Positions 1 through 64,000 of a stretch of 64,000 nt of DNA are shown piece by piece. The DNA lies in NCBI GenBank assembly GCA_961205875.1, contig OY540810.1:15252001-15316000 (forward strand), given 5' to 3'. Numbering within the stretch: position 1 is the stretch's first letter; the number at the start of each line of letters is the position of its first letter. Made by a program: the position numbers and the translations under genes. This DNA is from Sialis fuliginosa. Its lineage: Eukaryota > Arthropoda > Insecta > Megaloptera > Sialidae. The notes under the pieces are model-generated. The model did no database searches. It saw only the letters and a program-made list of their open reading frames with translations, and was not told the DNA's origin.

Positions 1-229
1 ATTTATTATTTTTGCACTACTTTTCTCCATTCTTCGCTACTGAACTATAAGTAAAATAAGCTTTGGGTTGTGGTGAGACCCTTTAGGTCCACACAATCAA
101 CTTCCCAACATGGTATGATTATAAATACTTGAATGCTGATTATTTATTGTTTACATATACATAGTTTGTGATTTTTTTTTAATATGTATATATAACCAAT
201 TTTAATGGATTTTGTTAGAATTTGTCGAC

Positions 230-835
230 GTTGTATTATGAATATTAGTTTTCTAATATCCAAATGTCAATAATATAACACACATTTTTAGAATACCTAA
301 TTTGACAATTAGAATTAAATTGTATTTGTTTCCAAGGCAACATGAATATTTATTAGTATTTAAAATTCAAATTTTGAGGGTAGTTTTCACCTTTCACCCC
401 TTCAATGGCTGTTTAGGCAAGTTTAACAAAAAAATACTGAAATACATGTTTTATTATTTGTATTGTAGAATATTTATGCTAAGTTTCAAGTAAATCCGAC
501 TAAAAAAACTTTACATCCCTTTTTACCCCCGTAGGGATTGAATTTCGAAAAATTCTTTCTTTTAGATATATTTACGTCAAGACGCTTCGATTGGCACCCC
601 AACGAAGTCAATAGCAATTATCATTTGCGAGATTTCCTGCACGTAAAAAATGACACGCACATACGTACGTACGTACATACACACACACACACATATATCT
701 TTCTAAAAATAGTGTAAATATACTATAGTGACCTTGACACATACAAATATGTTGAAATTTTTTATTTTGATTTTCGGACCGATTACAATAACTTCCAGTT
801 GTGAAGTTAATAAAATATACAGATAATAAATATTT
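230..835. repeat. Helitron-type repeat fragment, copy 1
   Basis: This segment recurs in the window. Bases 230-400 resemble 20275-20500, and 430-830 resemble 30826-31165. It contains one module with a near-palindromic CCCCGTAGGG-type core at about 525, the signature of the modules at 34.8-35.4 kb and 59.4-60.2 kb that lie beside Helitron 3' ends. The downstream part shares the words CGCTTCGATTGGCAC and TTTGCGAGATTTC with the 31-kb copy and ends near ACCGATTACAATAACTTC. There is no reading frame worth noting; the 63-codon frame at 302-493 lies entirely within this repeat. Assignment to Helitrons is by association with copies elsewhere, not from an end seen here. Confidence 0.55.
658..693. repeat. 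Microsatellite (acgt)n/(ac)n
   Basis: ACGT tetranucleotides run into a short AC dinucleotide tract. The 31-kb copy of the surrounding repeat has an (ac)n tract at the same place, so the microsatellite is part of the mobile repeat and not a host locus. Confidence 0.8.
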
Positions 836-1765
836 CGCATCATTGTGATAATCAAATTGAGCAACACTTAGTCACAAATTATCCAGAAAGTAGGTACAAT
901 ACAGCATCTAACGAGATAAAAACTACATATCAAATGTTCAGAACGCAATCACAAAAGTAGCGAGACTTTGGTAATCTGCTAACGCGTTGCTTTCATTAAA
1001 GTGACGCGTATACCTGCGAGTGAGAATGAGGGGAGGGTGTTCTTCCCCCCCCTAATTAACTAAACACACGTAGAACGGTGGCCCCGTGGAACCACACCAC
1101 CTTCATCATCTTCGAAGCATAAAGTAGACGATGATGAGAAATAGTATGCGCGCTTCGGCTGGATGACATTATAGAAATACAGGACCGAATTTAGGATTAC
1201 TTTTTTTTTTGTAAAAAGTGCACATTCTTATTGTTGCTAAATAAGAGCATTTTTGAACCATATAACTAAATAACTAAGCTATATTTTTTTAAATATCGCT
1301 GGTTCTATAAAATAAATAATTTAATTTGTTTATAATAAAAACATTTATGTTAGTGCTACCATTTACCAAATAATTGAACAATTGACTTTTTAGAGGTGTT
1401 TTTTTTTTTAAATGGCGGTTGAAGGGAATTTTGTAGCGAACAACTTTTAATTAAACCTTTTTTAAAAGAAACAGAACATTTTTGCAATTAAATCATGATT
1501 TAACAATCAAAATAATAGCAAACTTGGGGTATAATTCTATACCACGTTTGCAACAAATCCTGTAACCTGTAACTAAAAATTCTTATTTTAGGCATATTTT
1601 AGCCCAAACAGCCTGGACTAATTAAATCAAAATATTTAAAATTAAATAAAAATATTTTTCTAGATTTTATAGCATTATACATTATTTCCTTTGTCTTCGG
1701 TTTTGGCCGAATGTAATAAAAAGCAACAATGAAATGACCTTCGTTCGGACACTACTATTTATAAT
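836..1765. other. Unassigned AT-rich stretch with a small GC-richer island
   Basis: No gene is visible. Bases 1010-1175 are clearly GC-richer than the flanks and include poly-C and CCCCGTGG runs. The minus strand there holds a short frame with KMMKVVWFHGATVL, which I do not recognise and which ends at a TAA near 1050. The rest is A/T-rich filler with poly-T and poly-A tracts. Confidence 0.4.
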
Positions 1766-1767
1766 AT

Positions 1768-2192
1768 AATAGGGTGTGTAAAAAAAACTTTTTTTAAAAC
1801 GCTTATAAGTTTCAACGCATTGCATTTACACTTTAACCTCTCTAGACTATTTTTATTTTTTAACTTTATTTTTATAAAAACAATAGTTTAGTTGTGAGAG
1901 CCTTTTAGACGTTCATTTTAACAAATAAATCACTTAGAATGTCTGTAACTTTTGATACGTTGAATTGAGGGTAATGACTTTGTACATACTTTTGTAGAGA
2001 ATTTTGTCTTCTACAAAAGCTTTAGTACTAAAGAATCATTTTCCCATGTTATTATTTAAATGGGAAACGGGACCCCATATGCGGCATCTCTTAAAATTGA
2101 ACTACAGGGTAATCCTTCGGTGAGGATTTATTTTAGGTTAAAAACTAACGTATTTCATAACGAGAGCAATATTTTTTTGACACACCCTATAT
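1768..2192. mobile_element. MITE with AGGGTGTGT termini
   Basis: Inverted ends are visible: ATAGGGTGTGTAAAAAAA at the left and TTTTTTTGACACACCCTAT at the right, about 420 bp apart. Both lie in TATA-like flanks, so a TA target duplication is plausible but cannot be separated from the local AT sequence. The interior carries no transposase frame. Short non-autonomous DNA transposons with GGGTGTGTCAAAA ends are common in insects; the superfamily cannot be named from this copy. Confidence 0.6.
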
Positions 2193-2220
2193 AATATAAA
2201 TATGTATATAACCTATACAT

Positions 2221-2410
2221 AATAAAAGTTATCATCTCTGCCACTGCATAAACTATGGAGGATGGTGGAGAAGTTCTTCTCCATTAATGTCCCCAGCCCC
2301 GCCACTGTGCAAACTGTGTTGCCGCAGTTGTTCTCTCGCGGAACTAAAGGACTGACGAGGTGGTTTAAACAAAACAACGCGACCCCGTGTCGTAACTTAT
2401 ATTAGTGATG
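2221..2410. other. GC-richer segment of unknown nature
   Basis: This block is much richer in GC than its surroundings, with CCCCAGCCCCGCCACTG and TCTCGCGGAACTAAAGG. The minus strand is open for about 45 codons and includes the peptide NNCGNTVCTVAGLGTLMEKN, but there is no clear start or splice boundary. It could be a relic exon, part of an old transposon or a regulatory block. I do not recognise it. Confidence 0.25.
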
Positions 2411-4010
2411 ATAAATGAAAAGTCTAGCGAAATATGCGCGAGATGCTTTTATCTTGTATTGTGCGAAAAAGTTTTCAACTGCAACGATGGGGGTTAACCG
2501 TTTTTAATAAAGTGTTAATTAAATATGAAATTGAATAGATCTGATGCAGGTATTCAGTGAATTATATTAAATTAGATTAAAACGCTTTGAAATTTCATGT
2601 AAAAAGTCAAACATTAAAATCTCTTATTTAATAGCTTATAGAACTATGAAACTATAAATTACATAAATCTTAAGTTTTTCTTAAAATTTTCATCATATAC
2701 CATGGGCTGAAAAGTCTTTGGCCTGACATACAGATGGCGATATAAACAAAAAATCTTTATGCTTCCAATAGAGTACCAACCTTAACTAGAATACTGTCGA
2801 CATTTCATGTACTCTTGTTCAAGTAACAGTCTTCGAAGTAAAAGATTTTAGAAAAAGTAAGCAATATCATATATGTATTAAGTTACAGGTCCACACCAGT
2901 GCAAGTACTCGTATATATAGAAGCAGTGAGCAGAGTATGTGTGTACGAGAGAGAGATGTATCTATACTGTCCATTGCTGAATAAAAATGGGTAGACTTGT
3001 CTGAACAAATGTTATAATACAACGTTTAATTTTTACGATACAGTATAGTAAAATTTCACTAAATCCTTTACAATCTATATTATCATAAAAATGGAAGAAT
3101 TATAAAATTGTCGCCCGTTTTAAGAAAGTCAAATAGAATATTTCTTTAAAAATTGAGCGATTGTTATGAAATATTTTTCTCCGTGTGCATTTTATTACTA
3201 CAGTATTTGAATAGTTAAATCAAAAACATTAATTTTATCAAAAAAAAAAAACAACGAGAAAATTGTAAAAAAACATAATACACTTCCTACAATAAAATCA
3301 GTCATGATTACTGACCTTAAGAGCTAACGCTTTTTGACCGGACTTTCCGATATAATTTCCATATAACCTTTACTCTCTACTCTCCAACGGCCCCGAGGGA
3401 CTTGAGAGAAGGTGTTCCATATGTACCATTTCTTTAACGTTTTATTTTAGATTTTGAAACGTTTGTTTCGATGTTTTTTCCCTAACGCGAGATGTTTACG
3501 TAAATAGCTCGAAGGGAGCTATGCCAGTATTTCTAGTTAAAGGAGAATATAGACTGCAAAGGAATGAAGAGAATAAATGTAAGGCTATGGAATTGCTTTT
3601 AGTTTTGTTATTTATGTATTTATTTGGAAATTGTATTTTATAATGAGAAGGAACAGTAAACACGTTTATTTTCTAGTAAAAATTTTGCTATTTCTGTTCT
3701 AATATTTTATACTGCATGCTTTATTAATAATAATAATTTATTAGTCCTTAAACTACAGGTACACGATATTATGTACATATTAATTCATATTTAGTATAAA
3801 ATTAATTTATAATAACTTAATAAATTAAATTACAATTGAAATACACGTTTCTCTGTCAATGAATTATTTATAATTTATGACTTATTACGGATGCTTCAAA
3901 TCACACAATCAATCGATTATTAAATTTTAGTGAGTTATGAAGAAATGGAATAAAAATTAAAAATGACCTAAAACAAAAAGATCAAGTGAAAATTTTGAAA
4001 TCGGAGAATA
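2411..4010. other. AT-rich stretch, possible mariner-like end at 2700-2830
   Basis: No gene is seen. At 2701-2750 the words GGGCTGAAAAGTC and GGCCTGAC...CAGATGGCG resemble the 5' flank of some insect mariner-type elements, but I find neither a matching opposite end nor a transposase frame. A (TAA)n-like tail at 3722-3742 may be the 3' tail of an old retroelement. The rest is unremarkable AT-rich sequence. Confidence 0.3.
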
Positions 4011-4019
4011 ATTTTTTTT

Positions 4020-4154
4020 AACGATCACAAAGCTTCTCATATCTTCGATATTTATTGCTCCCAAATTGCTCCGATATATTCTCCACTTACTTATTTAAAA
4101 TTATTAATTTTGCTTCCTCTTCATATCGAAGATACGGGAATCTTTGTGATCGTT
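4020..4154. repeat. Inverted pair of R1 repeat ends
   Basis: AACGATCACAAAGCTTCTC at 4020 and its inverse near 4124-4154 form a hairpin-like pair around a 70-base spacer. Both arms match the end of the R1 family, whose core words are ATCGAAGATACGAGAAGC and TTTGTGATCGTTTTAAA. Other copies lie at about 5025, 12035, 13700, 15715, 27110 and 45990. Confidence 0.65.
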
Positions 4155-4179
4155 TTTTAAAGAGAAAAAAATCTACTAG

Positions 4180-4319
4180 AAGTTAAGCTATGTTTTCCTC
4201 TATGTAACCGTCCGCCACCCCTCTGAACTGACATTCCCCGCGAGGTTGACTTAGTCTCAGAGAACATGGAAGTAATAAGCAATGAATTTTAATAAATATA
4301 AAAATTTTAAACATCAACC
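4180..4319. repeat. Dispersed repeat S, 5' part (target of the foldback insertion)
   Basis: This segment (CCGTCCGCCACCCCTCTGAAC... to ...AACATCAACC) corresponds to 11730-11870. The paralogue continues without interruption into the sequence that here resumes at 4844. Repeat S is therefore an older dispersed element split at this locus by the foldback insertion. No coding capacity is seen. Confidence 0.7.
4311..4319. repeat. 9-bp target site duplication, left copy
   Basis: ACATCAACC directly precedes the foldback element and is repeated exactly at 4844-4852. A 9-bp duplication is typical of Mutator-like and Foldback elements. Confidence 0.8.
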
Positions 4320-4843
4320 CAAGGTATATAAAGACAAGGTAGTCTCAACAATTCCTTGACCAATCAGCGTTGGCGCGGGAATTGACGTCACCTGGGGGAT
4401 CTATTCAAATGTCATAAATTTTTAATAGAATATTAATTACAAAAAAATCCTTTATTTATTCTTGTTTTCGTATTTTTTGATATTTTTACAACACATACAA
4501 TCAAATAAGTACAAATTCGACATTGTAAAATTATAAAAAAGCTGTCAAAGACAATTTGGTCAATTCGGGAAGCATCATTTTTACTATTCTTAAGTTGGCA
4601 ATACGTTATATGATTCTGACAGCACTTTATGATTTTGCTATGTCGAATTTGTACTTATTTGATTGTATGTGTTGTTAAAATATCAAAAAATACGAAAACA
4701 AGAATAAATAAAGGAATTTTTTGTAATTAATATTCTATTAAAAATTTATGACATTTGAATATATCCCCCAGGTGACGTCAATTCCCGCGCCAACGCTGAT
4801 TGGTCAAGGAATTGTTGAGACTACCTTGTCTTTATATACCTTG
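4320..4843. mobile_element. Non-autonomous foldback / Mutator-like element
   Basis: The element is almost entirely inverted repeat. The left arm 4320-4523 and right arm 4640-4843 are each about 204 bp and differ by eye at only about three positions; the spacer is about 116 bp. The ends read CAAGGTATATAAAGAC. It is flanked by the 9-bp duplication ACATCAACC, and the paralogous site near 11.87 kb lacks it, so both boundaries are firm. There is no transposase frame, so mobility would depend on a partner. Each arm holds a TGACGTCA (4383-4390 and 4773-4780), a CCAATCAG box and a TATATAAA box close to the tip. Long arms plus a 9-bp duplication fit Mutator-like or Drosophila-Foldback-type elements; which one is inference. 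Near-identical arms suggest recent insertion. Confidence 0.85.
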
Positions 4844-5110
4844 ACATCAACCATTCTTTTTTCCAAAGCTTGCTTGACTTAAATTGAATATTGCACTCGA
4901 GTGATTGTTATAATTTTGGCTGACTCCTCGACTAACAAACATATTATAGTTTTTCATGACAACTGTGATTTTTATACAATAATTAATAAAATGTGTTGTA
5001 TCTTTTTTATGAGTTGTTTTATTATCGAAGATACGAGAAGCTTTGCGATTGATTTTTAATGAAAAATTGTTCTTCGATTTCCAAATTTTCAATCGATCTT
5101 TCTGTTTCAG
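4844..5110. repeat. Dispersed repeat S, 3' part, running into R1 end
   Basis: The segment beginning ACATCAACCATTCTTTTTTC matches 11865-12110 closely, including GCACTCGAGTGATT and CCTCGACTAACAAA. It continues into R1 words (TATCGAAGATACGAGAAGC at about 5025). The minus-strand frame at 4847-5092 lies wholly within this repeat and is not a gene. Confidence 0.65.
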
Positions 5111-5199
5111 TAATAGACATACACATTTTATAATCAGTTTAGTATTAATACGTGTTTAATACTAAACCGATTATAAAATTTCATAACTGTATCACAATG

Positions 5200-5390
5200 G
5201 ATTTTCAAAAATATTAATTAAAAACTAATTTTAGGCTAGATCTTTGGGGACCTGTAACTACCTCACGAAAAATTTCCAGACACATGTTTATATGAACTCT
5301 TTTTCTTGAAATATTTTTCTCGATTAACTGTTCAAGTCTGTTCTATCTGATATGACTTACTCTGTATAACACTATCTACGAGTTGTCGAA
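5200..5390. repeat. Repeat T, terminal fragment
   Basis: The words TCACGAAAAATTTCCAGACAC, ACTGTTCAAG and TATCTGATATGACTTACTCTG match the inverse of 11400-11570 and the direct copy at 13030-13205, plus a fragment near 50440-50600. In the 11.4-12.2 kb copy the same TATCAGATAGA word lies next to a TACAGGG terminus. This is one end of a short DNA-transposon family. Confidence 0.6.
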
Positions 5391-5593
5391 ACGTTATGAA
5401 TATGGTCGGGATTTTAAAGAAGTAATAATAAATGGTTAATAACACACATGCAATGCATTTTATGATGTCACCACTGCTTTTAGATCGCTGATTTCTACTT
5501 ATTCGCATGCGTCATGGTCATTTCTTGTAAACCATACCATTCATTACAACTGTCAGTGGGCTGTCATTTATATTTAATACCCCGTAGATAGCG

Positions 5594-5881
5594 TTAGCAT
5601 AGCTTTTGCTCGAGAGCAAAATCTTTATAATACCGTGCATAAGACTTTTGAAAACTAATTACCTTCATAATCCAAAATAAACATAAAATCATAGAGATAA
5701 TATACCACAGAGTAGGTGTACCGTAGTACTTCATGTAAGTGGAAGTGACGTTTAAATAATAAGAGAAAGCAAGTATCTGAGTGGTTTTGTCATTATTATC
5801 TTTTGAACACATTTGCAGTAAGTATTCTGCGCATGCGACATTTAACAAAGAAGAAAGAAACTCACTTTTAGATTCCCTCAC
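5594..5881 (-). other. Unrecognised 95-codon open frame, weak candidate
   Basis: An open frame on the minus strand begins at GTG, not ATG, with an in-frame stop a few codons upstream. It could therefore only be an internal exon or chance. The conceptual product has a plausible mixed composition (SLLNVACAEYLLQMCSKDNN) and one hydrophobic stretch, TLWYIISMILCLFWIMKVI, long enough to span a membrane. It lies back to back with the plus-strand frame at 6005 and about 120 bp from it. I recognise no family. Chance is quite possible. Confidence 0.15.
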
Positions 5882-6004
5882 ATTCTTAATTAATATTTAC
5901 TTTTTCGGTTGCCATACCTTTTCTATGTATAAAATACATTATGGATAAAACGTGTACGTGTGAAACACACCAAAGTAAAGTTGTAAAAGTTTAACAACGT
6001 AAAT

Positions 6005-6253
6005 ATGGATTATTATTGTTTTAAAACTGATTCTGCACATTTGTTTGCTTTCCATACAGAAGACGTAGATAAACATTTGCGTTTTAAGACATCAAAAGGT
6101 TTCTTAATGCAGCACCTGTCTGCCGGTAAGCAGATTAATCTGAAACAAATCCCGCTCCAGGCACTAGAAGCGTATAATTATCCGTATTTCATAAGTAATG
6201 TTCTTCACAAATCTCTCTCTATCTTGCTCTTTACACAGACATATTTCGTTTGA
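6005..6253 (+). CDS. Hypothetical small ORF or first exon, 82 codons
   Basis: The frame starts at a true ATG (AAATATGGATTATTATTG) about 75 bp after a TATA-like TGTATAAAAT at 5925. The first 60 codons are richer in GC and in Glu, Asp, His and Lys than random AT-rich sequence gives, for example SAHLFAFHTEDVDKHLRFKT. A good donor-like G|GTAAGC lies at 6125/6126, so the real unit could be a 121-bp first exon with the remaining frame fortuitous. The product has no signal peptide or motif that I recognise. The 3' tail (SLSILLFTQTYFV) looks like noncoding drift. It is a candidate only. Confidence 0.25.
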   Translation: MDYYCFKTDSAHLFAFHTEDVDKHLRFKTSKGFLMQHLSAGKQINLKQIPLQALEAYNYPYFISNVLHKSLSILLFTQTYFV

Positions 6254-6372
6254 GTGTATCTCGAAAAATAACAAAAACATTATTATTTTTGTTAATTTTG
6301 TTACAAAGGTTATAAAATATGAATATGTTAAGTTAATTAAATGAAGGTAAATACAAGGAAAATTTGTTTAGG

Positions 6373-6445
6373 CCAATTTGTACTAAAGATACTCATAGTA
6401 AGAGTTCTTACAGCTCGAATCGATATGTGATTGATTGTAGATAAT
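6373..6445. repeat. Fragment of the AAGATACTC...GTAAGAGTT MITE
   Basis: AAAGATACTCATAGTAAGAGTT and the following ATCGATATGTGATTGATTGTAG match the left end of the complete MITE at 27803-28030. The right end is not found here. Confidence 0.6.
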
Positions 6446-6765
6446 TCCTAACCTAGAACAAGTTAATAAAAAATTGCTCCTTTATTTAAAAAAAATGTTT
6501 CGCTAATATAACCCCACTATTAAAAATAACCTGCTGGTCGGCACAAGTCTTTTTATACATCATTATATGTATATATTATATTTGTAGTTGTTAACAAAAT
6601 AAACATGAATTACATTTTGATAATTTTTATTTAAATAAAATAATTCATAAACGTCAATACGTTAATTAGAATAAAATATAAAAAATAAAAAGTAATTATA
6701 AAAAAATAAATACCTGCTTAAAGAACAGGATATCATATAAGGTACATATTTCAAAAAAATAATTC
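6446..6765. other. AT-rich stretch with nothing recognised
   Basis: No ORF, RNA gene or clear repeat boundary is visible in this A/T-dominated interval. Confidence 0.4.
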
Positions 6766-6769
6766 GAAA

Positions 6770-7080
6770 AGTTTAAAAATTGACATCAGGAAACATCCAT
6801 TTCCGGTTTAGCGATGGTTTTTGAAAAATAGTATATTTACAATATACAAAAACATTAAGTTTAAATGTCATGTCTGTAATTCCGTTGAGATCTAGAGTTC
6901 GAATTTTTTCATGATCACTATAAGTACATTTCATGTATGTATAAAAAAGTAAAAACTGTACAAATAGATAAATCATCGTTAGGGAATATTTTACTATAAA
7001 AGAAGTAAGAATCTTTCTCTTAGAAAATTACATGCTCTACAGAAGAGATTCTATAAAAATTGTACGTAACATGCATATTA
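6770..7080. repeat. R2 repeat copy adjoining an R1 fragment
   Basis: Bases 6770-6965 carry R2 words, including CATCCATTTCCGGTT and the end word ATAAAAAAGTAAAAAC, related to copies near 34.0, 45.5, 46.9 and 63.6 kb. Bases 6985-7080 carry R1 words (GGGAATATTTTACTA, ATGCTCTACAGAAGAGATTC, GTACGTAACATGC). The minus-strand frame at 6773-6976 is within this repeat. Confidence 0.55.
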
Positions 7081-7129
7081 TTTATTTCTGGTATAATATA
7101 TTTCTATATAAATGAACATCGCATAGATA

Positions 7130-7510
7130 GTTTAGTTCAACCGTGTGCGGCCATATTGTATTTCTTTATGTATCCAATGAAGATACGATCGTGTGTAATC
7201 ATAAAACTATCTAGAAAACAAATCACATAAAGCACAGTGTGTGTTTCACCCCATTTCCTGTATAAAATCTCTCGCTAACGACGGAATCCTCATGTCGGCG
7301 CTAAATGAAAACGAACAGATAAGTATCTTTGATCTAAAACGGAAATCTGAAACCTTTTCAAAAGGATAATCACACGGGAATCACTGCTTAACACACTTTT
7401 CTCTCGGGATTTACGATTTCAAATTATATTTGTACGTAGGTATGTATTTATTTGTCTACAAGCTGAACGCGGCCGAAGTTATTGATTGCTAATTGATGCA
7501 GCTATCTAAC
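7130..7510. promoter_or_regulatory. Possibly unique complex block, candidate regulatory DNA
   Basis: This interval has balanced, non-repetitive composition unlike its AT-rich flanks, and I see no second copy in the window. It includes AACGCGGCCGAAGTTATTG, the homeodomain-type words ATTGATTGCTAATTGATG, an Otx-type GGATAATC and the GGCGCTAAATG word. There is no open frame. Such blocks between transposons are often conserved noncoding elements, but only cross-species alignment could show that. The call is inference. Confidence 0.25.
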
Positions 7511-7934
7511 TTACGTATTTTCTAGGGCAGGTACAATGAAATTTTATTTATATCAACACATATTTAAATGTTATTTATTTATGACCATTTATAACACCTA
7601 CATACAATGGAACATCCCGAAACCGTAAATTAAAAAAATATGAAACTTTGGGAACAGTTAGAGGAAGGTAAGGTTAAGAACGCAATATTTTTTTGCTGCG
7701 GTAATTCACTCCAAAGAGATGAAATCATTCCTTGAATTTTTGATAATTTTTTGTTTTTATTTATTATTCTCAAACGGTAAGTGATATAAACAAAAGTCAT
7801 TAACAATAAATACCACAAATGCCCTCTTGATAATTTACTGGACTTCGGATATATCCGACAAAAATCTCTGGTAATGTATATTAAAAAGAGTTAGATTATA
7901 TATTGGTCTTATTCTTTTAAACAATTATTTTTCA

Positions 7935-8076
7935 GGGACCCCTTCCTGACAGAAAAAACAAAGAAGGTCGTTAGATACTTACTAATTAATCATTGGTAAA
8001 TAGAAATAAAAAAGTACTTTAATTTCAGCGGACCCCTGGGGGCCCACGGACCCTAGATTAAGAACTGCTGCTCTAG
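7935..8076. repeat. hAT-like terminal fragment
   Basis: The interval ends ATTAAGAACTGCTG, the inverse of the common hAT start CAG(T/C)GGTTCTTAAT, and is preceded by GACCCCTGGGGGCCCACGG. Similar CAGTGGTTCTTAAC-type ends occur at 15119, 20041 and 22104. No partner end or 8-bp duplication could be matched. Confidence 0.45.
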
Positions 8077-8143
8077 ACCAAACATCGAATACATACGTAC
8101 ATTTATAAAATACCAAAACATCTGTTAATTTTCTAAAACACAC

Positions 8144-8190
8144 AGTGGCGCACCCAGAATAAAATCGGGGGGTTGGGGGAGATTTTTTGT
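8144..8190. repeat. hAT-like left terminus
   Basis: CAGTGGCGCACCCAG at 8144 is a typical hAT-type start, followed by a GGGGGGTTGGGGGAG run. The opposite end is not identified. Confidence 0.4.
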
Positions 8191-8595
8191 AATTATATTT
8201 ACGGTGTGTCCCAGGATAGATGTAACAAGAGGTGTAATGAAGAAAAAAAAATTAGTTGATTTGGTCTTCTGCACGGTGTTTTAGTAAGCAACGTAGTAAA
8301 AATAACGTATAACAAACTACCTATATTTTTCAAAATATGAATATAAACCACAAAGAAAGTTTGTTTAGAATGCAATTACGTACCTTATATTAAGAGCATT
8401 AAAAAAATGGCACTTTCAATAAAGTAAGTAGATATTTTATTGTGAAGTGAAAAGTAGGGTTGGAAACAACTTAATAACTAATAATAATGTGTCTCTATTA
8501 TTATTATATTAGGTATTACTGGAAAAACGGAGAAACTGTGGTTTCTTAGTCACTTAAACTAAAAATATACACCTTAACCACAATAAAACAATGTC

Positions 8596-8640
8596 ACTCG
8601 ACACGTGTTTCGACTTCACAAGAAGTCTTCATCAGGAGCC
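8596..8640 (-). ncRNA. Hammerhead ribozyme motif in the Penelope terminal repeat
   Basis: On the minus strand the sequence reads CTGATGA, one A, a 6-bp stem (GACTTC/GAAGTC) closed by TTGT, then GAAA, the self-complementary CACGTG, then TC as the predicted cleavage site. Short GGCTC and GAGTG arms form a weak stem I. These are the conserved core positions of a type I hammerhead. The very short palindromic stem III suggests action as a dimer, as described for Penelope-like elements. The unpaired purine between CTGATGA and stem II departs from the textbook core. Confidence 0.75.
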
Positions 8641-8686
8641 TAACAGTTCCAGATTGATTCAGTCTTGGTCAAACCTTATATTTATA

Positions 8687-9028
8687 CTAAAAGAGCTTAT
8701 CTCGCTTCAATGATTCTGAGCAATCAACTGTAAGGTCTAGAAGGACTGAAGCTGGGATAGGTCCAATACCACTACTAAAAATCCTAGTCTTATCTCTCAA
8801 GATTTCTAAGCTTTCTGCTGCGTCCAATTGATTATTATTACTGCATGTTTTAATTAGTTTAAAATTATTTATATCTGTTGTATGATTTAATGTAGTCATA
8901 TGATGAGCTACGCTGGATTTATCAACCCGGTTGTATTTTAGGTGAGCCATGTGCTCTTTAAATCTAATGTTTATTGATCTCCTAGTTTGTCCTATGTAAC
9001 TTTTGTTGCAATTTAAGCAGTTTTTTTT
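8687..9028 (-). pseudogene. GIY-YIG endonuclease domain of a Penelope-like element (truncated)
   Basis: The minus-strand frame begins inside the element at the A/T tract near 9028 and stops after RDKLF at 8687-8689. It carries NCLNCNKSYIGQTRRS followed by the arginine and FKEH block, then SSVAHHM and LDAAESLEI. These are the Cys-x2-Cys, YIGQT, R..R..EH and LDA.ESLEI landmarks of the Penelope GIY-YIG endonuclease, which nicks target DNA for reverse transcription. The first GIY half and all of the reverse transcriptase are lost, so this is a dead 3' fragment. The frame itself is uninterrupted, suggesting fairly recent insertion. An internal ATG at 8950 is not the true start. Confidence 0.85.
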
Positions 9029-9033
9029 TGTTA

Positions 9034-9080
9034 GGCTCCTGATGAGGACTTCTTGTGAAGTCGAAACACGTGTCGAGTGA
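9034..9080 (+). ncRNA. Second hammerhead ribozyme motif, inverted arm
   Basis: The plus strand reads CTGATGA at 9039-9045, one G, a stem (9047-9052 with 9057-9062), loop TTGT, GAAA at 9063-9066, CACGTG, and the predicted cleavage after C9074. It is antisense to the element's coding direction and matches the 8596-8640 copy except for the purine after CTGATGA. Transcription through both arms would give RNA with two complementary ribozyme arms. Confidence 0.7.
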
Positions 9081-9124
9081 CATTTTTTTATTGTGGTTAA
9101 GGTGTATATTTTTAGTTTAAGTGA

Positions 9125-9764
9125 GTATTATATTATATTTAATAATGTATATTGACAAATTCGAAGGATTTTTTAACCCATACCTTCCCATAGGTGAACC
9201 ACGGACAACACATACCTGAATATAATTACTTTGTAATTGGAGAAGGTCCCTGTAAAACAATCTAACTGAAAAACATGATACGATACACTCTTGCATATCA
9301 AAGGTATTAACACAAGTGTATCTTTGATGTTTAATCCTGTTATATGCAGTCTAACACCTTCAGTTTTACAAGAATATGCATACATGACTGTCCTTTAGCG
9401 GAGAAAGAGCAACCTACGCTACAATATCGTATTCTCTCCATGTAGGAACGTGCAGTAAGGATTATTTACTAAAATGCACATTACAACACATAGAAAACAA
9501 AGAATATTAGTAGGAATATATTATATTATCTTTGTTTGACAAAAATATACGATGCACTAGAAAGCCTTTGAAGTATTTAAACTCTGCTTCAGACTATTGC
9601 CTTATGACAGTGATTATAAAGTTGTGGTTAGCAAAGGTCTTCTCCACTTACATGGGTTAAATGAAGAGTCAAGTGAAAAAGGTTGGGTATTAAAAGTTTT
9701 TTTTCCAGCAAATAGATACTTCCAAAATACATTGTTCGAATGAAAATGTATTTTTACCAAATAA
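9125..9764. other. AT-rich stretch without recognised feature
   Basis: The minus-strand frame at 9173-9385 has no motif and typical AT-rich composition. No repeat boundary is visible. Confidence 0.35.
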
Positions 9765-9765
9765 C

Positions 9766-9960
9766 TCTATACCTATATAAAAATGAATGTCCGTTTGTAT
9801 GAGGCTTATAGACTCGGGAATTATTGAACGGATTTTAATGAGGTTTTCACCAATAGTTAGATTTTTTTTCTATGTATGTTTGTGGCTATTAATAATTTAT
9901 GAAAACCTCAGACTTAACACCAAAAGACTAAAAAAATCTCTGTGATTTTTACTGACAGAA
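9766..9960 (+). repeat. Helitron-like 5' region fragment
   Basis: TCTATACCTATATAAAAATG followed by GTTTGTATGAGG, GACTCGGGAATTATTGAACGG and GGTTTTCACCAATAG is the style of 5' end found on many insect Helitrons. The same words recur at 23880-24030. No matching 3' CTAG end follows directly, so this is a fragment. Confidence 0.5.
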
Positions 9961-10790
9961 AATAACGTGATTGTAATTTAAAACGTACTACTTTACAGTG
10001 GCGCATTATTCAGTTGGCATATATTCAAAAAAATAAAATTAAAACTGAGCAAAATGTAATAAAATATTATTTTGATTGATAAAATCAGAAATCGATTCAG
10101 GTTGTCAAAACTCTCATTTAGTAAGTATATCTAGGCAAGTTCATAGAGCCCTAAGCTAAGGGGGGTTGGGGGTATGTAAGGGGAACTCGAACAGATAGTG
10201 GCTCTTTTTTAAAATAGGTTTCCTTTTCTTCTATACAGTGGCAACTTTTTTTTTATTCCACTCAGACTGTTGGACAATTTATGGAATGATTTTTTATTGG
10301 TCGATTTTATTCGCCCTACAAAAAGCTTTTACGAGGGTATATTTTTTAAAAGTCATATTTATTTTATCATAAATATCTAACTTTGTAATTAACAAGTTTT
10401 GTACGTTAAATTTTCAGATAAAAACTGCCTACATGCATTTTTCCTTTGTCTTGTAGACCCATTTTTCATACATGACATCACTGATTGCAACCTCCTTCTA
10501 TCCCTTCTAAAGGCCTGAAGGGAACATCTCGTAAATTTTACAAATTTATAATGCCCCTCCCCCCTTGAAGGTACAAACCGATCATTGTAAATATTATATT
10601 TTTTAGATGACAAATCAATTAACTCTTCAAGACACTTTTATAATACAAAATCCATAGTCTACGAATAAGCTATACAAAGTTAGGTTATAAAACTGATAAA
10701 AAAGAGTAGGATTACAGTAGCAACTTGCCGCGACTATAAACGTAGAACTACGTCTATCATTAATTTTTTTGTTAGAGAAATTAATAAGTA
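9961..10790. other. AT-rich stretch with short G runs; no gene
   Basis: A GGGGGGTTGGGGG run lies at 10160-10175 and CAGTGGC words at 9996 and 10238 could be hAT relics, but no paired ends are found. The minus-strand frame at 10389-10613 (Arg- and Lys-rich) has no recognisable motif. Confidence 0.3.
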
Positions 10791-10795
10791 ATATA

Positions 10796-10930
10796 CAGGG
10801 TGTCTCGTAAACATACCGAATAACTTTCAGGAGTTACCGAGGATATTGAAATAATCGCTTTTTGTTAATAAAATCAAGAAAGGAGCCCATAGAAAAGCAA
10901 AGGATTTCTTTTTGTTGAAATTTTTTGTAA
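10796..10930. repeat. ACAGGGTGTCTCGTAA-type repeat end
   Basis: ATACAGGGTGTCTCGTAAAC marks one end of a common insect repeat type. The partner end is not found before the next element starts at 10967. Confidence 0.45.
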
Positions 10931-10966
10931 CTTGGAGAAATGATAGTCCACAACATATAGGGGTGT

Positions 10967-12479
10967 ACCGGAACTGGAATTTTCAGTTCCCGCCGGAACC
11001 GGAATCGCCGGAATTCACAGAACCGGAATTTAAAAAAAAAAATTATATTTTAATTAATAATAATAATAAAAACATTATTTAATAGGGTATTTCTTAAATA
11101 GTAGAGGCGTAGAGTCCTACATTATATTAAAAAAATATTATTTTTTACAAATCTTGATAAAAGAATGTCTACTACTCGAAATAAAAGCACCAATATATTA
11201 CTATTATAGTTCATGTATCATAAACAATACTGCATTATCTTAATACTACTAGCTAAGTAAGTTCAGATAGTATGCATCAGTCTATTCGGAGAGGATATTA
11301 TCGGAGGCAGGAAATGTTTTAGAAGAAAACGTATTTAGGGCTACAGTCTTATTTTTACACCATTACAATTGGAAATTTTCAAAAATCTTTGATATACAGG
11401 GAGAGTCATATCAGATAGAACAAACTTGAACAGTTTAAGAAAAAAAATTCATACAAAACAGTTCATATAAACATGTGTCCGGAAACTCTTCGTGAGGGAG
11501 CTACAGATTCTGAAAAATTTTGTTTCGAATTAGTTTTTATTTAACATTTTGAGAATCCATTGTGATACAGTACTTATATGTATTTGATACCCGGTTTAGT
11601 AAATATTATAGGTACGTGTTATGTGTTATCGACTTCCAGTATCAACCAATGATTATTTAGACCAGTGGGCTCTTTGAGTTATATCTAGTTTTTTTGTTCT
11701 TAATTTTTTTCATAAAAAGTTTTTCTCCATGTGGCCGTCCGCCGCCCCTTCTGAACTGGCACCACGAGCAGTCGCCCAGTCTCCCTCCCTAAAGTCAGCA
11801 TTGCTGTTATATATTAACAAAATAGGCAACGAATTTTAATAACTATTAAATAAATTATATCAACCATTCTTTTTTCCAAAGCTTACTTGACTTAAATTTA
11901 ATATTGCACTCGAGTGATTATTGTAGTTTTGGCCGACACCTCGACTAACAAAAATATTTTAGTTTTCCATGGCAATTGTGATTTTTATTCAATAATGAAT
12001 AAAATACGTTGTATCTTTGTTATGAGTTGTTTTATTATCGAAAATACAGAAAGCTTTGCGATCATATTTTAAAGAAAATTTTTTCTGATTTCAAAATTTT
12101 CTTTTTATAATTGTTTTTTTTTTTCGATCAACTGTTCAAGTTTCAAACCACCTGATATGACCCTGTATAATTGAACAGTTCAATGTCCATAATATAATAA
12201 TATTATAAACAAATTTACTTATTTTTGATGGTCAATTAATGTTATAATTACAATCATACTTTTGCTGCACAAAACGTTAAAAAAACTGCATTTTGTTATA
12301 AAATGATTGTTTCATTAAAATTTTTGTTAATAAAATGTTGTTATATCATAATTATTATATTTATATTTGATTTTTTAAACAAAAAAAAACGTTTATTAAT
12401 CATTAATTTCTTAGTAGAAAGCAGTAATAAAATTTAAAAATTCCGGAAAATCCGGCCGGAATTTACTAGAAATTACACC
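10967..12479. mobile_element. DNA element with CCGGAA-rich ends, interrupted by a nested element
   Basis: The left end GGGGTGTACCGGAACTGG and the right end, inverse GGTGTAATTTCTAGTAAATTCCGGCCGG, share a GGTGTA terminus and repeated CCGGAA words, so they probably belong to one element. The interior contains the TIR element at 11393-12172 and an uninterrupted copy of repeat S. No transposase frame is seen. Ends and superfamily are uncertain. Confidence 0.4.
11393..12172. mobile_element. Nested element with TACAGGG ends (repeats T, S and R1)
   Basis: The left end TATACAGGGAGAGTCATATC and the right end, inverse TATACAGGGTCATATCAGGT, are followed by matching AACTTGAACAG words, giving inverted ends of about 45 bp. 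The interior holds repeat T sequence (11460-11600), repeat S (11690-12030) and an R1 end (12035-12090). It contains the empty site for the 4320 foldback element (TATATCAACCATTC at about 11865-11878). No coding region is seen. Confidence 0.6.
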
Positions 12480-13015
12480 AAATAATATACTATGTAATGA
12501 AAATCCATAATTTCAGCTTCAGAGGGCAACCAAACATACTATGTTTATATATATTTTTATTTTTTCTCCTAAAAGATCAACTTTTATAACATTTATTAAT
12601 TTTATAAAAAAATGCCCATTCAAAAAACTAAAAAATATCACCAAATGTCCTAAAAAATGTTTTCATATTCATTTACTAATTTGAAGCATTTTTTATTTCT
12701 TGCTAATTGATAATTTTAAAACAAGATTATAACATTATTTTGTGTAATTTGAAGCATCCGTATGAAGTAAAATGTAGTCCTTTCTTTTGAATCGATATTT
12801 CCCGTAAACGGTTGATTCTATGGTAAATAAACGAAGTTAATTTTTGTGTATTCTCTCATGTAATCTTATAAAATAACCCATCTCGGGAAAAACTAAAGAA
12901 CAAAAAAATACTGGATAAAAATTGATAGGCCCACTGGCCCCATACCACCTTGGTTTGAATTATTATTGGTTGACACTGTAAATCGATAATACTTATTAAT
13001 GCTAAGCCCTGTTTT
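12480..13015. other. AT-rich stretch with nothing recognised
   Basis: Only A/T-rich sequence with scattered short words; no ORF or boundary. Confidence 0.35.
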
Positions 13016-13019
13016 AAAT

Positions 13020-13205
13020 TTCATTAATTTATTACAATGGATTCTTCAGATATTAATTAAAAACTAATTTTAGGCAAAATCTTTGGACGTCTGTAGCTCC
13101 GTCACGAAGAGTTTCCGGACACATGTTCATATGAACATTTTTATTTTAAATATTTTTCTTGCTCAACTATTCAAGTGTGTTCCATCTGATATGGCACAGC
13201 CTGTA
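13020..13205. repeat. Repeat T fragment
   Basis: Direct match to 5190-5390: ACAATGGATT, ATTAATTAAAAACTAATTTTA, TCACGAAGAGTTTCCGGACA, and the terminal CCATCTGATATGGCACAGCC. The minus-strand frame at 13163-13345 begins outside it and runs into its edge. Confidence 0.6.
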
Positions 13206-13685
13206 TATATTTGTAGTAATTGGCAACGTTGTTGACAACATCGATTTACCGTGACATGTTTCCAAGGAAAAAAATCCACCGTTATAATTGTCGTGTGTGT
13301 ACATAGATAACAAACGTATGAGCATAGACCAACAAAAACTGTCATTAAATATGTCTCGACTGTTTTATAACGTTTGTGTAATTTTTTTCCGCATGTTGCA
13401 TGCGCGTTTCGTATCTATGTTCATATCAGTCACGTGTGACCGACTGGGCCTGAGAGAAAAAACACAGCACTGGTATCATTTTTATGTAAAAAAGTACCAT
13501 TTTAATATGTGCGTGAAAATAAATTATTTCAACCCTTAACGTCTGGTTGAGATAACACAGTCAAAAACAGTGATTGTGCAAAGTTATATGAATGTGTATT
13601 GTGAACTTTTTTTTATAAAAAGCTTTGTTTTGTTTTAAAATTGCTGTAGGTATTTTTTAGAAAATTAAGGGATTTTGATCAAAAA
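13206..13685. other. Moderately complex stretch, no gene called
   Basis: Bases 13215-13460 are richer in GC than the flanks (GTTGTTGACAACATCG, CGCATGTTGCATGCGCG, CACGTGTGACCGACTGG). An 83-codon plus frame at 13288-13539 has no motif. TGCATGCGCG is partly palindromic. It could be single-copy DNA; I cannot assign it. Confidence 0.25.
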
Positions 13686-13689
13686 AATA

Positions 13690-14170
13690 TTTTTGCTTCC
13701 TCGCAATATCGAAGATACGAGAAGTTTTGTGATCGTTTTAAAATGAGACAAAAAAATTAATTAAACTTTTGAATTTTTTTTGTAAAATTGTTCTCCAATT
13801 TCAAAATTTTAAATTGATCCTTCCGTTTCAGGTCAAGACAAATACTTTTCGTTCCGTGTCTGTCTATACATATGTGTGTGTGTGTGTCTGTCTCCCGAAT
13901 CCTTGTCACACGCATAACTCATGAACCACAGAACTGATATTAATGAAACTTGGTTGGATGGTTGGGCCTGGCTTGAGGACGGCCCCATTTCAAAATCATC
14001 AAAATCGTATGTAAGGGAGAGAGGGAGAGGGGTGACATCCTAAAATATAATTTTTTTCAATATATCTCAAGAACGACATACATTACGTGAACATTTTATA
14101 GAATCTTTTTTGTAGAGCATTCAATATTCATTAGTATAGCTTGATGTTTAGTAAGAAATTGACACGTCAA
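13690..14170. repeat. R1 repeat, longest copy
   Basis: This copy runs from ATCGAAGATACGAGAAG through TTTCCGTTTCAGGTCAAGAC, CGTTCCGTGTCTGTCT, a (tg)n tract, CCTTGTCACACGCATAAC, GAAACTTGGTTGGATGG and GGGGTGACATCCTAAAAT to TTTTTTGTAGAGCATTCAAT. The reverse complement lies at 26780-27165 and a diverged copy at 44860-45135. It has no open frame and is probably non-autonomous; the superfamily is unknown to me. Confidence 0.75.
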
Positions 14171-15180
14171 TTATTATAATTAATATAATCTAACAAAAAA
14201 ACACACTTTTTTAAAGAATTTAGGTTAACAAAAAGATATTCCTAGAATAATTCTATTATTTCCTTGTATTCCTAAGTATTACGTTGTGTATTTCTAACTG
14301 AATGTAATGATATTCTTCAAAAAGTATAAAGAATAACAAATAAACAATTTTATGGTATTAGGTATTTTTTATCAACTAATTTTACCAAGCTAACACCTGG
14401 TATTATAAATTTTAACAAAATGCTCCTCCAACTTACTGCCATTTAGCTTATTGTTATATCTACATTTAAATTCTGTACTGTATTCTAACAGAACTACAAT
14501 TAATTAAAGAGATTTTAAAAATTTTGCAAATTTTTCATTTAATTAAATATTATATTATATGACATTTGAATGATGTTGGAAATACACCAAATATCTACTT
14601 TAAAGAAGCATTCAGCGCTAAAGGAGCATTAAAATGGTTAATAATACTGGTCATAAGAAGTAAAATTTTCCTTTAAATAATAATTAGTACCAGAATATGA
14701 TGATAAATATTAGATTTACAAATATAATTTTTGTGGTTTATTCAATAAAAACAGAAAAGAATTTAATTCGTATTAATACTCGTAAAAAGATCTCGATGTG
14801 AAAGAAACACATATCAAATCATAAAGTTTAACGCTGCTATTTAGAGTTTTACTCTAATCTGGACTTTTTACGATGGAGTATAAGAATTGTTTAGGTGATT
14901 TAGAACATTTGCCCCCATTACAGTTCTATCCAATTTGTTTTTTTTTTATTGATCGCAGTATATTGAACTGGCATTCAATGATTAGATTTATGTAAGAAAA
15001 ACAGTTCCTTATGTATCTTTTTCTCGAGGAAATGTTTATTATTATGTATTTATATATACTAATATACTTATTTGTTTTTTAAGATGAATCACATGTTTTA
15101 TAGCATGTTGTGGTAGACCAGTGGTTCTAAGACTTGAAATACGTAAGCCCGAATCATGTTCTAGAACGAATTTTTAATTT
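14171..15180. other. AT-rich stretch; short hAT-like end at 15119
   Basis: No gene. CAGTGGTTCTAAGACTTG at 15119 resembles a hAT terminus. The 14370-14480 text (CCATTTAGCTTATTG) recurs loosely at 15655-15710 next to the R1 copy, so it probably belongs to a larger R1-type unit. Confidence 0.35.
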
Positions 15181-15530
15181 ATATCAAATGCAGTTTTTTA
15201 CATACATATACAAAAACGACTATACAAACAAGGGTGATCTTATGGAAGTTAATTCTTGTTCATTTTTGAATTTTTAAATGGTAAAAGTTGTAAAAATATG
15301 ATTTACCCATTTTTTTGTTTCAAAAACAATTTGGTATTTTTTGAATTCATTTTGACTATTTTCGTCATGATATATGTGTGTCGATTTGTAGACGATTTAA
15401 CTCAAAAACGACAAAGCATACAAGGGTGAAATTTTATATTTAGGATAATTTTTTGAGAAAGAAAATCTATTTTTTAAAACGATTTTGCAACGATTTATTT
15501 TTGAAACAGTGCGAGTTGGTAAAAAATGTT
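15180..15530. repeat. R2 repeat copy
   Basis: R2 words are present: TTTTGACTATTTTCGTCATG, a degenerate GTGTGTCGATTTGTAGACG, ACTCAAAAACGACAAAGCAT, GGGTGAAATTTTATATTTAGG and AACGATTTTGCAACGATT. The best-preserved copy is at 63600-64000. Confidence 0.6.
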
Positions 15531-15699
15531 TTAGATGAAAGTTGAAAAGAATTTATTAAAAAAATCATATTTGAAATGCTTAATAAGAAATTTTTAGAGA
15601 ATGTTATTTTCTATAATTTAAACCCAATTTATTTTTCTATCGCTCAGTATTACCAAGTTTAGCTAAACGCTCATTGAACTAACTGTCATTTAGTTTAAA

Positions 15700-15835
15700 T
15701 CTACATTAATTTTGCTTCCCCGCAATATTGAAGATACGAGAAGCTTTTTAGAATAAGACAAAAAAATTGTTCTCCGATTTCAAAATTTTAAATTGATCTT
15801 TCCGTTTCAGGTCAAGATAAACACTTTGCTTTCCT
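15700..15835. repeat. R1 repeat fragment
   Basis: GCAATATTGAAGATACGAG through TTGATCTTTCCGTTTCAGG and AACACTTTGC matches the start of the 13690 copy and then breaks off. Confidence 0.65.
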
Positions 15836-15967
15836 TTTTATTGTGTTATTAACAAACCCAAGCATAATAGATTAAATTGAAGAGATTTTACTTAAACTAA
15901 ATATAAATACCTTTTTTTTAAATTTAAGTTTTTGGCAATCGGTCCCCTTTTTTAACGTTATTCATAT

Positions 15968-16006
15968 AAACACCTTAACCACAACAAAAAAAATGTCACT
16001 TGACGA
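15968..16006 (-). repeat. Remnant of the Penelope terminal repeat
   Basis: CACCTTAACCACAACAAAA followed by AATGTCACTTGACG matches the outer part of the 8550-8605 arm and stops just before the hammerhead core. Confidence 0.65.
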
Positions 16007-16329
16007 ATTTGTGTACGACATTATATAATTTTTCGTATTAGAAATAGAAGATTGAAACATTATACACTAACTAAAATGAAAAAAAATATTGACATGCCAA
16101 TGCCTCATTTCATAATTCGTTACAATAGATAATTTTAAAAACATATTATTTGCAATAATCACTTTTTTGAAAATCAATTAAATATTCAAGATTATACAAA
16201 CTTTTGAAAGAACGAATCAAGTTTTGCAACATATTTAAATTTTATTAAAATTCATGAAATCAAATTTTTTTATTGTTCTCTAGTTATTCGACATGATTTA
16301 ACTGCATTAATTTGTAGTTTTGTAGGAAA

Positions 16330-16455
16330 TATCCGTTATAATATCCTCATAGCAACATGAGGATGCGGATTTAAAAAAAAAAGTTGCGGATAAGGATGCA
16401 GATGAGGATAATCCGCAGTTGGCGTTGCGGCTACGGAAATCCGTTACAACTCTAC
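16330..16455. repeat. Purine-rich (gcggataaggat)n-like repeat
   Basis: Imperfect direct repeats of GAGGATGCGGAT, GCGGATAAGGATGCAGATG and GAGGATAATCCGC, bounded by ATCCGTTATAA and inverse-like AATCCGTTACAAC, look like the end of a DNA element whose termini are built of ATCCG words. The partner end is not identified. Confidence 0.4.
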
Positions 16456-16529
16456 TTGAAACTATAAGATACTTTTTCGATACTTAAAAAAATATTACTA
16501 CGCGCCTTCACCATAAAATTTTGTTTTAA

Positions 16530-17096
16530 ACCATTTCAAAATGGTAGTGCTGCGTCCGCCAATCTTATCTGTGTCTAGGTACTCATTGTCAACAAAACAT
16601 TCTTTAAAAAGGACGTTTCACTATCCAACAGGATACTGCATTTAAATTAACAATGTGACTTACACGTAGATAAACTGTTTTCACTTGTTTAAATTTCCTA
16701 CAAATCTCGCTTAGAAACACGCTCACATTCTAACCGCCAAACGTAATACAATCGTTCACTCAGACTGTGAATTGGTTCCATTTTCCATGATTTTGTTCGT
16801 AAAATATACCTATGCTAATGACAAATGAGTCTGATGTTCCGATAGCTACCGCCAGTAGCGCTGGCAGCGACAACAAATCAGCGTGCACTGTGACCCCGCG
16901 GACGCAGATAGCCGGATTGTATTATAACGGCGGCGTGTGTCGCTCTATCTCACTTCAACACGCGTCACGGTATATCAATGCCACAGTAATAATGTACAAC
17001 ATTGCGTTTATGCTATCTAACAAGGACATCATCATAGAGTCCCAGGGCCGGCTTGGTTGTAAACGTTTTGAGAGAAAATTTCACATATGTATTTAA
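16530..17096. other. CpG-richer block with an open frame, candidate promoter or exon
   Basis: From about 16530 to 17060 the GC and CpG content rise clearly above the flanks (ACCCCGCGGACGCAGATAGC, CGGCGGCGTGTGTCGC). A 94-codon frame from the first ATG at 16812 reads MLMTNESDVPIATASSAGSD, then changes to a tail of ordinary AT-rich composition. I recognise no domain, and no strong donor ends the frame. It could be a promoter or 5' exon region, a conserved noncoding block or an old retroelement piece. It has no visible second copy in the window. Confidence 0.25.
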
Positions 17097-17149
17097 AGTG
17101 AGAATTTATTAGTTTATTTAACTAATTATAAAAAATCTATGTTGATACA

Positions 17150-17291
17150 AGCATTGGATGATAACACCGTGCCAACACTGCCATTCAATCTTTGGGCCAA
17201 TATTAAAATATAATTTTAACCCAATTCTGAAACCCTGCAAGAACCCTCTGGAGTTATACCAAAACATCGCGAGTTAAGTTAGGTATAAGCA
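17150..17291. repeat. Left flank of the Harbinger insertion, CCAAT-word repeat
   Basis: GCATTGGATG, GTGCCAACACTGCC and TTGGGCCAATATT resemble the AGCCAATGCTTG and GGCCCATGCTTAAA words at 17800-17930. The MITE probably inserted into an older element made of such words. Confidence 0.3.
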
Positions 17292-17294
17292 TAA

Positions 17295-17767
17295 GGCGGC
17301 TATTACACTATCAAATAAATATGTCAAAGATCTTTGACAAAGATTTGATCATATTTCTTTGATAAAATACGAGATTTTGTTCTATTACACTACATAAAAT
17401 ATTTGATAATATTTTGATTATCAGTGCATGGATGTTGTCAGTTGTCGCGATCAAGGTTGGTTGAATCGTTTGAATTTACAATCATGTATTGCGATTATTA
17501 TAATCACGATATTTATTTTATATTATATTATATTTATTTATATTATATTTTATTATTTATATCATACAATGCTGGATTAGCTTCATATTCTATTATTAAT
17601 AATTTCGTTCCACGAAAACTTGTCAGTCGCCATTTTGATTTATCTGTCAAAAAACTTTGATCAAATACAAGAGACTGTCATTATCTATGATCATAGAAAT
17701 ATTATGAAGGTAAATATTATAAAAGTTGACAATTTTATCACATTTCTTTGATAGTGTAATAGCCGCC
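17295..17767. mobile_element. PIF/Harbinger-like MITE
   Basis: Perfect 21-bp inverted ends, GGCGGCTATTACACTATCAAA (17295-17315) and its complement (17747-17767), enclose 473 bp. They are flanked by a TAA duplication at 17292-17294 and 17768-17770. A 3-bp TAA/TTA duplication with GGC-type ends is characteristic of PIF/Harbinger elements. Subterminal repeats of TTTGATCA and TCAAAGAT words occur inside both ends. No transposase is encoded; the 78-codon frame at 17424-17660 lies within the element. Confidence 0.8.
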
Positions 17768-17799
17768 TAAGATAAGCTTGAAAATTAGTATTGGTCTAG

Positions 17800-17930
17800 C
17801 ATTGAGCCAATGCTTGAATGTCAGCTGAAAAATTCTTGGCCCATGCTTAAATCTTAATGCTTGGTATGTCAAGCTTGAAGCAAGCTTAGCCCAATTGTTG
17901 AGCATTGGCAATTCCAACCAGGGTCACTTA
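17800..17930. repeat. Short-period AAGCATTGGCC-type repeat
   Basis: Degenerate tandem and inverted words (CCAATGCTTGAATG, CCCATGCTTAAATC, TTAATGCTTGG, CAAGCTTGAAGCAAGCTTAG, GAGCATTGGCAATTCCAACC) suggest the subterminal region of an old DNA transposon. Confidence 0.4.
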
Positions 17931-18179
17931 GATTTCGATATTGCGTTGCAACAAAAAGCTGCCATTGGACTTTCTTATAGGCAGTGCTAGTGTACAGTGT
18001 TAGTGTATATATAATTAAATAAAATCAAAATTTTCTGGCTAAATTATAAAAGAGACAAAAATAGGACATTAATTATAGAAAATACCTACTAGTTTATTAT
18101 AAACTTTTTTTCTGTTTTAAACCTTTTCAAATATATATATTTTAAATATATGTATATTAAATATTCTGTACAATTTGAA

Positions 18180-18400
18180 TCTAAAACATAAATTCTAATT
18201 CGAACCGTTTCAAAAAAAAAAAAATCGAAAAATTGGCAAGAGTAAACTTCGTTTTCGGTTGTAAAATTGTTTTATAAAATATGTTTATTTGAGTTACATC
18301 GTCTATAAATAGACTAGTGAACTTCAAAAATTCAATTATTTCTGTTTTGAAAATAAAATTTTTTGTACCTTTCAGTAAACTTTTATAAATCAACTTTTAA
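18180..18400. repeat. R2 repeat fragment
   Basis: GAAAAATTGGCAAGAGTAAA and GAGTTACATCGTCTATAAAT match the inner part of R2 (compare AAAAATTGACAAGAGTAAAC at 33897 and GAGTTACAACGTCTACTG at 33990). The minus-strand frame 18181-18393 is inside this repeat. Confidence 0.55.
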
Positions 18401-18402
18401 AA

Positions 18403-18660
18403 ATGTTAAAAAAATATGAACCAAGAAAGCAAGTTTATTCAAGAAAACACATTTTTAATTGTATGCAAAGAAAACATATTAATATTAATAGGAGTTATAT
18501 TATACTACGTTTCCACGGTGCCTTAGGAAAAACCATCCCTGCTCCCCCTCCACTCCCACGGAATAAAAAAAATAGAACACTCCTTCTTGTATTGTCGGAC
18601 AGTCGACTGAAAATGCACATTTTGCGAAACCGTGAGTCCAGACGGGAAAATACGAAGTAA
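18403..18660 (+). other. Unrecognised open frame, probably chance
   Basis: An 85-codon frame from ATG. Codons 36-85 are GC-richer (LRFHGALGKTIPAPPPLPRN), but the first third is Lys/Asn/Ile-rich like translated AT-rich DNA. No domain, signal peptide or splice boundary is seen. It is recorded because of the compositional step at about 18510. Confidence 0.12.
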
Positions 18661-19490
18661 ATGTTTTTAAGTGAAAACTTTTTTATTGTTTCACGAAGAA
18701 AGCAGCGACTTGGTGGTGGATTTTCTTCTCAGCTTTGTTACGTTAAAATGATGTAGTGAGATATATTTTTAACTTTGTTTTTAAGTTTTTGTTCCAGCAA
18801 AAGTTATTTTACTGTTTACTGTTATAATATATAATTTGTGGTTCAGTTTTGACATTCTTTTATTTTACATTATAACACTTTTTATTTTAAATTATGAAAA
18901 TAAATACACGTCTTTTTTATACTTATTGCAATAAAGAAGGATGAGATTTTAACTATTACTATCACTCTTATGAAAAAAGTATAAATAAAGAGATTATGAA
19001 TATGGGGTCCATTTAAAACTTTAGTTTCTTGTGTACTCTATAGCCCAAGGTTCTAGGTATATTAATTGCATTATCAAATATAAGTACATATATTATGATC
19101 ACAGAAATATTTTTTTACAATATATCTATGATCATAGTTAAGGACAGTTCCTTATATTCGGACATTATGTTTTTTATAACTACATCGCGGTTGAGTGAAA
19201 TTTTAATTTTGAAAAATAAAAAAATCATTTTAAGGCTAAGAAAATTTCCTTAAAACTTCAACAAAAAATTAAACAACCTATGTAAAACCCTCAAAATTGG
19301 AAAAATTTTGCAAACAAAATACTGTTTCTAATTAAGTCCTCTGTTGTAACAGATTTAAGAAAATTTAGCTTTTATGTTACAGAGAAAAAAAATGTTTAGG
19401 TTCTGTTTACGTGGACTTATGACATGCAAAACATTAATACTTATCGAAATAAATGATTTCATCGTCATAAGTAGGTACTTAATGTAGATA
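18661..19490. other. AT-rich stretch with nothing recognised
   Basis: No gene or repeat boundary is visible. ATGATCACAGAAATATT and ATATCTATGATCATAG at 19095-19137 form a weak inverted pair. Confidence 0.35.
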
Positions 19491-19559
19491 TAATTTATCC
19501 TTTAATAATCCAATTTGGTATTTTAGTTTAGAAAATAACTTGAAATATACATACGGTAA

Positions 19560-19855
19560 TATATTATTCGCGCGAACTAAAGAAGACCCGTACCGGGGTA
19601 TGGGGTAGGAGAGAGCTATTCGCGTCCATTGATCGTCAATTGTTTATTTTGTTTTCAATAATTAACTTTTCAATTTAAATAGAACAAAAGTTATTTGTAC
19701 TTTTTATTCTGATTCGTTTTTGTTAGGTAATTTAAGTGTTAATAAGTTATTATTACAATAATAACTAATCGTGTTTGTATTTAATTCAACTATATTCAAA
19801 AATCCTAAACAAATAATTCCGTAGTCCACTCGAGCGAAGCCGCGGGCACAGCTAG
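19560..19855 (+). mobile_element. Helitron 3' end
   Basis: The segment ends GAGCGAAGCCGCGGGCACAG-CTAG (CTAG at 19852-19855) followed by T. CTRR with a GC-rich hairpin just upstream and insertion between A and T are the hallmarks of Helitron 3' ends, and this exact style of end is common in insects. The upstream limit is arbitrary because no 5' TC end can be tied to it. No Rep/helicase is encoded here. Confidence 0.65.
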
Positions 19856-20274
19856 TATAATTATAAAATTAACATGATATCAAATCTATTTACGAATAGA
19901 GCGACAAAACAGGAAATACAGAATACACTGTATATGGTACAACAAATGATAAATGATGATAGAACAAAGTGGTGCAAGATTTACATCTGTAATATGGCTA
20001 AACAGTTAGAACTGCAATCGACTCAGTTTGTCTTCTAGACCAGTGGTTCTTAACAATATTCTATTTCGTAATTTTTATAATCACAGTGGCTCAGTCTAAC
20101 TAAGATATTATATTGAATGTATCATGCGGAGACAATTTTTCATGATCCACGATATTGCATTTTATAACATGGTAATTTGCTAATATTTTTCAATAAAAAT
20201 TTGTGTAATCATATCTTTTTAAATAATTTTTAATATATGAAAAATTTCAACCGGATTTATCAGAAATAAAACTC
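19856..20274. other. Unassigned, with a hAT-like terminus at 20041
   Basis: CAGTGGTTCTTAACAATATT at 20041 resembles a hAT terminus and is preceded by CTAGAC, as is the 15119 example. No opposite end is matched. Confidence 0.35.
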
Positions 20275-20530
20275 ACCTTTGTATTATAAATATTAGTTTT
20301 CTAATGTCCTAATGTCAACAACATAATACACATTCTAATTTAACATTTTGAATTTAGTTGTATTTGTTTCTGAGGCAATATGAATTAGTTAGTATTTAAC
20401 ATCCAATCTGCAGGGTCCTGCAAATTACCCCTGCAGATTGGATGTCAAATCGGGTGGTGTATAGAGGCCTTAGAATTTTGAGGGTGGTTTTCACCCCTTC
20501 AATAGCTGTTTAGGCACATACAAAAAATAA
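20275..20530. repeat. Helitron-type repeat, copy with hairpin insertion
   Basis: The flanks match 230-420: ATTAGTTTTCTAATGTCC, TTGTATTTGTTTCTGAGGCA and TTTTGAGGGTGGTTTTCACC. Relative to the first copy it carries about 60 extra bases (about 20400-20465) that include a strong hairpin, described separately. Confidence 0.6.
20399..20445. repeat. 17-bp perfect hairpin
   Basis: ACATCCAATCTGCAGGG (20399-20415) is perfectly complementary to CCCTGCAGATTGGATGT (20429-20445) across a 13-base loop. It is about half GC, so the stem would be very stable against this AT-rich background. It sits inside a repeat copy that elsewhere lacks it. Confidence 0.8.
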
Positions 20531-20639
20531 ATGTCTCTTAGGTTCAATTGAACTACAAATGTACTGATAGTTATAAAATTTCGAATATTTCTAAAATCCC
20601 TAGCACCAAAAAATATGTTATTATGCTTAATAAAAATCC

Positions 20640-21060
20640 AAGGCTGATTTAACGAATATTGGTGGAATGGATATAGTAGGGGGAAGGGGGGGGATCAAAT
20701 GCCAACCTAGAAACTAATATTATATGACCTAGTACCTCTAATTGGAAAATCACGACCATTTGTCACATAATGATTTTTTTAGAGACAATTTTTCATACGA
20801 CGTACCCCATGTAGAACAAGTTAACAGCCGCTGGTTTAAACCCCAAACACGCCGCATCTGCCCAAAGTTTAATTGAATACCTGCATCTTCATGATTTATA
20901 GTTTGAACATTTACCAGCCACTTTTGTCCGGGGGTGAGGTGGGTGGGGGGTATTGTGCGGTATGTCAGAGGTCTAAATTTGAGTCTACGTGATGCATTTA
21001 TATTTATTCTAGTGACAGGGATTTAAAAAACAATACAGTCGATGTAAAATGGATAGAGGC
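20640..21060. other. GC-richer block with long G runs; possibly unique
   Basis: Bases 20850-21060 (CACGCCGCATCTGCCC, AGTTTAATTGAATACCTGC, GAGGTGGGTGGGGGG) have balanced composition, no second copy in the window and no open frame. Such an island could be conserved noncoding DNA. A G-rich run at 20680-20692 precedes it. Confidence 0.25.
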
Positions 21061-21369
21061 TTGATGGGTTTTTTTTCTGACAAGATTTGGGTGTCATTTT
21101 TTTATTTGTTTGTTTTAATTGAGAGGGATTTGTTGTTGTTAAATGATTGGAATATTCTTTTTTTTTATTTCAACACAGTAGCGAACTAAGGAAAGCTGAA
21201 AGCTCACCCGGACATTGGACATGATAAAGGTAAATTTTGCTAGGTTCTGAAAAGTAAAAAATGTTATGTTTCACATTAAAGAGCCTATAGACTTATATAA
21301 TATGCAAGAAAGAATATTTTTTCTGAAAAGTAAAAATAGATATTAAAAGAATTCGTCAAGACATACACA

Positions 21370-21730
21370 ATACAATACAAAGTACGTACTTTGTTAGAAA
21401 AATAATAAAAAATAAGGTCATATTCTACTAATTGAGATCTACATTTACATAGACCTAGATATGAAAATAAAAATAAAAAATTCTATGACGCCCCTCCCTA
21501 TTTCTCCAAAACTTGAAATGATATTGTTGACTTTAGTATTTGTTGTTGGTAGTCTCACTAAAACCTCGTTACCAAAATTTTTCAATTTTTTCGTCAGTAG
21601 TTACCGAGTTATAAGGGGGGGGGGGGAATAAAATACTGCTTCAGCCCCTTGCTGGCGTCATTTTTGGGTAAGAAAAATAAATAAAAAAAGGTCATATTTT
21701 ACTAACTGAGATATACATTTTGACACCCCA
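21370..21730. repeat. Diverged direct repeat around AAGGTCATATT
   Basis: AAAATAAGGTCATATTCTAC (21410) and AAAAAAGGTCATATTTTACT (21688) are followed by similar TGAGAT-TACATTT words about 275 bp apart, with an 11-base G run at about 21616-21626 between them. It is probably a tandem or nested old transposon. No frame. Confidence 0.4.
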
Positions 21731-22103
21731 TACGCCAAACATACAGAAAACTAGCTAGTAAAAATTATATTTTGGAAAACCAAATATTAATTAACCGTTA
21801 TCAACAAGTAAAAAAAATATTTCATTATATAAACATTGTTAATACAGCGTCTGGAAAATTAAACATAAATTTTTATATACACACTTTTTGATTCTTCCAA
21901 GAGATTATGAAAGAAAACGGTGAAATAAAATATTGTGCGGCGATTATAAGAAAATGAAAAATGTAATAATTTATATATAGTCGCGTCTAGACACAGTGTT
22001 ACAAAAAAAATGTCCTCCTTTATACTGCATTTAAGAAAATATAGTGTAATGGTAGTTCCTACAGTAGTCTTCAAACATTGTCGACCAACGGAACCTTTAA
22101 AAC

Positions 22104-22140
22104 AGTGGTTCCCAACCTTTTTCCTACACCGACCCCTTTT
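22104..22140. repeat. hAT-like terminus
   Basis: CAGTGGTTCCCAACCTTTTT followed by CGACCCCTTTT is a textbook hAT-type end, but the far end and 8-bp duplication are not found. Confidence 0.5.
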
Positions 22141-22396
22141 AAAAGAATGATATATATATTTTGAAGCTGAAATGACTCGCTTACAAATGATAAGTACTAA
22201 AAAATGTTGACTATTATGTTTGACTAATAATTTTTTTACTTGCTTTATAATTGTATAACACTGTAAAAAAAAAAATAAAAAATCTGTGATAGTGAATAAT
22301 CACAGAGCTATTAATATTGTTCAGGTTTTCTAACAATTGTTTGATACGATAACTGCTGTTTTTACGAGTGTACATATATCTATTATGTATATATGT

Positions 22397-23227
22397 ATAT
22401 GTTACCGGCAATGTATGAAATACGGCATTCTATAGAATTCCTAGGTATTCTATAGAATGCCTAAAATCACCAGGCAATGTATGAAATGAATTTAATTATA
22501 TACATTTCCTAGGCATTCTATAGAATACCTAATTGATAGCCGGCAATGTATGAAATATAAACATAAATAGGGTGAATCGATCAATTTTGGTGCAGGTACA
22601 GATGTTGCCTTACTTTATGTTATAAAATACTGATGCAAATATACAATAAAAAAATCTTGGTTCATTCACAATAGCTGTAGGTAGGTTTCTAGATTATAAT
22701 TCAGTATTGTCGGTACAATACTGAATTATTTATCAAAATAAACATTTTATATTTACGCGTTATAGGTATAATAGAAAAATGTATGTACTATGTATATTGT
22801 TTCTGTGAATTTGTTATTTTTACAATAAGGGCCTTAAATCTTACTTAATACACGTCTGGACTAATATGATTATTTTATTTTATTTATTATAATAAATATC
22901 AAATGTTATACTATTGTTTATGTGGTTTTGTTATTTTAACAATGAAAGACCTAAATCTTACATAATATGAATTTGGACTTTTTAAAATTAATTAAATAAT
23001 ACCTATCTGCTTTGTTAATATCATTTTGTCTTTTATTTCATACATTTCCTAATATTATCTTGGCATTCTATAGAATTCCTAGGGATTCTATATAATGCCT
23101 AGGCAAAGTATATAATAAATTTCTATTAAACAAATATTTCATACTTTGCCTGAAATCGTCAGGCATTGTATAGAATTCTTAGGAATTCTATAGAATGCCT
23201 GAATTACATACATTGCCGGTAACATAT
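22397..23227. mobile_element. Palindrome-rich element with ATATGTTACCGGCAATGTATG ends
   Basis: The termini (22397-22417 and 23207-23227) are perfect inverted copies, 21 bp each, enclosing 831 bp. Each end region is itself packed with the palindromic word GGCATTCTATAGAATNCCTAGG in several orientations (22423-22535 and 23063-23200). The words GGCAATGTATG or inverse CATACTTTGCC separate the modules. The middle holds two diverged copies, about 117 bp apart (22798 and 22915), of a unit that also occurs as a tandem pair at 41695-41905. No protein is encoded. I do not recognise the superfamily; nested hairpins at both ends are unusual. Confidence 0.7.
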
Positions 23228-23879
23228 ATATAATATAGGTATATACATTTATAAAAGATATTTGACATTTTAATAACAGTTTTAAATTAAAACGATTAAT
23301 AATTTCCAGTCAAGATTCTATCGAAATTTTAAAGCTATTGAATTGCGTGAACGATTGAAAATTTGTGCGGAATAAGAAAAATGATTTCGGTTTGCAACCA
23401 GATAGAATATTAATTATGGAAGCGAAGACCTCAATTAATATTGCTGACGTTCAATTTTAATTATTTCAATAAATTGGAAGGTACAAAAAGCTTTGGTATT
23501 ATACAAAACGAATTTTATATTATATAAACTCAATACAATCTATGAAGAATAACAATATCTATACAACTATACATATACAATACTATACGATGTACAATAC
23601 CGTTCAAAAGTATTTCTGGAAAGTATTAATTTGTATAAACTGAAAAGAACAAATTGCACATTTATATTTTATAGATCTAAACTTTCGTATTTGTTTTTGA
23701 TCAGGGTTCTCAAAATATTTAATAGTACCAACCTATTGTAATTTCACTGTTAATAAATTTAAATGAAACAAACAATAATAACTTTATTGTTAGTCAAGTA
23801 ATATCATACGACAATCTGGACAACAGCCCGAAAAGTAAGCTCTTTTTTCATTATAATTAATAAAGTGATTTAATTTAAT
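23228..23879. other. AT-rich stretch with nothing recognised
   Basis: No ORF or repeat end is visible. Confidence 0.35.
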
Positions 23880-24035
23880 TTCGTTTGTATGAAGGTTATA
23901 GACTCGAGAATTACTGAACAGATTTCAATGCGGTTTTCACCAATAGTTAGATAATTTTTCTGTGCATGTTCGTGGATGTTAATATTTTATCAAAAACTAA
24001 GATTTAACATCAAAAGACTAAAAAAATCTTCATCA
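23880..24035 (+). repeat. Helitron-like 5' region fragment, second copy
   Basis: GTTTGTATGAAGGTTATAGA, GAATTACTGAACAGATTTC and GGTTTTCACCAATAGTTAG match 9790-9860. The TCTATAC start is missing. Confidence 0.5.
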
Positions 24036-24960
24036 AGTCGTGTTTTGTTTCCATGAAGTCAGAGCATATACCGAGTGTTGCAGACCCGTCCACTATGTTT
24101 TACGCCAAAACTATTGAAGATAAAGTTTTATGATAAAAAAATTACTATATATATCGACCCTAAAGAATTTCAGGAAAATATTTTCAACCCTGTAAAACTC
24201 GCTCTTGGGGGGTAGTTTGAGGAGTACATGCCCGTTTCTCAGTAAAATCAAATGGAACGGCATATCCAAAAGTAGATAATTTTAAAGATCATAAAAAAGT
24301 AAGAAACTTTTGTAAAAAAAAATTTATCATACATTCATCAATTGTTTAGAAAATATGGCGACTTGTTCCCAAATTTTAGAGTTTTACTAAAAGTGCTCTA
24401 AATTCGTTAAATGTTAATGAAAAATTATTTTAAAATTTTTATTTGATAGTAGAAATAACGAAATTTTTAATGATGTATATGATTATTTGAGATTTGGATA
24501 AATTAAAGTGTCATACGCAACATATCAAACATGCAAAAGTTCAATTGGGGATAATTCAAAAATTTTAAATGGAATGATATATCAATTAGTACTTTATCTT
24601 AAAAAATATATTGAAATTAACAACTTTTGTTAAGAAAATTTTTTAATTTTATTAAAAAAAAAAAAAATATATAAACGATTTTTTAAACGGTTGTAGAAAA
24701 ACAATTTTATTTTATGTTTTGTATCAATTTCTTCCAGATTTTTAAACCCAGTTTCTTTGTTTTTTTAGTCATTATTTTTTCTTGATTTTTCAGAAATTTT
24801 TTTATCCGCGACTTTTCTTTTAAAGTTACGGAACGTATTTTTAATTTTACAATGTCTTTTTTGTGCGATTTTTCTATTCGGTTTTCTGTTGAACGTATCT
24901 ATGGCATTAAAAAAAGACTACTGTATTAAAAATAGATATATTATATAGATACATACTATC
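24036..24960. other. AT-rich stretch, no gene
   Basis: Contains CTCGCTCTTGGGGGGTAG near 24205 and long poly-A near 24655; nothing can be assigned. Confidence 0.35.
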
Positions 24961-25084
24961 CTACAACATTACATAATATGATAATAATACACATTATATT
25001 CTATTTTCACTGTATGTATTACTTTAATAGCAACGCACTCCTTTGAACTCATGTCTGTACACATATGTAATTGGTGTTTATGAT

Positions 25085-25135
25085 ACACACACACGTGTAT
25101 GTGTGTATATGTGTATGTGTGTGTGTGTGTGTACA
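25085..25135. repeat. (tg)n/(ca)n microsatellite
   Basis: Interrupted CA then TG dinucleotide tract with TATG interruptions. It generates the Thr/His-rich segment of the minus-strand frame at 24969-25307, which is therefore not a gene. Confidence 0.85.
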
Positions 25136-25160
25136 TACGGTATGTAAATGTTATTAGGCT

Positions 25161-25382
25161 TTGGCATGTTATGAAAGCTATTCGCGCGTCAAGTACTTTG
25201 AGAATGAGCCTCCGTTGATACCTCAATATTCTCGTTCTGCTACGTACGACTTTGCTTCTGTACCTTATTATGCTCCTCCCCTTCCCCTTTCCTACCGCCG
25301 CTACCACCCCGGACGACCTCTAAGTGTTTATATTAATGTATGTATGCATTTGTACGTTTATGAGTCTTTATATGCAAATTAG
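25161..25382 (+). other. Candidate exon in a GC-richer patch
   Basis: The plus strand is open and GC-rich at third positions from about 25161 to 25325, translating to segments such as YSRVKYFENEPPLIPQYSRS and YDFASVPYYAPPLPLSYRRY. That is more protein-like than neighbouring frames. There is no ATG (the frame opens at TTG); a weak ATTAG acceptor-like site lies just upstream, and no strong donor closes it. The opposite strand is also open but arises partly from a microsatellite. I recognise no family. It could be a lone exon, a retroelement relic or chance. Confidence 0.2.
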
Positions 25383-25620
25383 CTATGGTAATAACTAACT
25401 AATTTCATGAGAAAAAAATATGTAGTTTTGACATGCAATTTTGAAGAATTCTCAATATAATAATTATCTATAATAAGTGTACAGACTGAATTTTTTTCAT
25501 ATAATTGTTCTTATATTTATGTGAAATGTACATAACACGTTATGTGTATTTAACACATGCAGATGTTGGAGGTGTAAATATTACGAGTCATAGTTTAAGT
25601 TAGACCTCAAACCATATCTC
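25383..25620. other. AT-rich stretch without recognised feature
   Basis: Nothing can be assigned. Confidence 0.3.
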
Positions 25621-25870
25621 CATTGACATTAGGGCCTTGTGAGTGTTGCCTGCCCTGGTCGCCCCGGGGCACAATCCCCATTCATATGTCAACCATGTCT
25701 GGTGGAAGTGAGCTGTCAATCTAACTGTCTGAATTTGTCAACAATAAGGCAAAAAAGAAATATATATAAAAAAATGTTCTTCAGAGTGTTACCAAGAAGT
25801 TCTGAAGTTTCCACCCTCTAACGTGGTCACCAACCTACCCCAGGGTAGATAAAGGGACGAAAATCAGTTT
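25621..25870. other. GC-richer segment upstream of the LINE fragment
   Basis: TGCCCTGGTCGCCCCGGGGC and ACCTACCCCAGGGTAGATAA are GC-rich patches near the retroelement at 26054. A 60-codon plus frame has no known motif. It may be an older retroelement piece; unresolved. Confidence 0.2.
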
Positions 25871-26053
25871 TACCGATTTTTTGACTATTTTTCAACTTCA
25901 CAAGTTATTTTACAAATTAAAGCAAACTACAAAAAATATCCAGTGCATATTTTTCGTAAAATTCGTAATACATTTAATGACGATCTAAATTTATTTAAAT
26001 TGAAACAGTATTTCAAAAAAAAAAATTGTATATTAGAAATATCTATAATATGA

Positions 26054-26344
26054 AACAATAATATTATTATATTTAAACGACCCCAGTTACCCAAAAAGCC
26101 ATGGTTTCATAGAGTGAATAAATCTAAAAGAGACATCACAGCAATAAATCGTCTACGACTAAATTGCGCATATACTCCACACTATCTCTACAAGATCAAA
26201 GCATTGGATAATCCTTTTTGCGACTGCAACAACCGCACCATATGTGACATTAATCACATTATATTGAAATGTCTTAAATATAATAAAGAAAGAACTAAAT
26301 TGCGTGAAAATATCGAAGGAAAATCCATACAAACAACAAAATAA
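26054..26344 (+). pseudogene. LINE reverse transcriptase C-terminal fragment
   Basis: The plus frame is open from a TGA at 26051 and reads KKPWFHRVNKSKRDITAINR, then LRLNCAYTPHYLYKI, CDCNN and INHIILKCLKYNKER before stopping at 26344. The order PWF, RLRL.C...P.YLY, C.C and HI...C..Y...R is the C-terminal region of ORF2 in jockey/R1-type non-LTR retrotransposons, beyond the polymerase core. The polymerase and endonuclease are missing, so this is a 5'-truncated dead copy, as is usual for LINEs. The ATG at 26114 is internal and not a real start. Confidence 0.8.
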
Positions 26345-26505
26345 TTATTGGAAAACAAAGCACACAATTCTCACATAATTCAATGTCCACGAAATTCCAA
26401 AATAAAAAACATCGGCCAAGTAAATGCACAGTGCTTCCTCGTGCTGAATTCACCAAAGGTAGTTAATTATTGAACAATTTAAATAAAAATCGATTAAGTG
26501 TTCAG
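26345..26505 (+). repeat. LINE 3' untranslated region
   Basis: This directly follows the ORF2 stop. The words CTTCCTCGTGCTGAATTC and CAAAGGTAGTTAATTATTG recur at 44700-44770, marking a second copy of the same tail. The boundary at 26505 is approximate. Confidence 0.65.
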
Positions 26506-26779
26506 ATAAATTACTTGGCATTGGTTAACCGTTTAATTTTTATATAATTTTACTAAAAATTATTAGTTCGAAATTTTTCTTAAGACGCACCTGATTCTTT
26601 TTTCGTATATTTTTAATTTTTTGACAATTTCAATCTAAATTTATGCAAACGTCGAAATGGCATTTCAAACGTCAAAATGATATTTAGTATGTCAAAATAT
26701 ATATCAATTTAAAAAACAAAACACGATTTTTTAAAGTAAAATTAGATAAATCTTTGTAAGATAATATTTTACAACAAAC
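26506..26779. other. AT-rich spacer
   Basis: Contains two spaced ACGTCAAAATG-like words (26650-26700) but no identifiable element. Confidence 0.3.
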
Positions 26780-27165
26780 GTTATAGACTTATACATAGGT
26801 ATTATAGAAAATTGAATGCTCTACAAAAAAGATTCTTATAAAAATTTTACGTAACATGTACCGTTCTTAAGATATCTTGAAAAAATAAATATTTTGGGAT
26901 GTCACCCCTCCCCCTTACACACGATTTTGAAATGGAGCTGTCCTCAAGTCAAACCCAACCATCCAACCAAGTTTCATTCATCAGTGGTTTATAAGTTATG
27001 CGCGTGACAAGGATTCAGGGGATAGTCACACACACAGACAGACATGGAACGAAAAGTGTTTGTCTTGAAAGATCTATTTAAAATTTTGAAATCGGAGAAC
27101 AATTTTTTGTCTCATTTTAAAACGATCACAAAGCTTCTCGTATCTTCGATATTGAAAGGAAGCAA
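26780..27165. repeat. R1 repeat, reverse orientation
   Basis: Reverse complement of 13690-14130: AATGCTCTACAAAAAAGATTC, GGGATGTCACCCCTCCCCCTT, CCAACCAAGTTTCATTC, AACGAAAAGTGTTTGTCTTG and AACGATCACAAAGCTTCTCG in order. Confidence 0.75.
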
Positions 27166-27802
27166 TATAAATCCTCTATATTATTATGTTCTATGTGAAT
27201 AATAACCTCAGTGACTCCTTACATAATTCTTATAATGTCGACCACCCTGTTCGTTGTAACCTGCTATGATTGGCACATCAGCAACTTCTCATTCCATCCT
27301 GTGCTCCCTACACACATATACTCTTACAAACACACGCACAATACATATTCCAAATTAAAATCAACCACAAAGGAGCTGTCTGAATAAGCCAGTAAACAAA
27401 AATATATGAAGAAGAAGACGAAATTCAAACGGTCATTACTCGATGAAGTACAAAAAATATCCAGTCATAATTATTTCTGAAATTCGTTAATTTTTCCAAA
27501 ACGAAACTGTGTTGATTCGCCAAAGAAGAATCAATATATTTTACATGCAGGCTGAATAAAACGCTTGTAAGAACCACTTGAAGAAAAATGCTCACGTATG
27601 AAATTTATTTGATTTCATAAAATATACGCCGCGACTGAAAAGTGCAGGGAATCTGAAATATATAAATATTCGCTCTCGTAAATTGCATATGCACATTGCA
27701 CCGTCATGATGAAGTTATCTCAATTCTGCATTATGATATTTCTCTATTCAAATTGTGTCGTGTTTCCGGTTAACTTTTCAATGGATATTCCGTACAACGC
27801 AA
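27166..27802. other. AT-rich stretch, no gene
   Basis: Bases 27240-27350 are somewhat GC-richer (ACCCTGTTCGTTGTAACCTG), with (ac)-type words and no open frame. It may be a retroelement tail ending GAAGAAGAAGACG at 27407-27420. Confidence 0.3.
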
Positions 27803-28030
27803 AGAGATACTCAAAGTAAGAGTTCTGATACCCTAATCGATTTATGATTGATTGTAGTAGTCAATATAGATTTTATCAGTCAATATCATTTATATTCACA
27901 TATAATCACATATATTTTTATTTTTTATGCTTGTTAAAAATAACACATAAATGAATTTTTGAATAAATCGCATCAACGTCGGTTTGGATAAAAATGGCGA
28001 CGCTGTCATAACTCTTACTGGAGTATCTCT
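27803..28030. mobile_element. 228-bp MITE with AGAGATACTC ends
   Basis: The left end AGAGATACTCAAAGTAAGAG and the right end, inverse AGAGATACTCCAGTAAGAG, are inverted copies of about 22 bp with one indel. The interior is AT-rich with TTGATTGTAG words, and a left-end fragment recurs at 6373-6445. No coding capacity; the target duplication is not clear. Confidence 0.65.
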
Positions 28031-29695
28031 AGTACAATATTTAATATATTTAAGGTGTTTTTGAAAGGTTTTATCTCTATGAAAAATTGTCGTAGAACAG
28101 TTTTGAAAAACGAGTTTTAAAGCTTGAACGTTCTAAGTTCCGAATCATTAGTTGAAAATTATTTGTTTCCCTTTTCTTTAAGACGAAAAGCCGAAAAAAA
28201 TTGCAAAAAATTGTATTAATGTTTAGAACCTCCGCGGATAGTATATCTTTTTTTGATCAAATCTAATGAATGACTTTTATAGATCAGAATTTTCTCTTCA
28301 ATTTACTTTTTTTGCATTGTTGTGTGCGCATGTTTTGAACGAGTTATTTACATCCAAATATTTTTTGTATTTTCTTATCAAATAAAACATAGTGAAAAGG
28401 TAATTTTAACTAACAATTCGTAAAATAGAACGTATAAGTTATAAAACATTTTTTAAACAAAATAAAAAAATTTGAACGGTCCTTAAATTTTGAACTAGTG
28501 TAAATTTTTTTTAGAAAAGTACCAAAAAAATATATGTAGGTACCTATGTACAATAATGTGCATATATACCTGGGATTTTTCAATAGATTTATTTTCAAAC
28601 ATAATATTGATTTTCTTACCCCTTCTTGCTTTTGATAAAAATGGACTCACCTGAAAAGAAAAAAAAATGTTAAAATGGATAAAAAATTAAATACAGAAAA
28701 ACAGTACTAAATTAAAAGCACCATAAGAAAAATCATCTAAACTTTAGAATAGATAATATGTAGATATGTTAAAATTGTTTAAATATAAGTACTTGTCCAT
28801 TATTTGTCATTGTAGCTTGCCAAATTAGTTAATTAAATTTTTTCCTAATTTAACAAAGTTAGAACATCTCTCTTTCTCACACACATTAATTAATTAGAGT
28901 GTTTATTCGTAAACGAATGTTTATTAAATTAAATATTTCCATTATATTATGTAAAAGCTAGTTAAATTTTGTGGGTTCATTACAACAAAATTTTAATCAT
29001 GTTGTGGGAATTTTTTTTGTTATATAAAATACTTGACATAGGCCATAATAGTTAATTTTAACATATAATTATATTTGTGAAATATAATTAAATACCAAAA
29101 CATTATAATTCGTTTAAATATTTGATTATATGTTATATTTATTTAATTAAATTGTTATATTTAAACATTATATTATTTGTAATATGTATGTAATATTTAT
29201 AAACATATAATTAAATATCAACAAAAATAAAAGATAATCAGTATAACTTACTGATTATATTTGATTTATGAATGACGAAAATAGTTCAAATAAAATTAAA
29301 AGATTTGCTACGAAAATATATAGAAAAATATATAAATCCTAATGAGTGCTCATCAATGTATAGTCCAAATCCGTGGAAAAGAAAATATGAAATTTTATTT
29401 TAGTGACGAAGGGATTTCCCGAAATTTAACTTGAATTTCTCCTATTAAAATAATAATACACATGTGCCGCAATTTTATATATGTACATATTTTACATTTA
29501 TATTTTAATAAGTAAGATTGCTTATCATTTTGTCAATCATAAAAGCGCCAAAAATGAACTTAGAGCAAAACCAATAGGACCGATAGACAGCTTATTGATT
29601 TGTGCATCTATATGACGTAGCGAAACGATATTTTTGATGAATTTTACAGGAGTTAAATAAGATTTACCGAAAAAGTCAAAATCACGCTTTTAAAA
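28031..29695. other. Long AT-rich stretch with nothing recognised
   Basis: No gene, repeat pair or island is visible over about 1.6 kb; bases 28730-29300 are especially A/T-dominated. Confidence 0.4.
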
Positions 29696-29701
29696 AAACC
29701 T

Positions 29702-29794
29702 GCCCACATACGGACCGTCCCCTCCCCCCTATCACCACATACTTCCATCAAATTAGCTGAAAAATGTTGCATGGGCGGTGGTCCATATGTGAGC
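29702..29794. repeat. Imperfect inverted repeat (GCCCACATACGGACC)
   Basis: GCCCACATACGGACCGTCCC (29702-29721) pairs imperfectly with GGGCGGTGGTCCATATGTGAGC (29773-29794) around a pyrimidine-rich spacer. This could be the subterminal hairpin of a DNA transposon. Confidence 0.45.
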
Positions 29795-30655
29795 AACCTC
29801 CCTTATAGCTTAACGTTAAATATGCATTTAATAAAAAAAGTTGAAAATAATCGACACCTACATTACCGACTCAATTAACAATTCAAAATAAAAACGACCT
29901 AACAACGACACGTTGATAATTGATGCAATTTAATATGGAAAAGACCTGTAAAAATAATCACAGTGATTATCTATTACTAGGTACCCTAGTTGTTAGACAT
30001 TGTACATGCAATGTCGTGACAGCCATTTATACATTAACATGTATTTGTAGAAAAAAAACAGTCTCTGGCCGAGTCACTATTTTATAATTTTCAATAATTT
30101 TATTTTATATTTTTCGCCCTAGACACATAATATCTGCGTTTATGTGTAAAATAAAGGGTTGAATTTAATATTGGCACTTTATTATTTTCTTTGCGAGTGT
30201 ATATAGCAAAAATTTATTTGACATCCTTTTTTACCGGAGGTACCCAACGTTAAAGTTTTAACGATATATAAATTGATAGGACTTGTCTGTACAATTAAAA
30301 TATATTTAATTTTTAAAATTTTTGTCTGTTTCTTCTGTATCAATTTTTTTATGGACAAGCTGAAGGCTCTAGAATTAGTTTCAATTATAGGTATAATTAT
30401 TATTAAGGAAATTTGTAGTTGATATTTTATAAGTCCCCCCTACCTTTGTTACTACGCCACTGTTTTATGTACTATGGAACTTTTATACGTCATTTATAAA
30501 AAAATAATATTTTTTTATACATTAGAAAATAAATCTGAATTAGGAATGGGGGTCCTTAACATCCGCCATGTCAACTTTTCTTACAATAGTCTACCATTAA
30601 ATAAGATGATTTCTTACAAATTTTATTACTTTTTTCGGTCTTTAAACAAGTGCGG
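29795..30655. other. AT-rich stretch with hAT-like right end near 30463
   Basis: GTTACTACGCCACTG at about 30449-30463 is the inverse of a CAGTGGCGTAGTAAC hAT-type start. No left end is matched. The plus frame at 30474-30665 has no motif. Confidence 0.35.
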
Positions 30656-30825
30656 CAGTGAATAAAACGCTGTCGAAGGAGTTTTAAATTTCCGGCGATA
30701 AAAACGCTGCAAAACCGCACTCTCGGCGGTTAACTACCGCGCCGCTGTGAACACTTACATAAGCCGCCATGTACTTCAATTTTGCGGCTACGAATAAACG
30801 CAACCGCTGTGAATATTCACGTTGG
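30656..30825. other. CpG-rich patch with repeated CGCTGTGAA words
   Basis: In about 170 bp this patch has many CG dinucleotides (TTTCCGGCGATAAAAACGC, GGCGGTTAACTACCGCGCCG, AACGCAACCGCTGTGAATA) in an otherwise CpG-poor region. CCGCTGTGAA occurs twice, and GGCGGTTAACTACCGC is a near palindrome. It may be the edge of a DNA element or a small regulatory island. Confidence 0.3.
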
Positions 30826-31165
30826 TCTTTATTTGTATTGTAGAATATTTATGTTAAGTTTCAAATAAATCCAACAAAAAAAATTTTTTTACTCACACAA
30901 ACTTTTATACTTTCTCTTACCCCCGTAGGGGTTGAATTTTGAAAAATCATTTCTTTCAGATAATATTCACGTTAAAACGCTTCGATTGGCACGTACCCCA
31001 ACCAATAGCATTGTTTATTTGCGAGATTTCGTGCAGTAAAAAATAACACGTCTTATGTACAATAATGTACATACACACACACAAACATACATCTTTCTAA
31101 AAATAGTGTAAATATACTATAGTACATTTTCGAACCGATTACAATAACTTCGTTGGGAAGTTAAT
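30826..31165. repeat. Helitron-type repeat, copy 3
   Basis: Matches 450-830 in order: TATTTGTATTGTAGAATATT, CCCCGTAGGGGTTGAATTTT, AAAACGCTTCGATTGGCACG, TTTGCGAGATTTCGTGCAG, an (ac)n tract and TCTAAAAATAGTGTAAATAT. Confidence 0.65.
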
Positions 31166-33305
31166 ATTTCGGAGAGCCAAAAAAGGTATTATCTGAGGAT
31201 TTTTTTTCACTGTGTCTAAAGGATGTACAGTGTACAGTCTGAGTCAAAAATAATGTAAATCTAGATGCAATGAAGGATCAAAATCAAATTATGAATTATT
31301 CACTTTAAATGCTTATAAGAAAGTCAAATTGGTTTAAATATTACATAAACTATAAAAATACTTTTGTTTAAAACCTTATTTCCCATTATTGACTGTTATT
31401 TTAGAATTTTAGCCAAAAAATTTATATTTGTGTTGATAATACGAAAAAAAATTATTCTGAATTCATCTGTCAGATATAAAAACAAAATAAGTATTTTATT
31501 GTTATAAATTCAAATATTTATAAATAACACTATTTATAGAACATGTGTGGAACATACAAATGTAATGAAAATAACAATATTAGTACTTCAATGCTTACAT
31601 TATATGAAAAAATATGTAATAAAAACAAATAATTACGTTTCAGTACGCCATTTTTTGTTTTTAAAAAAATATTTTTCACCAATAATTTTTTTTTCTCACA
31701 ATTTAGTTCTGTATGTGTATATTTTTTTTATGAAACTTGTTGCTAAATATGTAAGTGACGTGTTGTGAAAATTTCAGATTTTTCTCGATGCTTGAACCAT
31801 GTGTTTTATTGGACTTTAACCGTAAATACACCATTCTGCCATAAGAGCCCATGTTAATTTATAAAAATAATAACTTTGAAACTATATTGTAAAACCTTTT
31901 GAAATTTTGTGTGAATACTTAAGATTTATAAAGGAGTAACTTCTCCAAATTTTAACTATTTCTCGTTGAAATTAGATACCTGCCATACATCCTTAAGATC
32001 CGACTATAATAAGACGCCACTGATTCTATGTTTTAAGTTGTTTGTGTTACAGGATTAACAGACCGACCAACAGACATAGTCTATTGAATTTTATATTTAA
32101 TTAGTGATAGTCCCATTTATAATATATTTGCACAATTGCATGGAAGTTTTGGTAGTTACGACCCTGTGCGTATGATTGAATATATCTCAGAATAAAAGAG
32201 ACAGAAAGAAGGAAGAAATTAGCCGAAAACAAAACAAAGTAGGTATGTTTGTTTACCCTGGATGCATTTTTCACTTTTGGGAGCATTATTCAAAACAACA
32301 AGCTCATCTCGTGCTGCTATCAACGTTTTGTTTTAATTAAATTTCTTTTCCTTATTTTTCCCGGGAATTGTCGGAACTACACTAGCACCAAGTATTTTAA
32401 AAATGTTTATTTTGGAATGTATTGCCTTTGTTAGAACGTTTAAAGAAATAGGGACGTATAATTATACATTTAATTAACAATATTTATTTTTATCTGAAGT
32501 GACGTATTTGTGAACACTGCACCCCTAGGCGTCGACAACTCTCACTTTAATTTATAATAAAATTTTTGGCGTTGATTAACAAAAATGTACAATAAAAACA
32601 AAACAAATTTTTTTTATATATCTACTATCTGTATCTATTTTATTTTTTTAAATCAAACAAGGTAGAAAGAGTAAACTACCTACACAATTGCATGAGAAAC
32701 ATGAAACAATTATCGAAACATTTAACCTTCTTTATTTTTAGTATTTCGTATCGAAATCGGTAAAATAACACTTATGGTATCAACACTGTCTGTGTGTCAC
32801 AGTATTCTGGCTACTGGACCGTTTGATCTAGCTGAGATTTGGCATTATTGTAGTAAATGGTGGACAAATAATTGATGTAACTTAAAAATAGTTTTTATTT
32901 AAACCCGGCGAGTCGAGTATCAAATAAAAGTTGGCAATTCAAGCAATTAAAATATGTAAATTTTGTTATTATTAAAATTTTATTAAAAAAAAAATCGTAT
33001 TTTTTCTGTCCATATCTCCGAAAGTAAGTGACAAAAATCTAAAAAAAAAATTGGGAATGTTTATAATGATGCCGAGATAACAAGAAAATTATCATTTCTC
33101 ACCGAACTTTTTCTCGAACAAATTAACCATTATAACGCGGTAAAATGTAAAATACAATGTGCTGCCGCCTTTCGGTTCTTAACTTTGATTAAAAAACGAA
33201 GTTTCCTTCGTATTTAAATTTGACAAAAAAATTCGATAAATATTTCAATATTAATTAATCAAAAAGCAAAAGTGAAGTACATATTTCATGTCCTTTTTTG
33301 TCATA
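31166..33305. other. Long AT-rich stretch with nothing recognised
   Basis: Scattered open frames (31547-31768, 32101-32286, 32249-32434) have compositions expected of translated AT-rich DNA. No repeat pair or island stands out. Confidence 0.4.
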
Positions 33306-33665
33306 AACCCAAATGAATAAAATTTACGATCTATTTGTTACCAGCAAGAATATTGTCAAAATAAACAAAAACAACATGGAAATAAATAAGCAACCAGCAA
33401 TACAAATATCAAAGAAAAACATTTCCAGAGACGGAAATCTGAATTGCAGAGAAAGAGGAGATCCCTGTGAGAGGGGGGGGGGGGTAGCGATGCTTTAGAC
33501 AAATGTGATAATTTGGCTAGTGCGCGCCCATATTTACAATAGCCCAGTGTTAAACATGAATGTTTGTCAAGCATGTTAGGAAAGTGGGTCACTTCTACAA
33601 AACATAAGGGTCTGTCTGCTTTAGGAGGTATTGCTATTGCGCGATGTTGTGAAAGCAAAGAGAAT
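33306..33665. other. GC-richer patch, open on the minus strand; unassigned
   Basis: Bases 33430-33655 include a 12-base G run and GC-richer text. The minus strand is open for 100 codons (peptide LCFVEVTHFPNMLDKHSCLT) from TTG, and a plus frame reads GLSALGGIAIARCCESKEN near 33610. Neither has a start, splice boundary or known motif. The patch may be a relic of a transposase or host exon. Confidence 0.18.
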
Positions 33666-33785
33666 TACGTACTGAAATGTGTCTTATAGTTATATATTGC
33701 AAAGAATATGATTATGAGTTAAACTATATAAAATAGATTAGGCTTAAAAATATGTAAAGTTCTATGATAGGAATATTTGTAATGT

Positions 33786-34110
33786 TTGACATTCCCTGAA
33801 TTCATTCTGACTGTTTTCGCTATGATGTCTGCCTGTCTGTTATTTGAAAATTATCTAAAACATCTATGTAACTCTCCCCGTTCAAAAATAATTCGAAAAA
33901 TTGACAAGAGTAAACTTAGAAGACTTTTTTCCAAACGGAAATTTTATCCTAAATATAAAATGTTATCCTTCTACGGTCTGTCGTATTTGAGTTACAACGT
34001 CTACTGACAAACAGACATGTTGGCGAAAATAGTCAGAATGTTAAAAAAATCAGCTTTACAATACTTACATATACTATTATACCAATGTATCTCATACAAA
34101 TGGCCGTATA
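33786..34110. repeat. R2 repeat copy
   Basis: CATTCTGACTGTTTTCGCTA, TGATGTCTGCCTGTCTG, AATTTTATCCTAAATATAAA and CGTATTTGAGTTACAACGTC are R2 words, and the copy closes with CCGTATAAGAAAGTAAAAAA. The plus frame 33786-34007 is entirely repeat-derived. Confidence 0.65.
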
Positions 34111-34179
34111 AGAAAGTAAAAAAAACGTCAATTTTCTAATATAAAAATGCCAAATATAATTATGTAACCCTCTTCGACA

Positions 34180-34184
34180 CAGTG
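34180..34184. repeat. Possible 5-bp target duplication (CAGTG), left
   Basis: CAGTG precedes the inverted-repeat element and also follows it at 36063-36067. The right copy coincides with the start of a hAT-like element, so this may be coincidence. Confidence 0.35.
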
Positions 34185-34839
34185 CACTATGGGCCAGGAG
34201 ACCCTGTTCTGTGGCCAAAAGTCTACTTTCGAATTTGAGAAAACGAATTAGACCACTTAATTCAGTATTAATTGAAGTAGTTATGATGACAATTCCATGT
34301 TGATTAATCAATTCCTGTTCAAATGACAGGGGCGCAAAGTTGAAAAATGTATAAAAAAAAATTATGTTACTGTCGTTTGTAAAATGTAATATTTATTGTA
34401 GTCATAAATTCCAAGCCGTATATTTGGATTATTTCATTCGTGGAAGTTCAAAAATAATTTTAAATGTCACATGAATGCGTTATTTTCAGTTTTACTGAAG
34501 TAAAACCACATTTTTAGTATAAAAAAACAAGATTTTTCAATAAAGCACCTGCTGCCGATTGCGAATACCGAAAGATACCGCCTTGTATTAAGTAATAAGA
34601 CTCACAGATGTCTTCTCTAGGATGTGCACTTCAGCCTAGATCTGCCCCTTTTTGCCCGTTTTCATTTGCTTGACTGTGAAACTCTTCTAAACGTACAAGA
34701 ATGATATGTACATTATTGTACATATTTATTTCACATTGTATAAACGAATATAGTACTACGAGTGTACAAACTTTCTCTGGACCGTGAAATTTGAGGGGTG
34801 TCATCCTTTTATGATCTAAGCACCCATTAAGAAAATATT

Positions 34840-35420
34840 TTTCTAAATTCAACCCCTACGGAGAAAAAAGGGGTGTAAAATTTTGTATGGGAAAATATTT
34901 TTTGGTTGGATTTACTTGAAACTTAAAATGAATACTCTATAATACAAATAATGAAACTAGTATTTAAGTATTTCCCAAAATTAAACTCCTAAGGGGTGCA
35001 AGGGGGTGGAAAAGTTTATATAACGAAAAAAATGTGTTTGTATTCACTCGATTGAAACATTGCACACAAATTGTATAAGACAAATAGCATTTTCGACAAT
35101 TCAACCCCTAAGAGATGGAAGGAGGGGGGGGGGGGGTTATTGGTGTTAAGTTTTTAAAATTTTGATATATTTATCTACATACTTTTTTGCGATATTAAGG
35201 TAAATTCGGAGAAAATATAATAATATTCAATTAAAATAAAAATTTCAACATTCAACCCCTAATAGCGTAAGAGGTGGTCGAGGGTGGGTTTTTGATATGT
35301 TTATCTGTATAGTTGCTTTAGTTATACAGGTGAATTTGGACAAAACAGTCTTCAATAAAAATAAAAAATCGACACTCAACCCCTAATGGCAGGGGTAGTC
35401 AGGGGGTTAATTTATGCAAT
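34840..35420 (-). repeat. Array of five Helitron-type modules
   Basis: The motif CAACCCCTA(A/C)-G recurs at about 34852, 34981 (AACTCCTAAGG), 35101, 35255 and 35377, a spacing of roughly 120-155 bp. Each module includes TATTCACTCGA-TGAAACNTTG or TATATTTATCTACAT-type text. The reverse complement is found, module for module, at 59440-60130 beside a Helitron 3' end. Confidence 0.65.
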
Positions 35421-35520
35421 TTTTAGTTTCATTCAGTGTTAGAGCGAAACTTTGTTGTGGATTGTTATAAGGAGATTACTTGTATTTAGATTGTTATTTG
35501 TTTACACCGCGTGCTCATAA

Positions 35521-36020
35521 AATTAAATTTATTTCAATTGGATAACTTTTGAAATATATTGGTCGCCATATTGTATCCGCCATTTTGAATTTTTATAATA
35601 AAATTGAAATCAGCGTCCCAATAAAACCTTATAAAATGAATTTTATTAAAATCGGATAACTTTTGAAATATCTTGGCCGCCATATTATATCCGCCATTTT
35701 AAATTTTTATAAAAAATTTGAAATCAGTGTCCTAATAAAACCTTATAAAATGAATTTTATTTAAATCGGATAACTTTTGAAATATATTGGTCGCCATATT
35801 GAATCCGCCATTTTGAATTTTTAAATTTTTATAAAAAATTTGAAATCAGTGTTCCAATAGAACCTTATAAAATGAATTTTATTTAAATCGGACAACTTTT
35901 GAAATATATTAGTCGCCATATTAGTTCCGCCATTTTGAATTTTTGAATTTTTATTAAAAATTTGAAATCAGCGTCCCAAAAAACCCTTATAAAATGAATT
36001 TTAATTAAATCGGATAACTT
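35521..36020. repeat. Minisatellite, 114/122-bp period
   Basis: The word GGATAACTTTTGAAATAT starts at 35540, 35654, 35768, 35890 and 36012 (variants), giving periods of 114, 114, 122 and 122. The longer units gained eight bases by a duplication of the TTTTTAAA/TTTTTGAA type after CGCCATTTTGAA. Each unit contains GCCATATT-TCCGCCATTTT, AAATCAG(C/T)GT and CCTTATAAAATGAATTTTA. The unit is noncoding. Confidence 0.9.
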
Positions 36021-36062
36021 CTGGACTTTTGGCCATAGAACAGGGTCTCCTGGCCCATAGTG

Positions 36063-36271
36063 CAGTGGCGTAACCAGAGGCGGGCAGGAGTCCCTGGTGC
36101 TCTCGTAGTGCTGTGAGTAGTATAGGATTTATGCAAAATACGTATTGTTTGTAAAAGGACCCCCTAACCATTTTGTGTTAAAGGGCATAAACTATTTTGT
36201 ATATTCTCCTCCCTCACCACAAAAAATTAAAATAATCCTTGTAACGCTACTGCTTCGAGAGAACGCCACTG
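36063..36271. mobile_element. hAT-like MITE abutting the inverted-repeat element
   Basis: The left end CAGTGGCGTAACCAG (36063) and the right end inverse CAGTGGCGTTCTC (ending 36271) share CAGTGGCGT; an alternative right end CAGTAGCGTTAC lies at 36251. CAGTGGCGTA is a typical hAT start. The 8-bp flanks do not match, so the ends remain uncertain. It begins exactly where the preceding element stops. Confidence 0.5.
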
Positions 36272-36462
36272 CATACAATAAATTAACAACATGAATCTAT
36301 AGATTCCCTAGATAACATCGAACGTTTTTCATTGTCAATATACCCGCGCATGTACTAAATACATACTCGAAAGCATATGCCTGGCGTAAACAAAAGAGGC
36401 CTACTTCTATTACATACATACATTAATAGTGGCCCAACTTATAACCAGATTTTGCAGATGAG
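36272..36462. other. Unassigned sequence of ordinary complexity
   Basis: No repeat copy or motif is recognised; possibly single-copy. Confidence 0.25.
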
Positions 36463-36768
36463 ATGATAAACGTTTTATTTATTCTGCACATAAATTATTG
36501 TACTTGGCTGTTCTGCGTGAAGATTTCCCATGCAAAACATAGCAAATTTATGTCGGAATTGTGTGTTCACACTTTTGTAATCACGGAACATGATAAGCGC
36601 TATTATTTATGGACCGCTATTGGCTTTCAAACCATCCAAATCAATGTGAGCAATCAGGTTTATATATTATACATATATCTCATATGTACATACTACATAT
36701 ACATCAATACATCATATACCTATATACATACACTTTACTTTACTAGAAATCGAATGAAAAACAAATAA
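36463..36768 (+). other. Unrecognised open frame of 101 codons
   Basis: The frame starts at ATG. The first 66 codons have mixed composition (MINVLFILHINYCTWLFCVK, then SHAKHSKFMSELCVHTFVIT) and begin with a short hydrophobic run that could be a signal-anchor. The last 35 codons are Tyr/Ile/His-rich because they cross a TATACATA-type low-complexity tract. No family is recognised and no promoter or splice site supports it. It may be chance. Confidence 0.15.
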
Positions 36769-37221
36769 ATTATTGCGAAATTTAAACTAAACATAAAAAA
36801 TAATAATGCTAAAAAGTTGGACACTCTTTTGTACTAATGTATCAACCCAAACAAAGCTTATTTCTAGAGATCAAATACATTTGTGATTTTGGAAAAATAT
36901 TTGGAAAATAAGTAATTTGGCATTTGTACATAAACATTTTTACAATAATTTATTAAATTTTAATATTTATATAACAAAGCATAAAGTATATTAAAATTAA
37001 TTATATTATATTATTGTTAAATTATAATAGTGTTGTAGAAAAAATAATGTGTGCATGATCTTCAACATAAAAATATGTTGATATTTTTAATTTCGACATT
37101 CGGAACGGTTAAAATAACATCCTGTTAGGGAGTTAAAAATGTCTATAGTCCAGTCGGTAGAAGATTTACAATTATGTAGCTAGACAAAAAAATACGAGAG
37201 TACGTTTATAAGAATATTAAA
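36769..37221. other. AT-rich stretch, no gene
   Basis: Nothing can be assigned; TATTGTGTGCA-type words here and at 37540 suggest an old duplication flanking the next element. Confidence 0.3.
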
Positions 37222-37225
37222 TTAA

Positions 37226-37488
37226 CCCTCTAAGACCCGATAGTTTCTGTGTCTATTAATTTAACTATTTTTAACAAAATTCTCTTTGCTTTTTAACAAA
37301 ATTCTCTTTGCTTTTTAACAAAATTCTCTTTGCACTCAACTTTCTGGCTGAACTACTGAAGCTACTGTAACGAAACTTACATCTCGTGAAGCCAAAATAA
37401 TTCCCCTATACGCAGTGTTGTGCAATTAGAGGGAAAAAAATTGTATGGCTGAAAAAACTGTCCGCCTTAAGAGTAAGTGTATTAAGGG
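37226..37488. mobile_element. piggyBac-type MITE with TTAA duplication
   Basis: CCCTCTAAGACCCGATAG at the left and AGTGTATTAAGGG at the right are flanked by TTAA on each side (37222-37225 and 37489-37492). TTAA duplication with CCC...GGG tips is diagnostic of piggyBac-type elements. At 263 bp it is non-autonomous. It contains a three-copy 22-bp tandem repeat. Confidence 0.65.
37268..37333. repeat. Three perfect copies of a 22-bp unit
   Basis: TTTTTAACAAAATTCTCTTTGC is repeated exactly three times (37268, 37290, 37312). Exact identity implies recent expansion inside the MITE. Confidence 0.95.
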
Positions 37489-37492
37489 TTAA

Positions 37493-38336
37493 TTATATTA
37501 TTCTACTGTTAATATTAAAATAATGTTGTAGAAAAAATATTGTGTGCACTTCGAGTGATTGTTAGTCGAGGCTAGTGCATTCTCGTGCAAATAACTGTCA
37601 TTTTACGCTCTAGATACACAAATAACTATTTAAAAGCCATCTTTAATGTTATAAATTTTATAACTTAAAATGATATTTGTGTGGGTTGATACATTAGTGC
37701 ATAACATTATCCGTTTATAAGTTATCAATACATCTCTTACTTAAATCATTAGAGAGTATAAACGATTTAAATTATAATTTACTACAAAATTTAAATTAAC
37801 ACTGTACTACCTTAAAATTTATAACCCATTTATTTTATCTAAAATTCGTGTTCTTTGTATGAATAATTTTAAGATCATTAGTGTATTGTAATTAAATATA
37901 AAATAATATATAGGAGTACAAACGGTTTCGAAATATTTGTGTGTTCTGTCAAGCTTGAGGATGAATTATGCAAAAGTTTGCGAGAGTTAAAATTAATTAG
38001 TTTTGCTGAAAAATATAACTTCATTTTGTAAAGTATGTTAATTTGGGTTGTTAATAAAACTCAACAATTAATGTTTATTAACCATCATGATCGATATAAC
38101 AAAATTTTAATTTACTATAAAAAAAATGTCAAGTACGAGTCGAGCCTCGTACATAAGTGTCACGTACCCAGTAGTTTTTCAATTTATTCCATTGTGTTAA
38201 TTTAATTTAATTATATAAAAGATAAGGAACCATTTGTTAGGAAGAATAGTTCAGATGCACTATAATTAAATAATTTTGAATTATTTGTTTTTGAAGAAAT
38301 ACGGAAATGAAGTGAGTGCTCATTATATACATTTTA
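37493..38336. other. AT-rich stretch with one short hairpin
   Basis: Apart from GTACGAG-TCGAGC-CTCGTAC (38134-38153, a 7-bp stem) nothing is recognised. GTGTTGTAGAAAAAATAATG (about 37031) and GTTGTAGAAAAAATATTGTG (37526) are similar on both sides of the piggyBac-type MITE. Confidence 0.35.
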
Positions 38337-38850
38337 CAGTTTTTAGGTTTCCGTAGAAAACTAGGAAATCTTGTAGTTTCGCCATGTCCGTCCTCAAAAA
38401 TTTTAAGCCGATTAAGATGAAATTTGGTATACGGACGAAGACTGATAACACAAAAACAGAAATAATAAGATTTTGAAAAAAAAAAAATTTTTTGGACCCC
38501 CTTTCCATAGACTGAAAAGTGAACTCAAATTTTTTTTTTCACTTACCCCATTGAGTGGGGTGTCATTAGAGAGGTCTTCTAAAATGCATTAAAAATGTTA
38601 TATGATATTTTGATTTTAACCCTTCAGTCACGATATATTTACATTTAAATGTCGTTATCAGAGCGTCCCCTCCCCCTCCTACTTTTTAAACTATCGATGC
38701 AAAAAATCTTTAAAAAAATCCAAAATGTAGCTTTTAGTTAGTACTTTCAATGAAAATTATAACGAACACTGTAGCTAGAATATAATAGAATATATAAAAA
38801 AAATTGAAATAACTCTTGTTTATAAATCTTAATGACCACGGAAACCTATC
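38337..38850 (+). mobile_element. GGGTTCCGTAG-type element, copy A
   Basis: The copy runs from TTTAGGTTTCCGTAGAAAAC through TAGTTTCGCCATGTCCGTCC, GATGAAATTTGGTATACGG, TTACCCCATTGAGTGGGG, TTAACCCTTCAGTCACGAT and AACGAACACTGTAG to CACGGAAACCTATCATG. This is a very common insect repeat with TAGGGTTCCGTAG ends. It encodes nothing here. The inverted partner is at 39852-40350 and a partial copy is at 48405-48660. Confidence 0.7.
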
Positions 38851-39851
38851 ATGTGCCCAACACGCATTTGGCCCTTTTATTTTTAGATTATTTTTACTAT
38901 TATTTTCGGAGATAAGATGTTTTTAATACATTTTTTTAAAATTTGTTAAACGAATCTTCACTATAAAAACAAAACATTTTCATATTTAAAGTCAACTTTT
39001 ATTTGATACCCCATTCACCAGGATTAAATATTACATTTTTTTAGTACCCCCCCTTCCGTCAAAAAAACGCCAAAAACTTATATTTTAACCGTCCCAGGGG
39101 GGGGGATAATTTGTGGAGTTAATCGCTTTTAATTTTAAATCGCATCAAACATCGAAGTTTCGTTTTAATTTTATTGATTCCGTGGACAAGAATTCATCAA
39201 ATAAATTATATCCGGCGTTATTTTTAAAACAAACATAATATGTTCCGCGTAACTTTATTTGATCGCTGAAATTGAAACGGCACAAATTAATATTGCTGAA
39301 AATATAATACGTTTAATATATTTATCGTAATGTAACAGGTGAAATATGATTTAATGACGATATTAAAATTTTACGTTCATGTTTTATAATCCGCCATTAA
39401 AATTTTAAATGTTAATCAACTTACAATCAAAATTTATTTGTTATTATAATGCACAATTGTTAAAAGGAAAATATAAAATAATTGATTGCCCAGTTTAAAT
39501 GAAATTTGTACTTGAATAGAAATAATTGCTCTATGTATAATTACGATCTAGTAGTAGGTACTAACTCAACGTTCTTACAATTAGTTTTTTTATTTAAATT
39601 GATTATTTCACTTCAATCAAATTATAACAACTATATTTAGTTTATGTTTTAATAACAGTAATTACACGGAATCAATGTAATACAGTAGAGCATCGTGTAT
39701 GTGTGTGTGTTTTTTTTTTAAATATACAGCAAACAGGGCCTGATCTAGGGTTAAAATTTCGGTTCAGTTTCTGTTTGATTGTTGTATCACGTTCTTTTGG
39801 ATAAAAATTGTAAAAAAATAAAACGGTCAAGTGTGTTTTGGGTACGTACAT
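38851..39851. other. Spacer between the two inverted GGGTTCCGTAG elements
   Basis: AT-rich. TTTTATTTGATACCCCATTCA at 38998 is distantly like the inverse of 32910-32935. A (tg)n tract lies at 39699-39712. No gene. Confidence 0.35.
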
Positions 39852-40350
39852 GATAGGGTTCCGTAGTCATTCTCACTATGATTTATAAAAAAGAGTTACT
39901 TTTTCAATTTTTTTTATAAACTATTTTTTCTACAGTGTTCGTTATAAGTTTCATTTAAAGTACGAATTAAAAGATACATTCATGAATTTTTTCAGATTTT
40001 TTGAATTAATAGAGCAGGGACGTCTGATAAAGACATTTAAAAGCAAATATATCGTGACTGAAGGGTTAAAATCAAAAGGTTATATTACATTTTTTATTGC
40101 ATTTTAGACCGATCTAAAACAACCCACTCAATGAATTAATTGAATTTTTTTTTAATATACTTTTCAGTCTATGGGAAGGAGGTTCAAAAACTTTTTTTTT
40201 TCAAAAATTTCATCATTTCTGTATTTGGGTTATCAATCTACGTCCGTATACCAAATTTTATCTTAATCGGTATACAATTTGTATAGACAAACAGACGGAT
40301 GGACAGAGCGACACTACAAGGATTCCTATAGTTTTCTACGGAACCCTAAA
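39852..40350 (-). mobile_element. GGGTTCCGTAG-type element, copy B (inverted)
   Basis: The copy runs from ATAGGGTTCCGTAGTCATTC to TTTTCTACGGAACCCTAAAA and is the reverse complement of 38337-38850 along its length. Its tips are better preserved than those of copy A. GACAAACAGACGGATGGACAGAG near the right tip matches the usual CTGTCTGTCCGTCC segment of this family. Confidence 0.75.
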
Positions 40351-40712
40351 ATTTGAACAGGAAGTTATTGTTATACTTCTTTTTTGTGTTAACTAAAGAT
40401 TTTTGTGTTTTCAATTTCGTTAAAAATATTATTTGGAAAATGGTCGAAGTCGAAATTTTTAAACCGCAGGTCTGTAGCTGACGTTATTTCCTATATACTA
40501 AATATACTTTTAACGAAATCGAAAACTCAAAAATCTTTAGTCAAAATTCATTGTTTATATTTCATTTTGTCACAGCGAAATATCAACTCAAATACAAGAA
40601 AATGAGAAAAACAAAGACAGATATAATATATGTATTTTATTTAAAATTGTCTAATCATCAAGCTATTACTATTAAACTAGTATTGATTGACCAATTTATG
40701 TACGTAAGTATC
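40351..40712. other. AT-rich stretch, no gene
   Basis: The plus frame at 40405-40605 has no motif. Nothing else is seen. Confidence 0.3.
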
Positions 40713-40780
40713 AGGGATGGGAACCGCTAAAATTTGGGTTCGCGGTTCACAGAGCCTGATTTTTAGCATTGCAATATAAC
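40713..40780. repeat. hAT-like terminus (CAGGGATGGGAACCG)
   Basis: CAGGGATGGGAACCGCTAAA followed by GGGTTCGCGGTTCAC resembles the hAT-type CAGGGATGGG start. The GGTTC/GAACC words form a local hairpin. The opposite end is not found. Confidence 0.4.
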
Positions 40781-41039
40781 GAATTTTTAGCATTGCGAGC
40801 ATAATATGTTTTTATTGATTATATTTTGACAATATCTTTGCTCACAAATGGTGTTTGTGTTTTTTTTTTTATTATATGTACATATAGCGAACCTTTCTCA
40901 TCGAGAAATACCTTAACACAGAAGTCCCTAACCTTTTTGTACCTAAGAGCAATAAATAATTATTTTCAACCAAATACGCTTATATTTCTCTAATTAGTTA
41001 TTAAATATATTTTTTTTACATTTACTGCCTTAACACATA

Positions 41040-41320
41040 CATATAAAATTAAATAAATTCAATTTATTCTAACCATATGAAGAAAAAGAATAAGAGAAGA
41101 CGACGGTAGTACGTAATTCATTCATCATAAACGCTCTACATTGTCGGCAGGTAGAGAAAGTTGCATCTATCTTTTCTTTGTGGCCGTAATAACAAATAAC
41201 ATCGATGTAATTTAATTCCCTCACAATGGCGGCGCTGCTGTGTGTCCGTCCGGTAATACAGCACACACTGTATTGTAATAACTTTCAAGGCGGCGCACGA
41301 ACCCCGCTTTTGGCGTGTGT
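41040..41320. promoter_or_regulatory. GC-rich patch, candidate promoter / 5' exon region
   Basis: GC and CpG content rise sharply (GGCGGCGCTGCTGTGTGTCC, AAGGCGGCGCACGAACCCCG) compared with the flanks. CACAATGGCGGC resembles the AAGATGGCGGC word bound by YY1/Pho at animal promoters and start codons. Two overlapping minus-strand frames here are probably by-products of the GC content. No second copy is seen in the window. Confidence 0.3.
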
Positions 41321-41354
41321 ATATGTAGATATATATATGTATATATTTCTTTAG
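41226..41354 (+). CDS. Hypothetical short ORF or first exon starting MAALLCVRP
   Basis: ATGGCGGCGCTGCTG opens a 42-codon frame whose first 20 residues (MAALLCVRPVIQHTLYCNNF) resemble a mitochondrial presequence: Ala/Leu-rich, Arg-containing and lacking acidic residues. GC-rich codons last to about 41318, after which the frame enters an AT-rich TATA-type tract and stops at TAG. A GTGTGTAT at 41315 could be a donor. If real it is only a 5' exon; downstream exons are not identified. Chance in a GC-rich patch is the alternative. Confidence 0.2.
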   Translation: MAALLCVRPVIQHTLYCNNFQGGARTPLLACVYVDIYMYIFL

Positions 41355-41599
41355 CACGCATTTTATATTGTAGATTGGTATAAATTTATTGAAATGTACT
41401 TGTTGTATTAGTTATTTTTTGTATGGATATTCAATAAATAAGTTCGGGTAGTTGAAGGTCGAAGTAATTTATTCTGTATTTTATAAGAGAGTTAAGACCA
41501 ACTTTAGATCGATAGTATGAGCAGTTTAGAAACAGCGAAAATTAAAATTATATCCAAATGTGGTGGAATATTGTTCGCAACTGTTTTGGTAATACAAAA

Positions 41600-41694
41600 A
41601 ATAATTATAACAAGCCTTGGAGTGCGACCTTTGAGGTCTACACAACCAACATGGTATCAATACTTCAACACTGATTATTTATTGTTGCTTTATA
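41600..41694. repeat. Repeat matching 60-175
   Basis: TGCGACCTTTGAGGTCTACA, CAACATGGTATCAATACTTC and CTGATTATTTATTGTT match bases 70-160 of the window (GAGACCCTTTAGGTCCACAC and following). Confidence 0.6.
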
Positions 41695-41905
41695 GTTTAT
41701 GTGAATATGTTATTTTAACAGTAGGGGCTTAAAATATTACTTAATACGCATCTGGACTATTTTTTAAATTGATTGAATTAATTCCAAGGTTTTCAAATAG
41801 TTTATGTGAATATGTTATTTTAACAATAGGGGCCTAAAATATTACTTAATACGCGTCTGAACTATTTTTTAAATTGTTTAAATAATATTATTATTATATC
41901 CAAGG
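41695..41905. repeat. Tandem pair of a 105-bp unit
   Basis: GTTTATGTGAATATGTTATT starts at 41695 and again at 41800, each followed by AGGGGC-TAAAATATTACTTA and ACGC(A/G)TCTG(G/A)ACTATT. Two diverged units occur inside the palindromic element at 22798-22990. The unit seems to be the inner part of a dispersed repeat. Confidence 0.75.
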
Positions 41906-41929
41906 TTTAAAAGTATTTCAAAGTATCGA

Positions 41930-42411
41930 TTGCCACCAAAATAAATTAAATCTGATAAATCTTTTTCAAAAAATTCTGAATTTTTTTATATTCACTCGAA
42001 TGAAACTTGGCACACATACTCTACAAGGCAAATAGCATTTTGGAATATTCAACCCCAAAGGGTCGGGAGAAGCAGGGCGTGGTGTTAAATTTTTCAAATT
42101 TTAATATATTTAGGTATCTACATAACTGGGTATGATATTAAGATAAATTCGGACGAAATAGAAAAAAGATCCGAGATAAAATAATGAATAAAAACAAAAA
42201 ATAATTTAATATTTCATCCTCTATCACGAATGGAAGGTCGTAATTAGTTTCATTCGATCTAGTGGAAAAAATAGTACATAGAACCCGACATATTTACAAA
42301 AAAAAAAACAAACAAAAAACAAAAATTAACGTTTCATCCCCTGTCTTAAAATATTATTTGTGTTGCCAACTTAAAAAAAATACACAATGCGGGCAAAGCT
42401 AGGTTCGCTAG
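41930..42411 (+). mobile_element. Helitron 3' end with CCCC modules
   Basis: The segment ends AATGCGGGCAAAGCTAGGTTCG-CTAG (42408-42411) followed by T, fitting a Helitron terminus. Upstream are modules like those at 34.8-35.4 kb (TATTCACTCGAATGAAAC, AATATTCAACCCCAAAGGG, TATTTAGGTATCTACATAA). No protein is encoded. Confidence 0.6.
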
Positions 42412-42429
42412 TTTTGAATTAAATAAAAC

Positions 42430-42700
42430 ATGACTTTTTAATAAAATAAACAGTACATACAAAAACAAATATCAGACGAGTCAGTGGTGTGGGAGTGTTG
42501 GCGGGTGGGGGGAAAGGGGGAAGTTAGTCGGAGACTGTTCGACACAATTATCAACCGGAGCGACCCGTCTCGCGATAATGGCAAACAATAATTAGAATCC
42601 TCCGTTGGCGCGTGCGTGTAATTAAGAATTGTAGAGATCATCCCCCTTTTGTTTTCCCGTATCACCATCTCACGGACCTTTTGTCGCGAGTTTGTTATAT
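42430..42700. promoter_or_regulatory. GC-rich single-copy-looking block, candidate conserved noncoding element
   Basis: GTGTTGGCGGGTGGGGGG, GAGCGACCCGTCTCGCGATA and CCTCCGTTGGCGCGTGCGTG stand out from AT-rich flanks. Between them lie homeodomain-type ATAATTAG and GTAATTAAG sites and a Fox-like GCAAACAATAA. No second copy is in the window and no long frame is credible (the minus 76-codon frame is a by-product). The mixture suggests regulatory DNA, but this is inference. Confidence 0.3.
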
Positions 42701-42956
42701 TATATTTTCAGTATTTTATGTTGCCGGATTTTTCCATTATTTTATTTGTTGTACGTACGTTTCATAAAATCTGTTGCACGTTAAAGCCATCAATATATCC
42801 AGTAAACTGTTATTTATTCGGATATACAGGTTCTCCAAGATAAGCGTGAAATGCATAGGGATTTACTAAACGGTAACAGATACAGATTTGCTTAAATGAG
42901 ATGAATTATTTGTAAAGAAGGGGTGAGTATAACTACAACAAAAAATATTAATAACT

Positions 42957-43552
42957 ATAGGGGCAACTGGGGTAAAACTGAAACAAAATATAAATCTTTC
43001 ATGTTTTTGACAGTTAACGATACAAATTCATACTTTAATTTTTTCTACTAGATGCGCTTATGCATAACTATTTTAAATACTTACGTCATTTGAACTGTAC
43101 GATACAACACGGACTTTAAAAATGAAAAAAGTGTGTTTCATTTTTAACCTTTAATTTGGGAAAAAGTAAAATAGGTAAGTGAAAAAGTGAAACAGGTCTC
43201 TAATGGAAAATATTTCTCGAAAAATTAAAAGAAAAGCTACAAAGGAAACTTTGATTTATCTTCTTTGTGGCATATCAATGTGAAATTGTAACTTTAATTA
43301 ATATCTGAGCTATACAGAAAGTTATGTGCAAAGAATTAAAATTTAATGCACACGTTTTGACATCGACTAACAGGGAAATCTGTAGGGGTGACACATTAGG
43401 TGATTCATATTTTCAGGTCGCTTTAACAAACCTTTAATTATGATGTCAGTTTTTATAATTCTCCCATAAACAAATTAGTTTTTTAGTTGCAAGCTTGTTT
43501 CACTTTTACCCCATTTTTTTGGTGTTTCATATTTACCCCGCTCGACCCTATG
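42957..43552. mobile_element. MITE with ATAGGGGCAACTGGGGTAAAAC-type ends
   Basis: The left end ATAGGGGCAACTGGGGTAAA and the right end inverse ATAGGGTCGAGCGGGGTAAA are both followed by a-TGAAAC, giving about 28-bp imperfect inverted ends about 596 bp apart. CACTTTTACCCCAT and GAAAAAGTGAAACAGG words recur inside. No coding capacity. Confidence 0.6.
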
Positions 43553-44690
43553 TGGTTTAGGGGGTTTACCCAAAAATCTGAAAATTAGGAAATTTTTTAA
43601 ATGGTTCTAACTTTTTTGTCAAAGTAGATAGGTACTTTTTGTTTACGGTATCTTAATGCACTTTTTATATTGAATGGATTGGTATATTTAGAATTTATAT
43701 ATCACTTTTAGTTTCCGAGTTACAGACCCTAACTTTAGTTTTTCTTATGGGCCACTAAGTTGACTATAGTGTATTTGAACGTGTTTTTAATCTACTTTAC
43801 AACGATATGTAAGTTGTCATACTTACTATCGAAAAAAAGTAAAAACAATATTTTATTGTTTTCAAATATTAATTTATTATTATTTATTATTATGATTTTT
43901 GTTTTTCATGGCCTACTTATAAATATCACTTTTATTTAGTACTTCGACTTATTTTTTGAAAATAAATATGACACCCCGTTAACGCTTAAACTTTTTTTTG
44001 AAAACCATTTTTCAGAAATATTTTAAAAATATATATTTTTTCACAGGTGCGATTGAATGATTTTTTTTGTTTGGCATCCGGGGCGAATCACCCGACCACT
44101 CTTAGTCCGCCTCTGCATGTGTACCACCTGCATGTACTGACAAAATGAAAAAACCCCAAACACGTTGTAATATATTCATTGAATATGTTTTCTCTGTCTA
44201 TTTCACACTCAACACAAATTAAAACAACTGCACTAAATGCAAATCGAAACGAACATTTGAATAATTTTGACTTACAAAGAGAAACTGAACAAACGAAACA
44301 AGAAATGAACGTGTATTTTACTCACGGAACTTTTGTGAAAAAATGTACATCTCGAGTACCTTCTAAACACCTCGGAAATAGACCATAAAAAGAAAACCTA
44401 CTTTTTATTTAACCTACTTCATTATTTGGTATAAATTATGTGGATGCTAAAAAAAGACGCTTTTTTGTAAAAAAAATATGTTGATACAAAATTACATCGT
44501 GATAATAGGATGATTCAAAATTACTTCTATGATTTAGTGAACAACCATTTATTACGTAAAGATGATTTCCGAAATTTGACTCCCACCCCCTCCTGCCACG
44601 TAAGGATTCGTATAGTTTTACGGACCTACCCTTCTCCGCCACACAGCCTTATGTAATTAATGGACGCTCCCTTATCTATTTAAAAAGACA
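43553..44690. other. AT-rich stretch, unassigned
   Basis: CCGAGTTACAGACCCTAAC near 43719 is a common insect-repeat word. CCGGGGCGAATCACCCGACC at about 44078 looks like a transposon end. The frames at 44179-44388 and 44436-44642 show no motif. Confidence 0.3.
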
Positions 44691-44694
44691 TCTG

Positions 44695-44775
44695 CCATTG
44701 TACTTCCTCGTGCTAAATTCTGCAAAGGTAGTTAATTATCGAACTTTTAAAATAAATGTCGATAAAAACTGCCAT
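44695..44775 (+). repeat. LINE 3' tail, second copy
   Basis: TGTACTTCCTCGTGCTAAATTC and GCAAAGGTAGTTAATTATCG match the 3' untranslated region after the LINE fragment at 26430-26500. Confidence 0.6.
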
Positions 44776-44859
44776 TTAATAGCCATAATAAATAATAATA
44801 ATTCGAAATATTTCTTAATATGAGCTTGATTATAGTTTGAATATTAGAAAGTAAGGGAA

Positions 44860-45135
44860 TATTTTACTACAAAGTTGTAGTGACCCTTTTTATAAAAAAT
44901 GTTCTGTAATATGTTTATGTAACATGCGTCAGTCATGAGATATTTTGAAAAAATCAAATTTTTAGGATACCACCCCTCCCCCTCACATGATTTTTATTTG
45001 AGATAATCAACTAGTTAGACTCAACAACAAAATCAAGTTTCATCAGAATCGGTTCAGTGGTTCAAAAGTTATGGGTCTGACAAGGTGATAAGCACGGAAC
45101 AAAAAGTGTTTGTCTTGAACTGAAACGGAAATATC
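44860..45135. repeat. R1 repeat, diverged copy
   Basis: GGGAATATTTTACTACAAAG, GTAACATGCGTCAG, GGATACCACCCCTCCCCCTC, CAAGTTTCATCAGAATCGG and GAACAAAAAGTGTTTGTCTTG match 26800-27080 in order and orientation. Confidence 0.65.
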
Positions 45136-45459
45136 TGCCATGGGACTTTCTTAATAATGTTAGAAGAATGAAATTTTATATTAAGGATTAATTTTTGTCT
45201 GGCAAGACAACCACCTACATTTTAAAATGATCACTTTTGATTTATGATTTAGTCAGAAAGAATTTTTGTAAATAATTAATTAGAATCAGCCTGATTATTA
45301 AGTATAAAAAAGTTCCATGGTACCAATGGCAAGCACGTACACTGTTCAATCTCTGTAATATATATAAGAAAGTTACATGACACTCACGGCAGATATTTCT
45401 TCTTTGTTTTGAATCATTTAAAATGTAATCCAAATTTTTTTTGAAAAAATTATAGATAA

Positions 45460-45730
45460 TAATATGTATTACTTACAATTAACTTGGATATTTTTTTCTA
45501 ATTCGCACTGTTTCAGAAATAATCGACATCAGTAAACATCCGTATCTGGTTGAAAGATCGTTTTCAAAAAAAGGAGGTTTTCTTACCAGACAAAAATTAA
45601 TCTTAAATATAAAATTTTACCCTTCTACGATTTGTCGTATTTGAGTTTCAGCGTCTACAGACAGACCAACAGACACATCGTGGAAAATATAGTCAGAATA
45701 GATTCAGGGAAGGTAAAAATGAATAATTCC
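45460..45730. repeat. R2 repeat copy (reverse of the 63.6-kb copy)
   Basis: CATCCGTATCTGGTTGAAAG, ACCAGACAAAAATTAATC, TTCTACGATTTGTCGTATTT, CTACAGACAGACCAACAGAC and AATTCCATCAAAATCCAG are inverse to 63690-63900. Confidence 0.7.
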
Positions 45731-45899
45731 ATCAAAATCCAGATTTAGAAAAAAATATTGAGATTACGACATCTGTTCTCAAATTTTATTCCTTCGAAAA
45801 GTCTGACGATGAGTCATGAATCGAAAGCTCACATTAATTTTCCCTTAAATAAATTCTGACGTTTATACAATTAAGTTGTTATTATTTATATTTCATATA

Positions 45900-46022
45900 C
45901 ATTAGGTATAAGAAAGTAAAAATCAAATAGAAATTTTGAAATCGGTGAACAAAATATTTTCTGCTTTGAGAAATGGTATGCCATAGCTTCTTCTATTTCT
46001 TCGGATATGGCGAGGAAGCAAT
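45900..46022. repeat. R2 end fused to R1 end
   Basis: GGTATAAGAAAGTAAAAATC (R2 tip) runs directly into GAAATTTTGAAATCGGTGAAC and CGGATATGGCGAGGAAGCAAT (R1 end). The direct junction suggests R1 and R2 segments can be parts of one larger composite unit. Confidence 0.5.
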
Positions 46023-46421
46023 AGAATAATCATTAATCTATAGGCAATTTATTTAACTTTATACATAACACAAATTATGTATCGGTCATTTATTTTTAAC
46101 TACATCTAAAATATAGAGGCAAGTTTTTCCTTTCTAAAAAATACATATGTATGCGCACCATATACCTTCGAAAACATTTTAACTTCCTTTCGCATAAAAT
46201 ACAAACATGTGTATAAAAAAGAACTTTTTCGTGCACTCTGAAAGTTGAATGAACTTGAAAGAACTGTATTAAAGGACAAATACTGTTCAACAGTTTTAAC
46301 TCTTATGAAATATTGGAATCTTTTTTCTACTTGTTGATATAATATAAATAATTTTGGGAATAGAGAAAAAATAGGCAATATTCTATGCTTTCTAATTGTG
46401 GTAAAAATAGTCGTATAATAC

Positions 46422-46637
46422 AGGTAAATAAATAAAAATATATTTTAAAGATTGAAATCTCTACTTTTCAATGCAATCACAAATTGAATTTTCATTTTCT
46501 ACGAGGTAATGGGATTATAAAGTAAGTAAAAAAATGTATAAACTTTTTGTAGCAGCAACGTTTTCTTTGCTTTGAAATAACTCTTTGAAGAGTAGATTTC
46601 AATCTTAAAAATACTTTTTTTATTTATTTATTTACCT
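46422..46637. mobile_element. Foldback MITE, 216 bp
   Basis: AGGTAAATAAATAAAAATAT then TTTTAAAGATTGAAATCT at the left is inverted at the right as AGATTTCAATCTTAAAAATA then TTTATTTATTTACCT. The arms are about 45 bp around a 125-bp spacer. No coding capacity. Confidence 0.65.
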
Positions 46638-46844
46638 TTATTTTTACTCCAATTATAGAGCTTCCAATATTTTGATATTTTAATTGTCTTTACGAGAGTA
46701 TCATTGATCAAAAAGACAAAACAGCAACACGGTGTTTGTAAAACACTAAAAATGTATAGAGTTTGTTGCTATTTTGTCAAAAAAACACGATGTTGCTATT
46801 TTGACTTTCTGGTCCAAACATGGGTGTGTTTAATTATATAAAAC

Positions 46845-46978
46845 AAATCTTTTACACAGATATCATGGTGAAAATAGTCAAAATGGATGTTTCCATCAAA
46901 ATCCGGATTTTGAAAATAATCGGCTTTACTATTCTTATACTATAAGTATATTTCATATAGTATAAGAAAGTAAAACAA
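46845..46978. repeat. R2 repeat tip
   Basis: GATATCATGGTGAAAATAGT, CCATCAAAATCCGGATTTTG, AATCGGCTTTACTATTC and TATAGTATAAGAAAGTAAAAC match the inverse of 63605-63750. Confidence 0.7.
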
Positions 46979-47019
46979 AAAACTATTAAAATTATTCGTT
47001 TGAAATTCTATATTTAAAC

Positions 47020-47500
47020 TAAAAAAAAAATTCCATTATAACAATTATAATTATAATTTTTTTATTCAAACAATGACATAAAACTTCGAAAACAAAAATA
47101 AAATTTTTATTAAAAATGGCCATTTTCATAAATTCTACATTAACACTTAAGAATGTAATTCAATTATGTTATTAATATTATTTAGTAAGTCCATTTTCAT
47201 TATAATTAATTAAGCATTTCTAATTATTAGTTTATTCACAACACAATTAAATATTTAGCAAGTTTAGGTAATATAGAATTTACTGAGCGTTACAAAACTA
47301 CATTCAGAGCAACTGCAATTAGTACAACAACCATTACAGACTACATCAACATTTCAAATAACATAAATACTTTAAAACAATCAGCATGGAGTAAGTGAAA
47401 ATATTATAAAACTAATATACCCACTTTCCCATAAAACAATGAATGCAGCCTACACATAAGACTTTATAATCGTCATTTATTTTTAAATGAACCATTTCTG
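47020..47500. other. AT-rich stretch preceding the candidate exon
   Basis: No repeat copy is recognised; it could be intron of the gene proposed at 47587-47750. Confidence 0.25.
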
Positions 47501-47580
47501 GCCTGTTGGCTTGTAAATGCTGCGAAACCAAGTAACCATTTCAAAATTCTTGAATTTGAAATGGCCGTTGTAAAATGTTC

Positions 47581-47586
47581 ACTTAC
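47581..47586 (-). other. Splice donor of the candidate exon
   Basis: ACTTAC on the plus strand gives GTAAGT on the minus strand, directly after the last coding base. Its match to the donor consensus is the main argument that the frame is an exon. Confidence 0.5.
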
Positions 47587-47750
47587 GGTAGATATTCCGA
47601 CCCGTCGTAATCTCCCAAAACGATATTCATATCCGGGCTAGCCTTACGATTGTAATAAAACGCGCAGTGCCCCGCTTCTTTTTGTCTACAAGATCTAAAC
47701 TGTTGATTCTGCCACACAGGACCGTACTGCTTGCACTTTACAATATACCT
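47587..47750 (-). CDS. Candidate internal coding exon, unknown Cys-containing protein
   Basis: On the minus strand a frame is open for 56 codons from a TGA at 47757-47759. It ends at CTACC|GTAAGTG, a near-consensus donor (GTAAGT at 47586-47581), leaving phase 2. Third positions are GC-rich, unlike flanking DNA. The peptide includes CKQYGPVWQNQQFRSCRQKE, GHCAFYYNRKASPDMNIVL and GDYDGSEYLP, with four cysteines suggesting an extracellular or disulphide-bonded fold. A T-rich tract (TTGTTTTTTTTATTT) lies upstream; the acceptor is probably AAAG at about 47751 or GTAAAG at about 47737. I do not recognise the family. It was too short for an ordinary ORF filter. It is the best host-gene candidate in the window. 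Confidence 0.55.
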
Positions 47751-47840
47751 TTGTACTCATCAAATAAAAAAACAACTAACCTTAGATTCTAAGGTATACA
47801 AATAGTCGTAGTTATTTTAAATTTTAGTAAGTGTCTTTAA

Positions 47841-49158
47841 CCCCTTCAGACCTGATTTTTTTTTCTAAATGCAATTTTTTTTTTGAGTTATTAGGTGATT
47901 TGGAACATAATTGTTAAAAATACAAAGAATCATTTCAGTTTTTTTTTAGTTTTTTCAGCATGTTCATCTCTTTCAAAATTAAAAAATTTGTACAAAAAGT
48001 CATGATTTTACAAAAGTTAATTATCTAGCCCAAAAAAATCTTATTTAGCGTTTTGTTCAAAATCTGCGCTCTAAATATTTTATAATATCGATGTAAAATA
48101 TAAAATGATGTTCGCTTACTTGCCAACAATTTCACGCCATTTGATGCATCACCAATAATGTCTGTTTCGAATAAAAAAAAAATGGAGGTATTTTATACTA
48201 CTTTTTATAAAAAAATGTGTTTAATCCTTGTGTTAATGGATAGATACCCGTGTATCTTTTTCGAGTTCATTCGACGAGTTTTGTATGTAATTGTTTGTTT
48301 TTATTTATTTATTGTAATGCTATTTCTTGAAAAAATAAATAAATTAAAAAGCATTTGGAAGTAACAGTTATTTGGGCCTAGATTTAAACGAAAGTTGGTT
48401 AATGGATAAGGTAACCCGTCCGTTCATTCTCTCATTTATAAACCTGATTAAAATGAAATTTGGTATACGGACGTAAATTGATGAACACAGAAATTATAAA
48501 ATAAAAATACATTTTTTTGGACTCCCCTACCATAGAAAAGTGTACTCGATATTTTTTTCACTTACCCCATTGAGTGGGGTGTCTTTAGATAGGTTTATTT
48601 AAATGCAACAAAAATATTTTAGGAACTTTTGATTTTAACCATTTAGTCACGAGAACAGAAAAGAAATAAAACTATATAAGTTTATCTATTTTGTAAAAAT
48701 ATATTTATTATTTACCTTCTAAATTGAACGGATGAAACTTATTTTTGATATTGAGCAAATTTCAATCCTATACTTGCCATAATAAAAACACAACCGTTTA
48801 TATGATCGAAGATTTTACACTGATGTAAATAACATTTGCTTTCTATTTACATATTTTCGTTGATTTTAAAATGATTGTTGTAAAATAAAAAGTAAGGTCA
48901 TTAACAATAACATTAAATTTGACAGAAAAATAACATTGAAGTTTTATAATGTAAATATCATATGTATTATACAAATCATATGAAGGTACCCGGGTACCTA
49001 ATCCATTAAGCAACGTTTAAACATTTATTCATTAACACAAGGGTTAAGCTAGGGCGTACATATAGCTATAGTCACAACTTTAATATATATTAGAATATAT
49101 TCTAATTATATATTAGATATTGAAGTTCTTAGCCAGTGTACAGTAAGGTCTGAAGGGG
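47841..49158. mobile_element. 1.3-kb piggyBac-type non-autonomous element
   Basis: The ends CCCCTTCAGACCT and AGGTCTGAAGGGG are perfect inverted copies flanked by TTAA on both sides (47837-47840 and 49159-49162). Subterminal inverted similarity (CTTGTGTTAATGGATAG at about 48225 and ATTAACACAAGGG near 49035) adds support. No transposase frame remains. The interior carries a partial GGGTTCCGTAG element and the 14-bp palindrome GGTACCCGGGTACC (48985-48998). Confidence 0.75.
48405..48660 (+). mobile_element. GGGTTCCGTAG-type element, partial copy C
   Basis: AAAATGAAATTTGGTATACG, CTTACCCCATTGAGTGGGGT and TTTTAACCATTTAGTCACGA match 38400-38645 in order. The tips with TTCCGTAG are missing. It is nested in the piggyBac-type element. 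Confidence 0.65.
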
Positions 49159-49162
49159 TTAA

Positions 49163-49985
49163 GACTTTGATGATAACAGCAGTGCTATTGAAAAATGCTT
49201 ATGGTAAGTCTAAACTCTTGTCATTTATATGGTTAGAGTATTTGTATTTGATAAGTCATAACCATAGTTTTTGTCTATTGTTTGTTATACCTGTATTCAT
49301 ATATAGGTAAGTTTCGGAAATTGTATTTCATTGTAATTATTGAAAAAATGATCTACAGAAATAAATTAAAAATGAATTTTAAAACTACGAAATCTACGTT
49401 AGAAAATGTGTAGAAAGTTTAAACTTTTAAAAATGCGTTTATTGAATATCACGTTACCCATGAAGTTAACCGTACAAATAAAATCACACTCTAATAAAAT
49501 AAGTATAAACCGTATGTACCTATATTTATTTATTTACGACTCCAAAACGGTTGATCCGATTTTTGTCTGGTGTTCACTGTCATGTCGTGTAGATCCGTAC
49601 TTCTCGAAGTAAACAGGCAAGTTGTATTCTTTAGTCATGAATAGTTTCCGAACTGTGATTTTTTCCCGAGACACTATGAAATTTTTAATATGTTGATTTT
49701 TTTAATGTGTTTCTAATAACATAAAAAAATATTTCTGGCTAACTGATAAAATATAGAAAAAAATTAATGGGGCATAAACTGTAGATAATAATATTCTTTA
49801 CAACTTAAAAAAATTGACAAGATCATTATTAAAAATATGAGATTTTCTTCCTTACAATACGGTGTTAAATTCAAGGACAATAATTATGTTCACATTATTC
49901 TGATAACGCTTTACTTTTTTCAACCTACAAAAACATATTCCTTTCCACTGCTCATAATCTGGTAGTTTACTTTTATATATGCAGT
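49163..49985. other. AT-rich stretch, no gene
   Basis: The plus frame at 49406-49612 has no motif. Nothing else is recognised. Confidence 0.3.
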
Positions 49986-49987
49986 AC

Positions 49988-50221
49988 TCAAACATGTCTT
50001 GTCTTGACAGCAAACATTTTCAGAATAACGTAGCAGAAATGAAATTGCCCGAGGCCACTAGATCTCTCTCTTCTCCTCTCTGAAATTAATAGACGCCATA
50101 ATTCAGCTGTCAAATTAATCAATGCTCCGTGTAAGGGGCAAGGTTCTACAACGATAATATGCTCTTTGTTATCATTGTCTGTCGGTACAAAGGATATCTG
50201 CAGTTGAAGGTGTACGAACAT
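49988..50221 (-). other. Unrecognised 77-codon frame from ATG
   Basis: The frame MFVHLQLQISFVPTDNDNKE...LNLTAELWRLLISERRRERS-type product starts at a true ATG and has less biased composition than neighbouring frames. There is no promoter, splice site or family match, and the Arg-rich part derives from a (tctc)n tract on the plus strand. It is probably chance or a transposon relic. Confidence 0.15.
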
Positions 50222-50439
50222 CCACCCAATATTTCACCAAACATTTTTGTTCTATTTCAAAGAAGATATTGGATATTGGATATATAACGTATACAAAACT
50301 GATTTGCTATCACTTATATTAATTACAGTTTTGCGGGGACTTTTCGGTTATCTAATGGGCATTAGCTCAATTTTTAATTATACAAGATTATTAACAACGG
50401 ATGTAAAAATCTTTAACAGTGTAAACATATATATATAAA

Positions 50440-50600
50440 CAGTGTCTGGGAATTCTTCTTGAGGGAGCTACAGCCCTTCAAAAAGTATTAGTTTTTATTT
50501 AATACCTAGATAACTCATTGTGATACAGTTATGAAAGATAATCTGTTTAATATTGATAAGTGTTCCCGATTTTCATTTATTGACCAATAATTATTTAGCA
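50440..50600. repeat. Repeat T fragment
   Basis: CTTGAGGGAGCTACAG, GTATTAGTTTTTATTTAATA, CATTGTGATACAGTTATG and CCAATAATTATTTAG match 11490-11665 in order. Confidence 0.6.
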
Positions 50601-50629
50601 AAAAGGCGTATGTGGTAAATAAAGATAAG

Positions 50630-51240
50630 AAATGGGTGTGACTGTGTCGGGATGCACAGTCGAGGGATTCACGTGAATACGTTCCAAATTCAAAGTTGCG
50701 CGGTGGGGTTAGATAAAACAAAGACTTATGATGTGTTTGCGCCGTCGTTACTTTCGTATTTTGGTGTGCTCTGTACTTCCTGACTTCCTGACCCTTTCAG
50801 TTAATGATTATAGTATATTTTCCGATAGTTGCTAATGCGCTCTTTCTAATGTGCGCCTTTTATATTTCATACTGGCTTTTGCGCGTGTTTTAGCTGACAT
50901 TATAATTTATTTTTATTACTATATAAATTTTCTCACTAACTAAAACTGGTTCAATGTTTTTATTTGACTTGCACCTGGTAGATTTAATCGAGATCTATAA
51001 CTGATTGTAAATTTACACTAGCGCGCAAAATGATCGCTGCGTGTTTAGCCCCCCTTCGCCCGTACCGCATTTCTGCGGAGGTAGCTCAGTGTTTAATGCG
51101 TACGAACGAATACGCTGGTTAGAATGATAGGTACCAAAATTATTCTAGTCGAACTTTTAGTTTCTGAGTTACTTAATGGTTTTAGATCATCCTGAAAACG
51201 TTACATCAAGTTTCTGAAATACCCAGTATCTGCTGGCGTG
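50630..51240. repeat. Long inverted arm, left
   Basis: This arm is the inverse of about 55735-56320. Shared words include GTGACTGTGTCGGGATGCAC, ACGCGTGTTTTAGCTGACAT-like text, CCCGTACCGCATTT, TGCGGAGGTAGCTCAGT and GTTTCTGAGTTACTTAATGG. Relative to the right arm it lacks about 50 bases (the GAGCAGCTAGCATG segment). A third, partial copy is at 60930-61140. No long frame. The family may be a large non-autonomous element, about 5.7 kb if both arms belong to one unit. Confidence 0.65.
51067..51135 (+). repeat. tRNA-like (SINE-head-like) segment within the arm
   Basis: GCGGAGGTAGCTCAGTGTTT resembles a tRNA acceptor and D-arm with an A box, and GGTTAGAATGA 35 bases on resembles a weakened B box. 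The right arm has the inverse (GCGGAGTTAGCTCAGTATTT and GGTTAGAATGA). The A-to-B spacing is about 10 bases short and no cloverleaf is evident, so it is not a functional tRNA gene. Descent from a tRNA-derived SINE is possible. Confidence 0.25.
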
Positions 51241-53281
51241 AAACACTAGATGTAATTCACGTCATAAATACAAGATATAAATTACTCGTTTTTTACATTC
51301 GTTGTAAATCATCCTGTATATCGAAGCTAGAGTTTATGATGGTTGGCTACCGAAACTAAAATACAATCAACAAATTAATTGAAGAATCAAAGTATGTAGG
51401 TACTCAGAAAAAAATGGTCAGTAATTAAAGCTCTGTAATTGTAAGAAAAATTGATGTACAGGAATAATTAAATAAACATTTTAAATTTCCAAATATAATT
51501 TTATATGTGAAATTTTAATTAAAAAAAATCATATTTTTGCAATTTTGAATAGGGTTAAACAATTTTTTTAGGAAAATATATGTAATGCAAAAGCGTATAC
51601 TTTCAGCTTCAAACTAATTTAAAGAAAATTGATGGCTTTTTTCTACAAAGTTATTTAACATTTAAGCAAAATTATCATTTTGACTTTGTCGCTTGAAAAG
51701 GGTAACTAACGCACCATTAAAAATACATAGTGCAAAGGTTGAAATTGAGTTTATTGATTAGTTTAGAAAATAAATTTTAAAGACATTTTTCTACTTAAAA
51801 TAAACCAATAAATTTCGCAAAGAGTATTGTTACTTTATTTCAAAATAAATTCTACAATTCTAATTTTTTTAAATTTCTTCTATTCCGTTTTATTTTTCAG
51901 TGAATTAAAATAAAATTTTGATTACTATACATAGGCTCATATAATGAGACAACATATTTGATTGAGAAATCATAAAATATTTAAATTGTTTAAAAAAATG
52001 AACTTTTACGAATTATCACACAAATTAAATTATTTACTTTCATGTTCCGAAGGAAATGGAAGAATTGTAAATACAGTCGAAAATTGGTGTCCAAGATAAG
52101 AGCATATTCTGATTGTACTGATTGCATGGCGGATGTGCGTGTGTTGTCTAGATGTAGAGTTTTCTTTCGTTCATGATAAATGAAAATGTTTGTCGCAGTG
52201 AGTACTTCAGACCTTTTGATTTTTGTTGCTAATCGAATAAAGGTGTTTGGAAATATTCCCCCCTCCCTAAAAAAATTAAATTAAAATAAATTAAATAATA
52301 CAATTAATTTTTTTGGGGGTGTATATGGATCATACTCCCCTTACCCTCTCCCAAAAAACTTATCAAATTAATACAAATTAATATTAAAAAAAATGTTTGT
52401 GGGATCTATGATCAATATACCCCTTTCTCAAAAAAGCGAAAAAATAAAGAAAATAAAATTTATAATCAAATTTTTCACATTAATTAAAAATATTATTGAA
52501 CATAGAAGTCATGTATGGTTCTCCATACCGAAATTTCTCTGTGCCGTACCAAATAAGTTATAAAACTTTAGATATAATTTTAAATAACATTTTTATTATT
52601 TTTATAAACTGTTCAGAACTACTGGTTTCAGAGAACTGAAAGCAATAGAATGTGTAGTATATAAAACGCATGTACGCGATGGAATCCCGTATTTATCCAC
52701 GTTAACAAAACGTGATGTGATAACTATTGAGAAAAAAAGAATAAAAAAAATCGAGGTAATTTTTTTTATGCTTGTGTATTTTCTCCGTGTTAATTGTAAA
52801 GTGGATCTACAATAAATAATAACTGAATGGTGCTATGCATTTGTTTTGCACATTAAAATGATCCATGAAAAACGTTCTTTTTTAAATCTGAAAATATATT
52901 TTATACAGTTTATGAAGTAATTGACATAATGCGTGTAGAAGATAGAGTTGACGCGCGATACCGCCCGCGTTTTATATAAAAAATCATCTAAAGCGACTTA
53001 AATAATAAAGTTAGATAAACACTATAAGGGACTTTTTAGTAGAGCTAATTGAACTCTACAAAACGTCAATATATAATTTTGCTGTATCTTTTACAGTTTA
53101 TGGGTAAAATGTTTTTTTTTTTAAATTATGCAGCTGTTATTGCATGATAGCGTAATTACATGTACTTTATAAGATTTGTGAGATTTCAAGGAACACCTTG
53201 ATGCAGGTTTAATCAAAATTGACAAATTCATCCAAGTCAGTGATTTTACCAAAATTGAGATTATATTATATTATACATAAG
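51241..53281. other. Region between the inverted arms, first part
   Basis: AT-rich without a credible frame. Bases 52250-52440 hold two to three diverged direct repeats of a unit of about 70-100 bp with CTCCC-AAAAAA-TTA and GGGGGTGTATATGGATCATA words. GACGCGCGATACCGCCCGCG at 52950-52972 is a small GC island. Confidence 0.35.
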
Positions 53282-53527
53282 TGAGTTAACAAAATTTGTT
53301 AGCTAACAAGCAATTTAAATGGGGGTCAACCTATACGACAGTTCCCTTGAAGTATCATGAAGTGTTTAACCAATTTCTCGCACGCGCGTTAAGTAAATAC
53401 TAATGGTTGTAATAATATGGAAATTATCTCGTACGGTCAGTCACTAACTATGTTACATAATAAGTTGAAGTATCATTGATCTAAATTCGTTGAAAGTGGT
53501 TGTTAGCTAACAAGTTTTGTTAACTCA
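53282..53527. mobile_element. 246-bp MITE with TGAGTTAACAAAA ends
   Basis: TGAGTTAACAAAATTTGTTAG then CTAACAA at the left is inverted at the right as TTGTTAGCTAACAAG then TTTTGTTAACTCA. The arms are 28 bp with one mismatch. Each arm itself includes the palindrome TTGTTAGCTAACAA. No coding capacity. Confidence 0.75.
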
Positions 53528-54149
53528 TTTTAAATACCGGATATTAGATTAGAATTTAAGAGTTAACATTTTTTTTAATATACACTTTATAGAAATGAAT
53601 ACAGAAATAAGTACTAGGACATAGGAAATGTAACGCACGAATTTTAAAGAATAGAATAAAGAAAAATCAATATGTATGATTATCACATAGGATCAGTTTT
53701 ATTACATCGCGCGGAAAGAGAGAGAGAGACGGAGAGGCAATAGAAGGATTCGTACGTCAGACAATGACGGACGTATTTGTATTGTGTGCTATTTTTGTAA
53801 TAATATCGTAGAAAAGAGCTGAAGCCGAGCTTTTCATAGAACAATAAATGAAATAGAAAGCTTCGTTTGAGAAACTGTAGGAGTATTGTCTATTTGGGAG
53901 TGTGGGGAGAAGGAGGAGGGGATAAATAAATCAAATATCTCATCGGCGTTATTTTATTTTATTGCAAGGGAACTTGAATAAAACATAATTTTATAGTTTC
54001 AAACAATTTATATTTATTTTAAGATCTGAGTGAATGGTACGTCGTTGTCTTTACGGAGCACATTTTTGGGGAGAACATTCGTAACAATGCGTTTTTGATC
54101 ACAGTTACGTATATTGAGCTATGTGGCTTGTTACACTAGTAGAAACGTT
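53528..54149. other. Unassigned; small purine-rich and CG-containing patch
   Basis: An (ag)n tract lies at 53718-53732, followed by GGATTCGTACGTCAGACAATGACGGACG. No open frame or repeat copy is recognised. Confidence 0.3.
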
Positions 54150-54429
54150 GACTTGGGCCAATAAATCCTTATTTTATAAAGGGTATCAAAATTTCAGGTT
54201 AACTTTTAAAATCGTAATAAAACAAATAAATTACTTTGAACGTCTAAATGTTTTTATTTAAAATAAAAGTGGAGACATTGAAGTTGAGTAATCCAAAATA
54301 ATATTCGATAAGTAACCTCTTCTAGCTGCTCTGGATGCCTCCAATCTTTTGTTAAAAACTTTAGTACAATTGCGACTCATTTGCAGTCATTTCATTGAAA
54401 TGTTCACCTTATGGTCATTAATGGTTTGT

Positions 54430-54560
54430 GGATCATAAGCGTAGACTTTTTTATTTAAATAATACCCAAAAAAAATCTAGAAGCGTTAGAACACATGATC
54501 TCTGCGGCAAATTAACATCTTGTTGAGAAATTATTCGATTGTCAATACGCTTACGTAAAA
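54430..54560 (-). pseudogene. Mariner-type transposase C-terminus, left arm of copy 1
   Basis: The minus strand gives LINLPQRSCVLTLLDFFW then a VYAYDPQTINDHK-like segment, corresponding to WPPRSCDLTPLDFFLWG...VYA.. of the family. It is an inverted, diverged duplicate of the right arm and is non-functional. Confidence 0.6.
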
Positions 54561-54654
54561 ATGATAATATCGTAGATGTTGATAAAGAATGTTCAAAACG
54601 TTAATGCCTTTTAATTAATCTCATAAAAAATTGTAATAGAATAATTTCTGGACG

Positions 54655-54960
54655 AGGGGATGTTAATTGACCACTGAGTTCATGTTATCTAAAGATTCTG
54701 GATTTCATTCTTTGGGGTTAATTTCGAGGGTTATTTAAAGGAAGAGGCCTACGCTAATGATTCACAAAGCATTAACGACCTGAAGGAGAACATTTATAAA
54801 GAAATTACTACAAATAAGCTGCAGTAATGCCAAAAATAATATCGAAAATTTTAACAAAAGATTGAAGATACACGGAACAGTTAGAGATGGCTACTTATCG
54901 GATATATTCAACTTCAATGTCTCCACTTTAATTTTAAATAAAAATATTTTAACATTCAAA
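54655..54960 (+). pseudogene. Mariner-type transposase C-terminus, right arm of copy 1
   Basis: Reading across stops, the order is (L)ID...DFILWG-like, GYLKEEAYANDSQSINDLKE, NIYKEITTNKLQ, CQK, YRKF and DGYLSDIFNFN. This follows the C-terminal third of IS630/Tc1/mariner-type transposases, whose signature is PPRSCDLTPLDFFLWGYLKE...VY. Several in-frame stops and frame shifts make it non-functional. The N-terminal helix-turn-helix and first catalytic aspartates are absent. Confidence 0.65.
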
Positions 54961-55014
54961 GTTATTATGTATTTTATTACGATTTTAAAAGTTAACTTGA
55001 AATTTTGACACCAG

Positions 55015-55145
55015 ATATATAACGAACACAATATTTTCTTAATATAAGAAATATACTCTTAAAGGAACTATATTATTTTTAGACGAAAATACAGTGCGGT
55101 TAAGAATATATTTCATATATTAAGAAAATATTGTTTTTGTTATAT
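55015..55145. repeat. Palindromic segment (ATATAACGAACACAATATTTTC)
   Basis: ATATATAACGAACACAATAT then TTTCTTAATATAAGAAATAT is inverted after about 45 bases as ATTTCATATATTAAGAAAAT then ATTGTTTTTGTTATATAT. The single-arm version occurs at 62240-62280, so this palindrome is the nested tip region of the foldback element. Confidence 0.6.
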
Positions 55146-55173
55146 ATACACTAAATATTTTTTGGCCCAACTC

Positions 55174-55290
55174 AATTTTTGCGTATGAATCCATAAACTT
55201 GTGGGCCGTGTAATTGTGCCTTTATATAATTTAAATTACAATACGTTAAACGTACATTCAGTGGCGAGAGTTTTTTTTAATGATGTATTA
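55174..55290. repeat. Flank shared with copy 2 of the foldback element
   Basis: CCATAAACTTGTGGGCCGTG, ATTGTGCCTTTATATAATTT and ACATTCAGTGGCGAGAG match the inverse of 62110-62215. The duplicated unit is thus larger than the foldback element itself. Confidence 0.65.
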
Positions 55291-55734
55291 GAGTCACGCT
55301 AGACACCATTATTCAACAATAGAGCATCAATATTTTCACAAATAGGTCATTTTTCACAAACAGGAAATAGGTTTTCGCATTGACTGCCCTCAACCGGACA
55401 GTTATTATAAATGGGAAATTTATAAAGTACTAGCCTTTATTCGTCTATTGGACAAATAGAGTTTTGTACATCGACATCGGATAACCGAGAAAAATAAAAA
55501 TCAGTATTTTTTTATTTGCCTTACTTTGAAATTTTGTCTTTTTAGGGTTTCACTCCACCCACGTTCCTCATTTGGCTAATTAATGAAAATGTATTTAATT
55601 TTTGAAATCTACTTTTCCCTAACCATTTGCCCTAAAGTCGACAATTTGGGTATTTTTTTTTTTTTATAAAGTACGTGTTCCAGTCCCTTCCCCCTTACCG
55701 TCTTTTTTTGGCTAATTAATGGTTTCTTTGATTC
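55291..55734. other. Unassigned AT-rich stretch
   Basis: GGGTTTCACTCCACCCACG, and a second pyrimidine-rich patch at 55683, each followed by TTTGGCTAATTAATG (55573, 55708), are direct repeats 135 bp apart. No gene. Confidence 0.4.
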
Positions 55735-56320
55735 TGACGTGTTTTAAGTCAGCCAAATACTGAATAACTCAGAAACTAAAAGCTCGACTAGGGTGATTTC
55801 GGTATCATTCTAACCGGCGTATAGTTCCGTATCCATTAAATACTGAGCTAACTCCGCGGAAATGCGGTACGGGTGGTGAAAGATTTTTTTGCGCGCTAGC
55901 GTAAATTTAATATCAGTATAGCTCGACACTCAGAGCAGCTAGCATGTTGGTTTTGATTCCAAATTATAGATCTGGATTAGAACTACGAGATACAAGTACA
56001 TATCAAAACATTTAATCCGTTTTAATGAGTGAAAAACTTAATAAAATAAAAAAAGTACATTTTCAGAATGTCGGCTAAAACACGCGTAAAGCCAGCATAA
56101 AATATTAGACATAGAGCATTGGAAAGATCGTCTCAGCATCTTTTAGAAAATATACCATTACCAGTAACTGAGCGAATTAGGAGGTGCAAGGCACGCAAGC
56201 CCATCATGAGCTTGAGTTATATTTAACCTCACTGCCACAAACGATGCGACTTTAGATTTGGAACGCATTAACGTCAATCTCTCGACTGTGCATCCCGACA
56301 CAGTCACACCCAATTTTTTC
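55735..56320. repeat. Long inverted arm, right
   Basis: Reverse complement of 50630-51240, running from AACTCAGAAACTAAAAGCTC through CCGCGGAAATGCGGTACGGG, GCGCGCTAGCGTAAATTTAA and AACACGCGTAAAGCCAGC to CTCGACTGTGCATCCCGACA. It includes GATTAGAACTACGAGATAC and GAGCAGCTAGCATGTTGG, which also occur in the copy at 61040-61110. Confidence 0.65.
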
Positions 56321-56520
56321 CATAAATTTTGTGACAGCTATATTGCCCTGAGCAAGTTCTCGGATCATTGATAAAACTTTAAAAACAAAATGTTGTGGAG
56401 TACGTGTGACCCCATAGTTAAAATTTAAATCTGACTCTCCCTGATGGAGCCAAAATTACATAGTAACCCTTTATACACTGTTTATTACATACTGTAGAGC
56501 ATAAATTCATCATAAACACA
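56321..56520. other. Unassigned
   Basis: No repeat copy or ORF is recognised. Confidence 0.25.
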
Positions 56521-57050
56521 TATTATGTACATACATATATATGTATGTAGAACAACCTCACTGCAATACACACATATTTGTTTCCACATCCTCACATGCT
56601 ATCACATACAAATACACACACACACATACAATTGCGTGGCCTCAGGGTCACATATGTCAGTATTTACTTACCGTTCCTTTCCCCGACGCGGGCTTTATCG
56701 TCTATGTTTATCTTCTACTGTCTATACTCCCCATAATATACGTACGGAATTGATCCCGCCAGACTTATTTATACCCTCTGGAACACACCTATTTTGGAGG
56801 CACGTCGCTCTATCCTTTATTCTATGTTTGTTTATATTAACACAATTTCATACTTTCTGAAAATATTTTCTGTATTTTTTAATATCTCTGTATTTATAAC
56901 GCTTCCTCGCAAAAGAGCTATGTTCTATTTGATCTTTCCGTTTTTTTCGTTCCGTGTCTGTCTTTTAACGAGAATATGGTCCATTATAAAAATCTTCAAT
57001 GGTGGGTATCCAAAAATTATTATTTTTAAAATATTTCTTTTTTGTTGAGC
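56521..57050. other. (ca)n-rich and mixed sequence with overlapping frames; R1 end at 56885-56970
   Basis: Two overlapping plus frames begin in TATA/CACA low-complexity DNA. A GC-richer patch at 56670-56830 (CCCCGACGCGGGCTTTATCG) follows. Bases 56885-56970 carry R1 words (CGCTTCCTCGC, TTGATCTTTCCGTTTTTTTC, GTTCCGTGTCTGTCTTTTA). No gene is credible. Confidence 0.35.
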
Positions 57051-59008
57051 AATTAAATTTCCATAAAAGAGATCATTACAATTTTTGTAGTTAATATTCT
57101 GTTACTAAAATATATCTTCTGTCTGCTTCATGGATTGGATCATGATATTCCTATGTATTTTTGCCCGTTGATCTGAACTCTGTTTAAGCCCTACACATCT
57201 GGATTTTTTACAAAACTTTTATTAACTTGATCTGTAACTAACATTGAAAGAAAATCTTACAACTCACTTTTCACCCATATTTAACTGTTTTATTGATTTT
57301 GAAAAAGCAAAAGTAAAAAACTAAAAAGTAAATTAGAATACAAAAACAACTTTTCAATTTTTAAGAATATTTTAGCCTATAGGATTAAATTTCAAAAATA
57401 TACCACCCATTTCCCCCCCAGTTAGTTGAAACATAAAAAAATACTTTATTAAATTAATAATATTGCATAATTTGTAATAAAAAAACCGGAATACGGATTG
57501 TAAAGTTCGTAATAACTAAAAGTATTTTTATTTATATTTCCCAGTATATTTTAATTATTGATATACATTCTGGCCAACTATAAATTAAATATAATTAAGA
57601 GTTATGTATCTAATTAAAATAGTTAACAATGTTCTGGCTTACTTTTTAATTCCGCCGAAAGCATTTCGGATATTTAACTTTATTTATTCCATAAAATATG
57701 TAAACTTTCAAATTACGAATTTACGAAAAAGTAACTAAATATCATATATACATATTCGCTTGTACTAAATAAAACAACAGTGGTGAGAACATGAAATCGT
57801 AGGGGTGAAAAATGTTCTCTATGATTTTATAATTGATTAAATTTTATTGAAGTCCATGTTGTTAAAATAACTTTTTTTTTTACTATTTTGACCTATATCT
57901 ACTACAAGATTTTGAAATACAATAAAAACGGGGTGTTCAAATAGAACATTACGATTTTTTATTACGAAAAGTAAGCTGCTTACAGAAATAAAAATCAGAC
58001 AAAAGTTACTATGTTTGGGGGAGAGGTGGAGGATATCGTGATAATTTATATTTGTAGGTTTTTTGTTATGTTTTTGTATCGTACACGAGTATTGTTATTT
58101 AAAATAAATAAACTTTCAGAAAATGTATAACTGAAAAATTTTGGTTTGAAATCACATGTTTTGGACAAAAGTTTATTGTTTTCACTTATTGTTAGAATAA
58201 AATCCTTTTAACAAAAATATAAGTTCAATTAAAAATTACCAATATATTGCCACCATGTATGTCGAAACTTGATAATTTTTGTCTGAAGCAGTTTACTGTT
58301 CGAAATATAAAATTCGGAACATTTTATTTTAAAATTCAAAAATTTTGTACGAAACAAATTTTGATTAGAAATTTTACTGGGGGTAAATATCAATTTCAAT
58401 TAGAGAAGGGGGATTTTCAGCTTCTACCCTAATTCTGATAATGAACAGTATAAATTACTGCCAATTTATTTTTAGATTATAAAAGAATGAAATATATTCA
58501 CGATTATAATTTATTTTTGATATAACTAATTGTTATTAATGTCCCAATATGAATATTGATGTATGCAAATCCAAACGTATATATTATATAATATTTGCGA
58601 TATGCGTTCATATTCAAGAAAATCGATACGTAATTACAATACATAATTATATACTTAAAACAAAAATTAAGTGTATATAATAAATACTTATATATATAAC
58701 GTTTTAATAACTAAAAAAAATAAGAATTATAAATCACAAATATTTCAGTTTTTGCGAATTTTCCATGAGTGCATAAATAAAAAAAATATTTTTAATCTAA
58801 AACTTTGTACTATCATTTAAAAGCGCGATTTCAACATGAAACTAATTTTTTTTAGATTTGATTTTCGACACTTTTCCACAGAGATATTTGAGATTAAGTA
58901 AAAATCATCAGGTTTTGCTTAGTATCAAAGAACTTCTTAAAAAATCGCGAGGTCAAATATAAAAAATCATTTTGAAGCTAAAGACAAATTATTTAACCTC
59001 ATGCACCT
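57051..59008. other. Long AT-rich stretch with nothing recognised
   Basis: The plus frame at 58247-58432 has AT-rich-type composition and no motif. No inverted-repeat pair, island or repeat copy was found over about 2 kb. Confidence 0.4.
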
Positions 59009-60330
59009 TATAAGGGTCGATCCAGACTATCGTGCCGGTCTCGTTATACAGTATCGGAGCGTGATTGGACCAAGACCGGCACGATATCTATAGTGTGAAT
59101 GATTTTATTGTTTACTAGCTGCTACCTGCGGCTTCGCTCGCGTTGATTTCGAAACTAAATACAACCCTCCATACGTGACATTGGGTGAAATATTTAAATT
59201 TTATTTATTTGTTTTTTATAGATTATTTGTTTGTATTGAAGAGTATTTATTTTAAGTTTCAAATAAATCCGGTTTAAAAATGTATAATATCTCGGCTCCA
59301 ATGCAAGATAGGGGGTTGCTTTCCCCCCTAACACCCCCTCCCTCGTAATATTTTCCCGCCGGACAGAGGATGAAATATTAAATAATTATTTATTTTTATT
59401 CATTACCTATACAAAATCGTAAATATCTCGGAACTTATTGTTAGTTAAAAATTGCAGAAACCCACCCCTTGTCGATCGCTTCCATTAGGAGTTGAATGTC
59501 GAAATTTTTATTTTTATTGAAGACTGTTATGCCGGAATTCACCTTTATAACTTAAGCAGCTATGCAGATAAACATATCAAAAATCCATCCTCGTCCCCTT
59601 CTTACGCTATTAGGGGTTGAATGACGAAATTTTTATTTTTATTGAATATTATTTTGTCCAAATTTACCTTAATATCATAAACAGTTATGTAGATAAATAT
59701 ATCAAAATCTAAAAAAGTTAACACCCCCGTCATCCCTTAGCGGTTGAATTTTCGAAAATGTTATTTGTCTTGTAGATTATTTGTGCAAAGTTTCATTCGA
59801 GTGAATACAAAAAAAAAAAAATCTCAACACACTTTTTCACCCCTTTGCAACCCCTTAAGGGATGAATTTTGGGAAATGCTGAAATACGTGTTTCATTATT
59901 TGTATTGAAGAGTATTTATTTTAAGTTTCAAGTAAATCCGATCAAAAAATATTTTTCCTATACAAACATATCCACCCCCTAACACCCACTTAATGGTTTA
60001 ATTTTGGGAAATGCTGAAATACATGTTTCATTGTTTGTATTGAAGAGTATTTATTTTAAGTTTCAAGTAAATCCGACCAAAAAATATTTTTTTCATACAA
60101 ACTTTGACACCTTCTTTTAACCCCTTAGGGGTTGATTATCAAAAAATCCTTTCTTAGTGGGTGTTTACGTCATAAAAGGAAGATACCCTTAAAATTTCAC
60201 GTTTCTAGGACCAGGGGTTTCGGCTGGGCGATGATGAATCAGTCAGGACATGTTATATATGTATGTAGATTGTATATTAATATTTGATTGGAGCGAGACC
60301 GGATCGATACGATAGTTTGGATCGACCCTT
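59009..60330. mobile_element. 1.3-kb element with AAGGGTCGATCCAGACTATCG ends, Helitron inside
   Basis: The left tip AAGGGTCGATCCAGACTATCG and the right tip inverse AAGGGTCGATCCAAACTATCG are inverted copies, each followed by a GACCGG(T/C)CTCG-type segment. The left tip region also has a hairpin (CCGGTCTCGTT with GACCAAGACCGGCACGAT). Between them lies a Helitron in reverse orientation. No transposase is present and no clear target duplication is seen. The superfamily is uncertain. Confidence 0.6.
59115..60240 (-). mobile_element. Helitron, minus orientation, with six modules
   Basis: The 3' end is CTAG at 59115-59118 on the minus strand, preceded there by GCGAGCGAAGCCGCAGGTAG, the same terminal word as at 19852 and with A/T flanks as expected. 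Inside are six modules centred on TTAGGGGTTGAAT variants at about 59481, 59609, 59734, 59851, 59987 and 60121, spaced about 117-136 bp. The 5' TC end is not defined. No Rep/helicase is encoded, so it is non-autonomous. Confidence 0.65.
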
Positions 60331-60930
60331 AAAAAATACTTAAATACTTAAAAAAAAAACATAAATCGACCTTTTTCCGTTTTCTTTACAAGTCAAATGG
60401 GATGCGAAAAGTTTCAATTTTTAAAAATGGGTCCCGGTATATATAAGTTTGGGAGCCCCTGCCTTAGATCATTGATCTTAAACACAGACAAAACAACTCG
60501 CGCCAGTTTAATTGCAACGAGACGATATATCTCTATAATTGAAATGACAATAGAAAACCTGAAGTATACTTTAACGACAACGACGACAAAACGGTGCGCG
60601 ATTTCCTCGACGTAAAATTTACTTGTCGTGGAATTTTGCTGGAGACCCATTTCTAAGGAATTTTCCAGTGAAATTTTGCGTAAACCGTTTCTAGATGGTT
60701 TCATTTAATACAGCTGTACGTATATTTTCACAAAATTTATTCGACACTGCACATTTTTGAAGGTTAATTAAGTCTGTTCAACATATATTCATCTGCATTT
60801 TCACACGGAATTCTATTAAGTTGAAATAAAATTGCCTCATAAGATAGACAGTATTGAAGGTTGAGGAGAGACTGACAGACACACATTAAAAAGAAAGAGA
60901 GAGAGTTCAATTTTTTACGTGAATAACGTC
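60331..60930. other. Mixed stretch with a hAT-like end near 60466
   Basis: GTTTGGGAGCCCCTGCCTTA (60448) resembles the inverse of a CAGTGGTTCCCAAAC-type hAT tip. The overlapping plus (60397-60615) and minus (60414-60704) frames arise around an (acg)n-like tract at 60575-60592 and show no motif. An (ag)n tract lies at 60890-60905. Confidence 0.35.
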
Positions 60931-61140
60931 TAGAGTTTCAGGCCAGATACTGGATGGGCATTTCAAAAACTTGATGCAACGCGCAGAGATCAATTTTGTA
61001 CGCTAGCGTAAATTTAAAATCAGTGTAGTATATATATCTCGACATTCAGAGCAGCTATGATGTGGGTTTTGGTCTCAAATTATAGATCTCGATTAGATCT
61101 ACGAGATAAAAGTAAAAATCAAAACATTTAACCAGTTTAA
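60931..61140. repeat. Third copy of the long-arm repeat (partial)
   Basis: TTTGTACGCTAGCGTAAATT, TCGACATTCAGAGCAGC, TTATAGATCTCGATTAG and AACATTTAACCAGTTTAAAT match 55890-56035 directly. Confidence 0.65.
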
Positions 61141-62000
61141 ATGAGTGATAAGCACAGGATCCTTTTTGTAGGAAATTTTATTTTCTATAATATGCTACTG
61201 TAAGAAATCAAAATAATTAAATTTTGTGCCGTTCACAGGTTTGATCTACGAGTCTGAAATTTTGAGACAATTAACTTTTGATCCAAAGCTAAAAGATAGG
61301 CCAATGGGACCGAAAAAATAAATAAAAAAACACCCTAATAGATGTACCTACTACACATTTCTCTTATAAATTTAAGTTTTTGTCGCATACGACATTTCAG
61401 CGGTCAGGGTTCGATTATTGGTATATAATAAAATTCGATAAAGAAAATGAAGTAATCTTTATATTGAAATATACCGTTATAATGATTTATTAAACCCAGA
61501 GAAAACATAACCGAAGAGATACGATCGTATACAAACACCACAAAGTACTTTATTTTACGCATACAGACATCAAGCATTTTACGGCGTTATTTGTTGAAAT
61601 GCAGACGCGTATATTCTAAAAACTTGCCAGAAATATTGTGATTGAAAAACTAAAAAAATAAGATATCTCCATTTGACATGTCTCCGACTAAATTTACGAA
61701 TAAAACGGATAGTTCATAAAATACGTTCCCCGATGAAAAATTCGTTTAAAATTTGAAAATTGAATGTCGCAGCGATGGTTCCAATATCGTCGAAAAAGCA
61801 CCTCTGGGAAACAATTCTTGGAGGTTATATTGAATTGAAGTACTTTTGTGGGACGGACGCATTTGACCGAAAAGGTTCAACACATTTATATATAAATTAG
61901 ACCAATGCAGTTACATATGTGGGGTGTCGTGTGTTTATAAATATTATGCTTGTTTATCAAGACAGTGCCGGGTTAAGACATTTTTTTACCGTTACTCTGT
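61141..62000. other. Unassigned; ordinary complexity in places
   Basis: Bases 61480-61900 have mixed composition (AACCGAAGAGATACGATCG, GGTTCCAATATCGTCG) with no open frame and no copy in the window. It could be single-copy DNA. Confidence 0.3.
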
Positions 62001-62023
62001 TAAGGGCAACTAATATATAAAAT

Positions 62024-62284
62024 TATTAGCAGGTAGGTGTTTTATAGAAAGTTAAAATTTCAAGTTAACTATATAAACTCTGTAATAAAACCCATAAGTT
62101 ACTTTGAATATTCTCTAGCCACTGAATGTATGTTTAACGAATTTAATTTAAATTATATAAAGGCACAATAACACGGCCCACAAGTTTATGGACTCATACA
62201 CAAGTAAAAAATTGACTTGGGTCAAGAAATCTTTGGTTAATATATAACGAAAACAATATTTTCTTAATATAAGAAATAAATTTT
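62024..62284. repeat. Mariner-type tip plus flank shared with 55174-55290
   Basis: Bases 62040-62105 (AATTTCAAGTTAACTATATA, GTAATAAAACCCATAAGTTA) are another short mariner-type tip of the same family. Bases 62110-62280 are the inverse of the copy-1 right flank. Confidence 0.6.
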
Positions 62285-63085
62285 AAAATCGTAATAAAAC
62301 ATATAAATTACTTTGAATGTTCAAATGTTTTTATTTAAAATGAAAATGGAGACATTGAAGTTGAATATAATCAAAAACTACCTCTGTGTGCCTCTAATTT
62401 TTTGTTAAAATTTTCGATAGTATTTTTGGCATTACTGCGGCTCATTTGCAGTAATTTCATTATAAATGTTCCCCTTTATGTCATTGATGGTTTATGGTTC
62501 ATTAGCGTAGGATTTTTCCATTAAATAACCCCCAAAATTAACCCCAAAGAATGAAATCCAGAGGCGTTAGATCACATGATCTCAGCGGTCAATTAATATA
62601 TCCACTCGTCCAGAAATTATTTGATTACAAACTTTTTATGGGGTGAATTGAAAGGTATGAACGTTTAGAACATTCGATATCAACCAGATGGTGCCACACT
62701 CCATATACATCTAACGATACAATCGATCTGATAATTGAATAATTTCTCGACGAGATGTTAATTTGCCGCCAAGATGATGTGTTCTAACGCCTTTGGATTT
62801 TTTTCTTTGGAGTTATTTGAAGAAAAAAGCCTATACTAATAATCATTGAACCATGAATGACCCTAAGGACATTTAAATGAAATAACTGCAAATGAGTCAA
62901 AGTAATACCAAAATATTACCGAAATTTTTAACAAAATTAGAAGAGGACAATTTAGAGCAGGTTACTTATCAACTTCAATGTCTTTACTTTCATTTTAAAT
63001 AAAAACATTTAACAATCAAATAAATTTATGTATTTTATTACGAATTTAAAAGTCAACTTGAAATTTTGACACCTTCATAAAAACA
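62285..63085. mobile_element. Foldback mariner-type element, copy 2
   Basis: The structure matches copy 1 but inverted. Arms run from AAATCGTAATAAAACATATA at the left to TTTTATTACGAATTTAAAAG then TCAACTTGAAATTTTGACAC at the right. The centre (about 62625-62745) aligns with the reverse complement of the copy-1 centre: GAAATTATTTGATTACAAAC, TGAATTGAAAGGTATGAACG, AGAACATTCGATATCAACC. Both arms encode broken mariner-type transposase C-termini; this copy also retains QPDGATLH-like and TIQSI words upstream. The left tip is deleted. Confidence 0.7.
62680..62960 (+). pseudogene. Mariner-type transposase fragment, right arm of copy 2
   Basis: The plus strand reads YQPDGATLHIHLTIQSI, then INLPPR-like, LTPLDFFLWSYLK-like (interrupted) and a VYTN-type segment. 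FQ.DGA..H is the region around the second catalytic Asp and PPRS.DLTPLDFFLW precedes the third acidic residue in IS630/mariner-type transposases. Frames are broken; it is non-functional. Confidence 0.6.
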
Positions 63086-63590
63086 AATGTGGCGTTCTAT
63101 TCAGCAATTAAATGGACAAGCGAATGCGTCAACTAAGTGACAGATAGTGCAATAATGATTCTTAATTTTTATTCTTAATTATTAAAGGTAATATTATGTT
63201 GAATGTATTTTTTGTTTGAGTACGCCTATGAACTTGTCAAGTTCGGTTTTCCTTTCTCTGCCGCACTGTTTTTATTTGGTGAGACGGATAATAACTCTTA
63301 AAGTTTATGGATTAAATGGTCCACCCGCTCATTTTGATTTATTTATTCACTGCTTAGCTGTTTTGAATGATAGCGTGATTTTATGTATCCTATAGCACTT
63401 CTTAGATCTCAAGAAACATGTGGTAAAAGTTTAATCGAAATCGGTCAAGTAGTTTTCAAAATTACGAATATAGATAGATAATACGAGTATATATTAAAGT
63501 TAAATTTTAAGAAATCACAATAGACGTGTACATTTATTTTAACTCTCAAGAGATGTACTTTCGCGGCTCTCCCGATCCAGGCGCACTTGG
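63086..63590. other. Unassigned AT-rich stretch
   Basis: GATAGCGTGATTTTATGTAC-like and GGTCAAGTAG words near 63370-63460 recur loosely at 53145-53220 (GATAGCGTAATTACATGTAC, TTTGTGAGATTTCAAGGAAC, GGTTTAATC). The two intervals are probably copies of one old repeat. No gene. Confidence 0.35.
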
Positions 63591-63599
63591 GTATGTAAT

Positions 63600-64000
63600 A
63601 CCCATTTTTACTTTCTTATACCATGTATATGAAATATAGAAACATATAGTATAAGTAAGTATAGTGAAGCCGATTTTTTCGAAATCCGGATTTTGATGGA
63701 ATTATCCATTTTGACATTCTCTTAATCCATTCTATTTTCGCCATGATGTCTGTGTGTCCGTATGTCGGTCTGTCGGTTTGTCTGTAAGCGCTGTAACTCA
63801 AATACGACAAATCGTAGAAGTAGTAGTGAAATTTTATATTTAAGATTAATCTTTGTCTGGGAAGAAAACGTCCTATTTTTGAAAACGATCTTTCAACCGG
63901 ATACAGTGCGAAATAGAGAAAAATGGCCAAGTTAAAAATTGTGGGTAATATCATTATCTATAATTTATGTTCTATTCATTTTTTCGTAAAAACGAATTTT
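63600..64000. repeat. R2 repeat, best copy, cut by the window end
   Basis: The copy starts at TTTTTACTTTCTTATACCAT and runs through CCGGATTTTGATGGAATTAT, TTCGCCATGATGTCTGTGTG, a (gtctgtcggtt) tract, TCAAATACGACAAATCGTAG, TAATCTTTGTCTGGGAAGAA and CGATCTTTCAACCGGATACA to at least 63960. Other copies are listed above. The 112-codon minus frame at 63616-63954 lies fully inside this repeat. It is not recognised as a known protein and several copies elsewhere are not open. Confidence 0.7.

Follow-up and report, generated by a model that had tools for sequence, protein, structure and literature searches.

Tc4 and Tc6 are foldback elements, and relatives of Tc1/mariner in general use TA as their target. 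Palindromic mariner derivatives are common, and their origin is seldom readable. Palindromic elements are on record in C. elegans, in D. melanogaster and among the mariner elements of A. gambiae (PMC3212995, excerpt), and the same excerpt cites Dreyfus and Emmons 1991 for a transposon-related palindrome in C. elegans. Two old, dead, non-autonomous palindromic Tc1/mariner derivatives of this already known kind are present in the window, the 64-kb stretch of DNA analysed in this study. As far as the excerpted descriptions go, they resemble the C. elegans palindrome and Tc4/Tc6 in being non-coding, near-palindromic and made of transposon sequence. They differ in that their arms read as the 3′ portion of a transposase gene, with the extra length of one arm as the loop. 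The inner junction, the one-arm loop and a clean insertion into a second element, M2, give the relative order of events here.

The end AAGGGTGTC... of the aphid element rosa DD41D resembles the end AAGGGTATC... found in this study (PMC5490172, excerpt). When AAGGGTATCAAAATTTC and AAGGGTGTCTCAAAAAGAACG were compared by eye for the rosa end, 8 of the first 9 bases were alike. Insertion at TA and the occurrence of MITEs (349-578 bp in rosa) are further likenesses in the same excerpt. The rosa MITEs are internal deletions that keep both original ends, whereas both ends of the present elements copy one end. The Bari1 variant of D. rhopaloa is a Tc1-mariner element whose two ends have also become identical and long, but it is putatively autonomous and has an intact gene between its ends (PMC4877112, excerpt). 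Galileo and Foldback of Drosophila likewise have very long inverted repeats with little between them, but belong to the P superfamily by their transposase (PMC4168063, PMC3573991, excerpts).

For Mos1 and Mboumar-9, two identical preferred ends were the most efficient in vitro (PMC4505599, excerpt), which gives a reason why a 3′-3′ form could be favoured. A natural 3′-3′ element that was copied after it had formed would be the fossil counterpart of that result; the bearing on wider questions is modest. The same 3′-3′ mariner form with a one-arm loop was not found in a limited literature search, mostly of titles and the beginnings of abstracts, and we claim no absence.

Structure of the two foldbacks

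The two foldbacks lie approximately 7 kb apart in inverted orientation. Copy 1 (54179-55015) is complete according to its self-inverted alignment, the flanking TA and the restored empty site. It starts with AAGGGTATC... and finishes with ...GACACCAGA. The four-arm alignment and the translations showed that its left arm (54179-54541, sense on the reverse strand) comprises what reads as the 3′ part of a transposase gene, a 3′ untranslated stretch and the outer end. The centre (54542-54633, reverse strand) is followed by the right arm (54634-55015, forward strand), which has the same 3′ part and outer end in the opposite orientation and is identical to the left arm at 277 of 351 aligned positions. 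Copy 2 (62277-63075), delimited by its alignment to copy 1, has partly lost its outer right end. The four-arm alignment divided it into a right arm (62277-62627, reverse strand) with a truncated outer end, a centre (62628-62733, forward strand) that reads as the upstream part of the left arm, and the left arm with its outer end (62734-63075, forward strand).

The alignment of copy 1 with its own reverse complement (54182-55012) showed 69.9% identity over 884 columns (E = 3e-105), and that of copy 2 (62281-63051) showed 70.9%. Copy 1 (54172-54994) aligned with the reverse complement of copy 2 (63082-62277) at 76.8% (E = 5e-173), so that the left arm of either, in window order, corresponds to the right arm of the other. 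The full pairwise alignment was identical at 773 of 948 positions. A reading made earlier from the sequence only had described two opposite foldback copies with inverted arms, the left arm of one matching the right arm of the other, and these alignments confirmed it in both respects. The G+C content of the window is 29.5%, which might suggest chance palindromes in AT-rich DNA. This explanation is negligible, being excluded by the E-values of 3e-105 and 5e-173 and by the shuffles of the centre and the junction given below (0 of 1000 for each). No third foldback was found within the 64-kb window, where only a solo end occurs in addition (62047-62112). The foldbacks have no coding gene; the window has no ORF of at least 150 codons, and the arms are near-completely inverted.

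The centre of copy 1 alone (54542-54633) aligned with the reverse complement of 62628-62733 with a score of 60, which was reached by 0 of 1000 shuffles (maximum 25). On the wrong strand the score was 12, and 977 of 1000 shuffles scored at least as high. Across the junction (54596-54648 with the reverse complement of 62612-62668), the score was 56, and 0 of 1000 shuffles scored as much. The two centres had been said to align when that of copy 1 is read on the reverse strand, and the head-to-head duplication to have happened once; the first statement was borne out by the centre scores and the second agrees with the junction common to both copies. Since the inner junction is the same, the foldback arose once, before the copies separated, and the sequence comparison supports a single foldback event that preceded the separation.

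From AATAATTTCT outward, each arm reads RIISxxDVNLPxRSCxLTPLDFFLWGYLKxKxY... (with frame breaks), followed by an unreadable stretch and then by GTTAACTTGAAATTTTGACACC in the four-arm alignment. This internal order is the same in both arms of both copies, so both ends go back to the 3′ region of a single gene. The earlier proposal that the arms are the 3′ part of one gene agrees with this order and with the translations, with weak evidence for a transposase, and the like ends fit its description of a non-autonomous form with both ends from the same 3′ terminus.

Among the 295 gap-free sites of the four-arm alignment, 10 joined right arm with right arm and left arm with left arm, 3 grouped the arms by copy and 2 were crossed. 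Extra bases, a tandem-like GGGGTTAATTTtGgGGGTTATTT stretch, were present in both right arms and absent from both left arms, and one base present in both right arms was missing from both left arms. This site pattern, together with the common indels and the common junction, supports one foldback event before the separation. The left arms were 76% identical between the copies, and the left and right arms within each copy were 79% and 77% identical. As these values are about the same, identity alone cannot order the events.

The end pattern (at most 3 mismatches) was found at 54182, 54991 and 63052, with 0 matches expected in 100 shuffles, and terminal inverted repeats are present. The last three bases of the right end of copy 1 (AGA) are unlike the left end. 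TTTTATA or TTTTATG precedes three outer ends (54172-54178 at the left end of copy 1, 62040-62046 at the solo end and 63076-63082 at the left end of copy 2), and the right end of copy 1 has neither. This heptamer may belong to the end itself or reflect a preferred target.

The centre of copy 2 on the left-arm strand translates as FLWGELKGMNV*NIRYQPDGATLH. In the Tc1/mariner superfamily, DGAxxHT surrounds the second catalytic D. Because the centre reads on with the left arm, the left arm is approximately 100 nt longer than the right arm, and the loop is that excess. Such a one-arm loop would be the shape expected from a foldback template switch. It is very improbable that the arms are instead ordinary ends with native long terminal inverted repeats (LTIR-like) and no duplication of the 3′ end. 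Elements of this type with repeats of approximately 460 bp, and their derivatives of 411-822 bp, are known in aphids, but the end AAGGGTATC is rosa-like and unlike both LTIR ends listed in that source (PMC5490172, excerpt). The reading of the arms as transposase C-terminal sequence, and of the centre as further coding sequence of one arm, also stands against native repeats.

Relation to Tc1/mariner transposases

Pfam and NCBIfam searches detected no transposase. A hand-typed consensus of the arms matched the Sleeping Beauty transposase in a PDB search with an E-value of 1.9e-4, which is flattered because the residues were chosen among the arms; 85 of its 89 letters occur in some arm at the aligned column. 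The typed consensus scored 90 against the matched Sleeping Beauty segment. Random picks from the arm columns averaged 34 with a maximum of 69, and 122 of 1000 such picks exceeded every shuffle. When the four joined arm readings, made of observed residues, were compared with the same segment, 4, 21, 0 and 2 of 1000 shuffles scored at least as high. Four of the five PDB searches, with the joined left arm of copy 2, one raw stretch, a mechanical majority consensus and a four-row profile, returned nothing relevant.

Copy 1 is flanked by a TA target duplication (54177-54178 on the left and 55016-55017 on the right) and has a gapless empty site. Copy 2 has CA outside one end, and its insertion point on the other side is lost. 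The weak transposase match, the TA duplication and the rosa-like end make it likely that the foldback belongs to Tc1/mariner. The candidate catalytic codons of copy 2, GAT 62687 and GAT 62796, are 109 nt apart, or approximately 35 residues with one frame break. In rosa DD41D, 41 residues lie between the second and third catalytic D. Small deletions between the candidate D codons of copy 2 are likely. Searches for relatives with the typed arm consensus gave 23 pattern matches in viral contigs and 181 in prokaryote contigs, none of which was confirmed. The 42-base end pattern had 0 matches among viral contigs, and the motif LTPLDFFLWG had no match in the literature searched.

Insertion of copy 1 into M2

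The host element M2 is palindromic, with 60-nt inverted arms (55015-55074 and 55088-55147) at 87% identity. The outer part of its left end (54132-54178, forward strand) is cut by the foldback; it matches 62197-62242 and, inverted, 55145-55175, with 0 of 2000 shuffles in each of the two comparisons. The rest of M2 (55018-55195, forward strand, outer boundary approximate) contains the inner left end, the middle and the right end, and was recognised by its inverted arms and by alignment with the M2 of copy 2. There, the match of 55018-55063 (62243-62287) directly adjoins the match of 54132-54178 (62197-62242).

Excision of 54179-55017, that is, the foldback and one TA, restores the M2 end in register. 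The Smith-Waterman score of the joined M2 pieces against the M2 end of copy 2 was 109 (42 from the left piece and 67 from the right piece), and against the other, inverted right M2 end of copy 1 it was 102 (32 and 70). The joined scores are the sums of their parts, which indicates a gapless join at the empty site. Of 2842 random pieces of the window, none scored above 26 against the left piece. In copy 1 the foldback was inserted precisely, at a TA within one end of M2, and the M2 ends have TATATA at the insertion site.

The limits first given for copy 1, 54150-55173, overran the mariner part (54179-55015, with TA on each side) into the palindromic M2; they correspond to an inverted pair inside M2 (54143-54178 and 55145-55180). 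Positions 54150 and 55173 are ruled out as element ends by the sequence outside 55173, which is also present in copy 2, and by the gapless M2 end left after removal of 54179-55017.

Origin of copy 2

On one side, the homology between the copies reaches beyond the foldback, to 55270 in copy 1 and 62113 in copy 2, at 87% identity over 55100-55270 and 62286-62113. The M2 remnant of copy 2 (62187-62281, reverse strand) is identical to 55105-55195 at 78 of 90 aligned positions. The outer flank (55196-55270, forward strand) is identical to the reverse complement of 62113-62186, its counterpart in copy 2 (reverse strand), at 70 of 74. On the other side, the homology ends approximately 7 bp outside the foldback end of copy 2, where M2 should go on. 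Relative to copy 1, copy 2 lacks approximately 115 bp comprising its right end and, in M2, the middle and the inner part of the left end. The sequence-only reading, which was silent on the homology beyond the foldback, had assumed that the foldback alone was copied as a unit; this assumption is not supported, since copy 2 also has the M2 remainder and the flank that is identical at 70 of 74 positions.

That reading had also named one large segmental duplication as the account that would count against independent transposition. A large segmental duplication was rejected, as the flanks are not collinear beyond 55270 and 62113 or beyond approximately 7 bp outside the other end (beyond copy 2 the window extends for another 918 bp). 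The best matches between the flanks (55887-56035 with 60994-61151, E = 3e-41; 53132-53219 with 63356-63441, E = 1e-8) have both partners on one strand, the wrong orientation for an inverted duplication, and are dispersed repeats. The reverse strand gave one weak match (57499-57559 with 58765-58706, E = 8e-4), which lies approximately 1.1 kb out of place. Because copy 2 has the M2 remainder and approximately 75 bp of common outer flank, the simplest reading is that both copies descend from one nested locus that was duplicated, with a later deletion in copy 2. Two separate mariner insertions are not supported.

On the whole, we consider it reasonably probable that the copies are two fossils of the same non-autonomous Tc1/mariner-type palindrome, which had a 3′ end on each side, and that they passed through five steps. 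While an autonomous element was being copied or a gap in it repaired, a strand would have run inward from the 3′ end, folded back approximately 100 nt further in and copied itself outward. This would have given stems of approximately 350 bp and a loop formed by the extra length of one arm. The junction common to both copies shows that the foldback formed only once, before they separated. At copy 1 it sits at a TA in one M2 end, with TA on each side and M2 in register as after cut-and-paste insertion. The foldback form was probably already present at this third step, though an ordinary insertion into M2 could instead have been converted to a foldback on the spot. As the fourth step of the favoured five-step history, copy 2 would come from the same nested locus, because it keeps the half of M2 next to the foldback together with the outer flank, and would then have lost approximately 115 bp (the right end and the middle of M2). 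Lastly, two ends of the preferred type may have been favoured by a mariner-like transposase supplied in trans.

The identity between the copies is uneven, with 76% in the left arm and loop, 85% in the right arm, 87% in M2 and 95% in the outer flank. This counts against the favoured history, because one duplication should give one value unless gene conversion acted, and the gradient points to either gene conversion or a mixed history. It is a serious possibility, although short of probable, that repair synthesis made a short local inverted duplication of approximately 1.1 kb, which gene conversion later partly homogenised, with no transposition between the copies. Such a duplication would suit the distance of approximately 7 kb, the inverted orientation, the non-mariner flank common to both copies and the climb of identity from the left arm to the outer flank. 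It does not account for boundaries that lie approximately 7 bp outside a transposon end on one side and beside a solo transposon end on the other, and the flanks have no other collinear inverted homology (918 bp beyond copy 2 in the window). The solo mariner-type end (62047-62112, forward strand), recognised in the four-arm alignment, faces outward and directly adjoins the common flank, with TA at 62045-62046; its part 62051-62112 matches 55009-54951 inverted (E = 9e-11). This end could make 62047-63075 a composite unit, and a mariner-type transposase might then have moved copy 2 by the ends at 63075 and 62047, carrying half of M2 and the flank. We regard such a composite move as rather doubtful. 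It would explain why the homology to copy 1 breaks off no more than approximately 7 bp from the foldback end instead of going on through M2, and why a solo end lies at the other limit; TA stands outside 62047 and CA, possibly a decayed TA, outside 63075. However, copy 1 has no solo end after its common flank, the TA is lost on one side, and the neighbouring solo end may have nothing to do with copy 2.

It is unlikely, a little more so than the composite move, that the foldback entered two different copies of M2 in separate insertions. The insertion point is deleted in copy 2, which leaves some room for an independent insertion into another M2. The TATATA in the M2 ends would have aided such insertions, and the left arms are as diverged between the copies as the arms within a copy. 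The flank 55196-55270, apparently beyond the M2 palindrome, is nevertheless common to both copies at 95%, and M2 is absent from the other side of copy 2. We speculate, as a distinctly improbable extension, that the loci record the replacement of the 5′ end by the preferred 3′ end through snap-back, followed by mobilisation that included a composite move with foreign DNA. If so, snap-back and mobilisation would be the two stages in which a mariner turns itself into a more successful parasite, and the composite move would have recruited an old neighbouring end, carrying half of M2 and the flank.

Three further features were observed in the window. An open frame of 146 aa with NCNKSYIGQTRRSINIRFKEH (8687-9127, reverse strand) matched no Pfam family at E 0.1, and looks like a Penelope-type GIY-YIG end. 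At 35469-36062, a unit of 114-122 nt is present five times in tandem, with 66-100% identity to the reference copy. A much younger foldback (4320-4843) has 218-nt arms that are 97% complementary, with 88 nt between them. A 9-bp direct repeat, ACATCAACC, borders it at either end, and a duplication of this length suggests a Mutator-like element.
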